Below are positions 1 to 64,000 of a stretch of DNA of 64,000 bases, in pieces. The notes under the pieces were generated by a model. It was not told the DNA's origin, ran no database searches, and saw nothing but the letters and a program-made list of their open reading frames with translations. Made by a program: the position numbers and the translations under genes. The stretch's first letter is position 1; every line of letters begins with the position of its first letter. Origin of the DNA: Sanghuangporus weigelae (taxonomy: Eukaryota > Basidiomycota > Agaricomycetes > Hymenochaetales > Hymenochaetaceae); NCBI GenBank assembly GCA_033182465.1, contig CP137324.1, forward strand, positions 1,426,001 to 1,490,000, read 5' to 3'.

Positions 1-1050
1 CCAAGAAAGCCCAATTCAAGTGTCTTTCCGGATTCCGGTGGTGGCCTGACCTTGTCATATTAGTGAATGCGCGATCTCTTAGTTGCCGATTTGCTTACCA
101 GCTGGCTATGTTGTAGCATGCTGACTCTAGCATTGGTCCACCATGAATCAAGAACATTGGACCGAGACGATTGACTAATTCCAAGTATAGGGTCGGCCAA
201 GGATGGTAAGTCAGAAGGATCACAGAGCGCTAAGTGGAACACTCATTAGCAAAGGAGAGGCAAAGCGTCATTTCGACTTGCCTGATCGTAGCCCCGAAGA
301 GCGGATACATCCTTTCGTCTTCGAAAGTATGAAAAGCCGTATATAAATCCATCTTGTGAAGCATAAGAGCTTCTCTGACCAGCATTTGCTCCATTCTCTT
401 CGGTTTTATCGAGTAAACGTTCCCTAATTCGAAACGTGTGCGCTTCAGCACCCTCTGCGTGACGGAATGAGTCCGGAAATGATGAGAAACAGCTGTTACT
501 TGGATTATCGCGACATTTCGATACCAAGCGAGTCTCTGCGCTTACACATTCTCCTTGTCTGAAGTCGAAAGTGGGAAGGGAGGGCAAACGCCATCTATGA
601 CTGGACCAAGATCCAGATCGAAGTTGACTATGCACGAGAGTCAGCAAAATAGACATGAAAATAGCAGAGCAGCACCCACTCACCGACGATTACGCAGATG
701 ATCCATCTCCTCAATCTTTCCACCACTTCCGGTTCTAATGCTGCATCCAAAGAGCCAATTACCTTTTCCTTTTCCCTCCCTGGACTCCTAGGATAGGTGC
801 GTGGCAAGGTTTGTGATCGCGAAAGTCGATGCCAATGAAGCCGTTCCGGTTTATATCTATCTTGTCTCTCTGATAGATCTGACGAGGTCGGTGACGCATA
901 CGAGGACGACGGCCGTCGCGCGCCAGATCCGGGCGATGGAAGTTGTCGAGGAAATTGCTCCGGGGAGCCGACAAAGACAGCAGAATCGTCATTCGTGTCC
1001 ACTAGTCCAAGGTCTATATCGTCGACCTCGACATCATTGTGTGTCTTCAT
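1..1050 (-). CDS. DENND6-like DENN-domain protein, 5' part (cut by window edge)
   Basis: Family role: DENND6-type proteins are DENN-domain regulators of Rab GTPases in endosomal membrane traffic. I assemble five exons on minus: 1050-684, 627-546, 492-282, 229-99 and 45-1 (continuing off the window). The first ~100 residues are Ser/Pro/Arg-rich and look disordered. The DENN start follows, with FDLDLGPVID, then FSSFPDSF, FRIRERLLD, YGFSYFRRRKD and LVNRLGPMF, the order and spacing of the DENND6/AFI1 uDENN region. The third intron has a GC donor (CAG|GCAAGT) and acceptor TTAG|CGC; only this splice keeps the family sequence in frame. The gene shares a ~230-bp divergent promoter with CK2 beta. The ATG at 1050 is the first in the open frame; an upstream exon is possible. 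Confidence 0.75.
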
Positions 1051-1282
1051 CGTTGACGAGAGTAGGAGCAGAAAATAATGACTTTAAGCAACCACATATT
1101 TGTGACATGAAATGATGTACAAAAGCAGCCGTGGGATCCACTCGCACTCGAACGCGCCGGAATTCTTGCGGCACGCGTTCATTCATTGACCACCGCACAA
1201 CTTGACCTCCTACCACCAGCATCTGCGACTACGAGCACACAAGTCAGTGTCATTCCAGCCGATCCGCTCTCTCTCGCTAATC
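1051..1282. promoter_or_regulatory. divergent promoter between DENND6-like gene and CK2 beta
   Basis: A 232-bp spacer separates two start codons pointing away from each other, so it must carry both promoters and both 5' UTRs. I see no clear TATA box. The short overlapping reading frames here have no family resemblance. Confidence 0.5.
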
Positions 1283-2387
1283 ATGCGTCGGGCAGTGGAA
1301 GAAATATCGACTGGGTCGGACTCCGACTATTCAAAGTATGTGTTGCGTCAATTAGGTTCGCTGTCTTCGTATTTACGCCTAGCCTTATAGCTCAGTAATG
1401 CTTCATTCTCATCTGGCGCAATGTTTATATTAAATCTTGTGCTCGTCTTCCTAGTGGATCTCTTGGTTCCTTTCGTCAAAAGGCAATGAATACTTCTGTG
1501 AAGTCGAAGAAGACTACATCATGGATCGGTTCAATCTCACGGGCTTGAACACAGAGGTCCAGAATTACAACCAAGCCCTCGATCTGATTACGGACAATCT
1601 TGGCACGTGTGACCTTGTATCACTGCATTGCTGATATTCACGGCCAATGCGTTGCAGATGAGGAGGTCGCCGAAGAATACCGCGGATCGTTAGACGTTCA
1701 GGCGCGTTTGCTGTATGGCTTAATTCACGCGAGATGGATTATCACCTCGAGAGGACTTGCAAAAATGGTCTCTCCTCTTAGTATGCCAATTGAACTCATG
1801 CTAACGTGTGTTACAGCTCGAGAAGTACAAAAAAGCAGACTTCGGTCGATGTCCTCGCGTACTTTGTCAATCACAGCCGCTACTTCCTGTTGGACTTAGT
1901 GACATCCCTTACGAAAAATCTGTCAAGCTTTACTGCGGGCGATGCGAGGATATTTACTCTCCCAAGTCATCACGGCATGGATCGATTGACGGTGCATACT
2001 TCGGTACATCCTTTCCTCACATGCTCTTCCTCGTCTATCCTGGGATGATACCGCCAAAGAGCGGAACACCGGAGTGGCCAGGAGTTTTGAACTCACTCGA
2101 TCTGCGTCGGAAACGTGGCGGCAGTCGGGAAGACCCAGAAGCAGTTGCAGAAGGCGTCGGTGAAGGTGTGAGCACTGCGTCAGCGGCACTCAAAGCGGAA
2201 GTATATTGTCCAAGAATATTCGGATTCAAGGTGCACGAGATTGCTAAACTCCAACGTTGGCAGAATGCAATAAAGGAGAGGTTTGTCTTCCCTTTGTGAT
2301 AATCTTGCGTGGGTTTTTCTGACTGTCTGATCATCTAGACATATATCGCATCTTGAAGAGCTAGAAGAGGAGGGATTGATGGCATAG
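1283..2387 (+). CDS. CKB1: Casein kinase 2 regulatory (beta) subunit
   Basis: The beta subunit dimerises through a zinc ribbon and assembles the CK2 holoenzyme. Exons 1283-1339, 1455-1602, 1658-1767, 1817-2280 and 2339-2387 give 275 aa. Recognisable blocks, in order: [43 protein letters not shown], the zinc site CPRVLC...[24 protein letters not shown] and the RIFGFKVHE tail. An acidic loop and a ~40-residue Gly/Glu/Arg insert ([10 protein letters not shown] onward) precede that tail. Intron 1 needs a weak donor (TAT|GTGTTG). Intron 2 needs a GC donor (CTTG|GCACGT): every GT donor nearby breaks the [11 protein letters not shown] frame. Length is slightly above the human protein because of the insert. 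Confidence 0.93.
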
Positions 2388-3129
2388 AAGTTAGGATCTC
2401 TGTTATCATTCATTGTCGTATTGCTATATTTTAATTTCTTTTTCTCTTCCATTCTTATCATGCACGTGCTGACTTCGCGTTACACGCGTCACTGTTCTGC
2501 GACACAGGCGGAGCTCCAAGCTGCTATATTCTGTTGGCGGGAAGATAGTTCAGCATATTCTGGATTCAGGGGTGTGCGCAAGGAATCTAAACTAGGCAAG
2601 CTCTCATGAGTAAAAATGCGTTGCTTTATTCTCGAACTGTCTTCGTTCGATACCTTTGACCTGGTCTCAAGTCGTACGGTCCGAAAGAACGATGCATTCT
2701 TAGATCGCATCAATCGGGGTTCATCGGAGAACTCTGTGCCGCTATTGAGAATCATTGCCTCAATTCTATGTCTTATCGGAGGGAAAGTTGTCTAGTTTCA
2801 CCAACCATTGCAGCTCCAGCAACTCTATTTCCGTTCTCCGTGCTCTCATGAACTTGAATCCCAGCTTCTCTGGATAAAGTTCTGCTTTCTATGGTTTACG
2901 CAGCTCCATGTATTTGTTCCTTCACCCACATCAATAGACTGCGGCCTCTTGCAAGACTACCGGACAACTCTCGAAGGTTGCTCACATGAGCCATCCTTTG
3001 AGCTTCGCGAGTTACTATAAATGTTGAGATTCCATGGGTCAGGCGAGCATCTACTTTGTCGACGTGTATAAGAAGCTAAATCTCAACCTTCTTTCACCAT
3101 TCTGCAATTGCTAGGAATCTTCCGTGAAT
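2388..3129. other. intergenic: CK2 beta 3' end and oxygenase 1 promoter
   Basis: This 742-bp stretch has only short frames on both strands with no recognisable family signature. A TATA-like GTGTATAAGAAG near 3063-3075 lies about 60 bp before the oxygenase 1 ATG, the same distance as the TATA boxes of oxygenases 4-7. Confidence 0.5.
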
Positions 3130-4371
3130 ATGCCTGGTCTAACTCTGCCCCCCTTTCCTGACAACTTTCCAACGCACCCTCTACTTGTCGTAGATTATGG
3201 ACTCATAAGGACTGGCGATGTCAAAGAAATCGACAAACTCTGGAAAGCCGCGACGGAACTGGGGTTCTGGTAGTGCGTACCGTTCCGGGTTCCCTTAGTA
3301 TTGGAGTTTTGCTAATCGACTTCAGTCTGAAAAATCACGGAGCCGATGAACTGATAAATGGCATGTTCGACACTGGGGCGGAAATGATGGATCTCCCCTT
3401 GGAGGAAAAGATGAAGTGGTTGAGAGGGGATGGAACTGAATCTTTCGGGTAAGCCTTTTGATGTAAACCTACGCATTTCCTTATTCTGAGGCTTCATACG
3501 AAGCTACAAACAGATCGGTGCATATGCAACGAACGAATACGGAAGTCCCGACAATACCGAGTACCTGAACGTGTCCAGAGAAGATGCTCTCGCTTACCCA
3601 GAAGTCGTTCATCGTAGTTACCCTCCGGTAGTCAACGCACGCATGGAGTCAACCATCATTCCTTTCGTGCACAAGTCTATCGAAGTGCTTGATACTATTA
3701 TGACCATATTCGATCGAAAGCTTGGCCTGCCTGAGGGTACGTTTGTTGAACTTCACGCGCACATGGATCGCAGCGGCTCCGAAGCGCGCGTCATCAAGAG
3801 CCCGCCTAAATACAGGAACAACGGTGGCCCTATCGACAAAGATAAAGTATCAATTGGAGCGCATACCGACTTCGGATCACTAACCTTTCTGCATAACCGA
3901 CTTGGCGGACTCCAAGTTCTCCCCCCTGGCAGCGAAGACTGGCACTATGTTCTTCCTGTTCCTGGTCACGCCATTTGCAACATCGGAGATTCACTTGGCT
4001 TATTCTCGGGAGGCGTCCTGCGTTCTAACATGCACCGCGTTGTCCCGCCACCTGGCCCACAAAGCTCATATCCTCGTTGGTCCGTCGTGTTCTTCACTCG
4101 GCCAGGTAACGATGTCAATCTACGCGCCTTAGAAGAAAGTCCAATCGTGCGCGAGTCGCTTTCACGCATGAGTTCAGAGCAGAGAGGGAAATACTTCCCG
4201 AATGTGACGCAAGGCCAATGGTTAGCGAGAAGGCGAAATAATGTGGCCCTCAAGAATAGGAAGGCGAGTGTTCGAAGCAATTCTCAGAGAACTCATGATA
4301 AATTCGTACTTTAGGGCCCTGAAACTTACCTTGAAAGTCGAGGAATGGAGCATAGCCCTCATGCGATCTAA
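3130..4371 (+). CDS. 2-oxoglutarate/Fe(II) oxygenase 1 (isopenicillin-N-synthase-like)
   Basis: Predicted non-haem iron oxygenase that would use O2 and 2-oxoglutarate (or act like IPNS) on an unknown small molecule. Exons 3130-3272, 3326-3448, 3504-4263 and 4315-4371 give 360 aa. An N-terminal DIOX_N-type region starts MPGLTLPPFPDNFPTHPLL. The jelly-roll core has the iron triad: His and Asp in GAHTDFGSLTF, distal His in SNMHRVVPPPG, then Arg/Ser in RWSVVFF for the co-substrate carboxylate. The last intron is GC-AG (AAG|GCGAGT...TTTAG); the final exon encodes GPETYLESRGMEHSPHAI. It is the first member of a seven-copy plus-strand array interrupted by the 22-kb transposon. The substrate cannot be inferred. 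Confidence 0.9.
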
Positions 4372-4929
4372 GTGAGGTACAACGATCTGAAGATTCAGTA
4401 CGCGATTCTGATAGTCTGAAGTGCATATCATTGCTGTATTTTTACGTTTCATATCGCTATGCCCTCGGAGCGAAGTAGCATTTGTTTCTATTCTACGCCA
4501 CTTGACTTGAGAACAGTCTCAGTACATCATCATTTTCTCGTCCTAGCTTCCTAACTCAAGAGGAGATTGTCTCGCATTTTACGGACCAATATGCGGGTAA
4601 ACCTACCTGGTCAATATGTCATATCATTATCGTCCGCTTCAAGACCGTGTCTCATTGGAGAGTGTTGACTTGGGCTTTAAATAAGTTCAGAATCAGCAGA
4701 CTTGTCTACCGAAACTTTGTCAAGCCGGGGACTTGCTTCTTAGATTTATCCTTCACATCACTTTCTCATACGATTACTTTGACCGAGAAGGCACCACAGT
4801 ATTACTAAGAGCGCTATCGGATACTATAAGATATAAACATCTGCCAATTCTTCCCAGGATATTTACTGATCGGACTTCATCTTTCACTATCACCATACGT
4901 TTTTCTCGCTCTGAAGTCTACTTGCATTG
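4372..4929. other. intergenic: promoter region of oxygenase 2
   Basis: 558 bp between tandem oxygenase genes. A TATA-like run (ACTATAAGATATAAACAT, about 4824-4841) lies about 90-100 bp before the next ATG. I see no coding signal or relic here. Confidence 0.45.
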
Positions 4930-6173
4930 ATGCCCGGTCTAACATTGCCTTCATTCCCCGAGAATCTTCCTACTCATTCTCTGCTGGTTGTGGACTATGG
5001 ACTTATCAAAGCTGGCAATTCTAAAGAAATCGATACTCTCTGGAAGGCCGCAACAGAACTCGGATTCTGGTAGTATGTGTTGTCGCAGGCACTCGTTATC
5101 TGAATGTCGCTGATCTATTTCAGCCTAAAGAACCATGGTGTGGACGAAGAAGTCGACAGTGTGTTTGAAACGGCAGCAGAAATGATGGCCCTCCCTTTGG
5201 AAGAAAAAATGAAGTTCATAAGGGGAGATGGAATCAAGGCATACGGGTAAGCATCAATCACTTATACTATCTGCTCTATACTTAATGATTGAGATTTCTC
5301 TCAAAGTTATAAACCAATAGGCTCGCAAGCGACGAACGAGTACGGAAGTCCTGACAATGTGGAATATCTAAATATCTCCAGAGAAGATGCTTTTGCCTAC
5401 CCGAATGTTGTCAACCACACGTATCCCTTAGTAGTTAATGCGCGTATGGAGTCAATCATCATCCCTTTCGTACGCAAATCGATCGAAGTTCTCAGTACTA
5501 TCCTGTCTGTATTTGAAAAGAAGCTCGGACTCTCGAAGGGTACGCTTCTTGACCTTCAGACTCAAATGGACCGGGCTGGTTCCGACGAGGTGCGTTGCAT
5601 CAGAAGTCCTCCAAAATCCGCAGACATTGGAGGTCCCATCGATAAAGACAAGGTGTTCAACGGAGCTCATACCGATTTTGGGACGCTGACCTTCCTGCAC
5701 AATCGACTTGGCGGACTGCAAGTCCTCCCTCCTGGTAGCGAAGATTGGTACTACGTGCTCCCTATTCCAGGACACGCTGTTTGCAACGTCGCCGATACAC
5801 TTTCTCTCTTCTCTGGCGGGATCCTGCGTTCCAACATGCATCGAGTCGTACCACCTCCAGGAGTCCAGAACGCTTATCCTCGCTGGTCTGTCGCATACTT
5901 CATGCGTCCGGCGAATGACGTCAAGTTGCGCGCTCTTGAGGAGAGTCCCGCCATCAAGGAGGCTCTCGTGCGCATGAGTCCTGAAGAACGAGAGAGGTAC
6001 TTCCCTAATGTGACTCAGGGTCAGTGGCTAGCCAGACGGCGAGACAACATACAGCTCAAAAATAGAAAGGCAAGTATTCAAAGTCATTCTCATGGGTATT
6101 GCTGATCTTCCGTTAGGGCCCTGAAACATATCTCGCAAGTAAAGGCATGGAACATAGCCCACGCGCTATCTAA
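4930..6173 (+). CDS. 2-oxoglutarate/Fe(II) oxygenase 2
   Basis: Tandem neighbour of oxygenase 1 with the same four-exon plan: 4930-5072, 5124-5246, 5307-6069 and 6117-6173, 361 aa. The triad is present (GAHTDFGTLTF; SNMHRVVPPPG) with RWSVAYF for co-substrate binding. One codon is inserted relative to copy 1 at SDEVRCIRSPPK. Like copy 1, and unlike the copies beyond 32 kb, its last intron uses a GC donor (AAG|GCAAGT...GTTAG). The shared GC donor and adjacency suggest copies 1 and 2 arose from each other. Substrate unknown. Confidence 0.9.
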
Positions 6174-6335
6174 TGGTGGGGTTGGATAGAAAATTATAGC
6201 GGAAACTGTCAGTTTCGTTCATGGGCACTGAAAACATAATCTGAGTGGGTTTTCACTTTCATTCGTACTCATTGTACAATATTCGTTATTTGGAGTACAT
6301 TTCTTGTTCTCTGTTCAACGTCCATGTCTTCAAGT

Positions 6336-7165
6336 TTAAACTCGGTTCGCAGGCAATAATTTCTTGTACAACAGCAGGTCCGTAAGCTTTCCCCATCTTC
6401 CCCCGTTGCGAACCCTCAGCCTATTCCATCCGCCACGGCTAAGTCGCTTTACAAGGTTCAAGATGGAAACGAGCTCGAATTCCGCATAGCCGGCGTTACC
6501 AGTAACGCGGAAGTTCCTTTCTCCACCATTGTCGAGATGTACTGCGAGATCGTCAAATGCGGTTTTGATAACCTTCCAAGCTTCTGTTGCGCTGGTCTCA
6601 CCCTGAGGCGCAATTTCATCGACTGTTTAACCAACTGTATTCTTGCGAGTTGCGACGAACCACTTCCCAGCACTTTCGGACAGTGCGTTGATAGCGAATG
6701 GCATCGATATCTTGTAGATAGAACCCTGGATTCTTTCAGTCATGTACTTCGTAAATATGGAATGGAAGACGCGCGCATTGGACAGGATAATCTTATCCTC
6801 GGGTTCTGGATACATTTTATCGATGAACTGTGCTATTCTTAAGGAGTCTGAGATTGCGATTGTAGACTTGTCGGGAAATGAGGCAGTGACGAACGGGATT
6901 GTATATCCGAGGGTGCCGTCAGCCTTCGTGAATGTTGGAGGAGCGCTGAGTGCCTTCGCTGTCGCCTCGACATGAGGAAAGCTGATCCATACAGTCTCGT
7001 AAGCGAGATTCTTGTAGTGTAGTAGAAGCCTGTTCAAAGGTGAGCTGTAGCAATCAAAAATATAGTCATGGACCGAACCCACATGAGTCTAATTGAATAA
7101 GGTGACAGCGGTTTCTCTTTAAAAGCGAATTCGACATCGTAGAGTGTGATTTTTCTCGGCAGCCA
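6336..7165 (-). pseudogene. Ure2p/FuA-like glutathione S-transferase pseudogene 1
   Basis: Conceptual protein runs from ITLYDVEF and LSPYSIRL through an intron (about 7084-7038) to LLLHYKNLAYETVW, APPTFTKADGTLGYTIPF, ISDSLRIAQFIDKMYP, then a C-terminal GST helical domain ending WGKLTDLLLYKKLLPANRV and a stop at 6336-6338. Two lesions break it. An extra A in a run of five after the only good ATG (about 7164) throws the start out of frame with ITLYD. An in-frame TAA sits near 6624-6626, just before TVDEIAPQ. Everything else is open, so the loss looks recent. The thioredoxin-fold N domain followed by an all-helical C domain is the basis for the GST call. Confidence 0.75.
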
Positions 7166-8273
7166 TTCTGCTGAAGCCTTTTGCTGGTGATTACTGGCGG
7201 TGCATTTCTTGTCTTATATGTTGAATACCCTAATTAAGAGTGTTCTTCCGCAAAGGGGCAGATGCAAGCCTTAGTAATTTGCGTTGTGCAATGTTTGGCA
7301 AGATACTGGACGCATATTACTCAGAAAGAAGTGAAGAAGCCGCCTGTGTAGTCAAGTTCCACGACATATAGACATTAACCTGGAGGTTTAAGCGATCAAA
7401 CATCAAGAGTCACCCAGCACAAGCCAGAATGATTTAGAAAAAACGAGACTGAATGTCTAATGGCACGTAACAATCATCCCGTGTAGCTCTGTCAAAGCTG
7501 GACTTCGGATTTGAAATTCTACAATTGCTTTATCACAAAAGGAGGTCGAACCGCACGGCTATTTATCTGTTGAGTCAGCATGACGCTGTCTTGTTACAAA
7601 GAATCTGACTAAATACATGAGTTTCTTGGTAACGTAGCTGTTGCCGTCCAAATCTCAAAAGTAGGTCCAGCACTCGAGACTGACCAGTGACGGATTATCG
7701 AGCGCAAGGTTTCATATGGGCCCTTTAACTAAAGCCAGTGTGATTCTTCATAGGAAGGAGGGGTAGATAGCTTAAAGAGATTCATACATCACAAGCAGCT
7801 TCCGCAGGAGCGAACACTAAGTCGGTCTGTAACGATGAGATCGAGTACGATAGGAAAGTGCACGATGCGGCGGAAGAGAATTGCGTGGCGGCACCGTGGA
7901 TTAGATTATTACATAATCCTTTCCCAGGTCCAGGAAAAATGACCTTGACACCGACGTGAGACAGAAAGAAACTATTTCTACGTGCAAGGGAGAGACCCAG
8001 CACTTGTATTAACCCCGAAGTTCAGCTCCCGGTGCTCACTGACATATCAAGCTCGAAATTGGATTACTCGAATGGTCTCCGTAGTTTCTAAAGCTCCAAA
8101 CTAGCCATGTAAGCGATTGGAAGTATTCTAGTATAAACTGCGGGAGCCCTGGTAGTAAGTACCTTATCTTATACTAAGCAATCATCTGTGGTAGATCCGT
8201 ATACATACCACGAAGAGCAATATCAAACTATCCTGTATTCAACTCCAGGAGGACCGGCTCAATGAAACCACTA
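7166..8273. other. gene-poor spacer between GST relics
   Basis: About 1.1 kb with no reading frame I can assign. A 73-codon frame on minus (7782-8003) resembles nothing I recognise. The flanks are decayed GST copies, so this may be further eroded sequence. Confidence 0.35.
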
Positions 8274-9580
8274 TTAGACTCGGTTTGCTGACAACAACTT
8301 CTTGTAAAGCGGAAGATCCATAAGCTTTACCCACTTCCCTCCGTAACGTTCTTCAAGCCTTCTCCACGCACTGTGGCTAAGGCGCTTTATCATGTTCAAG
8401 ACTAAAACAAGCTCGAACTGAGCGTAACTTGGTTCGCCCGTGATGCGGAAGTTGCCTTCTTGAACAGTATCGAGATGTGTCGTCGAAAGCGGTTTCGATG
8501 ATCATGCCTCCGCTATACTCGACTCGTCCTGTGGTGCAATCTCCTCGATACTTTTACTGAATGTACTCTTCCGCGTCTCGATGACCCACTTTTGATTGTT
8601 CTCAGGTGTGGGAGGAAGAAAGCGTCTGTGTAATGCAGCTCTCAATCAGCGCAAAACTAACCTTGAAATATATTGGAGAAATCAGTACGAGTCAACGGAT
8701 CATTCAGACAAACAATCCATTACAAATCGTTTATGAAGCTCTGTCGAATTCAGGATTTCAATTGCATTAACCATCCATTTTACTAGCCTGTAGTCGATAT
8801 AAAGGTATCAAGCACCCTTTGCCTATTTCAAGTTGTAAGCTGACAGATTTCGCGGATGACTTATGATACATCTTAATCAGACATGGGAATCAGTGTGGCG
8901 TGGAAGAACTCTAATACTAAGCGACTCGCCTCAGATGCAAGTCCACGAGCACTAGTGCCCCTCAATCTTCAATTGTTAATGTTCCAAGTGTATAGTCCAC
9001 TTATTCGAGAATTGAGATGCGCTATGACATCATCCTGCGGTGCAATCTCTTCAACGCTTCTACTAAATGTGCTCCCGGGCGTCCCGATGAACCACTTTTG
9101 ATTACTCTCAGGCGATGCGTGGATGGAAAACGGCATTAGTATCTTGATTAGAGGATCGAGAGGCCTCTCAGCCAAGTATTGCCTAAACATGGTTGGATGA
9201 CGCCCGTACTCGACGGAATCAATTTGCCTTCCGGGTCTGGATAAGCCTTCTCGATGAATTTCGCAATTCTGGAGGAGTCGGAGATTGTGATCGTATGCTG
9301 GTCGTTATAAGCAACAATAATGGATTGGATCATATATCCAAGTGTACCGTCAGCCTTCGTCTTGTGGGGAATGCACCAACTGCTTTCGCCGACGCTTCGA
9401 TAGCGGGAAATTGGATCCTTATGGTCTCATATGCGATATTCTTGTAGTTCAGCAGGAGCCTACTCATTTATGATTCTCACCATCCAACCTTAGTCATCAA
9501 CAAAACTCACATTAGTCTCATTGAATAGGGTGACAGTGTCTTTTCTTTAGCATTGAATTCAGCATCGTAGATCATGATCT
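8274..9580 (-). pseudogene. two fused GST relics (N-terminal part and C-terminal part)
   Basis: From 9580 down to about 9030 lies the N-terminal part of a GST: MIYDAEFNAKEK, LSPYSMRL, intron, LLLNYKNIAYET, ISDSSRIAKFIEKAYPDPEG, NQKWFIGTPGSTFSRSVEEI. The position of the initiator ATG in pseudogene 1 is GTG here, and the frame is broken near the middle. From about 8610 down to 8274 lies a C-terminal part: RITGEPSYAQFELV, LNMIKRLSHSAWRRL, GGKWVKLMDLPLYKKLL, stop. The NQKW...EEIAPQ segment occurs in both parts (about 9040-9112 and 8540-8612), so these are two different copies, each missing a half, rather than one gene. Confidence 0.7.
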
Positions 9581-9825
9581 TGCTCGATAGGGTCACTCTG
9601 TTGAAGCTGTCTCTTCGTGACTAGACGTGGGCTGTTTCATGTCTTATATTTGAGAGGTCCTAATTAACATAGTGTTCTTCTGCAAGAAGAAGATGAGCCT
9701 TAGCTAATGCTTATCAGATAGCTGGTCGTAGATGAGATTACTCTTAGAGAAGGAAGAAGTCACACCACATGGATTTTAACCCCACGGCACTAAAGCATAT
9801 CATTGCATTTAATAACCAGAATAAT
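9581..9825. other. intergenic up to transposon insertion site
   Basis: AT-rich spacer between the GST relic and the left end of the 22-kb element. The last three bases, AAT (9823-9825), are repeated right after the element (32022-32024). Confidence 0.5.
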
Positions 9826-9853
9826 CACCGCGTGTTGGGAGTATCTGGTGGGG
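9826..9853 (+). repeat. left terminal inverted repeat of tnp2 element
   Basis: Matches the reverse complement of the right end over about 28 bp with few mismatches. It runs into an 11-G tract (9850-9860), where slippage or assembly length error is likely. Confidence 0.75.
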
Positions 9854-9860
9854 GGGGGGG

Positions 9861-10324
9861 TATATAGAGGAACACAGATAAACTATTTTGCCCTGTGACA
9901 CCCTGTTGTAGTTAGTATGCGTCGATCCGTGCAAAGCAATACCAACACTCACTATGTTTATCTGTGTGAACTATATCACATATGAGCTGCCCTGATCATA
10001 ATAAAGGTGTAAACATATCATCTGTGATAATCTATGTAATCAAGTATATATATTATCTGGATTGGCCTATGTATGGCAGTAACAGAATTTGCGCTGACCT
10101 AATGTCAATTTAAAGTCCGTTCGGATTACAAACAGTTACCATATTTGTTGCATTTGGGAAGATCCAAATATTCACAAATAACACATCAATTAATCAGTAA
10201 ATGACATTCTTGCATCAAGCTGCATCAAGTCCACATGAAAAAATATGAAGAAAGCAAAAAGGAAGAGAGAGAAAGTATATATATGTGAATGCCAGTATCC
10301 CTAGCACTTCGTTGAGTCCTTGCA
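9861..10324. promoter_or_regulatory. left subterminal region of tnp2 element
   Basis: Non-coding and AT-rich. It contains several variants of a TTATCTG/CAGATAA word (near 9886, 9958, 10019 and 10055) in both orientations, echoed in the right subterminal region (31740-31990). In CACTA elements such repeats bind the TnpA-type protein; that role here is inference. Confidence 0.4.
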
Positions 10325-11882
10325 ATGTACTCCCAGCGAGACGAAGCCATTCCAATTGAGCCCCGGCTGCAGTCTGAAAGTATGCAAGTCGTTCCCTCAT
10401 CGTCTAGACCATCTAACGTGTTTTGTACAGACCCTAGGATCCCCAGCTCGTCCTCTCCACCTTCTGTGCCTGGTATTAGCTCGACATCGAGCATTTTTGG
10501 CTCGTTGGACCCACCTTCCCTAAGCTCGTCCTTGAGTCTGGAGGAAGCTCGACTCATTCTTGCCTGTGTACAGAGTCTTGAGGAGAAGTCACAGGCCATC
10601 ATGGCCGAGCTGGAGCAGCAGAGAGTACTTTTGGAGCACACCTTCAGGAAGCGGGGTTGGGATGCAGACGACGAGGATAAGGACGAACGAATTGACCAGC
10701 CCAAGAAGAAAAAGAAGAAATCGTCAGAAAGTCACCCATTGACTTCAGCATCACTCAGCAAACTTACCAAAGAGCAGTTGAGGACTCACAAAGAGCTTTT
10801 GGCGAGTCGTTTTGTTTTGTTTTGTTATTAGTGATTCTTCATTAATGGAAAGAAAAAAAGGCTCACATCGACAAGAAAATAAAGTCCCTCACCGGCCTGG
10901 GAGACGGCGAGTCTTTCCTCCCTGAAGGTTCAGTACCTTGCGACAGTGGCGACCTCATCATCCCCGACTTCAAGAAGGAAGTCGGGGATGACATTAACAA
11001 GCGGCTCATTGGCCAGACATCCTTCCTCGTTTATAAAGATCAGACGGTAAGTTTTCTTTTTCTCTCTTTTCGGATGGTACCAAAAGACTGAACGTACCTA
11101 TAGAATATCGCAACACACGCACTAACGCACGATAGAGTCCCATTCACGAGCCGGGACGTCGAAGAGTTTACAAAGGAGGCGTTTCGGAGCTGGAAGAGAA
11201 AACACGAGAATACTCAGGATCCTGAGAAAAAAGTGAGAGCCCAAGTCAAGAGGAAGAGCAATGCAAGAAACAGAGACAGAGACAGGTGCGTACCTTTGAT
11301 CGCTGTTTTCTCAACTCAAACCGACATCACGTCTAGAGGAAATTCGATCGAGGAAAGGCTGCTAAACAACTCGCCGCTGAGACGGGCATCGACGCAAGTC
11401 CTATCTTGCTCACCGACTTCATGTCCGAATACCTGAGCTCGCGGTCTGATATCCAGACAGAAGATGAGAAGGCTCAGTACCTGCACATGAAGCGAAGGGT
11501 AGCCGGATTCTCACCTGAAGTGGATGATATCGAGGTCTGGGAGACGGTTAGGCCAGCATTCAGATCAAAAGAGGTAAGTAAATATCATCGATATATGCAA
11601 TATGTTTTTACTTACCTGTTTCCACTGAAGGTTAATGATTTGGTTGAGAATCTGGATAAGGTCTATTCGGAAAAGCAGAAAGCATCCGATAGGAGAAAAC
11701 CGACCATCAGACGTGTTTTTATCGGTAAAATGAAGTATGACATACCTACTAGTGCGCCGTACCCGTTCATGATTGATCCAGACTGGAAGCAAGTCTTCAT
11801 CGATGACAAAGGACTTGAGGACAAACTGAAGGTGATGCTGGCAGATCCCAAGGGCTTTGGTTTGCGCAAGGACGAGGACTGA
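10325..11882 (+). CDS. tnp2-element companion protein (unknown function, intact)
   Basis: Five exons (10325-10801, 10861-11046, 11104-11285, 11339-11573, 11631-11882) give an uninterrupted 443-aa frame. Residues ~1-75 are Ser/Pro-rich. A short coiled coil follows (LEEKSQAIMAELEQQRVLLE), then a Lys-rich, NLS-like stretch (PKKKKKKSSE, ~135) and a basic/acidic helical region to the C-terminus. No enzyme motif is visible. Intron 1 has a GC donor (TTG|GCGAGT), supported by the continuous HKELLAHIDKKIKSL. The gene lies inside the inverted repeats and points toward the transposase gene. That fits a DNA-binding accessory like TnpA, but this is inference from position and composition only. Unlike the transposase it has no stops or frameshifts. 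Confidence 0.7.
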
Positions 11883-14044
11883 ATGGACAAATTCTGTATG
11901 ATAGGTCTCCAGTGATTATCTCTCGAGTAGAATGCGCCGTACTTAGACAATGTATCCGCTTAGTTCTGTAGATGGATAGAAAAGATTAGATTTCTCTGAC
12001 TTTCTGAGGACAAACGCAGGGACTCACCTAGATGATGATATTCTCACGAGAGAGCCCAATGGTTATCCAGAGGGGTGTTGATTCTTGTTCTTCTTCGTCT
12101 TCTGAATACCTCGGTGGCCTAGTCATAACGGTAGCTCGTGCTGCCTGGGACTTGATGCGATCTGTTGTGATGAGACACGGAGGTCCTGGTTCTCCAGGTT
12201 GTATATAATCATTGTATTTCCAGAAGAAAATTTCGAGTTCAGGACTCGAGATTCATTAGTTTACTCACTTGCTAAATAAAAGAAAGAAAAACAACTTACA
12301 ATTGGTCCCAAATGGTTGTATCGACTTCTTGAGAACTCTGAAACCATTTTACGTGAACGAAGAGAATCGAATGGCCAATTCTAAGCTGAGTATGCCGAAT
12401 AATTGAAACCACCTGTCCAACATATATCTGGCCTTGAAATTCTATCTGAATGACGGAGTTTGGTGCTTTCTTTGCTGATGTCGACGAAGAAATTCTTCGC
12501 CCGTCTTTGATCAAGTAAGAAAAACACTTAGCTATGATGATCAAATGGTTTCCGCTTCTCGATCGATCCATCGGTGAGCAAACTTTCGCCTCGGGGTACA
12601 TTTCATCGTAGAACTCAAGGAGAGCTTTCCATAACTCTTGGTCTAGAGTTCTTGTGACTCCCTCTCCCAGAGAAGGGATTCCATGGCCCAATAAAGCTAT
12701 AACGACGCAGAAGGGATAAAATAATATGTATGAGAAAGGCGAGTGATGACTGGACGACTTACTTTCCCTAGTTCGTTCTTCGACTTCCTGGTTCACTAAG
12801 TTCATCGAGGCGACTGTTCCTCGAGTGTCTTTCTCTTCGCGGGACAGTAGCTTTGCCACTTCTGAAAGACCCGAGTTGTCGTCTTCTTGCTCTGAAAGAG
12901 AGCAAAGCTGTGAAAAAGAAATGACAGGTAAGCGACGAATGACTTGTTGCCCTGTATATAGAATGCTTACCGTATCCTGAAGTGCTATGTCTCAACAGAA
13001 CGCTCGTAAGAAACTCGTCTCTATTTCGCCGCCATTATGATTGTTAGTCTTGAAACTTTTAAGTACTTTGTTGAGACGCTCCCCAGTGAACGTCCAGAAC
13101 CCATAGACCGGTCTGAAGTCACGAATCTGCTCAAAAATATGTAAAACCCAATGATGATTGGGTTTTACATCCATAGGATGAATCTAAAGCGAGAAGAGAC
13201 TATTGTCTCTTCTAAACATGGATGTAAAGTCATCAAATCCTTACCGTAAGATAACCTTCGAGATACTCCTTAAGGAGCGTCTCAGCTCTGTCCAAGTCGG
13301 CTAGGCAAACCGTGTGTCCTAGAACAATTTTGAGTGCCGCCGCAAGCTTGAGGAAGTTCTGTGCGTCATCTGGGTGCATTCGGTGTCTCGGCCTTTCATA
13401 TGACTCAGTCGTTGGATCCCTCTCATTAGCTTCCCATTTTTTGATGGCTTTGTTGAACTCGGCCTGTGCAAGAGGCTGCCATTCCCTCCAGAGTAATGGA
13501 ATCTTGTATCATGGTAAGTGGAAATAATGACATTCACAGACTTGAGTCACTCGACGTACAATTATTGGGCAATATACGAGTACAAGGGCTTTATACTCGT
13601 CTGCGGATAATGAACCCCCAGCAGGGTATCTAACTTGATGAGGAAGTCTGCCTACCCATGATGGCATTTCGAACTGAAATAGATCAGTGAAACATTGAAT
13701 AGTGGTTTGGAAGTCAATGTTCTCTTACCATGCTCAAATAAGCATGGATTTGATCTAGTTCTCGTCTTTTGAGACGAGTGTGCTCTCGGAGCACATTCTT
13801 GCGAATCCAAGAATCAAGCCACTGGGATTTGCACAGACCTAGAGAAGGATGCTTCCGTGAGTAAGGAAGGAGAGAAAGAGAAAAAGAGACAGAAAAGTGT
13901 CACCGAGGAGAATATTATGCATTGGATCTATGGCTGACATCCACACGGCATCAAAGTAAGTAAGACGAGACATTGCGTAGTATCGAGTCCCGTGTTTTTT
14001 GAACAGATCCTCGCACTGTCCTTCTTCATCTCTAGGTTCGGCGG

Positions 14045-14318
14045 TGTAGACTATCAGACCCTCTTAAGCAGCGGCGAAGGCGACGGCGTTCGACCACAGA
14101 GAGGCGTCGGCGGTGTCAAAGATCGGAGAGGTAAGAAGGGATCCAACTCGTGGCTAGACCTCCTGGACAGCTTGGTGCCGTTGTAGACTATCAGACCCTC
14201 TTAAGCAGCGGCGAAGGCGACGGCGTTCGACCACAGAGAGGCGTCGGCGGTGTCAAAGATCGGAGAGGTAAGAAGGGATCCAACTCGTGGCTAGACCTCC
14301 TGGACAGCTTGGTGCCGT
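14045..14318 (+). repeat. 137-bp tandem duplication
   Basis: Two essentially identical units, 14045-14181 and 14182-14318, each starting TGTAGACTATCAGACC and ending GGTGCCGT. A single reverse-complement copy is at 31253-31389 in element copy 2. Confidence 0.9.
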
Positions 14319-14523
14319 GGCGGACAATTTGACCCGGAAGCACTGCTGCCGATCGGGATGCGCGCTCAGTCGTGGGGGGGCTCAATCGTAAGGGCTATGG
14401 TATGATCCGCGTATAAAGGGGACGCCGCCGATAATGTACGGGACAGAGCCGCCGACGAGTCAAGATGTCGGCGTCGCGAATAAGCAGTAGAGCGACGGCG
14501 CTGTCGAGTCCTGCGAGCGGCGG

Positions 14524-14655
14524 CGATTACTGGTAGAGCGACGGTATCGCCGATTGCCAGGAGAGCGACGGTGTCGCCGATTACCAGGAGAGCGACGGCG
14601 TCGCCGATTACCAGGAGAGCGACGGTGTCGCCGATTGTCAAGAGGGCGATGGCGC
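14524..14655 (+). repeat. 27-bp minisatellite in unit A
   Basis: About four to five copies of a 27-bp unit built on GAGAGCGACGGTGTCGCC plus GATTACCAG. The same block recurs in unit B at about 15757-15888. Confidence 0.8.
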
Positions 14656-15756
14656 TGTCGTTTCCCACGACGGGGGATAGCTCTGCCGATCACTTGCGCA
14701 GTGGCGAGTGAGCACGTGCCCCTGTTATTCCCTTAAACGGGGGCGGCGTCTTGTGTCGGCACACAATCTTCGGCGGAGGCGATAGAGAGCAAAAGGGCTA
14801 ATAGAGACGAGAGGAGTGCACTGAGATCTATTCTGAACTACTGCTGCTGAACACTACATACATGAGGTCTATATATACTGGGGAATGCTGGGGAAGAGCG
14901 TCACAGAGGCGGCGACAGTGACGGCGCGTCACAGGCGCGCAATCGGTGCGGACCCGAAGATCGGGGCGCGCCGCGAAGCTGCCAAGACACGGGCGCGCGC
15001 TGATCGGGCTGGCGGTGATTGGCGCGGCGCATCATCATCGGGCGCGCTCGGATCGCTAAGTGGTCGCACCACACGAATATGAAACGTCAGGGGAGGCAAT
15101 AATACTAAAAGGGGAATACGCGAGTGGCCGCCGCGTCCGACAATCGGACTCGGCGCACGAAGCAGCATAGTATGAACATGAAACGTGGTACCTGGGACCT
15201 TGTAAAACCACTACCCGACGTCGGATAAGCCAATCAACAGGAGCCGACGAATATTCCATCGGCTATACGGTTCGATATCCTTCCGCCGCAGTAGCCGATA
15301 CATCCGCTGCAACGTTCCAGGCGCCCGCGTATCAGAAAGTGCGGCTGGCCAAGCGTACTCGGTTTGGGAAGTCTTCGAAGGACGGGAGGCGGCGGACGTA
15401 TTGGTTGAGCCGCGGATCAAAGAGCGGCGGTTTAGAGGGTCTTAAGGAGCGGCGGAGGTGTAGCGGTCGGCGCACGATGGTATACTGTACAGAGTACTGA
15501 GGGGCCTGTACCGACGTACCGGTACAGGCAAGTGCGGCGCACTACACCGTGGCGGACAATTTGACCCGGAAGCACTGCCGCCGATCGGGATGCGCGCTCA
15601 GTCGTGGGGAGAGCTCAATCGTAATGGCTATGATATGATCCGCGTATAAAGGGGACGCCGCCGATAATGTACGAGACAAAGCCGCCGACAAGTCAAGATG
15701 TCGGCGTCGCGAATAAGCAATAGAGCGACGGCGCTGTCGAGTCCTGCGAGCGGCGG

Positions 15757-15888
15757 CGATTACTAGTAGAGCGACGGTACCGCCGATTACCAGGAGAGCG
15801 ACAGTGTCGCCGATTACCAGGAGAGCGATGGTGTCGCCGATTACCAGGAGAGCGACGGTGTCGCCGATTGTCAAGAGGGCGATGGCGC
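15757..15888 (+). repeat. 27-bp minisatellite in unit B
   Basis: Second instance of the minisatellite, with copy-specific substitutions. Read on minus it gives a false repetitive Ala/Leu/Val/Ile peptide. Confidence 0.8.
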
Positions 15889-18800
15889 TGCCGATTCCCA
15901 GGACGGGGGATAGCTCTGCCGATCACTTGCGCAGTGGCGAGTGAGCACGTGCCCCTGTTATTCCCTTAAACGGGGGCGGCGTCTTGTGTCGGCACACAAT
16001 CTTCGGCGGAGGCGATAGAGAGCAAAAGGGCTAATAGAGACGAGAGGAGTGCACTGAGATCTATTCTGAACTACTGCTTCTGAACACTACATACATGAGG
16101 TCTATATATACTGGGGAATGCTGGGGAAGAGCGTCACAGAGGCGGCGACAGTGACGGCGCATCACAGGCGCGCAATCGGTGCGGACCCGAAGATCGGGGC
16201 GCGCCGCGAAGCTGCCAAGACACGGGCGCGCGCTGATCGGGCTGGCGGTGATTGGCGCGGCGCATCATCATTGGGCGCGCTCGGATCGCTAAGTGGTCGC
16301 ACCACACGAATATGAAACGTCAGGGGAGGCAATAATACTAAAAGGGGAATACGCGAGTGGCCGCCGCGTCCGACAATCGGACTCGGCGCACGAAGCAGCA
16401 TAGTATGAACATGAAACGTGGTACCTGGGACCTTGTAAAACCACTACCCGACGTCGGATAAGCCAATCAACAGGAGCCGACGAATATTCCATCGGCTATA
16501 CGGTTCGATATCCTTCCGCCGCCGTAGCCGATACATCCGTTGCAACGTTCCAGGCGCCCGTGTATCAGAAAGTGCGGCTGGCCAAGCATACTCGGTTTGG
16601 GAAGTCTTCGAAGGACGGGAGGCGGTGGACGTATTGGTTGAGCCGCGAATCAAGGAGCGGCGGTTTGGAAGGTCTTAAGGAGCGGCGGAGGTGTAGCGGT
16701 CGCCGCACGATGGTATACTGTACGGAGTACTGAGGGGCCTGTACCGACGTACCGGTACAGGCAAGTGCGGCGCACTACAGCGGCTCGGTATCTTCTTGCG
16801 AGTAAGCGATGTTCATCGCCAGTACGCGCTGGATAACCTGAAAAAAAAATAGTTGGAAAAAAATAGTGTCCCTTTTACAAAAATAATCACGTTCACTTAC
16901 TTCCTGTAACTCCTCGCATTGAATTCAGTTCATCTCGTGGAATCTTGCAGTGAGTACAAAATAGCTTGAGGTGTGAGTGGTCCGCAAAGCCAGCTACTCG
17001 GCACATTGCGGGATGATCGCATCCATCCGCGATGCAGTAAACTTGAACTTTTCAAGCTGAAAGGGAAATAAAAACGCCGATGAATCTCGAGATAAGGCAT
17101 ATAAGCTGTTACACACCATTAAGACGGCCCCGGGTCTTTACCTCAATTCCCTCTTTGTATAGTCTTATGAGATCATCTACCATGGCTTTAAAGAGGTGCT
17201 GCAACTCGCTGCACGTCAACTCTTTTGGGCCAGGAGACAGGGCGACCACGAGAAGATTACTCGGTTTATATCTGTGGAATAAAGTCAGTAAAATGCCCAG
17301 ATTCTGACGCTGAAAAAATGTTACTTACCTGAGATGGACAGGGAGATTTGCCAGACTGAATGAGAAGACTCCAGAGCTGTAGCTGGAGCCATTCGTTGAT
17401 CGCTCGCCTCTGAATCTAAAGGCAGGAGTCAGTTCAACAGAGAGCACAAGAAGTCATTCTTGACGATACCATAGTGAGGGAAACTCACCCATCAAAATGT
17501 AAAATGAGGCCAATCCTCAGCGAGTCAGAATCAGGAGGAGAAAAGAAGTGCAAGCCATCTTTGGCTCGCGCTTCTTTCTAGATATGTCCATTGCGAACGT
17601 CACGAAGAATACCGTCCACGGGTTCGACTTGAAGGGAATTTTCGAGTATTTCTTCAAACCGGTAGACGAGAGCAGGGATCTGAGAGCTGAGAGGAAAAAA
17701 TGGACACTTAAGCGCAGGAACAGGAATCAAATTATTAGTTGTGTTTTGAGAGCCGTCAAAGTTCATTAACAAGCTAGTTTTAGACTGAAATAAGGGGATA
17801 AAGCAGTTGTAGCACCTAAGAACAATAGGAGAATCAGCAGGATAGATACGACAGCATTGAGGACACATTGGAAGGACGAGAAACGGTTCTCTGAGTCCAA
17901 TAGTATTGAAGGCGGTCCTTAGAGTGACGACCGGTTTGTCGGTTTTGTCGAAATGTCTGAGACGAGTCAGAACAATTCTTGCTAGGCTTAGAAAAAGGTT
18001 GCAGGCCCGATGAGTTGCGTGAAAGCGAAGGTTAATATAAGAAACACCCAGAAGAAAAGGTTTCCAGAACAACTTGGCCGGCAAGAAATCAAAAAGTTCC
18101 CGAGCAGGAATGGGACAGTCAGGGACATCAAAGTGGAAGGGTTCCTCTTGGTCATCCTCAAAGGCAGGAACGTCTATATCAGATGTTTCTGCTTCTGGCT
18201 AAGAACCCAGAGAGCCTTCCGAGTCAGTACCGCTGGAGTCAAGCGAGTCTGCTTCTTGCAGAGGTCCAGAGGCTTGAGGATTGATTGGCGGCATGTCGAC
18301 ATCCATAGGGTCCACATATAAGTCCCCGTAGTCCGAGCCAGCAGAGCCGAAGTCATAGGAATCTAAATAGAAGGAAGGATGAGTAAGTGAAGAACTGCTG
18401 CACTTGCGCAGCAGTATGAAACTTCACATCGGGAATGTGAAGAGTTCAAACGAAACTTTTATCAACAGACTCACCTGATTCCTGGTTCCCAGATACAGCA
18501 GCACTCCTATCTATCATCTCCGCAGGTCCATCGATCTGATCCATCGTAGCACGAGCCGATGCGGCGTACAACTCTTGCTCAGCAGTCAAGCTGAACGTTG
18601 TTTCTCATATGGGTGGCGGTGTAGTGCGCCACACTTGCCTGTACCGGTACGTCGGTACAGGCCCCTCAGTACTCCGTACAGTATACCATCGTGCGGCGAC
18701 CGCTACACCTCCGCCGCTCCTTAAGACCTTCCAAACCGCCGCTCCTTGATTCGCGGCTCAACCAATACGTCCGCCGCCTCCCGTCCTTCGAAGACTTCCC

Positions 18801-19249
18801 AAACCGAGTATGCTTGGCCAGCCGCACTTTCTGATACACGGGCGCCTGGAACGTTGCAACGGATGTATCGGCTACGGCGGCGGAAGGATATCGAACCGTT
18901 GAAAGGATCCGCTCAAAATCTCGCATCAGGATCAACGCGATCAACAGATCTACACGATCAGCTTTCCAAACGCGACCGGTAACCAAGCCAGCTATCAAAG
19001 GCCCAAGCAATCGAGCGGCCTAGGCAACAGTAACCCGTTACCACCCGAGCGCTAGAAGCACCGAAGCGGATACGTAATCCCGCTAACAGCTAACACCGCC
19101 GACCGCCTATTACCGCGGACTACCACTCTAACGCCGCCGACCAAGCAACCAGAGCGACCTCGATCAAAAGAAGCGATCAAACTTCTTAGAAGTCCAGAAG
19201 CACAACTACTAAAGCCTAAACGCTAAAAGGCTAAAGGCTAATAAGGTTT

Positions 19250-19891
19250 ATGGAGACCTCACTGGCATTTCAGCACTGTCAAGTCTGTGCACGAGTTTAC
19301 ATGGTCCTTTATGAAGTATACTACTTAGTATGCACGGCAACGGTTGGTACGCGTGACTGTCACATCGAAACCGAGCGACACCTTCAGGATACAATGCATT
19401 CCAATCCACCAAGCCCAATAGTACCCAAGAAACGAGAGGAACTCACGATCACAACTCGGACCCCTCGAACTGCGAACCCGATAACTTGGAGAATGATTGG
19501 ATGGTATAGACCGGAGTTGCACACACCATGTCCAGCATCTACGATACAGGCAAACCTTTATTTACCGAGAGATGCGAACCTGGAAACCAAGCAATTACAA
19601 CTCCTTATACAACGAAGGATATGGCGCTACATTCGAGATATACGATACGAAGGCAAAGCATGGCTAGTCACCAGAACCCAGCAGAACCCACCAGCAGAGC
19701 TTATGCAGTTCATGATATGCCTTGGACCATACTCTACACCGACCCGACACCTTAACACTGACGTGCGAGTTATGCTTACCCTCGCTGGACCTCGAGATGA
19801 ATTCCGAAGAATCACATACCGAGCAGCCTACATCGCTCCAAGAGCAAAGATGCCACTCAATGACGGCAATGACATCGTTATGGAGTACTGA
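19250..19891 (+). CDS. U3-encoded ORF in 5' LTR (213 aa, unknown)
   Basis: The longest open frame in the LTR lies wholly within U3, upstream of the TATA box, so the copy here should not be on the full-length transcript. Contents: Cys/Tyr-rich start, then a basic Pro/Arg/Thr/Leu-rich body (YLPRDANLETKQLQLLIQRR, AYIAPRAKMPL). A more natural start may be the internal Met before HSNPPSPIVPKKREE. I recognise no family. It may be chance: both LTRs being identical gives no information about selection. Confidence 0.35.
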   Translation: METSLAFQHCQVCARVYMVLYEVYYLVCTATVGTRDCHIETERHLQDTMHSNPPSPIVPKKREELTITTRTPRTANPITWRMIGWYRPELHTPCPASTIQANLYLPRDANLETKQLQLLIQRRIWRYIRDIRYEGKAWLVTRTQQNPPAELMQFMICLGPYSTPTRHLNTDVRVMLTLAGPRDEFRRITYRAAYIAPRAKMPLNDGNDIVMEY

Positions 19892-20106
19892 CAGCGGAGC
19901 ATTCCATATCGGAGCACCACCTCTATTGTCTCAGTCAGCAACTCCAAAGAATTCTGTCATAGTGGAGACGACCTTACAAAGATTGGAGCAAAGTGGAGCG
20001 AAGCGCAGCAGGATGACAAAGGAACAGATGTAATGGTGGAGGAAAGTGGAGTAAAGTGGAGACAGGATGAGTAAGAAATAGGACGGAAAATGGAATATCT
20101 GGGAGC

Positions 20107-20113
20107 ATAAATA
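20107..20113 (+). promoter_or_regulatory. TATA box of chromovirus promoter
   Basis: ATAAATA in the 5' LTR (30903-30909 in the 3' LTR). The sequence matching the primer-binding site begins 28 bp after its end, the usual distance to a transcript start. Confidence 0.65.
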
Positions 20114-20140
20114 GTTGTAGGATTAGGCCCTCATTTCCCC

Positions 20141-20152
20141 ATCTTTCGATCC
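20141..20152 (+). promoter_or_regulatory. inferred transcript 5' end, complementary to PBS
   Basis: ATCTTTCGATCC, perfectly complementary over 12 nt to 20414-20425. Position relative to the TATA box suggests these are the first nucleotides of the RNA, as in the Tf1/sushi self-priming mechanism. Confidence 0.6.
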
Positions 20153-20413
20153 TCTTAACACACTGGTGTAAAGCTTGCCCTACAGCGAACTATTACTGTG
20201 TGCTTTGTACTATCACGCCTCTTGGAAATCCCAATCTGCTTTACTATTACCTCGTATCTGAAAGCATCCATAACTCGGACCGCGACTAGGAAGGCTAGTA
20301 AGGGACCGCGTGGTACAGCCAGACGTGGGTAGATAAGATCACCTCTGCACAACACACCGCTGCTTAGGCAAAAGGATCAAACCGGTGTAACCCCGGGCCT
20401 ACTCCCTAACATT

Positions 20414-20425
20414 GGATCGAAAGAT
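20414..20425 (+). other. primer-binding site, self-priming type
   Basis: GGATCGAAAGAT lies two bases after the 5' LTR end. It pairs with the inferred RNA 5' end rather than obviously with a tRNA 3' end. Tf1-type elements prime with an ~11-nt piece of their own transcript. Confidence 0.6.
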
Positions 20426-20472
20426 CACTCGCTAGTTTTACCACCACCTCTCACGGGCAAGGTTCTTGGCTA

Positions 20473-20814
20473 GTGTTTTATCGAGGCGAGGACCGTCGAC
20501 CTCAAGTCCCTATCGACGTCACTAGTTTCGAGACTAGTACCCATATCGAATCCTCAGGACAAGTGCACATCCTGGAGAACGACAAACCCGATTCACTTAA
20601 ATCACATATCTACTATCATAACCCCTACAACGACGAAGTGTACCTAATAGCAAAGGCATCTGGTAGCCCTGCAGTTGGGAGCACGCAAACAACAACCACG
20701 AAAGTAGCAGCAGTCCCTTCCACTATTGCTACATTCGACGAGAAAGGAACTACTTGGTTAACAGCACCAAGGAACAATAACCCTGAAGCATCAGGCGAGA
20801 AACGAAGTTCATGA
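20473..20814 (+). CDS. chromovirus ORF1 (113 aa, unknown)
   Basis: First AUG frame after the primer-binding site. Hydrophilic, with YYHNPYNDEVYLIAKASG in the middle and Ser/Thr/Asn-rich ends. Its stop overlaps the ORF2 start as ATGA (20811-20814), an arrangement seen where ribosomes terminate and restart. No family recognised. Confidence 0.5.
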   Translation: MFYRGEDRRPQVPIDVTSFETSTHIESSGQVHILENDKPDSLKSHIYYHNPYNDEVYLIAKASGSPAVGSTQTTTTKVAAVPSTIATFDEKGTTWLTAPRNNNPEASGEKRSS

Positions 20815-21845
20815 ACCGATCAGGAAACGCCAACAACAGAAGTAACGGTCATCGAACGAACGAACGGGCGAACGATAATCAAACGAGGTTCACACCTAGA
20901 TCCCTCGACGAACGAGTTCAACATATCACCAACAGGCTACGTAGTCTGGAAAGCGATCACGACATACTATACGCGACAACGAACCACAGCATATTGTATC
21001 CACCAGTGATCAGAAGGCTACAAGAAAGGGTTGAAAGACTGGAAGAACGAACTGCAAACACGGGGCAGTCAAACAGTCTACCAACCGGAGCATACGCGAC
21101 AGCAGTAGGAGATCGATTCGAAGCACTAGAAGCAACTACTCGAAGAATTGGAGCACAGGTAGCAGCTCTAGAGAGATATACTCTGGAATTGGATCGAGCA
21201 GCAGGGGCACTCAATCAACGGGTCATAGACGGGAACGGAGTACTTGACCGAGAGCTCAACGCTATCCGGAACAGGATTACGGCCCAGGAACAACAACTAC
21301 AGACGATTGAGACGAGAGTCGGAGAGCTTAACAGGACAGCTCTAGATCAACCAAGGATTGTTCAAGACATCCATAACCTGCGAGAAGCCCTACTCCAACT
21401 AGGACAAACAATCGAGTCGAGTCAACGCACCTACGCAGCTATACTCACATCGGTACAGACAACCGAAGCTACCTCAAGGAACATACTCGAACACGCTCAA
21501 CGAATTCGAGAAGTAGCTCAGGCAGCACAACGCTGGGAATACTTTCTACCAAGAGAGAGAGCCCAACAGGAACAGAGTTCTGACGAATCAGTGTCCTCAG
21601 ACGAAGAAGCATCACGAAGGCCATTCTTACTCAGAACCCCACCTCGAACGGTTATCATCCAAGTACCAACAGTACCTGCAGTACCCGCAAGTGGTTCAGT
21701 AGCAACCCAAGCGCCAGAGAATCCACCACCACCATCCTATTCACCACCAGCAGTGCCCATAAGCACTTACGATCATGTCGACAACCGACCAGAAGGTGCA
21801 AGCACTGGAGCAGCAACTACAGACTCTTCAGACACAACTCTCTAA
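20811..21845 (+). CDS. chromovirus ORF2, coiled-coil protein with PPxY motif (344 aa)
   Basis: Basic Asn/Arg-rich N-terminus, then a long heptad-rich region (about residues 25-245; RLRSLESDHDILY, RLQERVERLEERT, EQQLQTIETRVGELNR), an acidic Ser/Glu patch and a Pro-rich tail with PPPPSYSPP. PPSY fits the PPxY late-domain motif that recruits Nedd4-type ubiquitin ligases in retroviruses. The 3' end overlaps gag by 71 nt in another frame. It may be a structural partner of Gag, or the matrix-like part of a split Gag. No catalytic motif seen. Confidence 0.6.
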   Translation: MNRSGNANNRSNGHRTNERANDNQTRFTPRSLDERVQHITNRLRSLESDHDILYATTNHSILYPPVIRRLQERVERLEERTANTGQSNSLPTGAYATAVGDRFEALEATTRRIGAQVAALERYTLELDRAAGALNQRVIDGNGVLDRELNAIRNRITAQEQQLQTIETRVGELNRTALDQPRIVQDIHNLREALLQLGQTIESSQRTYAAILTSVQTTEATSRNILEHAQRIREVAQAAQRWEYFLPRERAQQEQSSDESVSSDEEASRRPFLLRTPPRTVIIQVPTVPAVPASGSVATQAPENPPPPSYSPPAVPISTYDHVDNRPEGASTGAATTDSSDTTL

Positions 21846-22863
21846 ACACAGCATCAAGCTTCCGAAGTACTATGGCAAGCGAAGCGAAGATATTGATCTG
21901 TGGATTAGTCGATGTATCTCGAAGCTGGCACAGCATGGAGTCAAGGATGAGGAGGAGATCGCAAAGAGCCTATTTGCGGCACTAGAAGGCGACAGCTACG
22001 ATTGGTTTGCAGAGAAGAATACCCTAACGTCATTCGATGCCAATGGGAAACTGAAACCAGTACCTGCGATTATCGCTGCAACAAATGGAATGTTCGCATC
22101 ACTCAAGGACATGCTGAACTGGATGAGGATCCGAGCAGGACATCCGATCATTGGAGAACAGGAAGCCCTATTCCAACTACTATGCATCCAGCAGAAAGGA
22201 GCAAGCATTAGGGCGTACAACGACGAATTCCGACGACTCAAAGCACGAGCACCAGACACGATGGATAAGCAGATGCTCAAGTACATCTATGTCAAAGGAC
22301 TAGACATGTGGGTCAAACGACGAGTCGAATCTGTACAACCCGACGCTTTCGAGAAGAACGACCTCGATGCATGGATGGAATGGACAAGCAACCTAGCAAA
22401 CTCTGATGCCAGGCAAAGGCTCATGGGTAGTCAAACATATACCCCAAGATTCAAATCGAATGGACAGTCATCTTTCCGACCACCAGTACAAACAACGAAA
22501 CGAGATCCAGACGCCATGGATGTAGATGCACTCCGAGGCTTGCCGAAGAAGGGAGGCAAATGCTACAACTGTGAAAAGTCAGGACATTACGCAAAGGATT
22601 GCAAGGCACCAAGGAAGCAAAAGGGTTCTTCCTCTAAGCGGCCGAAGAAGACTAATGGTGTAAAACGGAGGACGATGACAACACGAACAATCGATTTCAA
22701 GGAAACATGTCCCGATCCACACTGCCGAAGGCCAGTCCACTACGACCATGTAGCATGGGCTAAAGGCGATGAATCAGCAGGATGGACTTGCAAGCATGAC
22801 GAAGAATACCGAAACAACATTCGCAAATCCCTAGCAAGTAAAGAGCAACAGGGAAAAGATTAA
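21775..22863 (+). CDS. gag: Gag (capsid plus zinc knuckle, 362 aa)
   Basis: A short N-terminal heptad region (KVQALEQQLQTLQTQLSKH) leads into a retrotransposon-gag capsid-like domain (KLPKYYGKRSEDIDLWISRC ... FRRLKARAPDTMDKQML). A nucleocapsid zinc knuckle CYNCEKSGHYAKDC (CX2CX4HX4C, about residues 262-275) is followed by a basic tail and a second Cys/His cluster (CPDPHCRRPVHYDHV). It ends ...QQGKD with TAA at 22861-22863. The heptamer G GGA AAA lies two codons before the stop, in the phase needed for -1 slippage, and the pol frame is open beneath it. Confidence 0.9.
   Translation: MSTTDQKVQALEQQLQTLQTQLSKHSIKLPKYYGKRSEDIDLWISRCISKLAQHGVKDEEEIAKSLFAALEGDSYDWFAEKNTLTSFDANGKLKPVPAIIAATNGMFASLKDMLNWMRIRAGHPIIGEQEALFQLLCIQQKGASIRAYNDEFRRLKARAPDTMDKQMLKYIYVKGLDMWVKRRVESVQPDAFEKNDLDAWMEWTSNLANSDARQRLMGSQTYTPRFKSNGQSSFRPPVQTTKRDPDAMDVDALRGLPKKGGKCYNCEKSGHYAKDCKAPRKQKGSSSKRPKKTNGVKRRTMTTRTIDFKETCPDPHCRRPVHYDHVAWAKGDESAGWTCKHDEEYRNNIRKSLASKEQQGKD
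22851..22857 (+). promoter_or_regulatory. candidate -1 ribosomal frameshift site
   Basis: GGGAAAA in Gag phase reads caG GGA AAA gat, an X XXY YYZ heptamer. Slipping back one base enters the pol frame, which has no stop from here to 27446. A possible downstream stem pairs CATCG (22870-22874) with CGATG (22887-22891). Confidence 0.55.
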
Positions 22864-22967
22864 GACCTCCATCGAACGAGACTGCGCGATGTGAGTGTGA
22901 CAAGGGTGACGAGAAAGGTTTCAACAACCAGTGTTTCAAACCTCCTGGGTTCAACCCCAGTGAAGCG

Positions 22968-25900
22968 ATGTACAATAAGCGATTGCCAATACAAGCATTG
23001 CATCCCCGATTACCTATTCGAGTGAAGGTTGGAACAAAGACCCTAGCAGTCAAAGCGTTAATCGATTCCGGAGCTACATGCAGCACGATACACCCCAACT
23101 TGGTACGACACTACAGCCTATTCAAAAAGAGGCTTGATCACCCTCGACCTTTGAATAATGCGGATGGAAGTCCCAACCAAGGAGGAGCAATCACGCACGA
23201 GGTCTACACATTAATTTTTGATGGACCTAAACCGCAGCCACAAACGTTGGCAGTAGCAACCACAGGACAGGATCAGGTGATCCTAGGAATTGACTATTTG
23301 GCCAAAGTCAATCCCGAAATTGATTGGAAGAATCAAGTATGGAATCGGAATGGTAATTCGATACCATTCGAGCTCAACGTCATACGAGCTACCAAGAAGC
23401 GAAGGCACAGGAAGCGCAAACGGAAACGGCAAACGAAAGGCAAACCTGACAAGACAAGACCTAGGCATAACACGAAGCAACAGGCTCAGGACAGAGACAA
23501 CTATCGACACTCTGGAGCACCAGGAATAATATTTGCGCCAAGGAGAGACAACAACGGACACTCTCACGAAACGAAGCCACAAGCGAAGCCGGAAACCAGA
23601 CCAGCAACACCAAGACTGGAACAGGCAAAACAGACGCCAGAAGTGAAGAGTCCGAGCACGGAAAATATACCAGACTCTGCAACGAAACAGCCACAACAGG
23701 AAACGGCAAACAAGCATCATCGAGATGAGGAGGAAATAAACTACACTCCCAAGCGATGGAAGAAACAGGCACCACAAGGAACGAGTATAGTGCAACGACG
23801 ACCAAGGCACATACCGAGACGGATGATCCCAGCATGGCAATTGTACCAGACATCCGAAGGCGAAACAGAAGAGATAACAGGCAAGCATAGCCTAGACGAA
23901 CAGGAGGAAATAAACGACTCTCCGAAACGTTGGAAGAAACAACCACCACAGAAGATACATCCACTGAGGCAAAACATGCCGGAAGATGAAGAACTCTGGC
24001 CATCACCAGAAGAAAACCCGGGCATGAAGTATAGGATACGACCACGAAAGACACGGTATCCAGAGAAGCCAGTGGCAGGCATTATACGACCGAGAACGGC
24101 ATCGTTAATGCGAGGAGCTAGTCCCACACCGAAGCGTACAAGATGGGCAGACAACGAAAGCGATATCGAGATGCAAGACGAGCAGGAGACAACAGAAGAC
24201 ACTCCTATGCACGATATAGAGCCAGAAGACATTGAAAGTCTTAGGACGACCAACCAACCAGCTACCCTTACCAGAAAGGAAGAGCTCGCTGCAAAGCTAG
24301 AGCTAGACATCAATCGAAATTGGTCACCAAGGCAGCAGAACCAAGTCTCACAGCCTCTGAACAAAGCGAGTTCAGTATCCCAGCAGTATTCTCAACAAAA
24401 GGCAGCTGCAGAAGGACTACTAGGAACACAGAAACGAGATTGGCGAAAACTCCTACCAAAGGAAATAGAAGACTACGCAGATGTCTTTGATCCTGACAAG
24501 TCAAGAAGGTTACCCAAGCATACGAAATGGGATATGGCAATTAACCTCAAAGAAGGAGTACCATTACCGAAACCGAGGCCTATTATCAAGCTCACACGAG
24601 AAGAGCAGGCAGCACTCGATGCTTATGTCAAAGAGTTACTTGACAAAGGATGGATTGAAAAGGTTCAACCACATGAACCATGTCCGGTAGCAGCACCAGT
24701 CTTCTTTGTAGGAAAGAAAGACGGAGGAGCACGAGCAGTAACCGATTACCGAGACATCAACGACACGACAGTATCAGATCCATACCCGATACCGATCATG
24801 AGTGTTCTCCCAGAGAAACTGGAGAAAGGAAAATTCTTCTTTACACTCGACATGCGATCAGGTTACAACAACCTGCGAATCCGAGAAGGAGACGAGTGGA
24901 AGGCAGCATTCCGAGTTGGCAATGCAGTCTACAAGCCAAAGGTCATGATGTTTGGAATGAAGAACTCACCTGCAGTATTCCAACGATTCATGAATGACAA
25001 CTTCGAATATTGGCTCAGGACAGAAGAAGCACTCAACTATTTGGACGACCTTATTGGTCAAGCACAAACTGAAGAGGAACATTGGAAACTCCTCAGGGCA
25101 ATTCTACAGAAATGCCGAGAGCTCGACATCTACCTCAAAATCGAGAAATGTCACTTCCTCCAAACCCAGCTCGACTACTTGGGATTTGTAGTAGGAACGA
25201 AAGGCATCCAGATGGATCCTTATAAGCTCAAAGCTATTCACGAATGGCCAGTGCCAAAGACGAAACGACAAGTTCGAAAGTTCCAAGGATTTTGTAACTT
25301 CTACCGAAGATTCATCAGGAACTATGCCGATACATTCGCACCTATTGGCGACCTTATCAAAAAGGATCGCAAGTTCATATGGGCAGAGGCACAAGACAAA
25401 GCATTCGAAAGTATCAAGAAGGCATTCGAAACGGAAGTCGCATTGGCAATGCCAAAGCCAGACAAATCATACACATTGGAAACCGACGCATCCGATGTAG
25501 CGATTGGTGCAGTCTTACAACAAGAAGACAACCAAGGAGAACTGAGACCTTTAGGTTTCATGTCGAAAACTCTAACGAACACCCAACGAAACTATCCGAC
25601 GCATGACAAAGAGATGCTAGCAATCATGGAAGCACTCAAGCATTGGAGACACCTATTGGAGGGAACCAAAGAACCAGTAACAATCCGAAGCGATCATGCA
25701 AACCTCCGATACTTCATGACAGCTCAGAATCTATCGAGACGTCAAGCGAGATGGGCATTAGAGTTATCACGATATAACTTCAAGATTCTCCATTGGCCAG
25801 GCAAGAAGAACCAAGCTGACGAGCTATCACGACGATCCGACTATATGCCAGAGGACAAGGACAACTTAGGAGTTACCTTATTACCTCCTGATACGATCAA

Positions 25901-27446
25901 GCAACAAACATTGCGACGCACAGAGATCAACGGTCTATACAAGCTAGAAACTGAAATGGTCACTATCTCTGATCCTATTATCCGAACGATCAAGAGGAAC
26001 TACAATACCGAGGAGGCTAAGAAGGAAATTCAGGCGATCAAGCAGAGCAACGGCTACAGTTACAGGAACGGCTTGCACTACGTAACCAATGCATTATATA
26101 TCCCGCCGTCCGCCAACCTACGAGCGTTGCTAATCCGAAGGCGCCATGATCACAAACTTGCAGGCCACCCAGGAGCAGAAAAGACCATAGAGCTTGTAAA
26201 GCGATCATACTATTGGCCGAAGATGGAAGAAATGATCCGAGCATATACCGCAACCTGCGACATATGTCAGCGTGCAAAACCGATTCGACAGTTTCGAAAT
26301 CCGCCGCTCCAACCGTTGGAGGCACCACATCAACCATGGGAAACCATAACCTGTGACCTGATTACCGACTTACCAGTCAGCAATGAAGGCTACAGTGCGA
26401 TACTCGTTATAGTGGACAAACTCACTAAAATGGGGAAGTTCATTCCTTGCCAAGGAATACCCAATGCTAAGCAGTTGGCACGTTTGTTCCGCCAACATGT
26501 CTTCAAATACTACGGGGCCCCTAAACGAGTAATCTCCGACCGAGGTAGCAACTTCACCGCGCAATTCCTCAAGGAGTTCTGCAGACTCATCGATGTCGAT
26601 TGGAAAACTAGTACAGCGTATCATCCACAAACCGATGGTCAAACCGAGCGACTAAATCAAGAGCTTGAACAGTACTTACGCTGCTATGTGTCCTACCGAC
26701 AAACAGATTGGGCAGAGTACATCGATATAGCAGAATTCGCCTACAACAACAGGAAGCACAGTACTACACATCAGTCACCATTCTATACACTGTATGGATG
26801 GCATCCTCACCTGGACGTTGCGGAGACCGGTGATTCAAACGTCCCAGAAGCAATAAATCACCTAGAGGAGCTTCGACAAGTACAGCAAGAAGCCTATAAT
26901 TCGATTAGGCAAGCGAATGAGGCAATGAAGCTTTATGCAGACCTGCATCGAGGCAAACTGCCAGAGTACAAGCCAGGAGACGAAGTGTTACTAGACATGA
27001 GGAATCTCAGTCGATTGGAACCAACGAAGAAACTTGCAATGAAATGGGCAGGGCCTTATAAAGTCGAGAAGGCAGTCGGACAAGTGTCATTCAGATTACG
27101 CTTACCCGAAACCCTTCCGATCCACCCAGTGTTTCATGCGAGTCTTCTCAGGCCTTACAAACGAAAGGAATACCCTGGAAGACCCACTTTGGATGAACCA
27201 CCACCTATTGAAGTGGAGGGAGAAGCAGAGTACGAAGTGGAGACAATTCATAACACAAGACGTCATCGGAGCAAGGTCCAATACCTTATCCAATGGAAAG
27301 GATACCAGGAGCGAACATGGGAGCCACTTGACAACCTCAAGAACTCCTATCAAATGATCGAAGCATTCCATAAAAAGTATCCTCAGGCAATCCAGCCACC
27401 GAACCTTAACCAATGGATCGCCGCACGAAAACGAATGAGGCAATAG
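22968..27446 (+). CDS. pol: Pol: protease, RT, RNase H, integrase, chromodomain
   Basis: 1492 aa from the ATG at 22968; if frameshifted from Gag it gains about 37 residues. Aspartic protease motif LIDSGAT is at residues 31-37. A ~350-residue Lys/Pro/Gln-rich linker follows, with an internal repeat (EEINYTPKRWKKQ near 253 and EEINDSPKRWKKQ near 311). RT shows the catalytic YLDD near 691. RNase H follows (LETDASD...HDKEMLAIMEAL...RSDH). Integrase has an HHCC zinc site (HKLAGHPG...CDICQRAK), then the DDE triad (TCDLITDLP, ISDRGSNF, RLNQELEQ), GPY/F module (KWAGPYKVEKA) and a C-terminal chromodomain (YLIQWKGYQERTWEPLDNL, ~1440). No stops: likely active. Confidence 0.95.
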   Translation: MYNKRLPIQALHPRLPIRVKVGTKTLAVKALIDSGATCSTIHPNLVRHYSLFKKRLDHPRPLNNADGSPNQGGAITHEVYTLIFDGPKPQPQTLAVATTGQDQVILGIDYLAKVNPEIDWKNQVWNRNGNSIPFELNVIRATKKRRHRKRKRKRQTKGKPDKTRPRHNTKQQAQDRDNYRHSGAPGIIFAPRRDNNGHSHETKPQAKPETRPATPRLEQAKQTPEVKSPSTENIPDSATKQPQQETANKHHRDEEEINYTPKRWKKQAPQGTSIVQRRPRHIPRRMIPAWQLYQTSEGETEEITGKHSLDEQEEINDSPKRWKKQPPQKIHPLRQNMPEDEELWPSPEENPGMKYRIRPRKTRYPEKPVAGIIRPRTASLMRGASPTPKRTRWADNESDIEMQDEQETTEDTPMHDIEPEDIESLRTTNQPATLTRKEELAAKLELDINRNWSPRQQNQVSQPLNKASSVSQQYSQQKAAAEGLLGTQKRDWRKLLPKEIEDYADVFDPDKSRRLPKHTKWDMAINLKEGVPLPKPRPIIKLTREEQAALDAYVKELLDKGWIEKVQPHEPCPVAAPVFFVGKKDGGARAVTDYRDINDTTVSDPYPIPIMSVLPEKLEKGKFFFTLDMRSGYNNLRIREGDEWKAAFRVGNAVYKPKVMMFGMKNSPAVFQRFMNDNFEYWLRTEEALNYLDDLIGQAQTEEEHWKLLRAILQKCRELDIYLKIEKCHFLQTQLDYLGFVVGTKGIQMDPYKLKAIHEWPVPKTKRQVRKFQGFCNFYRRFIRNYADTFAPIGDLIKKDRKFIWAEAQDKAFESIKKAFETEVALAMPKPDKSYTLETDASDVAIGAVLQQEDNQGELRPLGFMSKTLTNTQRNYPTHDKEMLAIMEALKHWRHLLEGTKEPVTIRSDHANLRYFMTAQNLSRRQARWALELSRYNFKILHWPGKKNQADELSRRSDYMPEDKDNLGVTLLPPDTIKQQTLRRTEINGLYKLETEMVTISDPIIRTIKRNYNTEEAKKEIQAIKQSNGYSYRNGLHYVTNALYIPPSANLRALLIRRRHDHKLAGHPGAEKTIELVKRSYYWPKMEEMIRAYTATCDICQRAKPIRQFRNPPLQPLEAPHQPWETITCDLITDLPVSNEGYSAILVIVDKLTKMGKFIPCQGIPNAKQLARLFRQHVFKYYGAPKRVISDRGSNFTAQFLKEFCRLIDVDWKTSTAYHPQTDGQTERLNQELEQYLRCYVSYRQTDWAEYIDIAEFAYNNRKHSTTHQSPFYTLYGWHPHLDVAETGDSNVPEAINHLEELRQVQQEAYNSIRQANEAMKLYADLHRGKLPEYKPGDEVLLDMRNLSRLEPTKKLAMKWAGPYKVEKAVGQVSFRLRLPETLPIHPVFHASLLRPYKRKEYPGRPTLDEPPPIEVEGEAEYEVETIHNTRRHRSKVQYLIQWKGYQERTWEPLDNLKNSYQMIEAFHKKYPQAIQPPNLNQWIAARKRMRQ

Positions 27447-27621
27447 TTGCATCACATGCACTCCACCCGATGGAGCCGCTTATGGATCCACAATAGAGAT
27501 GATGAGTAAGGTCCCCAATGACCTTACCAAGCGATGACATCAATGTGGCACACCAAAGCGAGAGCAGAGATAGAAGAATTAGGCAAGACATCGCCGACAT
27601 ACCAACAAGATGGTATAAAAC

Positions 27622-28698
27622 ATGGAGAACTTCGAGCTAAGGAACAACAACTCGAATCTCAACAGCTCTACTTCACTGCAGACGAACTACTACTCAGCTA
27701 TGCCTATCTTCGATGAGCTACATGCATTCTGTCAACCAGAAGATGCACCAGAATGGACATTTGCACTTAGGCCACCGACCGAACGTTATCAATGGCCACA
27801 GCTGTGCAACCGATTCAACGAAGAGAACTACGAAGACGAAATCGTACCCCTATGCCCAGGAAAGTACTTCGACGATCTATTTGACAAGTGGAATGCAGTC
27901 CACCACAACCGAGACGAAATACCCCATCTTATGATGGCGAATCACTCAGACGAGTGGTTATTCAAACTCAGTAACCCTCGAGACGCAGCATTACGCCGAC
28001 TCAATGATGATGCATTTCTAACCTACGCGATCGAACTCGAAACACAAGCATTACATCGAGGCAAGATCGACTTTAGGCACGAAACGACATACAAGAACAT
28101 CATGGGCATCTATCATTCGGCAATTCAAATTTGCGCCTACCGACGAGACATGACTACCGCAATTCTTAACCGAATGATGCGATGGAGTCACTATCATCCG
28201 ATGAGCATCGATGCGATGAAGTACATTATATACATAGCCGACCAGACGGGCTTCTATGCATCCCACACCATGCAGTTCATGACGGTACTCAACATGACGA
28301 AGTATTACGAAGGAACGAGATACCGAACGGTTATTGAAGCGAGGAACTCTACTACGGACGAGGTACCACTCGACAACATCGAGCACCACGTAGTCGAAGG
28401 CAAAGAGGTTAACTACGACCCTCATTACCTTATGGAACTCAACAACCGAGAGGAAGAAGCCAGAGAGAAACTACAGGCTACACGACACCCATTGCTGGAA
28501 GATCTGATGATCTCAGTCTACCAGTACCCGAACGAACTCTACCAGCCGGACGAGATGCTTACTATGTCGGAACAGGAGGACATGTACATACACTCCGACG
28601 ATACAGAGTCAAGTGAAGAAGGTGAAAGCAGGGAACTATATACCCCAGCGAACTCGGCCCAGACTACACCTGAGGCTGAAGAATCCGAAGATTTGTAA
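27622..28698 (+). CDS. chromovirus ORF5 after pol (358 aa, unknown)
   Basis: Open frame 3' of pol with the same codon style as gag and pol. Start may be here or at the Met before PIFDELHAF. The body is rich in aromatic and acidic residues (ALRPPTERYQWPQLCNRFNE, MRWSHYHPMSIDAMKYII) and ends in a Ser/Glu/Asp-rich acidic tail. No signal peptide, membrane span or fusion-peptide-like stretch, so it does not look like an envelope protein. Position matches the env slot. It may be reached by a spliced or internal message. No family recognised. Confidence 0.55.
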   Translation: MENFELRNNNSNLNSSTSLQTNYYSAMPIFDELHAFCQPEDAPEWTFALRPPTERYQWPQLCNRFNEENYEDEIVPLCPGKYFDDLFDKWNAVHHNRDEIPHLMMANHSDEWLFKLSNPRDAALRRLNDDAFLTYAIELETQALHRGKIDFRHETTYKNIMGIYHSAIQICAYRRDMTTAILNRMMRWSHYHPMSIDAMKYIIYIADQTGFYASHTMQFMTVLNMTKYYEGTRYRTVIEARNSTTDEVPLDNIEHHVVEGKEVNYDPHYLMELNNREEEAREKLQATRHPLLEDLMISVYQYPNELYQPDEMLTMSEQEDMYIHSDDTESSEEGESRELYTPANSAQTTPEAEESEDL

Positions 28699-29255
28699 AC
28701 AACTCTTCTTTTATGCAACCCCTTTCCCATGTCGTGACCCGACATGGTCAATTATGCATTTCATTCTTACCTTATGATATTTATGGTCACATCCGACCAA
28801 ATTATGCTTTATGCACCTCTTTATTTCACGCTTATTCGGCCAACCAGCACAAATGAAGCACTATGCAGAAGTGTCAAAGAACCTACAAGGGCCTAGACAT
28901 TTTGTATATTGTTTTATTGTGCCGGCGCCGAATTGGCAGATTATGCCTACCTTTTATTATCCTCTATGCAACGGAGAAGCCAAAAAGGTTACGTGAAGTC
29001 ACTCCCTTGCATTATGCTAGGATGTGCCTTCACGCTGAAAGGCACTCCAATTACACTCTTTCTTCGAAAAACTCCATTTGGGGGTTGAAGAGCCGTAGGT
29101 AAACACCTGGAACTTCACTCCCAAATTGGTATAAAACTTATTCATTAACGACTTAATGATTTTAATGACTTTATAATTTCTTTCTTATCACTTTCAATTG
29201 CGTCATATTCTTTACATGATGCACATTTCATATTCATATCCCTTCCCACCACCCT
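28699..29255. other. chromovirus 3' non-coding region
   Basis: About 560 bp, AT-rich on the sense strand, with no credible sense frame. It lies downstream of the antisense gene that follows and would hold that gene's 3' end. Confidence 0.4.
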
Positions 29256-29571
29256 TTACAAGTCAATGTCTTCCCAGACACCCTTTTCACGACGTTCCTG
29301 CGAAGCAATACCTGCATTTTCGACGACTGGATCGATATCCTCAACGTCATAACCGAGCGCGAGGTGAACTCGAAGCGCAACAGTCGTAACATCGCGCTGG
29401 AACGATTGCATTTCAAAGTCGGCCTCCTAGAGGAAGATTAACGACTTGAAACGGCACAGAGCATGCATCACTTACCTGAGCACGCCTCTTACGCTCCAAA
29501 ATCCAATGATTTATGCCGAAAATCGCGACAATAACGACAAAAACAGTAACAGCAGCGGCGACTTTCGACAT
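29256..29571 (-). CDS. antisense spliced small membrane protein inside chromovirus (88 aa)
   Basis: On minus, exon 1 29571-29476 starts MSKVAAAVTVFVVIVAIFG, one hydrophobic span of ~17 residues near the N-terminus, followed by a basic patch (ERKRRAQ). A canonical 49-nt intron follows (CAG|GTAAGT...CTCTAG|GAG, 29475-29427). Exon 2 29426-29256 adds 56 residues, amphipathic then acidic (VALRVHLALGYDVEDIDPVV ... GVWEDIDL) and a TAA stop. Positive-inside logic predicts a single-pass protein with a cytosolic C-terminus. I know no matching family. An intron on the antisense strand cannot derive from the reverse-transcribed sense genome, so the gene was either captured as DNA or evolved within the element. 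Confidence 0.5.
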
Positions 29572-29682
29572 TTTGGAGCAGAGATGATGATGGTCTGATA
29601 GCAAAAATCAACCATCACTAGGCGACCCTTTATCCGAGCTTTCTCACGGATTAGGATGAACATTTCTCCGAAAGTTCATCTT

Positions 29683-29690
29683 AGGGGGGG
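29683..29690 (+). other. polypurine tract
   Basis: AGGGGGGG just upstream of the 3' LTR, the expected primer for plus-strand DNA synthesis. Five bases (TGTAG) separate it from the part of the LTR shared with the 5' copy. Confidence 0.65.
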
Positions 29691-29695
29691 TGTAG

Positions 29696-31207
29696 TGAAA
29701 GGATCCGCTCAAAATCTCGCATCAGGATCAACGCGATCAACAGATCTACACGATCAGCTTTCCAAACGCGACCGGTAACCAAGCCAGCTATCAAAGGCCC
29801 AAGCAATCGAGCGGCCTAGGCAACAGTAACCCGTTACCACCCGAGCGCTAGAAGCACCGAAGCGGATACGTAATCCCGCTAACAGCTAACACCGCCGACC
29901 GCCTATTACCGCGGACTACCACTCTAACGCCGCCGACCAAGCAACCAGAGCGACCTCGATCAAAAGAAGCGATCAAACTTCTTAGAAGTCCAGAAGCACA
30001 ACTACTAAAGCCTAAACGCTAAAAGGCTAAAGGCTAATAAGGTTTATGGAGACCTCACTGGCATTTCAGCACTGTCAAGTCTGTGCACGAGTTTACATGG
30101 TCCTTTATGAAGTATACTACTTAGTATGCACGGCAACGGTTGGTACGCGTGACTGTCACATCGAAACCGAGCGACACCTTCAGGATACAATGCATTCCAA
30201 TCCACCAAGCCCAATAGTACCCAAGAAACGAGAGGAACTCACGATCACAACTCGGACCCCTCGAACTGCGAACCCGATAACTTGGAGAATGATTGGATGG
30301 TATAGACCGGAGTTGCACACACCATGTCCAGCATCTACGATACAGGCAAACCTTTATTTACCGAGAGATGCGAACCTGGAAACCAAGCAATTACAACTCC
30401 TTATACAACGAAGGATATGGCGCTACATTCGAGATATACGATACGAAGGCAAAGCATGGCTAGTCACCAGAACCCAGCAGAACCCACCAGCAGAGCTTAT
30501 GCAGTTCATGATATGCCTTGGACCATACTCTACACCGACCCGACACCTTAACACTGACGTGCGAGTTATGCTTACCCTCGCTGGACCTCGAGATGAATTC
30601 CGAAGAATCACATACCGAGCAGCCTACATCGCTCCAAGAGCAAAGATGCCACTCAATGACGGCAATGACATCGTTATGGAGTACTGACAGCGGAGCATTC
30701 CATATCGGAGCACCACCTCTATTGTCTCAGTCAGCAACTCCAAAGAATTCTGTCATAGTGGAGACGACCTTACAAAGATTGGAGCAAAGTGGAGCGAAGC
30801 GCAGCAGGATGACAAAGGAACAGATGTAATGGTGGAGGAAAGTGGAGTAAAGTGGAGACAGGATGAGTAAGAAATAGGACGGAAAATGGAATATCTGGGA
30901 GCATAAATAGTTGTAGGATTAGGCCCTCATTTCCCCATCTTTCGATCCTCTTAACACACTGGTGTAAAGCTTGCCCTACAGCGAACTATTACTGTGTGCT
31001 TTGTACTATCACGCCTCTTGGAAATCCCAATCTGCTTTACTATTACCTCGTATCTGAAAGCATCCATAACTCGGACCGCGACTAGGAAGGCTAGTAAGGG
31101 ACCGCGTGGTACAGCCAGACGTGGGTAGATAAGATCACCTCTGCACAACACACCGCTGCTTAGGCAAAAGGATCAAACCGGTGTAACCCCGGGCCTACTC
31201 CCTAACA
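29696..31207 (+). repeat. 3' long terminal repeat
   Basis: Repeats the 5' LTR base for base as far as I checked. The five bases before it (TGTAG, 29691-29695) directly follow the polypurine tract and may belong to the true LTR start, since TGTAG pairs with the CTAACA end as an imperfect short inverted repeat. Confidence 0.9.
30046..30687 (+). CDS. U3-encoded ORF in 3' LTR (213 aa, unknown)
   Basis: Identical frame in the 3' LTR. Here it would be the last frame of the genomic transcript, or the frame of any message started inside the element, which makes this copy the better candidate for expression. Function unknown. Confidence 0.35.
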   Translation: METSLAFQHCQVCARVYMVLYEVYYLVCTATVGTRDCHIETERHLQDTMHSNPPSPIVPKKREELTITTRTPRTANPITWRMIGWYRPELHTPCPASTIQANLYLPRDANLETKQLQLLIQRRIWRYIRDIRYEGKAWLVTRTQQNPPAELMQFMICLGPYSTPTRHLNTDVRVMLTLAGPRDEFRRITYRAAYIAPRAKMPLNDGNDIVMEY

Positions 31208-31615
31208 GCGCATCCCGATCGGCGGCAGTGCTTCCGGGTCAAATTGTCCGCCACAGCACCAAGCTGTCCAGGAGGTCTAGCCACGAGTTGGATCCCTTCT
31301 TACCTCTCCGATCTTTGACACCGCCGACGCCTCTCTGTGGTCGAACGCCGTCGCCTTCGCCGCTGCTTAAGAGAGTCTGATAGTCTACAGCGGTTGGACA
31401 ATTAGACGGACTCAAGGATACTTCTTGGTGGCCTGTATGAATGGTACGCGTTCTTGGTGAGAGTGGTACGTCGTGGCCAACACGAGTTTACCACCGGCAC
31501 GTCCTGCTGATTTGATGCATAAGAGGCACTTGCAAAACCTCTCTTTTCTTCTCTGAAGGTAGAGTTCGAAGTAGAAATAACAAGATATATGCGTTGAAGA
31601 ACTTACAGTTGACAT

Positions 31616-31993
31616 CTTCTGCTTACAGGAAGTGATGATGGATAGAGAAGAAGAAGCGTGGACGACACGGCAGCATAAGTCTAAGTCCAACGGCTAGACG
31701 CGTCTCGTTCCAGATATTTACAGAAAATATTAAATCAGGTGACGCAGGTCAATACAGATAATCTAATCCAACCTTCCCGGTGGATCACAATAGATTATTT
31801 ACGAGATAACTCACTCAGATAATCACATACGAGCTCATCTTATCTATTGCATCCCGCGGCCTAGACTATCTGTGACATGGATCTATAAGGCTTACAAAGA
31901 TAATATATTTTCATCTACATTACAAATCGACCATTACATCTGATAGATGACTAGTATATGTCCTCCCAGGTGACCTGTATCTATCTCGACGCC
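31616..31993. promoter_or_regulatory. right subterminal region of tnp2 element, transposase promoter
   Basis: Non-coding. Repeated AGATAATC/GATTATCT words (near 31757, 31787 and 31816) resemble those in the left subterminal region. It should contain the promoter of the minus-strand transposase gene. Confidence 0.4.
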
Positions 31994-32021
31994 CCCCACC
32001 AGATAGACCCAACATGCGGTG
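31994..32021 (-). repeat. right terminal inverted repeat of tnp2 element
   Basis: Reverse complement begins CACCGCATGTTGGG and matches the left end. Followed by AAT, the target duplication. Confidence 0.75.
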
Positions 32022-32024
32022 AAT

Positions 32025-32800
32025 GCAGAGACGTATGTTCAGCACGTAGCAAGCGGTTGAGCCCCATTGAAATTTGACTTACAATATCTAAAATTTTAAC
32101 CTTAAGCGGTGTCGATTTATGCAATTATCGAGTCAATGATAAGCAGAACGTAAATAATCTGACTATTCGTCGCTACTCCCTTGGTAATTCGCAGGTTATT
32201 TCGAGTAGAAACGAGTCGGATGATCCATAAACCTTATGACTCTGAAGCGGAAACTGCACAGGCCGGCAAGTATTGTTTTTAGGACTCGAGTGAGTAATGA
32301 TTCATAGACCATACCGAAGAGATGTGGAGGCTGGGTGTTACATTTCCAGTTAGCATAGATGTACTGAGGATAGCATTGAGGATTAGAGCCGGAGGAAGTG
32401 CACACCTGGGGCAAAGAAAAATTAGTGTAAATTACGTAACACAATTGGATAATCATACCACCTTGCAACGGGAGACGAGGATGCTATGCATTTTCTCTTT
32501 CTTGTCCGGAAGAGACTCATACTCTCACTGCCAACCATGATCGTGCCCATTGCTCATAGGCTAGTGTCAAATTTGAGGAAGCGATCTATCTCATCATCAA
32601 AACTGTTTTCCATGAGCCTCAGAGAAATGTTTCTCAACTTCCGAATGGAAAGTAGCTTCCTTTCTATTGTCGCCGCCTGCGAATCACTTGGTTGCATATC
32701 TGCTCCCACGGACCTTTCCGAACATAACAATCCGAGAGATAATGAGGCATCTCTCCTAAACACCCTTTCTAGTTCATGATCACAACTAGTGGCTTAAAAC
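32025..32800. other. intergenic upstream of oxygenase 3
   Basis: 776 bp. Short frames on both strands (for example minus 32554-32763, Leu/Ile/Arg-rich) resemble no family I know. No POP5 fragment and no TATAAAAA box, unlike the promoters of copies 4-7. Confidence 0.4.
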
Positions 32801-34056
32801 ATGCCGGGTCTAGCTATTTCGCCCTTTCCGGATGACATTCCTACACATCCTTTATTGGTTGTCGACTACGAGCTTATCAAGAACCGAGATTGCGAAGAAG
32901 TCGAAAAGCTTTGGAAGGCTGCAACTGAATTGGGCTTTTGGTAGTGAGTATCATCTATGCATTGAGGCATTTCATCTTCGCAACTTACTGTAATCACGAG
33001 TCTGAAGAATCATGGGGCTAATAGCGAAGTTGACGGGATGTTCGACATGGGAGCCGAGACGATGGAGCTTTCAGTGGCGGAGAAACTGAAATTTGACCAA
33101 GGTGACGGTGGTCAGTCGTTTGGGTAATAGCCTGTTCTTCGGCGGAGCACCATCGACACTTTGCTAATGGCAAGTTTTAGGTACAAGGCAACTGGTGTTT
33201 ATGCGACCAATGAATACGGCGATCCGGATAACGTCGAGTTCATCAATATTTCTAGGGAGGACGCTCTTGCATACCCCGAGGTCGTTCATCGGACCTATCC
33301 ATCCACTGTCAATTCTCGAATGGGAGCTACCATTACTCCTTTCGTGCGCAAGTCTCTTGCAATCATCGATACAATTTTTTCGGTGTTTGAGGAAAGGCTT
33401 GATCTTCCGATGGGTGCGCTCCTGAGACTTCATTGCCACACAGACAGCAGCGGTTCGGAAGCGCGTTGTATCAAGAGCCCACCTATCCATGCTAACAGGA
33501 ATTCTGCGATTGAGAAGGACATGGTAGCTTTGGGAGCCCACACGGACTTCGGATCTCTCTCATTTCTACACAACCGGATTGGAGGTCTGCAAGTTCTTCC
33601 GCCGGGGTCATCAGACTGGCAATATGTTCTACCAATTCCTGGGCACGCTATTTGCAACATTGGCGATGCCCTCACGATATTCTCTGGAGGTATCTTAAGA
33701 TCCAACCTTCATCGTATCGTTCCGCCGCCAGGAGCTCAACGAACGTGTACACGTTGGTCCGTGGTATTCTTCTCTCGGCCTGGTCATAATGTACCTCTAC
33801 GTGCTTTGGAAGAGAGCGATACAATAAAGGCGGCCATTGCCCACATGAGTCCTGAGGACCAAGCGAAACACAGACCTGGTGTGACTCAAGGTGATTGGTA
33901 TGCTAGACGTGTGTCAAAAGAAAGGATAAAAAATATGAACGTGCGTGAATGACAGAAACTTTATTGACTCGCTGACCTTCTCTTCGGTTTTCTATGTAGG
34001 GCCCCGAGACTTGGCATGCTTCGAGAGGAATGGAGTACAAGCCAAACGTAATCTAA
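32801..34056 (+). CDS. 2-oxoglutarate/Fe(II) oxygenase 3
   Basis: Exons 32801-32943, 33001-33123, 33181-33940 and 34000-34056, 360 aa. Start MPGLAISPFPDDIPTHPLL. Iron ligands in GAHTDFGSLSF and SNLHRIVPPPG, then RWSVVFF. Last intron has a GT donor (AAC|GTGCGT). It is the most diverged of the plus-strand copies beyond the transposon (NSAIEKDMVALGAH, GVTQGDWYARRVSKER) and begins just 780 bp right of the insertion. Before the insertion it would have followed the GST relics directly. Confidence 0.9.
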
Positions 34057-34747
34057 CGCTCTGTCGAAGAGGTTCATCAGCTGCTTGGACGTAGCCAGAC
34101 TGCTGAGCACAGACATTTGTTCTGAATGACGTCGTCCAGACTCTGTCCTTGCAATGATTTCCTACATTGGTTTAATGGTACATGGCCATGCAACTGCATC
34201 CGGTCGAAGGGATTTCACTCGGCCTACATTGACCACGAGACCTCTTTACCTTGTGCGCTCATCGGACGAAGTCCAAGTTTAGTCGTCGCGCTGAGTGGTC
34301 TCATGAACGCGTCGGGATATATTTGATGATTGAATGCAAACGGACTCCATCGGCGAAGCGTTTCCTGGCTTCGAAGCTTCACTCATCTCTGCTGAGCGAA
34401 TGCCTCTATACCCGCCACAAAGCCGACTTATTCGGGTGACTGTTTTATTTCAACTCGAACGAAGATTGAGTATTGGGCGCTCGAACTAGATGTCGAAGCT
34501 CCTGTTGAAAGTTCTCCCATACTGCGATGGGCACATCGATTTCCTCTCTTAACTCGAGCATACTCTTAGGATCTCTCAGGATGTATGCTGATACTCACAC
34601 GCTCAGGATACACCACTGGCTAGTCAATGCTAAGACTAAGGATGGCAATAGACTGCGACACTCTCTGGGAATCTTCGTGTGTATAAAAACAGAATTCGGT
34701 CGCGTACTAAACACAACCCAACCCCGTTGATAGTAGTCTCCCTAAAT
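34057..34747. other. intergenic: duplicated promoter block of oxygenase 4
   Basis: The part from about 34268 onward is closely repeated at about 39433-39922 in front of oxygenase 6, showing that promoter and gene were duplicated together. Confidence 0.7.
34682..34689 (+). promoter_or_regulatory. TATA box of oxygenase 4
   Basis: TATAAAAA 66 bp before the ATG at 34748; same box and distance in copies 5, 6 and 7. Confidence 0.7.
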
Positions 34748-35996
34748 ATGCCTGGATTCATGCTTCCTCCTTTCCCAGAGAATCTCCCTACGCACCCCCT
34801 CCTTATTGTTGACTATGGACTCGTCAAATCTGGTGATGCTCAAGAGATCGACAAACTCTGGAAAGCCTCGACGGAATTAGGCTTCTGGTAGTACGTGGTG
34901 CCACTTGTTTTACTGTACAACCAGGCGCTAACTTTCGTATAGTCTGAAGAATCATGGCACCGACTTTGAAGTCGATGAAATGTTTGACATGGGCGAGGAA
35001 ACCTTAGCTCTCCCTCAAGATGAGAAGATGAAGTTCATCAAGGGTGAAGGTGGCTTTTCCTTCGGGTAATACTCACTATGTCGCACTTGCTGACTACCGA
35101 GACTGACTCTTTTTCGCCAGTATAAAGAGATTGGGTTCTATTGCGACTAATGAGTACGGCAGTCCAGATAACGTAGAGCTCATCAACGTCTCCAAAGAAG
35201 ACGCGCTTGCGTATCCCGAGGTTTTCCACCGTACTTATCCTTCCACGGTCTACACTCGAATGGAATCAACGATCGCTCCATTCGTGCAGAAATCCGTCGA
35301 CATCATCGACACAGTTCTGTCGGTCTATGAAATGAAACTTGGACTCCCTGCAGGTGCACTGCTTGAACTCCATAGACACATGGAAGCAAGTGGTTCGGTG
35401 GCTCGCTGTATCAGGAGTCCGCCCAAGAGATCCAGTTTTGAAGGTCCCATCACGAAGGAAGACGTGTTCCTTGGGGCGCACACCGACTTTGGGTCCCTCT
35501 CCTTCCTACACAACCGTCTCGGAGGACTGCAGGTTCTTCCTCCTGGCAGTTCAGAATGGCAATATGTTCTCCCAATCCAGGGTCACGCCGTTTGCAATAT
35601 CGGAGATTCGCTTTCCATGTTCTCTGGAGGCATCTTGCGGTCAAATCTGCATCGCTCTGTCCCGCCTCCTGGAGCGCAGGCATCCGAGACTCGCTGGTCA
35701 ATGGGCTACTTCTCGCGGCCAGCAAATGACGTGATGCTCCGTGCTTTAGATGAAAGCCACGTCGTAGACGACGCGCTATCGCACATGAATTCTGAAGAGC
35801 GAGCGGTGTATTTCCCGAATGTTACACAAGGAGATTGGTATGCCAGGAGAATGAACAACATCGAGCTAAAGAACAGGAAGGTACGTTTAACTTCAAGTCA
35901 AGGAGAAGAACAGGGTCATGCATAATTTCTTTTGAATAGGGTCCCGAGACGTACCGCGCGAGCAGAGGTATGGAATACAACCCTCATGTTATTTGA
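34748..35996 (+). CDS. 2-oxoglutarate/Fe(II) oxygenase 4
   Basis: Exons 34748-34890, 34943-35065, 35121-35880 and 35940-35996, 360 aa. Triad and Arg present (GAHTDFGSLSF, SNLHRSVPPPG, RWSMGYF). Nearly identical to oxygenase 6 in protein, introns and promoter, differing at only a handful of residues (for example IATNEYGSPDNVEL against TATNEYGSPDNVEF). This implies a very recent duplication or gene conversion. A POP5 exon fragment lies 270 bp downstream. Confidence 0.92.
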
Positions 35997-36265
35997 AGTA
36001 ATTGTGGTTAGGATATGAGGAGCTTAGATATGCCTTTGTAGTGCGCGTGTTGTAGAATGGAATGTCATACTTTGAACGTTCGTTGAGGATCGACAAAGAT
36101 TCGCAGATCGACAGAGGTGTGATGGCTGCAGTCAACAACTTGTGATCCTTCCTCACCACGAACGGCTGTGTGCACGAATAAGTCGCTCCTCAAGGTGAAT
36201 AGCCATGAACACTAGTTATCGTGCTTTACTCTCGTGCCCATCACTGCTGTAAATTAGGACAAATG

Positions 36266-36363
36266 GTCCTCATTCCAGTTCATCCCATTCACACTTGAAG
36301 GGCGTCGCAACGTACGCATCATCCGACGGACTCTTAGGGCAAGGAAAATACATCCGGAATGCG
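36266..36363 (+). pseudogene. POP5 exon 2 fragment a
   Basis: About 100 bp resembling POP5 exon 2 (47654-47751), sharing words such as CATCCGACGGACTC and the TTCACA..TTGAAG stretch. No surrounding POP5 exons. It lies between oxygenases 4 and 5, just as real POP5 follows oxygenase 7. Confidence 0.7.
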
Positions 36364-36665
36364 TTGGGGCATTCTGGTGCGTTAGAATGCAAACGGACTT
36401 TGTCGACGAAGCATTCCTAAGCATCGAAGGACAGCGCAAGTGCGCAATTCTGGTAAACAAGACTCGTGATGACCGATTCTTATCGGTGTTTTCCTCGGAT
36501 TTATCGTATCTCTCACAAAGCTTGAGTATTCAATGCTCAAACTGAATGTCGAAGCCCTTGGGTAGAGTTCTGTTGCCCCATTGCAACCGACCGACCGGCA
36601 CGCCTGCTCGGGTTCATATGCCTGGATCTCGCTTTGTTTGGATAAAATGGAGTTCGAAGTCCTGA

Positions 36666-36673
36666 TATAAAAA
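36666..36673 (+). promoter_or_regulatory. TATA box of oxygenase 5 relic
   Basis: TATAAAAA 66 bp before the ATG at 36732; the promoter outlived the gene. Confidence 0.65.
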
Positions 36674-36731
36674 CAGACTTCCAAACGTGTACCAATGTCA
36701 TCCAACTGTTTTGCTGACAGTCTCTCCAATC

Positions 36732-37535
36732 ATGCTGGGACTCACACTTCCCCCATTTCCTGAGGATCTCCCAACTCACTCTCTCATAATTGTTGATTAT
36801 GGACTGGTAAAGTCTGGGGACTCTCAAGTGATCGACAAGTTCTGGAAAGCCTCGATAGAACTAGGCTTCTGGTGGTACGTATCATTACCTATTTAACTGG
36901 ATCTGCGTCGTTAAAGTTCGTATAGTCTGAAGAATCATGGCGCTGAACTAGAAGTCGAGGGTATGTTTGACACGGGTGAGGAAACATTGGCCCTTCCTCA
37001 GGAAGAGAAGATGAGATACTTAAGGGGTGATGGGGTATTTACCTTCGGGTAAGAATCACAATACTGCATATACTTTTAATTGAGATTAACGCTCTCTCGT
37101 CAGCACAAAGCAATTGGACTCAGGTGCGACGAACGAATACGGCAGTCCAGACAATGTCGAGTATATCAACGTCTCCAAGGAGGACGCGCTAGCGTACCCT
37201 GAAGTTTTCCACCGGACTTATCCTTTGACGGTCAATGCGCGTATGGAATCGACGATCATCCCGTTCGTGCAGAAGTCAGTCGATATCATCGACACAGTCC
37301 TGTCCGTCTACGAGATGAAGCTCGGTATGCCGGCTGGTATATTGCTCAAACTTCACCTACACATGGAAGCTAGTGGCCCGATCACCAAAGGAGACGTGTT
37401 CCTTGGAGCCCACACTGATTTTGGATCGTTCTCCTTCCCGCATAATCGTCTCGGAGGGCTGCAAGTTTTCCCTCCTGGCAGCACCGAATGGCACTATGTT
37501 CTCCCGATACCTGGTCATGCCATTTCTAACATGGT
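36732..37535 (+). pseudogene. oxygenase 5, truncated
   Basis: Exons 36732-36874, 36926-37048 and the first part of exon 3 from 37104 follow the family plan. Relative to oxygenase 7 it has an in-frame 51-nt deletion (between MEASG and PITKGD), and homology stops abruptly at GHAISNM (about 37535). The frame runs on into unrelated sequence to 37800. The distal iron His, the co-substrate Arg and the last exon are missing, so no active enzyme can be made. FWW replaces the usual exon-junction FWY, giving Cys at the splice codon. Confidence 0.85.
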
Positions 37536-37876
37536 TGCGAAAGTTTATAACTTTAATGTACATTCCGGTGCTGATCTTCACGGCATGCAAATCTTGAATA
37601 ACCTCGCCTCGCTTCTCATCGCATCTATCAACTCATATCAATTCGTCCTTACCCTTCTTGCATACCCTTGCTACCGAAACCTTCTCGTTCTTCAACCTTT
37701 CGCAACTCGACACTCGCTCACTCATACCATCATGGCACTCGCTCGTTCTCAAGAACGAAACTATCATCGAACTTCTGGAGGATGTCCTTGGTGTACTTGA
37801 CCTTTGCCAAGTGCTAAGATGCGATCTGCTGGATACTGTCCTCGGCAAACAAGTCCGGGCTACTCGAAGACCTCCA

Positions 37877-38144
37877 TACCTCACTGATAGGGAACGTGCA
37901 CGAGCACACGCACGGCTTTCCCAGTAAGGTGGCGGTGCCAGGCTCTTCGTTGACGCCACCCACAAGTGAGAGATGTCATTGATGCCTTGCTGCAGAGCAT
38001 CAGGTGAGAACTTGTTGATCGTGTAATGTGTTGCACGAGCAATACCTTGCGTGCCCGCATGTACCTGCAAGTAGAAATACACTCATCGCCCTGGTCAACA
38101 ACTGTCCTCGCAAACAAGTTCAAGGTCTTGTCTGCATCTTCCAT
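37877..38144 (-). pseudogene. Argonaute PIWI-domain fragment
   Basis: On minus, ADKTLNLFARTVVDQG is followed after a one-base frame change by FYLQVHAGTQG, IARATHYTI, NKFSPDALQQGINDISHLW and PPPYWESRACARAR. This order matches the end of the PIWI domain in eukaryotic Argonautes, including the last catalytic His (here in ATHYT). Nothing upstream (PAZ, MID, first PIWI Asp residues) is present, and the downstream tail is not recognisable. It is a stranded 3' fragment next to a NACHT-WD40 fragment on the other strand. Confidence 0.7.
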
Positions 38145-38161
38145 CTTCCTGGGTATCTACG

Positions 38162-39430
38162 GTGGTCAAGATGGTACACGGTTGCGATAATACACTATGG
38201 AAACTGAACATCCTTCTGGACAATATTCAGTCGGTCGGGTTGTCCGGGATCGATAGTCTGTATGCGACGACACCCAAGGAGTCGGATTTCCTGGCAAGAG
38301 TCAAAGTCCAGGAAACAATTCGCAAGAATTGTGGGACTGATCTTGGTTGCGATGTCGGCGCTGTCCAGAGATGGTATCACAGCATTAGCAGGTCTTGACA
38401 CTGAAAAGTCGAACGAATTATAAAACGCCTCCGCTCTGTTATCTCGTACGAGGCCGGGACGATTCGCCTTCATCACGCGTCTTTCGTCGACTACTTATTG
38501 TCGACTGAGAGGTCCAAGGGCGAGCCATGGAACATTAACGAGCTTATTCAGAAGCGGAGTATAACGCAGCGGTGTTTCGGCATCATGGCGGAGAACTTAC
38601 GCTTCAACATATGCAACCTTAAATCTTCGTTCTTCCGCAACGAGGAGGTCCTGGATTTGCAGACACGTATCGCGATTAATATTCGAACGCACCTGGATTA
38701 TGCATGTCGATTCTGGGTTGTCCATTTGTGCGAGCTATCGAATTCAGTTGTTTCGACCGAGTTGAAGGATCGTATGAAGAGTTTCGGAAATGAACACCTA
38801 CTACATTGGCTCGAGGTGCTTAGTCTGACAGGGCAGTTCAATCGAGTCACCGTCCGAGCTTTGTACGATGCAAGTCTGTGGTCAGCGATCAGTGACTTTT
38901 CTGATCTTACTGCAGTCAATCGACGAAGAGATCTATCCTCCCTTTTGGGCAATGTATGGGTTGGCGAGTGTCTTTGCATATCCGGTTTCACAAAGCGCTC
39001 CTCATATCTATCTATCTGCGATATCCCTTTGGAAAGGCGAATCGCTCATTATTCAGTAACTCACCCGATTGTTAAAGTAAGCAGAACGGGCATAAGGACC
39101 CCACGCCAGTGTTGCAAGGGAACACAGAACGGGCGAATTCAATAGTGGTCTCCCCTGATGGGGAGGACATGGCATCTGGTTCTGACGACAAGACAATTCG
39201 TGCCTGGAGTGCCTTCAGCATCGAGCTCATTGAAGGTCCGTTTGAGGTGTACTACAAGGTAATCTCCCTCTCGCTCTCCCGGATGGGAAACCGGTCGTGT
39301 CAGGCTCCAAGAACGCGACGATACACATTTTGGATGTCAACAATGACAACCTCGTCTCTGATTCCGACGTCATATCGGTAGCGTTCTCACCAGACAGCAG
39401 ACGCGTCATCTCCGTTTCTGGCAGGAAGGT
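38162..39430 (+). pseudogene. NACHT-WD40 (NLR-like) gene fragment
   Basis: Frames on plus give GLSGIDSLYAT, then after a frame change ALSRDGITALAGL, IRLHHASFVDYLLST, RCFGIMAENLRFNICNL, LDYACRFWVVHLCEL, the usual post-NACHT helical region of fungal STAND proteins. A decayed WD40 blade follows (SIVVSPDGEDMASGSDDKTIRAW) near 39139-39215. The P-loop NTPase itself is absent, and several frame changes are needed. Fungal NACHT-WD40 genes act in non-self recognition and evolve fast; this one is dead. Confidence 0.75.
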
Positions 39431-39922
39431 AAAGTTTAGTCGCGCTGAGTGATCTCACGAACGCGTCGGAATATATTTGATGATAGAATCTGATAGAATG
39501 CGAACGGACTTCATCGGCGAAGCGTTTCCTGGCTTCAAGGCTTTTCACATCTCTACTCAGCGAAGTGCCTCTATCCCCATCACAAAGCCTGCTCTTATCG
39601 GGCCGACTGTTCCGTTTCAGCTCGAACGAAGATTGAGTATTGGGCGCTCTTGGGCGCTCGAACTAAATGTAGAAGCCACTGGTTGAAGTTCTCCCACCCG
39701 CTGCGATAGGCACATCGGCTTCCCCTTTAACTCGAGTATACTCTTAGAATCTCTCAGGATGTATGCTGAATCTTACATGCTCAGGATACACCACTGGCTA
39801 GTCAATGTTAAGACTAAGGATGGCATGTAGCTGTGACTCTCTGGAAATCTTCGTGTGTATAAAAACAGAGTTCGGTCTATACCAAAGGCAACCCAACTCT
39901 GTTGATCGTAGTCTCCCTAAAT
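39431..39922. other. duplicated promoter block of oxygenase 6
   Basis: Closely matches the block before oxygenase 4 (from about 34268), including the run after GAAGCGTTTCCTGGCTTC. Its left edge marks the boundary with the NACHT fragment. Confidence 0.7.
39858..39865 (+). promoter_or_regulatory. TATA box of oxygenase 6
   Basis: TATAAAAA 65 bp before the ATG at 39923. Confidence 0.7.
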
Positions 39923-41178
39923 ATGCCTGGACTCACGCTTCCTCCTTTCCCAGAGAATCTCCCTACGCACCCCCTCCTTATTGTTGACTATAAACTTGTT
40001 AAATCTGGTGATGTGCAAGAGATCGACAAACTCTGGAAAGCCTCGACGGAGTTGGGCTTCTGGTAGTACGTGGTGCCAGTAATTTTACTGTACAATTGGG
40101 TGCTAACATTCGTATAGCCTGAAGAATCATGGCACCGACTTTGAAGTCGATGAAATGTTCGACATGGGCGAAGAAACCCTAACTCTCCCTCACGATGAGA
40201 AAATGAAGTTCATCAGGGGTGAAGGTGGCTTTTCCTTCGGGTAATACTCATTACGTCACACTTGCTAACTACCGAGACTGAATCTTCTACTCCAGCATAA
40301 AGATATTGGGTTCTACTGCGACCAATGAGTACGGCAGTCCAGATAACGTAGAGTTCATCAATGTCTCCAAGGAAGACGCGCTTGCGTATCCCGAGGTTTT
40401 CCACCGTACTTATCCTTCCACGGTCTACACTCGAATGGAATCAACGATCGTCCCATTCGTGCAGAAATCCGTCGACATCATCGACACAGTTCTGTCGGTC
40501 TATGAAATGAAACTTGGACTCCCTGCAGGTGCACTGCTTGAACTCCATAGACACATGGAAGCAAGTGACTCGGAGGCTCGTTGCATCAGGAGTCCGCCCA
40601 AGAGATCCAGTTTTGAAGGTCCCATTACGAAGGAAGACGTGTTCCTTGGGGCGCACACCGACTTTGGGTCCCTCTCCTTCCTACACAACCGTCTCGGAGG
40701 ACTGCAGGTTCTTCCTCCTGGCAGTTCAGAATGGCAATATGTTCTCCCAATCCAGGGTCATGCCGTTTGCAATATCGGAGATTCGCTTTCCATGTTCTCT
40801 GGAGGCATCTTGCGGTCAAATTTGCATCGCTCTGTCCCGCCTCCTGGAGCGCAGGCATCCGAGACTCGCTGGTCAATGGGCTACTTCTCGCGGCCAGCAA
40901 ATGACGTGATGCTCCGTGCTTTAGATGAAAGCCACGTCGTAGAAGACGCGCTATCGCAAATGAATCCTGAAGAGCGAGCGGTGTATTTCCCGAATGTTAC
41001 TCAAGGAGATTGGAACTCCAGGAGAACGAGCAACAGCGAGCTCAAGAACAGGAAGGTACGTTTAACTTCAAGTTGAGGACTAGAGCTGGGCTGGGATCAT
41101 GTATTAATTTCCTTCGAATAGGGACCCGAGACGTACCGCACGAGCAGAGGTATGGAGCACATGCCTCATGTTTATTGA
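39923..41178 (+). CDS. 2-oxoglutarate/Fe(II) oxygenase 6
   Basis: Exons 39923-40065, 40118-40240, 40296-41055 and 41122-41178, 360 aa. Near twin of oxygenase 4. Iron ligands GAHTDFGSLSF and SNLHRSVPPPG, co-substrate Arg in RWSMGYF. The few changes cluster near the end (WNSRRTSNSELKNRK here, WYARRMNNIELKNRK in copy 4), and the last exon ends MPHVY instead of NPHVI. It is followed by inserted repeats and a Crinkler-type gene where copies 4 and 7 are followed by POP5 sequence. Confidence 0.92.
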
Positions 41179-41372
41179 ATTGACTGTGGTAAGGATACGG
41201 GGATTTTAGTTATGCCTTTTGTAATTCTGCGTATGCTGTAGAATGTCACGAATTCAAATTATTCGATTATTCGATTATTTTAGAGAGAGTATGTCATTGA
41301 GGATCGGCAAAGATTAGCGCGGATCGACAGAGATCCATGACTCAGTCTTCTCGATATCACGTTCTTCGCAAC

Positions 41373-42528
41373 TTGGCACCGCCTATGTAAATTGCGTGAC
41401 GACTTTTTCCCGGGCGGAGTTTGAAACCTAACCAAATATAGTAAGTCGCGCCGATCATTGTGTCCCACTTTCCACACAACATGTGGATATTGAGTTCTGA
41501 CTTGCATAGAGCTCTCACAACACAAAATTGTAAATAAGGACTGACATATATGGACAATGGTGAGTAGTAAGAGGAGATTTGGGACTGAATAACTTATTAA
41601 CAGCTCAAATTAGGTAGATTACCTTGAATAAATGAGAGATACTTGAATATGCATGACTTTGCTTTCTTGTATCTCTCCGAATTCTTCAGCTATTTGAATG
41701 ATTTAAAGTATAGAGTCATCAGGAGAACCAATAGCATCTATTGCACTGTCCTTTTCTTCAATCAAATGAATGAGGGAGTGGTGCTTTGCCATCATATTTT
41801 TACAATGTTATCTGACCAGAACAACTCTATGATAATAGTTAGCATCTCTTTTTTGTCATTAAGATGATTCTGAACATTTGGTAAATCAATCTGAACTATC
41901 TTAAAAGCAGTTAGAAGTGTTGTGCTATTTGGGTCAGCAATTCTGCAATTTCGCTTTTTTGGTTTCAGTGTCACGTGATCACGAAACTCTATCTCGGGCC
42001 AGTTTTTGTGCACTGGCTCTTCCTCCACAAACTATTGTTGAGCACTTCCAAAAGTGAATGGTTGTATTTGTATTATGTATTAGATCACAAATTAAAGTGG
42101 AAATGCAAAATTGGAAAGAAAAATAGAGAGTAACTGTAGTTGAAACAGCATATATGCAGATTTACTCCATGAATTCTTGGATTTATACCAGAGTTTCACC
42201 ACATACCTAAATTCTATTCAATTTTGAAGATTTTGTTCAAAACAAATTTTGGAGAAGTTGCTCTGTTCTTGATATATGCTCAAAAAATTGGCTTTTCTCC
42301 TTGAATGTTTGGCAAATTTTCTCTATTTTCCCATATTTGTATTCAGAATTATCAAATACATTTTTGAGGCATTTTTACATATTTTTTCTTCAGTTGTGGA
42401 AGCCATGAAAGGCCTTTGAATGCAAAAACACAAAAAGTGAGACACTAAAATCTGCGTGTCGATCACAAATGACGTTGACGCTTAAGCGAGCCGTGGGAAA
42501 GGCACAGAAATCAGATAGGCGGTGCCAG
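41373..42528 (+). repeat. AT-rich 1.15-kb element, copy 1
   Basis: Same orientation and most of the same sequence as 61248-62392. Left end TGGCACCGCCTATGTAAATT mirrors the right end (reverse complement TGGCACCGCCTATCTGATTT), giving terminal inverted repeats of about 14 bp. No frame longer than ~80 codons, so a non-autonomous DNA transposon is likely. I see no target duplication at this copy. Confidence 0.7.
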
Positions 42529-42543
42529 TCACCATTCAACTTG

Positions 42544-42673
42544 CACACCGGGCAAAAACTCATTCCGCGCCCTTAGAAATTTTGATCGGAACGGGTGAGC
42601 TCTCATCCGATTGGCTTTTTTTCCATTCTGGGTAACATTTTCACGGTTCGGAAATGAGTTTTTGCCCGGTGTG
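42544..42673. repeat. 130-bp palindromic MITE
   Basis: Starts CACACCGGGCAAAAACTCATT and ends in the reverse complement (AATGAGTTTTTGCCCGGTGTG), about 20 bp of near-perfect inverted repeat around a short core. TTG flanks both sides (42541-42543, 42674-42676) as a possible 3-bp target duplication. Confidence 0.75.
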
Positions 42674-42768
42674 TTGGTGGTTGTGATTTGTTACACGACA
42701 CGTGATCATTGTGGAGAAACGTCAACCCAACAATCCAGACACGCAGCCCGCGTTCTCTTTTGCCCACC

Positions 42769-44848
42769 ATGTCCTCGAACACGACTCAAAATTTGGCTTG
42801 CTACAGAGTATACATGCCATACGAGATCAAGCCTGGCACTGGTCACAGCTCGTACTCCAACGCATACCCTTTCCGGGTGCCAGACGGCGGTTATGTCGAA
42901 GACCTGAAGAAAGCCATTCGAGACCATCCGGATTTGAACCGCCACCTGGATGGCGACGAACTAATTCTTTTGAAGGTATTTCTCGGTCATCTCCCATTCT
43001 ATCGTTATACTAAAAAAAACCACTACTGTTTCCACAGTGTGGCTCTCTGTCCGTGTTGCCAGTAAGCGCACGCTATAATGGTGCTTTGAAATGGATTCGT
43101 GATCACGCCCATAATGAAGAGATCAGGATGGACAGCTCTCTTCTCCTTACTGACTACTTCGGCACTGGACCCGCACCTCCGAGCTCCAAGGTGATAGATG
43201 TGATTGCCGTGACGGAGTCCAGTGCGTTTCTCCTCTCTTCACCCATCTACAATATTCCTAAAGTGGTTTCTCGCAAGTTCTGGAAAGCCGTGACGTGGTC
43301 TATGCTCTTCCGGACATTCATGCTTCCAAGGTCTCGAAAGGTCGGTTCTGTTCTTTATATGTAGGTATGCTCAGGTCATGACGTGGCTTCCAGACCGATT
43401 GTCGCAGCTTGATGGTATGAAGCGGTTCCCGAGTTCGTCAGAGGGCGTGAAGAGTGAGGAAAATATAAGGGGATGGACCAACGACAATACTGGTGTTCAT
43501 ACTCACCGGCCGGTTGGAAACTACGGCCCGCCAACTGCTCTTTTCCATCCTGCCCTCGCCAGGCTCAGACATCGCCTGAGGCACCTCGATCAAATTGACG
43601 AACCGTCCGCTGATCATTTCGAGTGGGCGCACAAATTTATTCAAGTTTGCAATAACGGGTTCAGAAAAGAGAAGATTCTGGAAGGAGAATTGAAGCAGAT
43701 CATCAATGCTCTTATTGGTGAGGACGCCACATGGCAGGAATTGCTTCAGGACAATAGGGCGAAACCAGATGCGGTATGGGGACAAATAATACGAGCGATC
43801 TTGGAACTCAAGAACGTCGATGGGTTGGGCGGGAATCCGATACTGCAAGCTACGCTTGATTACACGAAGATTCTCTTTCAGGCTCGGGATGTTCAGGCTC
43901 AGGTTCGTCCTTCCATTGGTTTCGTGCTAAACTCGACTTATTTCAACGCTCATTGTATTTAGCACCACACTTGTGTGGTTCGCTCGAACTGGCCTATCAT
44001 CTTCATCGGCATAGCAGGCAGTCGGTTAGAAATATCTACTGCTGTTTTCACCGATGGAATCTATTCCGACAAACTGCTCTCGGAGGATTTCTACATTGAC
44101 GCCTGGCAATCGGAAACTGTATTACATGTGGGCCGTATCTTCAAGGCGCTCTCTCTTGCAATCGAGGAACTCAGGGTATACTACGAACCGTTTTCTGATG
44201 GCGTGGAAATGAATGCAACCATTGCTCACGTGTATCCCAATCCTTTGCCCTGTGAAGGTTATCACATCCCTCGGCTAACTTACATCGGCAAGCTATCGCA
44301 CATGGGGGGATTATTGGACAAGAAGGACAAGGAGGTGGTACGGCTGGAGAGACCATATGCTCTTTACCGCGCAAGAATGGTCTGGCGACGAGGTAGACGT
44401 TGTAGTAAAGTTCACTGTGCGTTACCATGAACAGGCGCATCGGATACTCGAACAAAACGAACTGGCGCCGAGATTGCATTTTTGTATCCCTCTTGTTGGG
44501 GATATGTACATGGTCATCATGGATTATATCGAAAACACGCCGCTTTACCTCGCGAAACCTGAAGATCTCGAAAAAGTTCTGAGCGATGTCGAGACTGCAA
44601 TCGACCTGCTTCACGCAAAAGACCTGGTATTCGGAGACCTCCGCATTCAAAATATCGTTCTCAAGCCGAAGGGAAAGGCCATGCTAATCGATTTCGACTG
44701 GGTCGGCAAGCACAAAGTGGATAGATACCCTGCATCCTGGAATAACGACGCCGGGAAATGGTCCCCAAGCGTAGACAGGAGGGTGCTGATGGATAAGGCG
44801 CATGATACGTTCATGCTTGATAAGCTGAGGCAGCACTGGGGGAAGTAA
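42769..44848 (+). CDS. Crinkler-type protein with kinase-like C-terminal domain
   Basis: N-terminus starts MSSNTTQNLACYRVYMPYEI and has the ubiquitin-like Crinkler header pattern (FRVPDGGYVEDLKKAIRDHP, LDGDELILLK|CGSLSV across an intron 42976-43037). A helical middle follows (LRHLDQIDEPSADHFEWA ... LGGNPILQATLDYTK). The C-terminus is kinase-like: VVVKFTVRYHEQAH (Lys), FGDLRIQNIVL (HRD-like loop with D) and LIDFDW in place of DFG. Introns near 43215-43260, 43340-43375 and 43904-43963 are probable but unproven. A frame change near 44330-44350 is either a small unseen intron or a true frameshift. In fungi Crinkler proteins are linked to inter-strain conflict and host interaction. The gene sits between repeats, apart from its neighbours' families. 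Confidence 0.6.
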
Positions 44849-45573
44849 TTACCGTGTGTCGGGTCTGTCTTAGTGTAGAAATTCTGTATCAAGGATGGTT
44901 CGCGGAATGACATGCATGAAGATGTACTTTACAATGACCTCAATCTCCGGCCTTTCTCTCTCTCCCGTGTCTCCTTTTCCTTCATGCTCCTTATTTTATT
45001 CATGATCTTAATGTGTCTATTGTCTTTATTTCTGTGGATGTTGTGGGTTGGAGCGTGACTGTCACATCAAGATCTCTTCCTTATTACCTGATTGCCTGAA
45101 AAAACGGTCCCGTGAGAAATTCTCCAAAATCTGTGCCGTCTTCAAGATATCAATCTCATCATGGACTAGCCTGGCACTTTGTCCTTGTCCTTGAGTCCTT
45201 CCACAGACGAACGACAATGTGAGCATTTGAAAAAATATTCGTAACAAAAAAGCTTCAGCGAAAGCATCTCACGCAAGTCGTCCATCTTCAACAGTAACTT
45301 GTAGAAGGATTTCAGATTTTATTGCTAGATTTATTCTTTCTAATCGAATTCGTACAGATTCAAGAAGCATTAACCAGGATAAAGTAAAGATGGGAAATGC
45401 TCATTAAATTTGCTTCATAAAGATTAAAAAAGAACGTAAACTGGTGAGCCGTGCTAGAGATCTCAGCTGGAAAGAGGGTTCATGAAAATAATAAACGAAG
45501 GTTTACGGAATCCTCGAAACGAAGCAGCTTGTGAACCTTCACCACGAACATCTATGTGCACCGATTCGCTCTT
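44849..45573. other. intergenic after the Crinkler-type gene
   Basis: No gene or relic recognised up to about 45480. From there sequence resembling the region downstream of oxygenase 4 (for example the words around ACCTTCACCACGAAC) leads into the second POP5 fragment. Confidence 0.45.
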
Positions 45574-45663
45574 GGTCCAGTTCACCTTATTCACACTTGA
45601 AGGCGCCTCCATGTATGCATCATCCGACGGACTCACAGGACAAGGAAATACATCTGGAATGCG
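45574..45663 (+). pseudogene. POP5 exon 2 fragment b
   Basis: About 90 bp similar to POP5 exon 2, closer to it than fragment a (shares CATCCGACGGACTCACAGGA). Lies upstream of oxygenase 7, marking the junction of another duplicated unit. Confidence 0.7.
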
Positions 45664-45953
45664 TGGTGTCTTAGAATGCAAATGAACTTCGTCGACGAGG
45701 CATTCCTAAGCATCGAAGGACAACGCAAGTCTGGCCGATTCTCACCGGAGTCTTCCTGCGGTTTTATCGTATCTCTCACGAAGCTTGAGTATTCAATGCT
45801 CAGACTGAATGCCGAATCGTAGAGTTCTGTCTCCCCACTGGAACCGAACTTTTGTGACCCCTCGGCAGTGTCGGCCCGCCTGCTCGGGTTCACATGCCTG
45901 GGTATTGCTAGTGGCCAATCGTTGTTCAAATGAAGTAAAGTTCGAAGTCTTGA

Positions 45954-45961
45954 TATAAAAA
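45954..45961 (+). promoter_or_regulatory. TATA box of oxygenase 7
   Basis: TATAAAAA 66 bp before the ATG at 46020. Confidence 0.7.
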
Positions 45962-46019
45962 CGAACTACCAAACGTGCATCAGTGTCAACCAACTGGTTT
46001 TCTAGCAGTCTGTCTGAAC

Positions 46020-47270
46020 ATGCCGGGACTCACGCTTCCCCCCTTTCCTGAGGATCTCCCAACTCACCCGCTAATAATTATTGATTATGGACTGGTAAAG
46101 TCTGGTGACTCTCAAGAAATTGACAAGCTTTGGAAGGCCTCGACAGAGCTAGGCTTCTGGTAGTGAGTATCATTATCTCTTTAGCTGCATTTTCGGGGCT
46201 AACCTCCGTGTAGCCTAAGGAATCATGGTGCTGAACTTGAAGTCGAGGGTATGTTTGACATGGGCGACGAAACATTGGCCCTTCCTCAGGAAGAAAAGAT
46301 GAAATACTTAAGGGGTGATGGGGCTTTTACCTTCGGGTAAGAATCACGATTCTGTCTATGCTTCTAATTGAGATTAACACTCTCGTCAGCATAAAGCAAC
46401 TGGGATCAGGTGCGACGAACGAATACGGCAGTCCAGACAATGTCGAGTTTATCAACGTCTCCAAGGAAGACGCGCTAGCGTACCCTGAAGTTTTCCACCG
46501 TACTTATCCTTCTACGGTCAATGCGCGCATGGAATCGACGATCATCCCGTTCGTGCAGAAGTCAGTCGATATCATCGACACAGTCCTGTCCGTCTACGAG
46601 ATGAAGCTCGGTATGCCGGCTGGTACATTGCTCAAACTTCACCCACACATGGAAGCTAGTGGTTCCGAGGCTCGCTGCATCAAGAGTCCTCCCAAGAAAA
46701 CCGGTTCCGAAGGCTCGATCGCGAAAGAAGATGTGTTCCTCGGAGCCCACACTGATTTTGGATCGCTCTCCTTCCTGCATAACCGTCTCGGAGGGCTGCA
46801 GGTTTTTCCTCCTGGCAGCACCGAATGGCACCATGTTCTCCCGATTCCGGAACATGCCATTTGTAACATCGGCGATTCGCTCTCCGTATTCTCTGGAGGC
46901 ATCTTGCGCTCAAATTTGCATCGCACGGTCCCGCCTCCAGGTGTGCAGGCGTCTCAGACTCGTTGGTCCATGGGATATTTCTCTCGACCTGCGAATCGTG
47001 TATCACTATGCGCTCTGGACGAAAGCGAGGCCGTGAAGGACGCATTGTCTCGCATGAGTTCAGAGCAGAGAGCTATGTACTTCCCGAACGTGACCCAAGG
47101 AGAATGGTATGCCAGAAGAATGGACAACTTGCAATTAAAGAACCGAAAGGTGTGTCCGGGATCGAAAATTTGTAGATAATTTGCTAACGTTTGTAATGTG
47201 ATTATTGGATCAGGGACCCGAGACGTACCGCGCAAGCAGGGGTATGGAGCATCGACCTGACGCTGTTTGA
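46020..47270 (+). CDS. 2-oxoglutarate/Fe(II) oxygenase 7
   Basis: Exons 46020-46162, 46214-46336, 46390-47149 and 47214-47270, 360 aa. Triad in GAHTDFGSLSF and SNLHRTVPPPG, RWSMGYF for co-substrate. Oxygenase 5 is its closest relative (shared GATNEYGSPDNVE, KLGMPAG, GGLQVFPPGSTEWH). It is followed at 301 bp by intact POP5, the arrangement that was probably ancestral for the duplicated units. Confidence 0.92.
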
Positions 47271-47571
47271 TCATGTTGAAATGAAATTTGGGCGAGATTG
47301 GAAGCCTGAAGCCGTATTTTTTGTAACTGTATAACTTGATTCGATTTTTACTGTATGCAGAGTGGGATCAATTCGATGTTGAAAATATATAGGAATATTG
47401 TCTGATTATTCCTGAGCTGAGAATGTTCAGGGGTTCAGATTATCTTTTAGTGCTAGTGCAATGACCGCTGAAGATCGATCGGCGAGGATCAACGCAGTTG
47501 TCGATCTTTTCTGATTCGTGATGATCTTGTTCACACACATAAAGATCTGAGCCCTTCAAGCTGGTGAGCGG
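47271..47571. other. spacer between oxygenase 7 and POP5
   Basis: 301 bp holding the 3' end of the oxygenase gene and the POP5 promoter. No TATAAAAA box of the oxygenase type. Confidence 0.5.
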
Positions 47572-48325
47572 ATGGTTCGCTTCAAGGTATACATCTCTAT
47601 ATACTCAGTCTCATCCCTGTTCCATTCTGATAGTAACTTAATCAGAACAGATGGCTCCTCGTTGAGTTTATACCGTTCACATCTGAAGGAGTCGCGACGT
47701 ACGCGCCATCCGACGGACTCACAGGAAAACACATCTGGAATGCACTGAGAGAAAGCGTGCTTGTTAACTTCGGGGATACTGGCTGGGGTGCTGTCGGTTC
47801 GTCGTTAACTGGTAAGTCTACTATATTTTGCTTGTAGAAGACTAGGACATACTGGCACTGGCATCTGTCGTTCGTTCGTTTGGGTATGCAACAGTGAAGT
47901 ATTTCTCTCCGACAACAAATCTGTGTATCGTCCGCGTTGCGCGAGATCATCACCGTATTGCATGGGGTGCCGTGACGTGTATTAGGAAGATGCAAGGCAG
48001 GGCGTATCTTCCAAATGTTATCCACGTATCTGGTACGCTTTCATCTTCATTATTGTTCATCATGTTTACGTCTAATACTCGTCCTTACTTCTGAAAGGCA
48101 CCATCAAGCACGCCCAGCTAGCGGCTATACAACATAACAGAGAAGCCGTTGCCCGATTGCGCGCTCAGTCAAAATTACCCGGTAAGTTACGTTATAAACG
48201 GTTCTGTCACCCATCTAATCGCTGACTTCAATTTTCCCTTTCGCCGCTCTGAAGCAATGTACCAAAGTAAACACGATGAATACCTCGAATCGAGTACAAA
48301 AGAAATCGAGGCTCTGCGCGATTAA
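47572..48325 (+). CDS. POP5: Ribonuclease P/MRP subunit Pop5
   Basis: Protein subunit of RNase P and RNase MRP, which process tRNA 5' ends and rRNA precursors in the nucleus. Five exons (47572-47586, 47646-47811, 47895-48032, 48098-48181, 48255-48325) encode 157 aa. Family landmarks: MVRFKNRWLLVEF start, ALRESVLVNFGDTGWG, VKYFSPTTNLCIVRVARDHH, LPNVIHVSGTIKHAQLAAI, the usual Pop5 order. The first exon encodes just MVRFK. It converges on the oxoamine synthase gene with only 29 bp between stop codons. Fragments of its second exon lie at 36266 and 45574. Confidence 0.93.
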
Positions 48326-48354
48326 CATCTCAACTTCTTCATAGCAGTCCTCTA

Positions 48355-49792
48355 TCAGAGCTTCGCCAGGACCGATACATCCTTCGTATTCCTCGACGTC
48401 CGTTGTCCATCAAGTTCCCTACGAGCCCACGACACGACACCTTCCACCAACCGGTCGACCTCCTCCTTAGTATTACCAGCATGCAAACATACGCGTACGC
48501 GGTCTTTGCCCTTCGGTACGGTCGGCCACGAGATGGGACGCGCGTTGAGACCGAGTTCTCTGAGGTGTGCTGAGAGGGGGCGAGGCGTAGGAGTTAGGAT
48601 TGGGATGACCGGCGAAAGGAGGCTTGATGGTGAGGTGGTTGTGAGGTGGGGAGGCAGACCGATGAGAGTAGGGGAAAACGAGGCTAGTTGGTCCCGTAGG
48701 AGGGTTAACGCATATTGGATGAGGTCATGCAGGGCTTTTGCGAGCTGCACGGGGCTCAGAGAAGGAATAATAGCACGATACATACTGAATGCTTACCTTC
48801 GCCGTTGTCCCATCCTCTAGCAGATCAAACGAGCAGTTAATAGCAACGACGTTCGCGCAGCTCAGCGCAGTAGTGTATATCAGCGGCCTCGCATAATTGA
48901 GCAAATAACTTTTCACCAGTGGGCTCGTCAACACGACCGCTGCAAAAAAAAGAATACTATAAAGATCATGCGCATATAATGAGAAGCAGCAGTACGCACC
49001 TCCACTACTCGCCAACGCCTTCCCAAACGTATGCAATCTTGCAAACACCTTTTTCTCTAAGCCATAATGCGCTACGAGTCCACGGCATTGGGGTCCATAA
49101 AGCCCGGTGGAGTGAGCTTCATCGACGATGAGGTGCGTGTTTCCCCCTGGTAGGAGCTCATCGAGAAGCGCGATGATTTCGGGTAGAGGTGCCAGTGTGC
49201 CGTCCATGCTGTAGAGAGCCTCCACCGCTACGAATACGCTACTTTGTCCCTCTCGTATTCCTACTCCGCGTACTGGATCTGAGAGAAGGCCGAAGAGTAC
49301 GGATTGCAGCGCAGCGATGGAATTATGCGCAAACGGAATCAACGCCTTCTTTCCCAGTGCCGAATCCCTCGTGAGCCTCGAAGCACGCAACCCATCATGC
49401 ACACTCGCATGAATGAACTCATCATACACAACCACGTCTCCGATCTGGGGTATACTAGCAAAGAAGCTCGCATTCGCGTCGAACCCGCTGTTGAACAGCA
49501 GCGCAGCAGGCGCATCGAAGAAGTTCCGTAGACGCTCTTCCAGCGCATCGTGTCCCGAAGGATTCACCAGTAATCGAGAGCCGCCTGAGCCGAGGATAGC
49601 TGATTCGGCTTGCAAGGCGTTCAAAACGCGTTCCCGCAGGGGCGCATACGAGGTCAGCGAGAGGTAATCATTCGAGACGAAGTCGACGAGCTCTCTCGAA
49701 TCGCCGCGCGTCGGTGAAGGCAGACGGCGAAGAATATTCCTTCGCCGACGAGAGTCAAGCGCTCCTTCCAGTTTTTGGTTAAGAGAAGACAT
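48355..49792 (-). CDS. 8-amino-7-oxononanoate synthase-like PLP enzyme
   Basis: Alpha-oxoamine synthase fold; the best fit is the biotin-pathway enzyme that condenses pimeloyl-CoA/ACP with alanine. Exons 49792-49000, 48939-48797 and 48744-48355, 441 aa. Motifs: FVSNDYLSLT near the N-terminus, GSGGSRLL, ALLFNSGFDAN, HASVHDGLRAS, the cofactor Asp/His stretch LIVDEAHSTGLYG, and the Schiff-base Lys in LHTFGKALASSGA. The C-terminal domain (RPISWPTVPKGKDRVRVCLH) is the short BioF type, without the mitochondrial extension of 5-aminolevulinate synthase or the membrane segment of serine palmitoyltransferase. Only 79 bp separate it from the upstream GUP1-type gene. Confidence 0.88.
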
Positions 49793-49871
49793 CCAAATAG
49801 CATATACTCAGCTAAAGAGCGAGAGAAAAGAGCTCGATCTAACTACACAGCACATTAGAGCATAGTTTAAA

Positions 49872-52358
49872 TTACTTATATGTAAGTAATGCAGGGAATA
49901 AATTGAATGCTGGTGCCGAGGCGAGGCAGAGAAGGATAAAGATTATCGATATATCCGAAGAAATCAGCAGCCAATGATCGGCCAAAGCAGCTCGGACGCG
50001 GCTCAAGAGCGTGGTTAACATTTTCGGTAGATCCCATTCCGCATCTCTTCTTCTCTGAGAGTGTATTAGCAAGGAAAGTAAATTAATGGGAAAAATAGCA
50101 CACACCTGTATTCAAACATAACCTGAACACCGACAAATAGACATGAACAGGCGAGCACGAGAAATCGTAGCCCTGAAGGACAAAGCACAATAAGTTCAAG
50201 CAAAATCGGAACTCGCGTGTGAATGCACCTTCTAAAGTCCCGAATACCTGCCCGGCCAAGTATTTAATCCCATCGACACCAATAACGAAACCTACGAGAT
50301 TCGCGGAAAGCATCATCAGGACGTTCGCAACGCCGCCCAGAGCGCAGACGTGTCGGTACCACGGACGATTGCCGAACTACCAAGAAGAATGTCAGGAAAC
50401 TAGTTAGACCTATCCGTCCGAAACCAACTGACCTTAGCAGAAGGCAGGATGTAACGAGCAGCAACCTCAGGAACGATGAAGAGGGTAACTAGCCATCCCC
50501 ATGCGAGCAGCCGGAAGGTAAGGTCATGCCAAAGAGCCACGAAAGTGAATATAAGGGCAGTTGAAACAATGAGGTTCTTCGTGCCTCCGAGAGGAATGTA
50601 TATGTATCTGCATGCTTATCAGTCTGCGAGCCAATTTGAGGTGCAAAGAGAAATATGTGTACCTGACGAGCCACAAGTTGAAGCTCCTATGCCAAGCACG
50701 CCAGAAACCTAATGTTGAGTAGTTATTTGCCATGCACCGCAGCATATTTTCTTGTGGTTCGAGTCCGTCTGCCAGAGCCCATAATCGGAAGAATCGCCAT
50801 GGTAAAAGAAGCTGGTTAATCATCATTAGCCTTTCTCCGTATAATTGAACGGTCAAGTCTCACCTTCAGCCAGACTATTATCAAGTTCCAGAAGCCTATC
50901 ATACTCAGTTCGAACGAGGTATCTTTCTTCCATGCTGCCGAGTCCTTGATAGCCACCATGTACATGTAGTGCAGGATCAGCTCCATGGCTAAGAAACACA
51001 TGACGAATCTAACGAGGTATCTTCCAACCAAACTCCATGATGGAACATTTGTCGGTCTGATGAACTGTGATCAACAATGATTGTCAGACGCAAATTCCGA
51101 ATAAATGATGGAAAGTGGTCACTACCTGCCACATGAAGTCGTTGAAAGTCATGATTGGTCCCGCGATGAACAGCGGCGGATAGCAAACATAGGCAAAGTA
51201 ATATTTGAACGAATATACCTCCAGCTCATGTGGAGTTACTGTCCGTTGTTTATAATCCATTTCCGAGTTTGGAATTACAGCCTACGTGCAGGATGAGAAG
51301 AATTGAACGGACTGAGCTATGAATATCCTCGCTCACACGGCTTGATTTTGAAGCATTACATGCCCAGTAGTAGTCCATATTGAAGGACACAAGACGCAGC
51401 ATTGTGATGTTAAAGGGTATGAACCATCGAGCATACGCTCCTGTCATGCTATCCTAGACAGCCATGATCGTTAGCTCATTGAGCAGACACAACGTGATTG
51501 ATGACGCACCAGGTAAACCAACAAAGGAGACAGGCTCGAAAATCGGAATCCGTTATTCCTCTCGATGGCAAACAGAACTCCCATATTGAATATCCATGTT
51601 AGCAACGGATTTGCTTTTGACGACCCGAATACTTTTGCGATTCCATAATTAACAGAAAGAATAAATAGTATTTTGAGAATGCTTGCTCCATGAAGACTGA
51701 ATAAGAATATGACGGAGAACCCGAGGAAGAAAGGTATCAAGTGTAATCGTGTCCCGTCCGTAGGTGAGTTCGAGCGTAAGAAAAGTCGGATATACATGTA
51801 TTTGATGACGAGGAAGAAAGCTGCGATGAGAGAGAGTAACGGAAAGTTGTTTCGGAATGTTTGGAATTGGGCGTCACTGTTGTCCTGTATTCTACCTTTA
51901 AGTCACAGAAAAGGACTGATTCTGTAAACTCACGATCTTGCGACCGAATATCCACCCATCGCTCAGTCGAGATTCAAACAGATGATAGTTTGAGTGCGTT
52001 TCTACAGTCAGATAGTTTAAGTATGATCGCATACGCAGATATGCTCGCGGCAGAAATGCGCACCTCGGCTCAGAGAAATCGGTTTCCACACCATCAGAGG
52101 CAAGGCAACAATAAACACCACATAATAAACCAAGAACTCTAACGTTCGCCACCGCGGCAAAGGATGCGTCTGAATAATCTTTTGCGATGAAGAAGGCACA
52201 TCGACAGTCATTCGTAAGATGCCCCGTCTTGCATGTACCGCATCGTGAACAGGTTCCGAGACTAGGAAGGGTTGCGTGTTCGTCGCGTCGACACGGTCGC
52301 GCTCAGACTCGCCACGTAGGTTGGAAGGCATTTGCAGCTCCAAGTCGTCTTTGCTCAT
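49872..52358 (-). CDS. GUP1: GUP1-type MBOAT O-acyltransferase
   Basis: Multi-pass ER membrane acyltransferase; yeast Gup1 remodels GPI-anchor lipids. About ten exons on minus from 52358. N-terminal cytosolic ~85 residues precede [20 protein letters not shown]. Then come [94 protein letters not shown] with the conserved Asn region, [20 protein letters not shown] with the MBOAT catalytic His, and a last exon ending [17 protein letters not shown]. The order matches Gup1/HHAT-like proteins throughout. Not all intron borders were fixed base by base. Confidence 0.88.
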
Positions 52359-52740
52359 GAGATACCAGAAGTACTTGTTTTGCTCAGCCGTTCTGTTGGT
52401 TATTGAAGCAAAGCGCTAGTTCAGCAGAAAATGCATAGTTTCTGGTAGATACGGTAGATACGTTGATGGGACAAATCCAAGTCTATTGTGTTTGCGTGCA
52501 GATCGAGATCGTCGCGTCCTCTCACGTGTCCGCTAAATCACCGCGACGCTCCCTTCACCGTGCAAATATAATGTAGAGAAAACTACCGATGTACAGTCTT
52601 CGCTTTTGAACTTTTCGTATATATAATACGCACGTGCGATACAGTAACAAGTCTTTAGAAAGAAAATGAAAGAAAAAGGAAATGCGAATAATGTAAAGCA
52701 CAACATAAAAAAATCAGTCAACGAAGCATCCACGAGTCAA
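52359..52740. promoter_or_regulatory. GUP1-type gene promoter and CFIm68-like 3' end
   Basis: 382 bp between two minus-strand genes. No relic or extra frame of note. Confidence 0.45.
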
Positions 52741-54189
52741 CTATCCGCTCTGCTCCATCCTAAAGCGCTTTCGAGGACCATCAGGCCCAAACTGGCCCCC
52801 ACTCTGGTTTTGCATGAATGCCGGGTTGAAATGACCTCCACCTCCCTGTGCATTAAATCCTCCTCGACCACCCATAGGAGCCATGCCCATTCCTATTCAG
52901 TCCGGTAAGATAACTGAAAGTATAACGGTGGTCGGAAAAAGAACGCTCACCCATACCACCCATCATGCCGCCTCTACCGCCACCAAAGTTACCGCCATTC
53001 ATCATCCCACCTCGTGGGCCCTGGGGGATCATCCCTCCACCTCTTCCAGCGAACGGCGGCACGTTCCCCCCAAACTGATTCGTCATTCCGGCCATCATAT
53101 TCATCATGTTCATTCCCGCCATATTCGGTACGCCAGGAAGAGCTGCGCCTCCTAACGGGCTCCCGCCGCGCATTATTCCGGGAGCGCCACCTCGTATTGC
53201 TGGTGCAGGAGGCACATTCTGATTGGTAATCTGATTCCCTCTGAAACGACCCGGCTGGTTCTGATTATGATGGCCTGCTCTTTGGTCGCGTGGAGGTGGT
53301 TCTATATAAATCCAGTAAATAACTATGCGGATCAATGGCAAACCATGAGCTTTACCTTTTGGTAAGGTACGGAACGGATTGCCCTGCGTTGATAAGCTGA
53401 GATTCGTGGATGCACGTCGGCCTTGAAAATCGCTGGACGGCAGGTCAGATGCTTGAAAAAGGGTCTAGAGACACAATCATACTTTTTGTCGAACCAGTTC
53501 TTCAGTAAAGTTGCATTTTCTGGACTATGGCACTCGATATATACAATCCTAGGATTTGTGGGTCAGCGAGGGAAACGATGCATCGTGGCGATGTTTCGTA
53601 CCCTTTGCTTTTTCCATTGACTTTATGTTCAGAGAAAGTGATATCCTTGAGCTCGATGTTTACACCTATACTCAAGGCGACTTGACGCAAGTCTTCATCC
53701 GTAGTCCACTTTAAAATAGAAACACGACATGAAAAACACTTCAGAATACATGCATAGGGAATAGAAACAAGGAGATAAACAGACCCAGTTCAATTCGCCA
53801 ACATAAAGAGCGTCCACGTTGGAATTGCCCGACATCGTTGTTCCCCCTGTGCCTATATTCCCATTCATCCCAGTATTACCCATGTTTGTACTGTTTAAAG
53901 CAGACTCTGAGCTGTTATTCGGAGTCCGTGATGTTTCACGGTCTCTGAATGTGTCTTGAGCACTGCCATCGGCTGGATCTTCTTCGCGGGGCCGCTTTTC
54001 GCCCACTAACGGTTCGTGGACTGGCGTTGGCGGCTCTTCCACAGTTTGCTGTTCGTATTCATTTGTGACCTAATGCATCCTGCGTCAATGAACTCATAGA
54101 TCATGCACAACTTAGTAACATACCTCAGGACCCATCGCAGAGCTAAAGCCATCGTCTTCGCCGTAGATATCGAAGTCGTCTTCTGGCAT
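52741..54189 (-). CDS. CFIm68/CPSF6-like RRM protein
   Basis: Subunit of the pre-mRNA cleavage factor Im type, which binds upstream of poly(A) sites in the nucleus. Seven exons (54189-54124, 54069-53785, 53708-53602, 53548-53483, 53432-53356, 53301-52951, 52892-52741) encode 367 aa. Acidic start [15 protein letters not shown]. One [19 protein letters not shown] (RNP2 with the CFIm WW), VNGKSKGIVYIE (RNP1), [28 protein letters not shown]. Then a long Gly/Met/Pro-rich tail ([22 protein letters not shown]) ending basic, [10 protein letters not shown]. Human CFIm68 has an RS-type tail; here it is replaced by Gly/Met repeats. Confidence 0.88.
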
Positions 54190-54777
54190 CGTAATGACTC
54201 ACTGCGGTTCGAAACTTAAAGAACAAATAGAGTGATAGGTGGCTGTAAAAACTTCGTTGTTGAAGCAGCTAAAGAGGACAGGAGAGCAATCGGATTTCTC
54301 TGATAATCTGAGTACTGCAACGACCGTACGACAGCAGAGATTAGAGTCAGAAAAAATCGGTACATGCATGACACCCTTAGAGGTACAGGGAAATACACGA
54401 CAAGGCACGTACATGAAATGAGTTCAACGACAAGAGATGATACAAAACGTATGAGCTGCTCCAACTGATATTTACCGTCGTATCCCGCTGCCTAGCGATT
54501 TGACTATGGTGATGGTGGTTGAAGGTGGTTGAAGGTGGAGAAGAAAGAACGCTTGTTCGTTCAACTCGCACGCCTAGACGCTTGCGGGATAGCACGTGAT
54601 GTTTCTCACGCCTTTGATTCGAGCATCTTCCGAGCCGATAGCCGACTCGGAGGGCTCCTTGGCCACAGCCGTCTTGGCCACAGCCGTGCCACAACCTGCT
54701 TCAGCCAAAAAGCCATCTTTAGGATAGCTTATATCCGCAAGAGAGCTTTTGAATCTACTGGCGAACAAAGATAAGCA
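54190..54777. promoter_or_regulatory. divergent promoter with short repeats
   Basis: 588 bp between two divergent genes. It contains a tandem 15-mer CTTGGCCACAGCCGT (54658-54672, 54673-54687) and GGTGGTTGAA repeats near 54512-54535. No gene recognised. Confidence 0.5.
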
Positions 54778-57008
54778 ATGGCAGGTGCGAACTACATGGG
54801 AGGAAGAAGGTGCGGCGGAGTTATACATATCGTACTTGTTTGTCTGCAGGTCGTCAACAAATCGGTACTTTGCACAGAAATTCTGCTAGGGCGAGGACAA
54901 AAGATGCCACAGGACGAGCGCAAAAAAGTCACTTCATGAAACAAAGGCATCAGATCCTTGCTCGTGGACTACGGAATCACAATCTAGATGATAAGGATTA
55001 TCGTCCCACTCAGAGTGGACGTATCGAGGAAATCGGGTTTGCGCATGCTAAAATGGATCTCCAACAAATCGGAATACCAACAAGGTCTTCCGTACAAGCG
55101 AGAGTACCCGCGTCTCGTCTGCTATCAAGCTCCAGTCCTAGTTCAAGCAAGCAAATTTTGGTCAAGCGCTCAAAGGTACTAGAAGATCTGGACATCAACG
55201 AGCGTATGTGAGGGACACGCATATATACACGTATTTGCTGAATAAACACTAGCTTCTGGTTTAAAGGCCACTATGCAGCGCATTCTTTTGCAGCCAGACC
55301 TCGCTGGTCTGAGCCGCCTCAGTGTTAGATTTCCCCCACGAGAAAATAGCGAGTCGTCGGGCCACCCGAGGAAAAAGCAGGTCAGTTGCTTTTTCTTCGA
55401 ATTTGCCGTTGTGTACTAATGCGATTGGATGCTTAGAAGGCTTGCGAAGACACTTCAACTGACTCCTCTTCATCTTTTCGCTACGATTCCCCGACAAGGA
55501 TGGGCAATTCCCAACGACTGCAGGCACTAACCAGGCAGCAGACTCTGATGAAGTCGGACGATGATCAATCCTACTCTGATGTACATTCTTCTGCTCACTC
55601 GTCATCTGCCCTCGCTGAAAAGTCAGCTGTTGGACACGATTCTTTTGGGTCCTCTCTAGACCGACTTTCTATTATGCAGGAAGCTGGCTCCAGCTCTAGT
55701 TATCCGGACTCTGGCTTCTCGGAACTCCCGTTCTCTGATATTGGAGACAAAGAACATTCGCAAAGCCGACCTGATCTGCAAACACACTATGCATCCGATG
55801 CTGAAAGCAGACCCGAAGTACCTCTGGGTCCAGGTGTTCCCTCTGCTTGTGGTTCCTCTTCCTCTGAACAATCATCTCGTAAAGTGCTGAAAGGCCGGAC
55901 TCCGCAGGGGCATGTACAGGACAACTCATCTCGGCATAATACGATTGGCCGTCACTCTGCATCTCATGGATCGACCCGAGCTCGTATGATCACAGTTTTG
56001 AATCCCGAAGACACCAACAACTGGTTTGCTCTCGATAACACCTCTATCGCTCGACTCGCTTCCAAGCGCTCCTCTGAGCATTCTGCTGACGACAAGGAGA
56101 GTTGTCGCTACGGTGTTGGGTATGTACCATCAGACCCGAACATCGAATACAAGCCTTTCGTACCGCTGTCGATGATGCTTCCTTCCTACTCTGACGAAGA
56201 GTTTGATGACAGTGTCGAGGAAAACGCATTAGACTCGCCTATGGACATCGATGCCATATGTACCGAGATGGACAATCCTGCGATGGATGAGATAGAGTTT
56301 GCCGCAAGGTCGGATCCTGCGACGAACGTTGATACCGAAATCAGCAGTATGGAAGAATACACGCTGGAGGAGGAACGTATGGAACAAATGCTTTCGGAGA
56401 TGGAAGACTCGTTTAATGAAGGATGCGTGAAGACCAGTGTATCTCCTTACCGTATTAGTCGGTCCAGAACGAACCAGTTCGCCTTTCCGATACCAACCCG
56501 AAGTTTCGCTACTTCACCCATCCGCAGGTTGTCGTCGACACGCCGTTCTCGTTTCTCGCTTCCAACCGAATACAGCGTTTCCAGCATCCTCGCCAGTAAC
56601 AGCGGGAGAGTTCAAGATCTGCCTGACTCCTCCAAGGAAGCCGTATTGATACGCTCTGAGGACTCTGGCTCCGTCTTGTCGAAATCTCCTCTTCCCTTCA
56701 CTGGTACTCCTCGACGAAGCGACAGTAGGTCTATTACTGATGAATTAATTTATCTCGCCAACTACTCTGTACATCCAGATTCGACTAATCACACTGACGT
56801 CCAGTATACTGAGAAAGCATTTCCTACTACATCGCTTTCGGCTACTCTTATCGCCAATCCTCCTGACGTCAATCTTGCCCCTTTGACAGACCCACTTCAA
56901 GGCAAACTTCCCACACCGCATACCGCTGAGGAATCGGTCGCGACACTGCGAGTAATCGACGGCCCGGATCTTTTTGCCGGTGACGAAGGTGATGATAGCG
57001 ACGATTGA
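54778..57008 (+). CDS. Ser-rich, largely disordered protein of unknown function (686 aa)
   Basis: Exons 54778-54784, 54850-55203, 55253-55380 and 55437-57008. The tiny first exon (ATGGCAG) is inferred because it alone gives an in-frame start, MAGRQQIGTLHRNSARAR. The N-terminal ~180 residues are basic, with LEDLDINEPSGLKATMQRIL bridging exons 2 and 3. The remainder is Ser/Asp/Glu/Pro-rich and low complexity with short ordered islands (GVGYVPSDPNIEYKPFVPLS; YTLEEERMEQMLSEMEDSF) and an acidic end GDEGDDSDD. No catalytic motif or membrane segment. Composition suggests a regulated nuclear or cell-cycle protein with many phosphorylation sites; that is inference. Confidence 0.7.
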
Positions 57009-57193
57009 ATGGAAATGCCGCTCTTGCACAAACGTGTTATGTATACTCTAAATTATAAACTAATCGCATGCTATATTCCACATAAATGATACAATGTCGA
57101 GCAGGGAACTCTTCTATGAATGCTACGAATGAGAAAGCGAGAATAAAGGGACAGGATACAGATAAGTGGTATAAGTCAAGCAGTCACCTTGAG

Positions 57194-60100
57194 TTAATGC
57201 GCGTCACCCTGCTCGGCGCGTTTCTTTGCGCTAGCAAACGCTTCACGACACTGATAATGCGTCACTTCACCTCGCGGAGCGTGCACTGCGATGACGCTGC
57301 TTGCTCCGAGCCTCTTATGGCATTGAGAGCACCTATCAGAGAAACCGTAGCGACTATTTAGGTCATAATGAATCCAAACCAAAGGAAAACGCACATCCGT
57401 GAATCAATCACTCTTACTCTTCGACTCTGTAGCGTCATCAACCGTCGCCCTACTTGGTCGTTATGGCTCTTCCGAATTTCTCGCACGACCTTCGTATCAA
57501 ATATCGGTGCACGCGCAGCGTCAAAAAGGAAAGTGCGAACGTCCTGGGCAGGCACAAGTGGTGGAAGAAGTCGAAGCGTCTCCAGAGTGTCCAGGTGTGG
57601 ACTTTGTCTGCTAATAAGCTCGAGGGCTGGTTTCAGCAGGTTCGTAGGCTGCTGCGTCCTTTGCATGTTCGAGGAGGGCTCCAGGTAGATCTTTAGCAGA
57701 GACAGAAAGATGTCCTGTGTCGGAGAATTAGGCATGTAAATGCTCTTGCAGTACCTTCGCAAGAAGCATAGAAAGAGTAAGAGGGATATACGGAAAGGTA
57801 CATTGGATTGCTTACTCCTCTGCCTTCTTGTAATCCGCCAAACGGTAAACGTAGATCTCCAGAGCATTCACATGCCTGCCCAAACGCCCCAAGAGAACAG
57901 CCCTCGATTCAAACATTTCTGTAACACGTGCATTTCATGAGATGCGGCTGAAGAAAATCACTAAAAATACCTTCAGAGGGCAATAGTGCGAACAATCGAT
58001 CCACTCTGTACACCTCCGAAGACTGAATAAATCTGAGAAACTTGTCGTATGTTTCATGATATGCATCTAGTTTCCATGCATGACATCAGTAAACATTCTT
58101 GTTCTCTCAAGTAGAGGACAGACCTTCACGTCCATTCTTGCGCGAATCCAAAGCCATTTCGAGATAAAGCTCCGCTAGGCGATCATGAAACAACGGCGAC
58201 ATTTCTTCTCGCTCCTTAATCAAGTACTCAAGATACCTTGCGCACAACCCAGGATTAAGTTCTTCCTCGAGGAAATCTGCAACCTTGGATCGCGGTAACT
58301 CCACAATCTCAGCAGTAAATATCTGAAAAACGGAGCATTCATCAGTACCTGTTTTGCAACAGATGATGGCAGAAGCTTACATCATAAACGGCATCTGGTT
58401 TATGTTGATGTATCCAACGCGTCGCCTCGAATATCTGGTCAAGATACTCAGGACCAAGATTTTGCACATATGAAACAGTCGGTCGGATCTTCTCTTCTGT
58501 GTCTGATTCTTTTTCGCTCAAACTGGTTCGGCTTCAATGCGCCATTATCAAGTTGATAAAGTAAAACAGAAACCTACCGGCGTAACAGTCCCAAAGCCTT
58601 CTCGTGCATTTTCTTCCCCCTATACAAAGAAATCAACTCTGAATATTTCTGGCAATGATGAAAGTATTAGCCTTTATTCGAACCGACCAACAACACTATG
58701 CTCACCTCCCGCTCCATGAGAACGTTCTCGACCTCTGTAACTTCACACCAGTTTGGCAGGCTGCACAACGGTCCGATCAACCCAGGTCGTACAACTAGAT
58801 AAGCTTTGAAAAGTGCAGTGTCGACAATTTGCGCGAAACGGATCAGTTCTTCCGGAGTCAACGACGTTAAAGGCACGCTCGGAAGAGCAAGCAGGTCCTC
58901 TACAGACGTTTCTGATAGAGACGGAAACTGGTGGGATTGAGCGGGAGTGATATGCAAGACATTCAGTGCATGTCCGATCCGAGGACGTCTGTCCGGAAGG
59001 TAACGCAAAAGAGCCTCCACGGAACGCGGGAATGTATCTTAAAACCCTTTGAGTTCGCGCCGAAGAGCGAAAGTATGGATAAGTAAGAAACTCACCAGCA
59101 GTTTTCGATTTTTCTTTCGTTCGGCCTCGAAGGGAAACTCTATCCTCATCCCTCTCTACACTGCTGCTCACTCCAGAAGCCCTCGTATCCAATGTGCCTT
59201 TCCTTCGAGCACGCAGAGAACGTATCGAGCCTGCTGGTGATGGGGTCCGAGCAACTGGGGAGGTTCCACTTCCTGGTTCCTTCTGTTCAGACTGCACGGA
59301 GGTAGCCTTCGGCTTAGGTTCTGGACCTCCAAAAAGTGGTATCCATCGATCTGACGGGACATGCAGACGACCAGATACGACATCTGGGTAGAGAGCGACG
59401 ACCTTCGCAGGATTGATATCCAGTTGAATGAACGTAGTTAATGCACTGTCGAAGTCTCCCTTCTTGAACTGGGATACCGCATTGAGAGCGCGTATTCTTG
59501 CCGTCCGAGATGTCTTCAATGTTCAAAATTGGTTACGATTCGTGATAAAAATAGAAATGAAGATCAACCTTATCAGGTAGGGTAGCTTCTTCAATAGTCT
59601 CTAGCAAGGCGAGAGCTTCCGTGTATCTCTCCTCTTCGACGAGGTCATCTATCTGTTCTCCCCATGCTTTCATCCGAAAGACCCAAATTGCACTGCCTTC
59701 CGTCGATGCTGCAGTTCGATCCACGGGTGTCGATACAGCATAAACTGGCGCCTTTGCAGAAGGCGAAGGTGCCAACAACCGCAATGAGGATAATGATGGC
59801 GCAGAGCTGGGTAGAAGCGTAAATTGGACAGGTTGCTGATTTATCGCTGAATGAATTTGCAGCACTGGAGCTTGCACAAATCCAGATGGTCCTATCGGAG
59901 CCGTATTGGTGGGATCAAGAGCGGAGGCCGAGATACTGCCTGCAGATTGCACTGACAGTACGTAGGGCTTTACATAGGCTAACATCGAAAGTCAAAACAC
60001 TGCTCAAGCACGATTTCTGTGCAACCAGTTACGCTTACCGATATCCTCAGGAGGTGCATTCCATAGTAAACTGTTTTGAGAGGCCTTTCCATCCATACCA

Positions 60101-61101
60101 AAAAAGAAACCTACGCCTGAGCAAGGTATATTATGAACGAACTGGACCGGTCCATAGAGTCACGTATATCGTACCATCTCTTGGTATCAGGACTTCGTCT
60201 CCGACAATGACCGCCATCGGCTTAGCTTTTGCCGCGAGACCCAGGGACATATATCCGCCAAGTCCAGAAAGAGAGCTCATACCATAACCGCCAGAGCTCG
60301 TCGATGTAGGCACGTTCACAGGCATCGTCAGTTCCGCGGCAGTCATGGTTTCGAGGTAAAATAGAACGTGATCCGAAGCAGTATAAGCCAAGCATAGAAC
60401 ATTGGGTTTTAAAAACGCAATGACCCTAGCTGAATGCGGTAGAGAAGCTTCCTGAGATCAAATAGCTCAGTGATCAATAGCCTTGAGCACGAGTTTGGTC
60501 ACCTTGACTTCCTGAGCTTCTCCGTCCTTCCACGAATATACAACCATCTTCCTCTGAGCGCCGACAACCAAATATGTCACGAGTGTAGGGATCCCTGGCG
60601 CACTTGTGCCTCCCACATCGGCGAACGATTGCACTTTTCCATCTACCGATACACTCTCAACGGTTGAAGAAACAGCGAACGAGAACGCTTTTCGCGATTG
60701 CGGGAGTGGCGTAGGAGGAACGAGATCCGGAAACGGGTAAAGCGTCACAACCGAGTCTAAATATAAAGTTGGATGATTTCTATATGCCTGCTTTATTGTC
60801 ACAGACCTGAAAGAGCAACGACCGAGTTTATGTCCTTGATATACCCAACTTGCTCTACGGGTCTTTTGCCCAAGTTCTTGGTTGTGACAAGAGTAGCTTT
60901 CAAGCTATTGTCGTCTTCATGATCTATATTATAAATGTGCAGGTTCCCGACAGCGGTCCCAAGAAACAGCCTATCACCTGTCATTCAATGAGTTCGCAAC
61001 GTTCCATGAAACGAAGACCAATTCATACCATGGACTGCCAACGATTCTATCTTCTCTTTAATTCCGCCTACAACGGAGGCTGCTTCGTAAAAGGGTCTCA
61101 T
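57194..61101 (-). CDS. VPS39: VPS39/VAM6, HOPS complex subunit
   Basis: HOPS tethers late endosomes, autophagosomes and vacuoles and bridges Rab7/Ypt7. More than ten exons on minus. Start MRPFYEAASVVGGIKEKIES, then a citron-homology (CNH) beta-propeller: GDRLFLGTAVGNLHIYNIDH, DSVVTLYPFPDL, VTYLVVGAQRKMVVYSWKDG, LCLAYTASDHVLFYLETM, VAVKPY-type strands. Helical repeats follow: LVEEERYTEALALLETIEE, VEALLRYLPDR, LISLYRGKKMHEKALGLLR (VPS39 domain 1), IVELPRSKVADFLEEELNP, YLEYLIKEREEMSPLFHDRL. The C-terminal zinc region CSQCHKRLG...VTHYQC (VPS39 domain 2) ends at 57194. A Ser/Arg-rich insert (KGTLDTRASG) lies before the TPR-like region. Confidence 0.92.
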
Positions 61102-61247
61102 TTTTCTTCATAGCATTGTCCGTTTGTGGTTCCGTTGAGGCGCACAAGCTTGAGTATAACAGTAATTGCACTGTCTTGCAGTGCCCAGTGCCAATGAACG
61201 AGTAGTAGTAACGTGACGATTCGACCGTGTTTACCGAATCACGTGAA

Positions 61248-62392
61248 GTGGTGACTTAGATGAGATTGCGTGCCCAGTCGGAGTTTGAAATCTATCCAAA
61301 TTTAGTAAGTTGCGCCGATCATTGTGTCTCACTTTCCACACAATATGTGGATATTGAGTTCCGACTTCCACAGAGCCCTCACAACACAGAATTGTAAATC
61401 AGGACTGACATATATAGACAATGGTGAATAGTAAGAGGAGATTTTCAACTGAATAACTTAACAACAGCTCAAAATAGGTAGATTACCTTGAATAAATGAG
61501 AGATACTTGAATATGCATAACTTTGCTTTCTTGTATCTCTCTGAATTCTTCAGATATTTGGATGATTTAAAGTATAGAGTCATCAGGGGAACCAAGAGTA
61601 TCTATTTCGCTGTCCTTTTCTTCAATCAAATGAATGAGGGAGTGGTGTTTTGCCATCATATTTTGCAAGGCTATCTGACCAGAAAAACTCAATAATAATA
61701 GTTAGCATCTATTTTTCATCATTAAGATGATTAAAAATACTTGTTAAATCAGTCTGAGCCATCTTCAAAGCAATTAGAAGTGTTGTGCTATTTGAGCCAG
61801 CAATTCTGCATTTTCGCTTTTTGGTTTTGGTGTCACGTGATCACAAAACTCTATCTCGGGCCAGTTTTTGTGCACTGGCTCTTCCTCCACAAACTATTGT
61901 TGAGCACTTCCAAAAGTGAATGGTTGTATTTGAGTTGTGTATTAGATCATAAATGCACAGAAAATTGAAGTGGAAATTCAAAATTGAAAAGAAAACAGAG
62001 AGTAATTGCAGTTGAAACAGCATATATGCAGATTTACTCCATGAATTCTTGGATTTACACCAGAGTTTCACCACATACCTAAATTCTATTCAATTTTGAA
62101 GATTTTTTACAAAAAAAATTTTGTAGAAGTTGCTCTGTTCTTGATATGTGCTCAAGAAATCGGCTGTTCTCCTTGAATTTTTGGCAAATTTTTTATATTT
62201 TTTGATATTTGTATTCAACATTATAAAACACATTTTTGAGGCATTTTTACATATTTTTTCTTCAGTTGTGGAAGCCATGAAAGGCCTTTGAATGCAAAAA
62301 TAAAAAGTGAGACACAAAAATCCGCGCGTCGATCACAAATGATGCTTAAGCGAGCCGTGGGAAAGGCACGTAAATCATATAGGCGGTGCCAG
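61248..62392 (+). repeat. AT-rich 1.15-kb element, copy 2
   Basis: Aligns with 41373-42528 in the same orientation over nearly its whole length with scattered substitutions and small indels. The right inverted repeat is kept (AGGCGGTGCCA); the left one is eroded. An 11-bp direct repeat TCACGTGAAGT (61239-61249 and 62393-62403) brackets it. A 10-11-bp duplication would fit a Mutator-like non-autonomous element. It lies just upstream of VPS39. Confidence 0.7.
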
Positions 62393-62403
62393 TCACGTGA
62401 AGT

Positions 62404-62697
62404 TCTTAGTTTGCGTGCGACATCTACTTTCCGCGTCTAACTTCAACTTCGAGTTGAAACATACCACGACGTTTATTCTAGATCAGAACCTGGCGTATCT
62501 GGTCAAGGTAGGACAGATTCTCACAGAGGTATCGATCATTCAAATGTTTCATTCAGTAACAGGTATTCTCCAAAAAGTGATACGCTTTGGCTAATTTTAC
62601 AATTCAAGTACAAGCGATAACGCAAACGCGTAATGCACGGAAAGGCATAGCTCCCAGTGCATTTCAGGCCGTCTTTGAGGCTGTGAGTTCTCTCAAG
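62404..62697. other. spacer downstream of oxygenase 8
   Basis: About 290 bp between the AT-rich element and the oxygenase 8 stop codon. Nothing recognised. Confidence 0.4.
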
Positions 62698-63943
62698 TTA
62701 AATAATATGCGGTTTGTGCTCCATTCCCCGACTTGCACGGTACGTCTCGGGTCCCTGAATCAATTTCGATCAGTACAGGTCTCGCGTCGCGTCGCGACTG
62801 AAGTGCTTACCGTTCTGTTCTTAAGCCTGGTGTACTTCATTCTTCTGGTATACCATTCTCCCTGAGTCACGTTTGGATCATATCTAGCCCGGTCATCGGG
62901 AGTCATACGAGACAGTGCTTCTTTTACTACCGGACTTTCCTTCAATGCACGAAGACGCACACTACTTCCGGGCCGCGAGAAGAAAACGACTGACCAACGC
63001 GTATGCGTGGCTTGAGTGCCCGGAGGAGGCACGATTCTGTGCATGTTTGAACGAATTATGCCTCCAGAGAACAGAGAAAGTGCGTCTCCGGCGTTGCAAA
63101 TGGCATGCCCAGGGATCGGACGGACATACTGCCAGTCTGGGCTATTCGGAGGAAGGACTTGTAGGCCGCCAAGCCTATTGTGCAGGAACGAAAGCGAGCC
63201 GAAGTCTGTGTGAGCGCCCAGGGCCACCTTGTCCTTGTCGATTGGACCGCTGCCAGTATCGGTATGCTTAGGCGGACTCCTAATGCAACGGGCTTCGGAA
63301 CCGCTGTGCTCTTCTAGCGAATGAAGTTCATGAAGTGTGCCAGCGGGCAACTCGAGCTTCTTTTCAAATACCGAGAATATCGTGTCAATAACGGCGAGCG
63401 ATTTACGGACAAAAGGGGTGATGGTTGGTTCCATTCGAGCGACAACTGTGGACGGATATGTGCGGTGTACAACCTTCGGATATGCAAGCGCATCTTCCTT
63501 CGAGATGTTGATGAATTCGACGTTATCGGGGCTTCCATGCTCATTCGTAGCGATCGTACCCAGCGCCTTGTATCTTTGGTAACAAGTTAGAGCCATTCCG
63601 GTCATCAGCTAGGAGACGCTGTTACCCAAAGGATTTTCCATCGTCGCCTTGCTCGAACTTCATTTTCTCCTCAAGAGGGAGGTCCATAGTCTCAGCTCCC
63701 ATATCAAACATACCCTCAACTTCCTTATCAGCGCCATGGTTCTTCAGGCTGTCGTCTTTTCTTGAGTAGCATCTAGGTGCGATTCAGAAAGGACGCTTAC
63801 TACCAGAAGCCGAGCTCTGTCGCTGCCTTCCAGAGCTTGTCGATTTCTTCTAGATCTCCTGCCTTCACGAGTTCATAGTCGATGACCAAGAGAGGGTGAG
63901 TTTTGATATTGTCGGGAAACGGAGGTAGCGTTAGACCAGGCAT
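62698..63943 (-). CDS. 2-oxoglutarate/Fe(II) oxygenase 8
   Basis: Exons 63943-63801, 63748-63626, 63573-62811 and 62754-62698, 361 aa. Start MPGLTLPPFPDNIKTHPLL. Iron ligands GAHTDFGSLSF and SNMHRIVPPPG, RWSVVFF for the co-substrate. Same exon lengths as the plus-strand array, yet inverted and separated by five housekeeping genes, so it left the array before or during its expansion. It shares SVVFFSRPG features with copy 3. Last intron is GT-AG (ACG|GTAAGC). A TTTATATTG element lies about 20 bp before the ATG. Confidence 0.9.
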
Positions 63944-64000
63944 GAATTTAGCAATATAAACAGAAGAGTCGTTGTACTCGATTTCGGCAAGCTCATGATC

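What the first reader, a model, noticed from the sequence alone, without database searches (positions are those of the whole stretch)
29256..29571. Spliced antisense membrane-protein gene inside a chromovirus
On minus, between the last sense ORF and the 3' LTR, two exons joined by a textbook 49-nt intron (CAG|GTAAGT...CTCTAG) encode an 88-aa protein with one clear membrane span and a basic stop-transfer patch. Fungal Ty3/gypsy elements are not known to me to carry such a gene. An intron readable only on the antisense strand survives retrotransposition, so it could be a lasting part of the element, perhaps a host gene captured as DNA, or a regulator or membrane factor of its own.
Basis: partly seen in the sequence, partly recalled or inferred. 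Interest (0 to 1): 0.8.

Follow-up and report, generated by a model that had tools for sequence, protein, structure and literature searches.

The report
Spliced antisense membrane-protein gene in retrotransposon
A jumping element present in about a hundred copies in a medicinal mushroom carries, on its opposite strand, a small intron-containing gene for a membrane protein that selection has kept intact across copies and in a related species, probably as an accessory gene of the element.

Summary
In detail: exon 1 (29571-29476), a 49-nt GT-AG intron and exon 2 (29426-29256) on the minus strand encode an 88-aa single-span protein inside a Ty3/gypsy chromovirus with identical 1512-nt LTRs. It is not chance. 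Of 69 other copies fetched (of at least 108), 67 keep the frame and splice sites, one has a stop, one shows no match there. Exon lengths stay constant while the intron is 48, 49 or 50 nt, so only the spliced reading keeps the frame. Amino-acid changes are depleted in this frame and in no sense-strand frame; three element lineages give dN/dS 0.23-0.43. Annotated 88-aa proteins occur in Sanghuangporus weigelae (97%) and S. baumii (58-64%); one S. baumii tag is consecutive with that of the element's sense ORF3. No copy outside the element was found. Best reading: a retrotransposon accessory gene, expressed from its own antisense promoter, making an N-out/C-in membrane protein. Expression and target are unproven; exons as a whole diverge as much as the intron, so the case rests on codon positions, frame and homologues. 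[quoted passage not shown] Botrytis Boty): a new variant of a known kind.

The parts
18900..20411 (+). 5' LTR (1512 nt, TG...CA)
   Evidence: 1513 positions compared with the 3' LTR, one mismatch, at the last base, i.e. just outside TG...CA; repeat found
20811..21845 (+). ORF0, 344 aa, upstream of and overlapping gag; no Pfam match
21775..22863 (+). gag, 362 aa, with CCHC zinc knuckle
   Evidence: zf-CCHC 8e-6; two gag/capsid matches below their curated cut-offs
22968..27446 (+). pol, 1492 aa: protease (below cut-off), RT, RNase H, integrase, chromodomain
27700..28698 (+). ORF3, sense accessory ORF from MPIFDEL; open in 55 of 59 rows
29256..29426 (-). antisense gene, exon 2 (codons 33-88 and stop)
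29427..29475 (-). antisense intron, 49 nt, GT-AG, phase 0
   Evidence: 50 nt in L048 and L068
29476..29571 (-). antisense gene, exon 1 (codons 1-32): membrane span and basic patch
29572..29691 (-). strongly conserved leader and putative antisense promoter up to the polypurine tract, with three inverted repeats
   Evidence: 93% and 86% identical to L068 and L048; 0.125 variants per base among copies, the lowest of nine regions; fold z -1.8/-1.9, not better than two comparison stretches
29683..29695 (+). polypurine tract AGGGGGGG and 5 bases before the 3' LTR
   Evidence: sequence; function as polypurine tract inferred from position
29696..31207 (+). 3' LTR, carrying a 213-aa sense ORF at 30046-30687

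Best explanation
The frame is a real, spliced accessory gene of this Sanghuangporus chromovirus, kept by purifying selection. Shown: the spliced frame is open in 67 of 69 fetched copies, exon lengths are fixed while intron length drifts, amino-acid changes are depleted, and a second species has the same protein, in one case with a locus tag consecutive with that of the same sense ORF. Inferred: it is transcribed antisense from its own promoter in the conserved block 29572-29691, the intron is removed only from that transcript, and it survives transposition because the genomic RNA carries its complement, in which the splice signals are unreadable. The protein is predicted to be a single-pass membrane protein with a very short N-terminus outside (or in the lumen), one span (about residues 4-25), a basic stop-transfer patch and a 56-residue acidic cytosolic tail. 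Most likely mechanism (inference, weak): a membrane-anchored adaptor whose conserved tail motifs (EMQSF-like beside the membrane; NAGIASQE and GxWE near the end) bind Gag or a host factor, so that it acts in trans on particle assembly, location or host restriction, as small membrane accessory proteins of retroviruses do. About 0.9 for a real spliced gene under selection, 0.7 for serving the element, 0.25 for this adaptor mechanism.
For: All 66 fetched copies of the window's lineage (20 distinct proteins) keep 96+171-nt exons, one frame and GT-AG, intron 49 nt (65) or 48 nt (1); L048 is open with a 50-nt intron. Variants in 59 rows: 32 synonymous where 19.5 are expected, P about 0.0005; exon 1 (P 0.0055) and exon 2 (P 0.011) each, although they lie in different unspliced frames; the three sense frames of the span and the two other antisense frames show no excess. 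dN/dS 0.23, 0.29, 0.43 between three lineages. Window-L048 amino-acid identity is 48 of 88 against 39.2 expected from the same substitutions placed at random (P 0.003). 88-aa homologues in S. weigelae and S. baumii, with consecutive tags ACEPAG_5826 (this protein) and ACEPAG_5827 (ORF3).
Against: No transcript or protein evidence was available; the S. baumii and S. weigelae gene models are automatic (BRAKER3, PMC12001456 passages). Overall the exons are no less divergent than the intron: 31% and 30% against 33% for window-L048, and 0.26 and 0.22 variants per base against 0.18 among copies. dS above 1 is near saturation. Absence of stops alone is weak (P 0.09; 0.02 and 0.11). L068 has one in-frame stop in exon 2; L069 shows no match past window 29155. 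The conserved upstream block could serve the sense RNA or plus-strand priming instead of an antisense promoter; the stretch downstream of the gene is also well conserved to L068 (76 of 87 aligned bases, 26 gap columns). The fold model is weak (mean pLDDT 63) and no domain is significant, so binding partners are a guess.
Confidence: 0.68

Rival explanations
1. A host gene for a small membrane protein was inserted, as DNA in reverse orientation with its intron, into an ancestral element and has travelled with it since.
For: A phase-0 intron with ordinary splice signals and a compact gene layout look like an ordinary fungal gene; an intron in this orientation would survive copying.
Against: No copy outside the element among 108 listed exon-2 places; protein searches found only Sanghuangporus hypothetical proteins; the capture would predate the split of three element lineages. 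The genome search scores only the best candidates and its list was cut, so a distant host homologue could be missed.
Confidence: 0.2
2. The working product is the antisense RNA (promoter interference or double-stranded RNA that limits the element); the protein is secondary.
For: Antisense transcripts of retroelements can have RNA roles (PMC7264820, parts 1-2 read; PMC10186651, passages read); the upstream block is the most conserved part among copies.
Against: An RNA role does not predict the codon-position signal confined to one spliced frame or constant exon length.
Confidence: 0.08
3. The 88-aa frame is a by-product of other constraints (sense-strand signals, recent amplification of near-identical copies) and not a gene.
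For: Many copies are nearly identical, so their intact frames are not independent; exons as a whole diverge as much as the intron; the region also holds structured, conserved noncoding sequence.
Against: Selection test and its frame controls, three lineages, a second species with the same length at 58-64% identity, shuffles.
Confidence: 0.04

Closest known systems
Antisense additional ORFs between pol and 3' LTR (aORF-3R) of plant Ty3/gypsy elements: Grande gene23, RIRE2, Retand (PMC7264820, parts 1-2 of 3 read; PMC11963269, abstract and passages read)
   Same: Position between pol and 3' LTR, antisense, present in most copies, own promoter reported for Grande gene23, function unknown
   Different: Those described have nuclear or DNA-related features (gene23 nuclear; Retand TRP28 domain); this one is an 88-aa membrane protein, spliced, in a basidiomycete chromovirus. 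No direct sequence comparison with them was made; Pfam gave no match
Boty retrotransposon of Botrytis cinerea and its antisense gene brtn (Boty named in PMC7264820; brtn in passages and a reference title of PMC8365987; original paper Zhao et al. 2011 not read)
   Same: Fungal LTR element with an antisense gene between pol and 3' LTR
   Different: Ascomycete host; no intron or membrane span is mentioned in what I read; brtn sequence was not compared
Antisense genes of retroviruses: HIV-1 asp (hydrophobic, membrane-associated product) and HTLV-2 APH-2 (spliced antisense transcript) (PMC10186651, abstract and passages read)
   Same: Antisense gene; ASP is membrane-associated, APH-2 comes from a spliced antisense transcript
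   Different: Transcribed from the 3' LTR; asp overlaps env, whereas here no sense ORF of 80 aa or more overlaps; no sequence relation claimed or tested
Small membrane accessory proteins of retroviruses such as Vpu (recalled, no call)
   Same: Size class, one span, basic patch then acidic cytosolic tail (recalled)
   Different: Sense-strand gene, animal virus; resemblance of layout only, no homology tested

Membership tests
Ty3/gypsy chromovirus (the element) | RT-RNase H before integrase, with a C-terminal chromodomain | tested here: met
   RVT_1 582-741, RNase H 805-936, rve 1121-1220, Chromo 1422-1470 (E 3.9e-10)
Ty3/gypsy chromovirus (the element) | Two LTRs, TG...CA, polypurine tract before the 3' LTR | tested here: met
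   no matching short target duplication seen at the window copy (flanks printed)
aORF-3R antisense accessory gene | ORF antisense to gag-pol between pol and 3' LTR | tested here: met
aORF-3R antisense accessory gene | Present in most copies and conserved like other element proteins | tested here: met
   67 of 69 fetched copies open (40 of 108 listed places not fetched); among copies the ratio to expectation is 0.43 against 0.55 for ORF3; between window and L068 dN/dS is 0.29 against 0.14 for ORF3 (dS saturated) and 0.16 for part of pol
aORF-3R antisense accessory gene | Transcribed antisense from its own promoter (reported for Grande gene23) | not testable with these tools
   no RNA data; conserved block 29572-29691 is only suggestive
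Boty brtn family | Sequence homology to brtn | not tested
   brtn sequence not held; profile search of the protein database listed only Sanghuangporus proteins (7 with E <= 10 among 1188 candidates)
Env-like protein | Sense ORF between pol and 3' LTR whose product has transmembrane domains (PMC7264820) | tested here: not met
   has a span but is antisense, 88 aa
Known protein domain family (Pfam) | Match above curated cut-off | tested here: not met
   0 families at E 0.01; only weak matches (best for any member 0.0058, Insulin_TMD; AAA_lid_3 0.029 in 4 of 8 members, UBA_6 0.19 in 1 of 8)

The most novel reading that the evidence does not exclude
A fungal retrotransposon has evolved a strand-partitioned accessory gene: an intron that can only be removed from antisense mRNA, encoding a membrane protein that acts in trans on host membranes or on particle traffic (assembly at membranes, passage between nuclei or cells of the mycelium, or removal of a host restriction factor), the first of its kind outside retroviruses.
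Probability: 0.2. Interest if true: 0.85.

Novelty: new variant of a known kind. Interest (0 to 1): 0.6.

Why it matters
Antisense genes of LTR retrotransposons are a known puzzle with no established function (PMC7264820). Here one has an intron that marks its transcript unambiguously, so expression can be tested by looking for one splice junction in ordinary strand-specific RNA data. It also offers about a hundred copies and a second species for selection tests. A selected membrane protein in an element thought to be purely intracellular would suggest an unknown membrane step, or a conflict with the host, in the life of fungal chromoviruses.

Tried and rejected
Chance or artefact: rejected by shuffles, frame controls and relatives. 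Sense-strand coding in the same span as the source of the signal: no excess of silent changes in any sense frame. As a caution, one antisense frame of the ORF3 span shows a signal (134 synonymous against 95 expected), which I put down to its third positions overlying those of ORF3; such tests are only safe where no sense gene overlaps.

Domain and fold: Pfam at lax cut-off and solved structures (two matches, E 0.42 and 0.97) gave nothing significant; weak, mutually similar hints to UBA-like and AAA-lid helical hairpins in the tail are only a lead. The structure model of the 88-aa protein (S. weigelae form, 5-row alignment) has mean pLDDT 63 and that of ORF3 36.9, too low for a fold search, so none was run.

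Conserved upstream block as RNA structure: energy z -1.8 and -1.9 on the two strands, while two other stretches taken for comparison gave -2.1 (28800-28919) and -3.0 (29050-29169); two pairs with changes on both sides. Inconclusive.

Literature: 10 searches, two of them on Sanghuangporus genomes and two on Boty/brtn. No paper on a spliced or membrane-coding antisense gene in a fungal LTR element appeared in the listings, which showed only the first 10-12 of 55, 68 and 74 papers; subscription papers are largely outside this library.

A first ORF3 intactness count (44 of 59) started at 27622, in a variable leader; counted from MPIFDEL (27700) it is 55 of 59. One of those 59 rows (L063) has other sequence in place of ORF3, which adds noise to the ORF3 rows.

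Full report
What is there. The window lies in contig C7 of a 33.87-Mb, 13-contig genome. Its contig count and longest contig (C1, 4,491,666 bases) fit the published Sanghuangporus weigelae assembly (13 contigs, longest 4.49 Mb; stated size 33.96 Mb, slightly larger; PMC10803629, passages read), so I take the host to be that species. The finding sits in a full-length LTR retrotransposon: LTRs 18900-20411 and 29696-31207 (1512 nt, identical), ORF0, gag with a CCHC knuckle, a pol with RT, RNase H, integrase and chromodomain, a sense ORF3 without known domain, and the antisense gene, then a polypurine tract and the 3' LTR.

The gene. On the minus strand exon 1 (96 nt), a 49-nt intron (GTAAGT...CTCTAG) and exon 2 (171 nt) give an 88-residue protein. 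Residues about 4-25 form one hydrophobic span (best 19-residue hydropathy 2.41), followed by a basic patch (+3 over residues 26-31) and a tail with net charge -9. By the positive-inside rule (established knowledge) this predicts N-out/C-in. Shuffled sequence gives a spliced frame of 85 aa or more in 6 of 1500 cases and none with a span; 4 of 496 window tiles give such a frame, 2 with a span, the gene's own tiles included.

Copies. The protein search of the genome lists 108 exon-2 places (its list was cut, and L068's exon 2 is not among them), and 104 exact matches to a degenerate tail pattern were counted against 0 for its reversed control. The 108 rows report either no stop (1) or one TAG (107), which I read as the splice acceptor itself at the edge of the match. 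106 of 108 have an ORF3 match on the opposite strand within 2.6 kb; the exceptions are L063, for which an unpaired ORF3 match lies about 14 kb away and may have been split off by an insertion (inferred), and L048, which adjoins an element LTR. Of the 69, all 66 of the window's lineage are open with GT-AG (20 distinct proteins; introns: 65 of 49 nt, one of 48), L048 is open with a 50-nt intron, L068 has one in-frame stop and a 50-nt intron, and L069 shows no match past window 29155 in the stretch fetched. Exon lengths are the same in all that have the gene, while intron lengths of 48, 49 and 50 leave different remainders modulo three: only splicing reconciles them.

Selection. In 59 rows (window plus 58 copies) 62 variants fall in the coding exons: 32 synonymous against 19.5 expected from the same mutation classes with CpG context, no stop against 2.4 expected (P about 0.0005 and 0.09, same counts). 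The amino-acid-changing to silent ratio is 0.43 of expectation, compared with 0.55 for ORF3 and 0.31 for an ORF in the LTR; wrong antisense frames give 1.55 and 2.02, sense frames of the same span 0.90-1.65. Between lineages, dN/dS is 0.23 (window-L048), 0.29 (window-L068) and 0.43 (L048-L068), compared with 0.14 for ORF3 (dS 2.4, saturated) and 0.16 for part of pol between window and L068. In the old copy L068 the compared stretches hold 10 stops in pol, 3 in ORF3 and 1 in the antisense gene, roughly in proportion to length. So the antisense gene is constrained, less than pol and ORF3 by the between-lineage measure. dS near 1.2 is close to saturation and L048 and L068 are old copies, so these ratios are rough. 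Against my reading, total divergence of the exons equals that of the intron (31% and 30% against 33%) and variants per base among copies are not lower in the exons (0.26 and 0.22 against 0.18): the signal lies in codon positions, frame, exon length and homologues, not in overall conservation.

Other species. A search of 5.8 billion proteins found five relatives with the window protein and seven with a profile, all Sanghuangporus: S. weigelae (97%), five 88-aa forms of S. baumii (58-64%), and one more distant 91-aa S. baumii protein (46%). The S. baumii proteins ACEPAG_5826 (this family) and ACEPAG_5827 (ORF3 family) bear consecutive locus tags, which I read as the same element layout in that species. 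ORF3 relatives also occur in S. sanghuang and S. vaninii, where no antisense relative was found; repeats were masked before annotation (PMC12001456, passages read), so that absence means little.

How it probably works. Among copies the 120 nt between the start codon and the polypurine tract have the fewest variants per base of nine regions. They are 93% and 86% identical to L068 and L048, against 67-71% for the introns, 70% for the ORF3 stretch and 77-79% for pieces that include the LTR, aligned to L068; but a pol stretch (88%) and the stretch downstream of the gene (87% of aligned bases, with gaps) are also well conserved. The block holds a GATAAAGG about 60 nt before the ATG and a CATCATC leader, which I read as a possible promoter, as well as three inverted repeats that might instead serve the sense RNA. 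The inferred cycle: the sense transcript from the 5' LTR is the genome and never shows the intron as such; an antisense transcript from this block is spliced and translated; the protein is inserted in a membrane with its tail in the cytosol. Tail motifs conserved across lineages (EMQSF-like, NAGIASQE, GxWE, W not readable in L068) suggest a binding partner. That it serves the element rather than the host, and what it binds, are inferences.

What is known. [quoted passage not shown] PMC8365987 passages; PMC11963269 passages). A spliced antisense transcript and an antisense membrane-associated protein are known from retroviruses (PMC10186651 passages). A spliced antisense gene for a membrane protein in a fungal chromovirus did not appear in the listings of ten searches. 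I therefore call it a new variant of a known kind.

Noticed in passing
30046-30687 (also 19250-19891 in the 5' LTR): The LTR itself carries a 213-aa sense ORF, intact (55) or with an in-frame indel only (1) in 59 rows, constrained among copies (ratio 0.31 of expectation) and between lineages (dN/dS 0.24 and 0.23), though with 2 and 4 stops in the old copies L048 and L068; no Pfam match. A protein-coding LTR is unusual.
   Followed up: partly
27700-28698: ORF3, a sense ORF downstream of pol with no Pfam match, has relatives in four Sanghuangporus species (50-98%) and dN/dS 0.14 to L068 (dS saturated); model confidence too low to name a fold.
   Followed up: partly
20811-21845: ORF0, 344 aa, upstream of and overlapping gag, without Pfam match.
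   Followed up: no
29572-29691: Three inverted repeats in tandem just before the polypurine tract, in the region with fewest variants among copies.
   Followed up: partly
29150-29166: A 17-nt stretch downstream of the antisense gene is absent in 33 of 59 rows and may mark subfamilies.
   Followed up: no
18890-18899 and 31208-31218: No short target-site duplication is visible around the window's element although its LTRs are identical; recombination between copies is possible.
   Followed up: no
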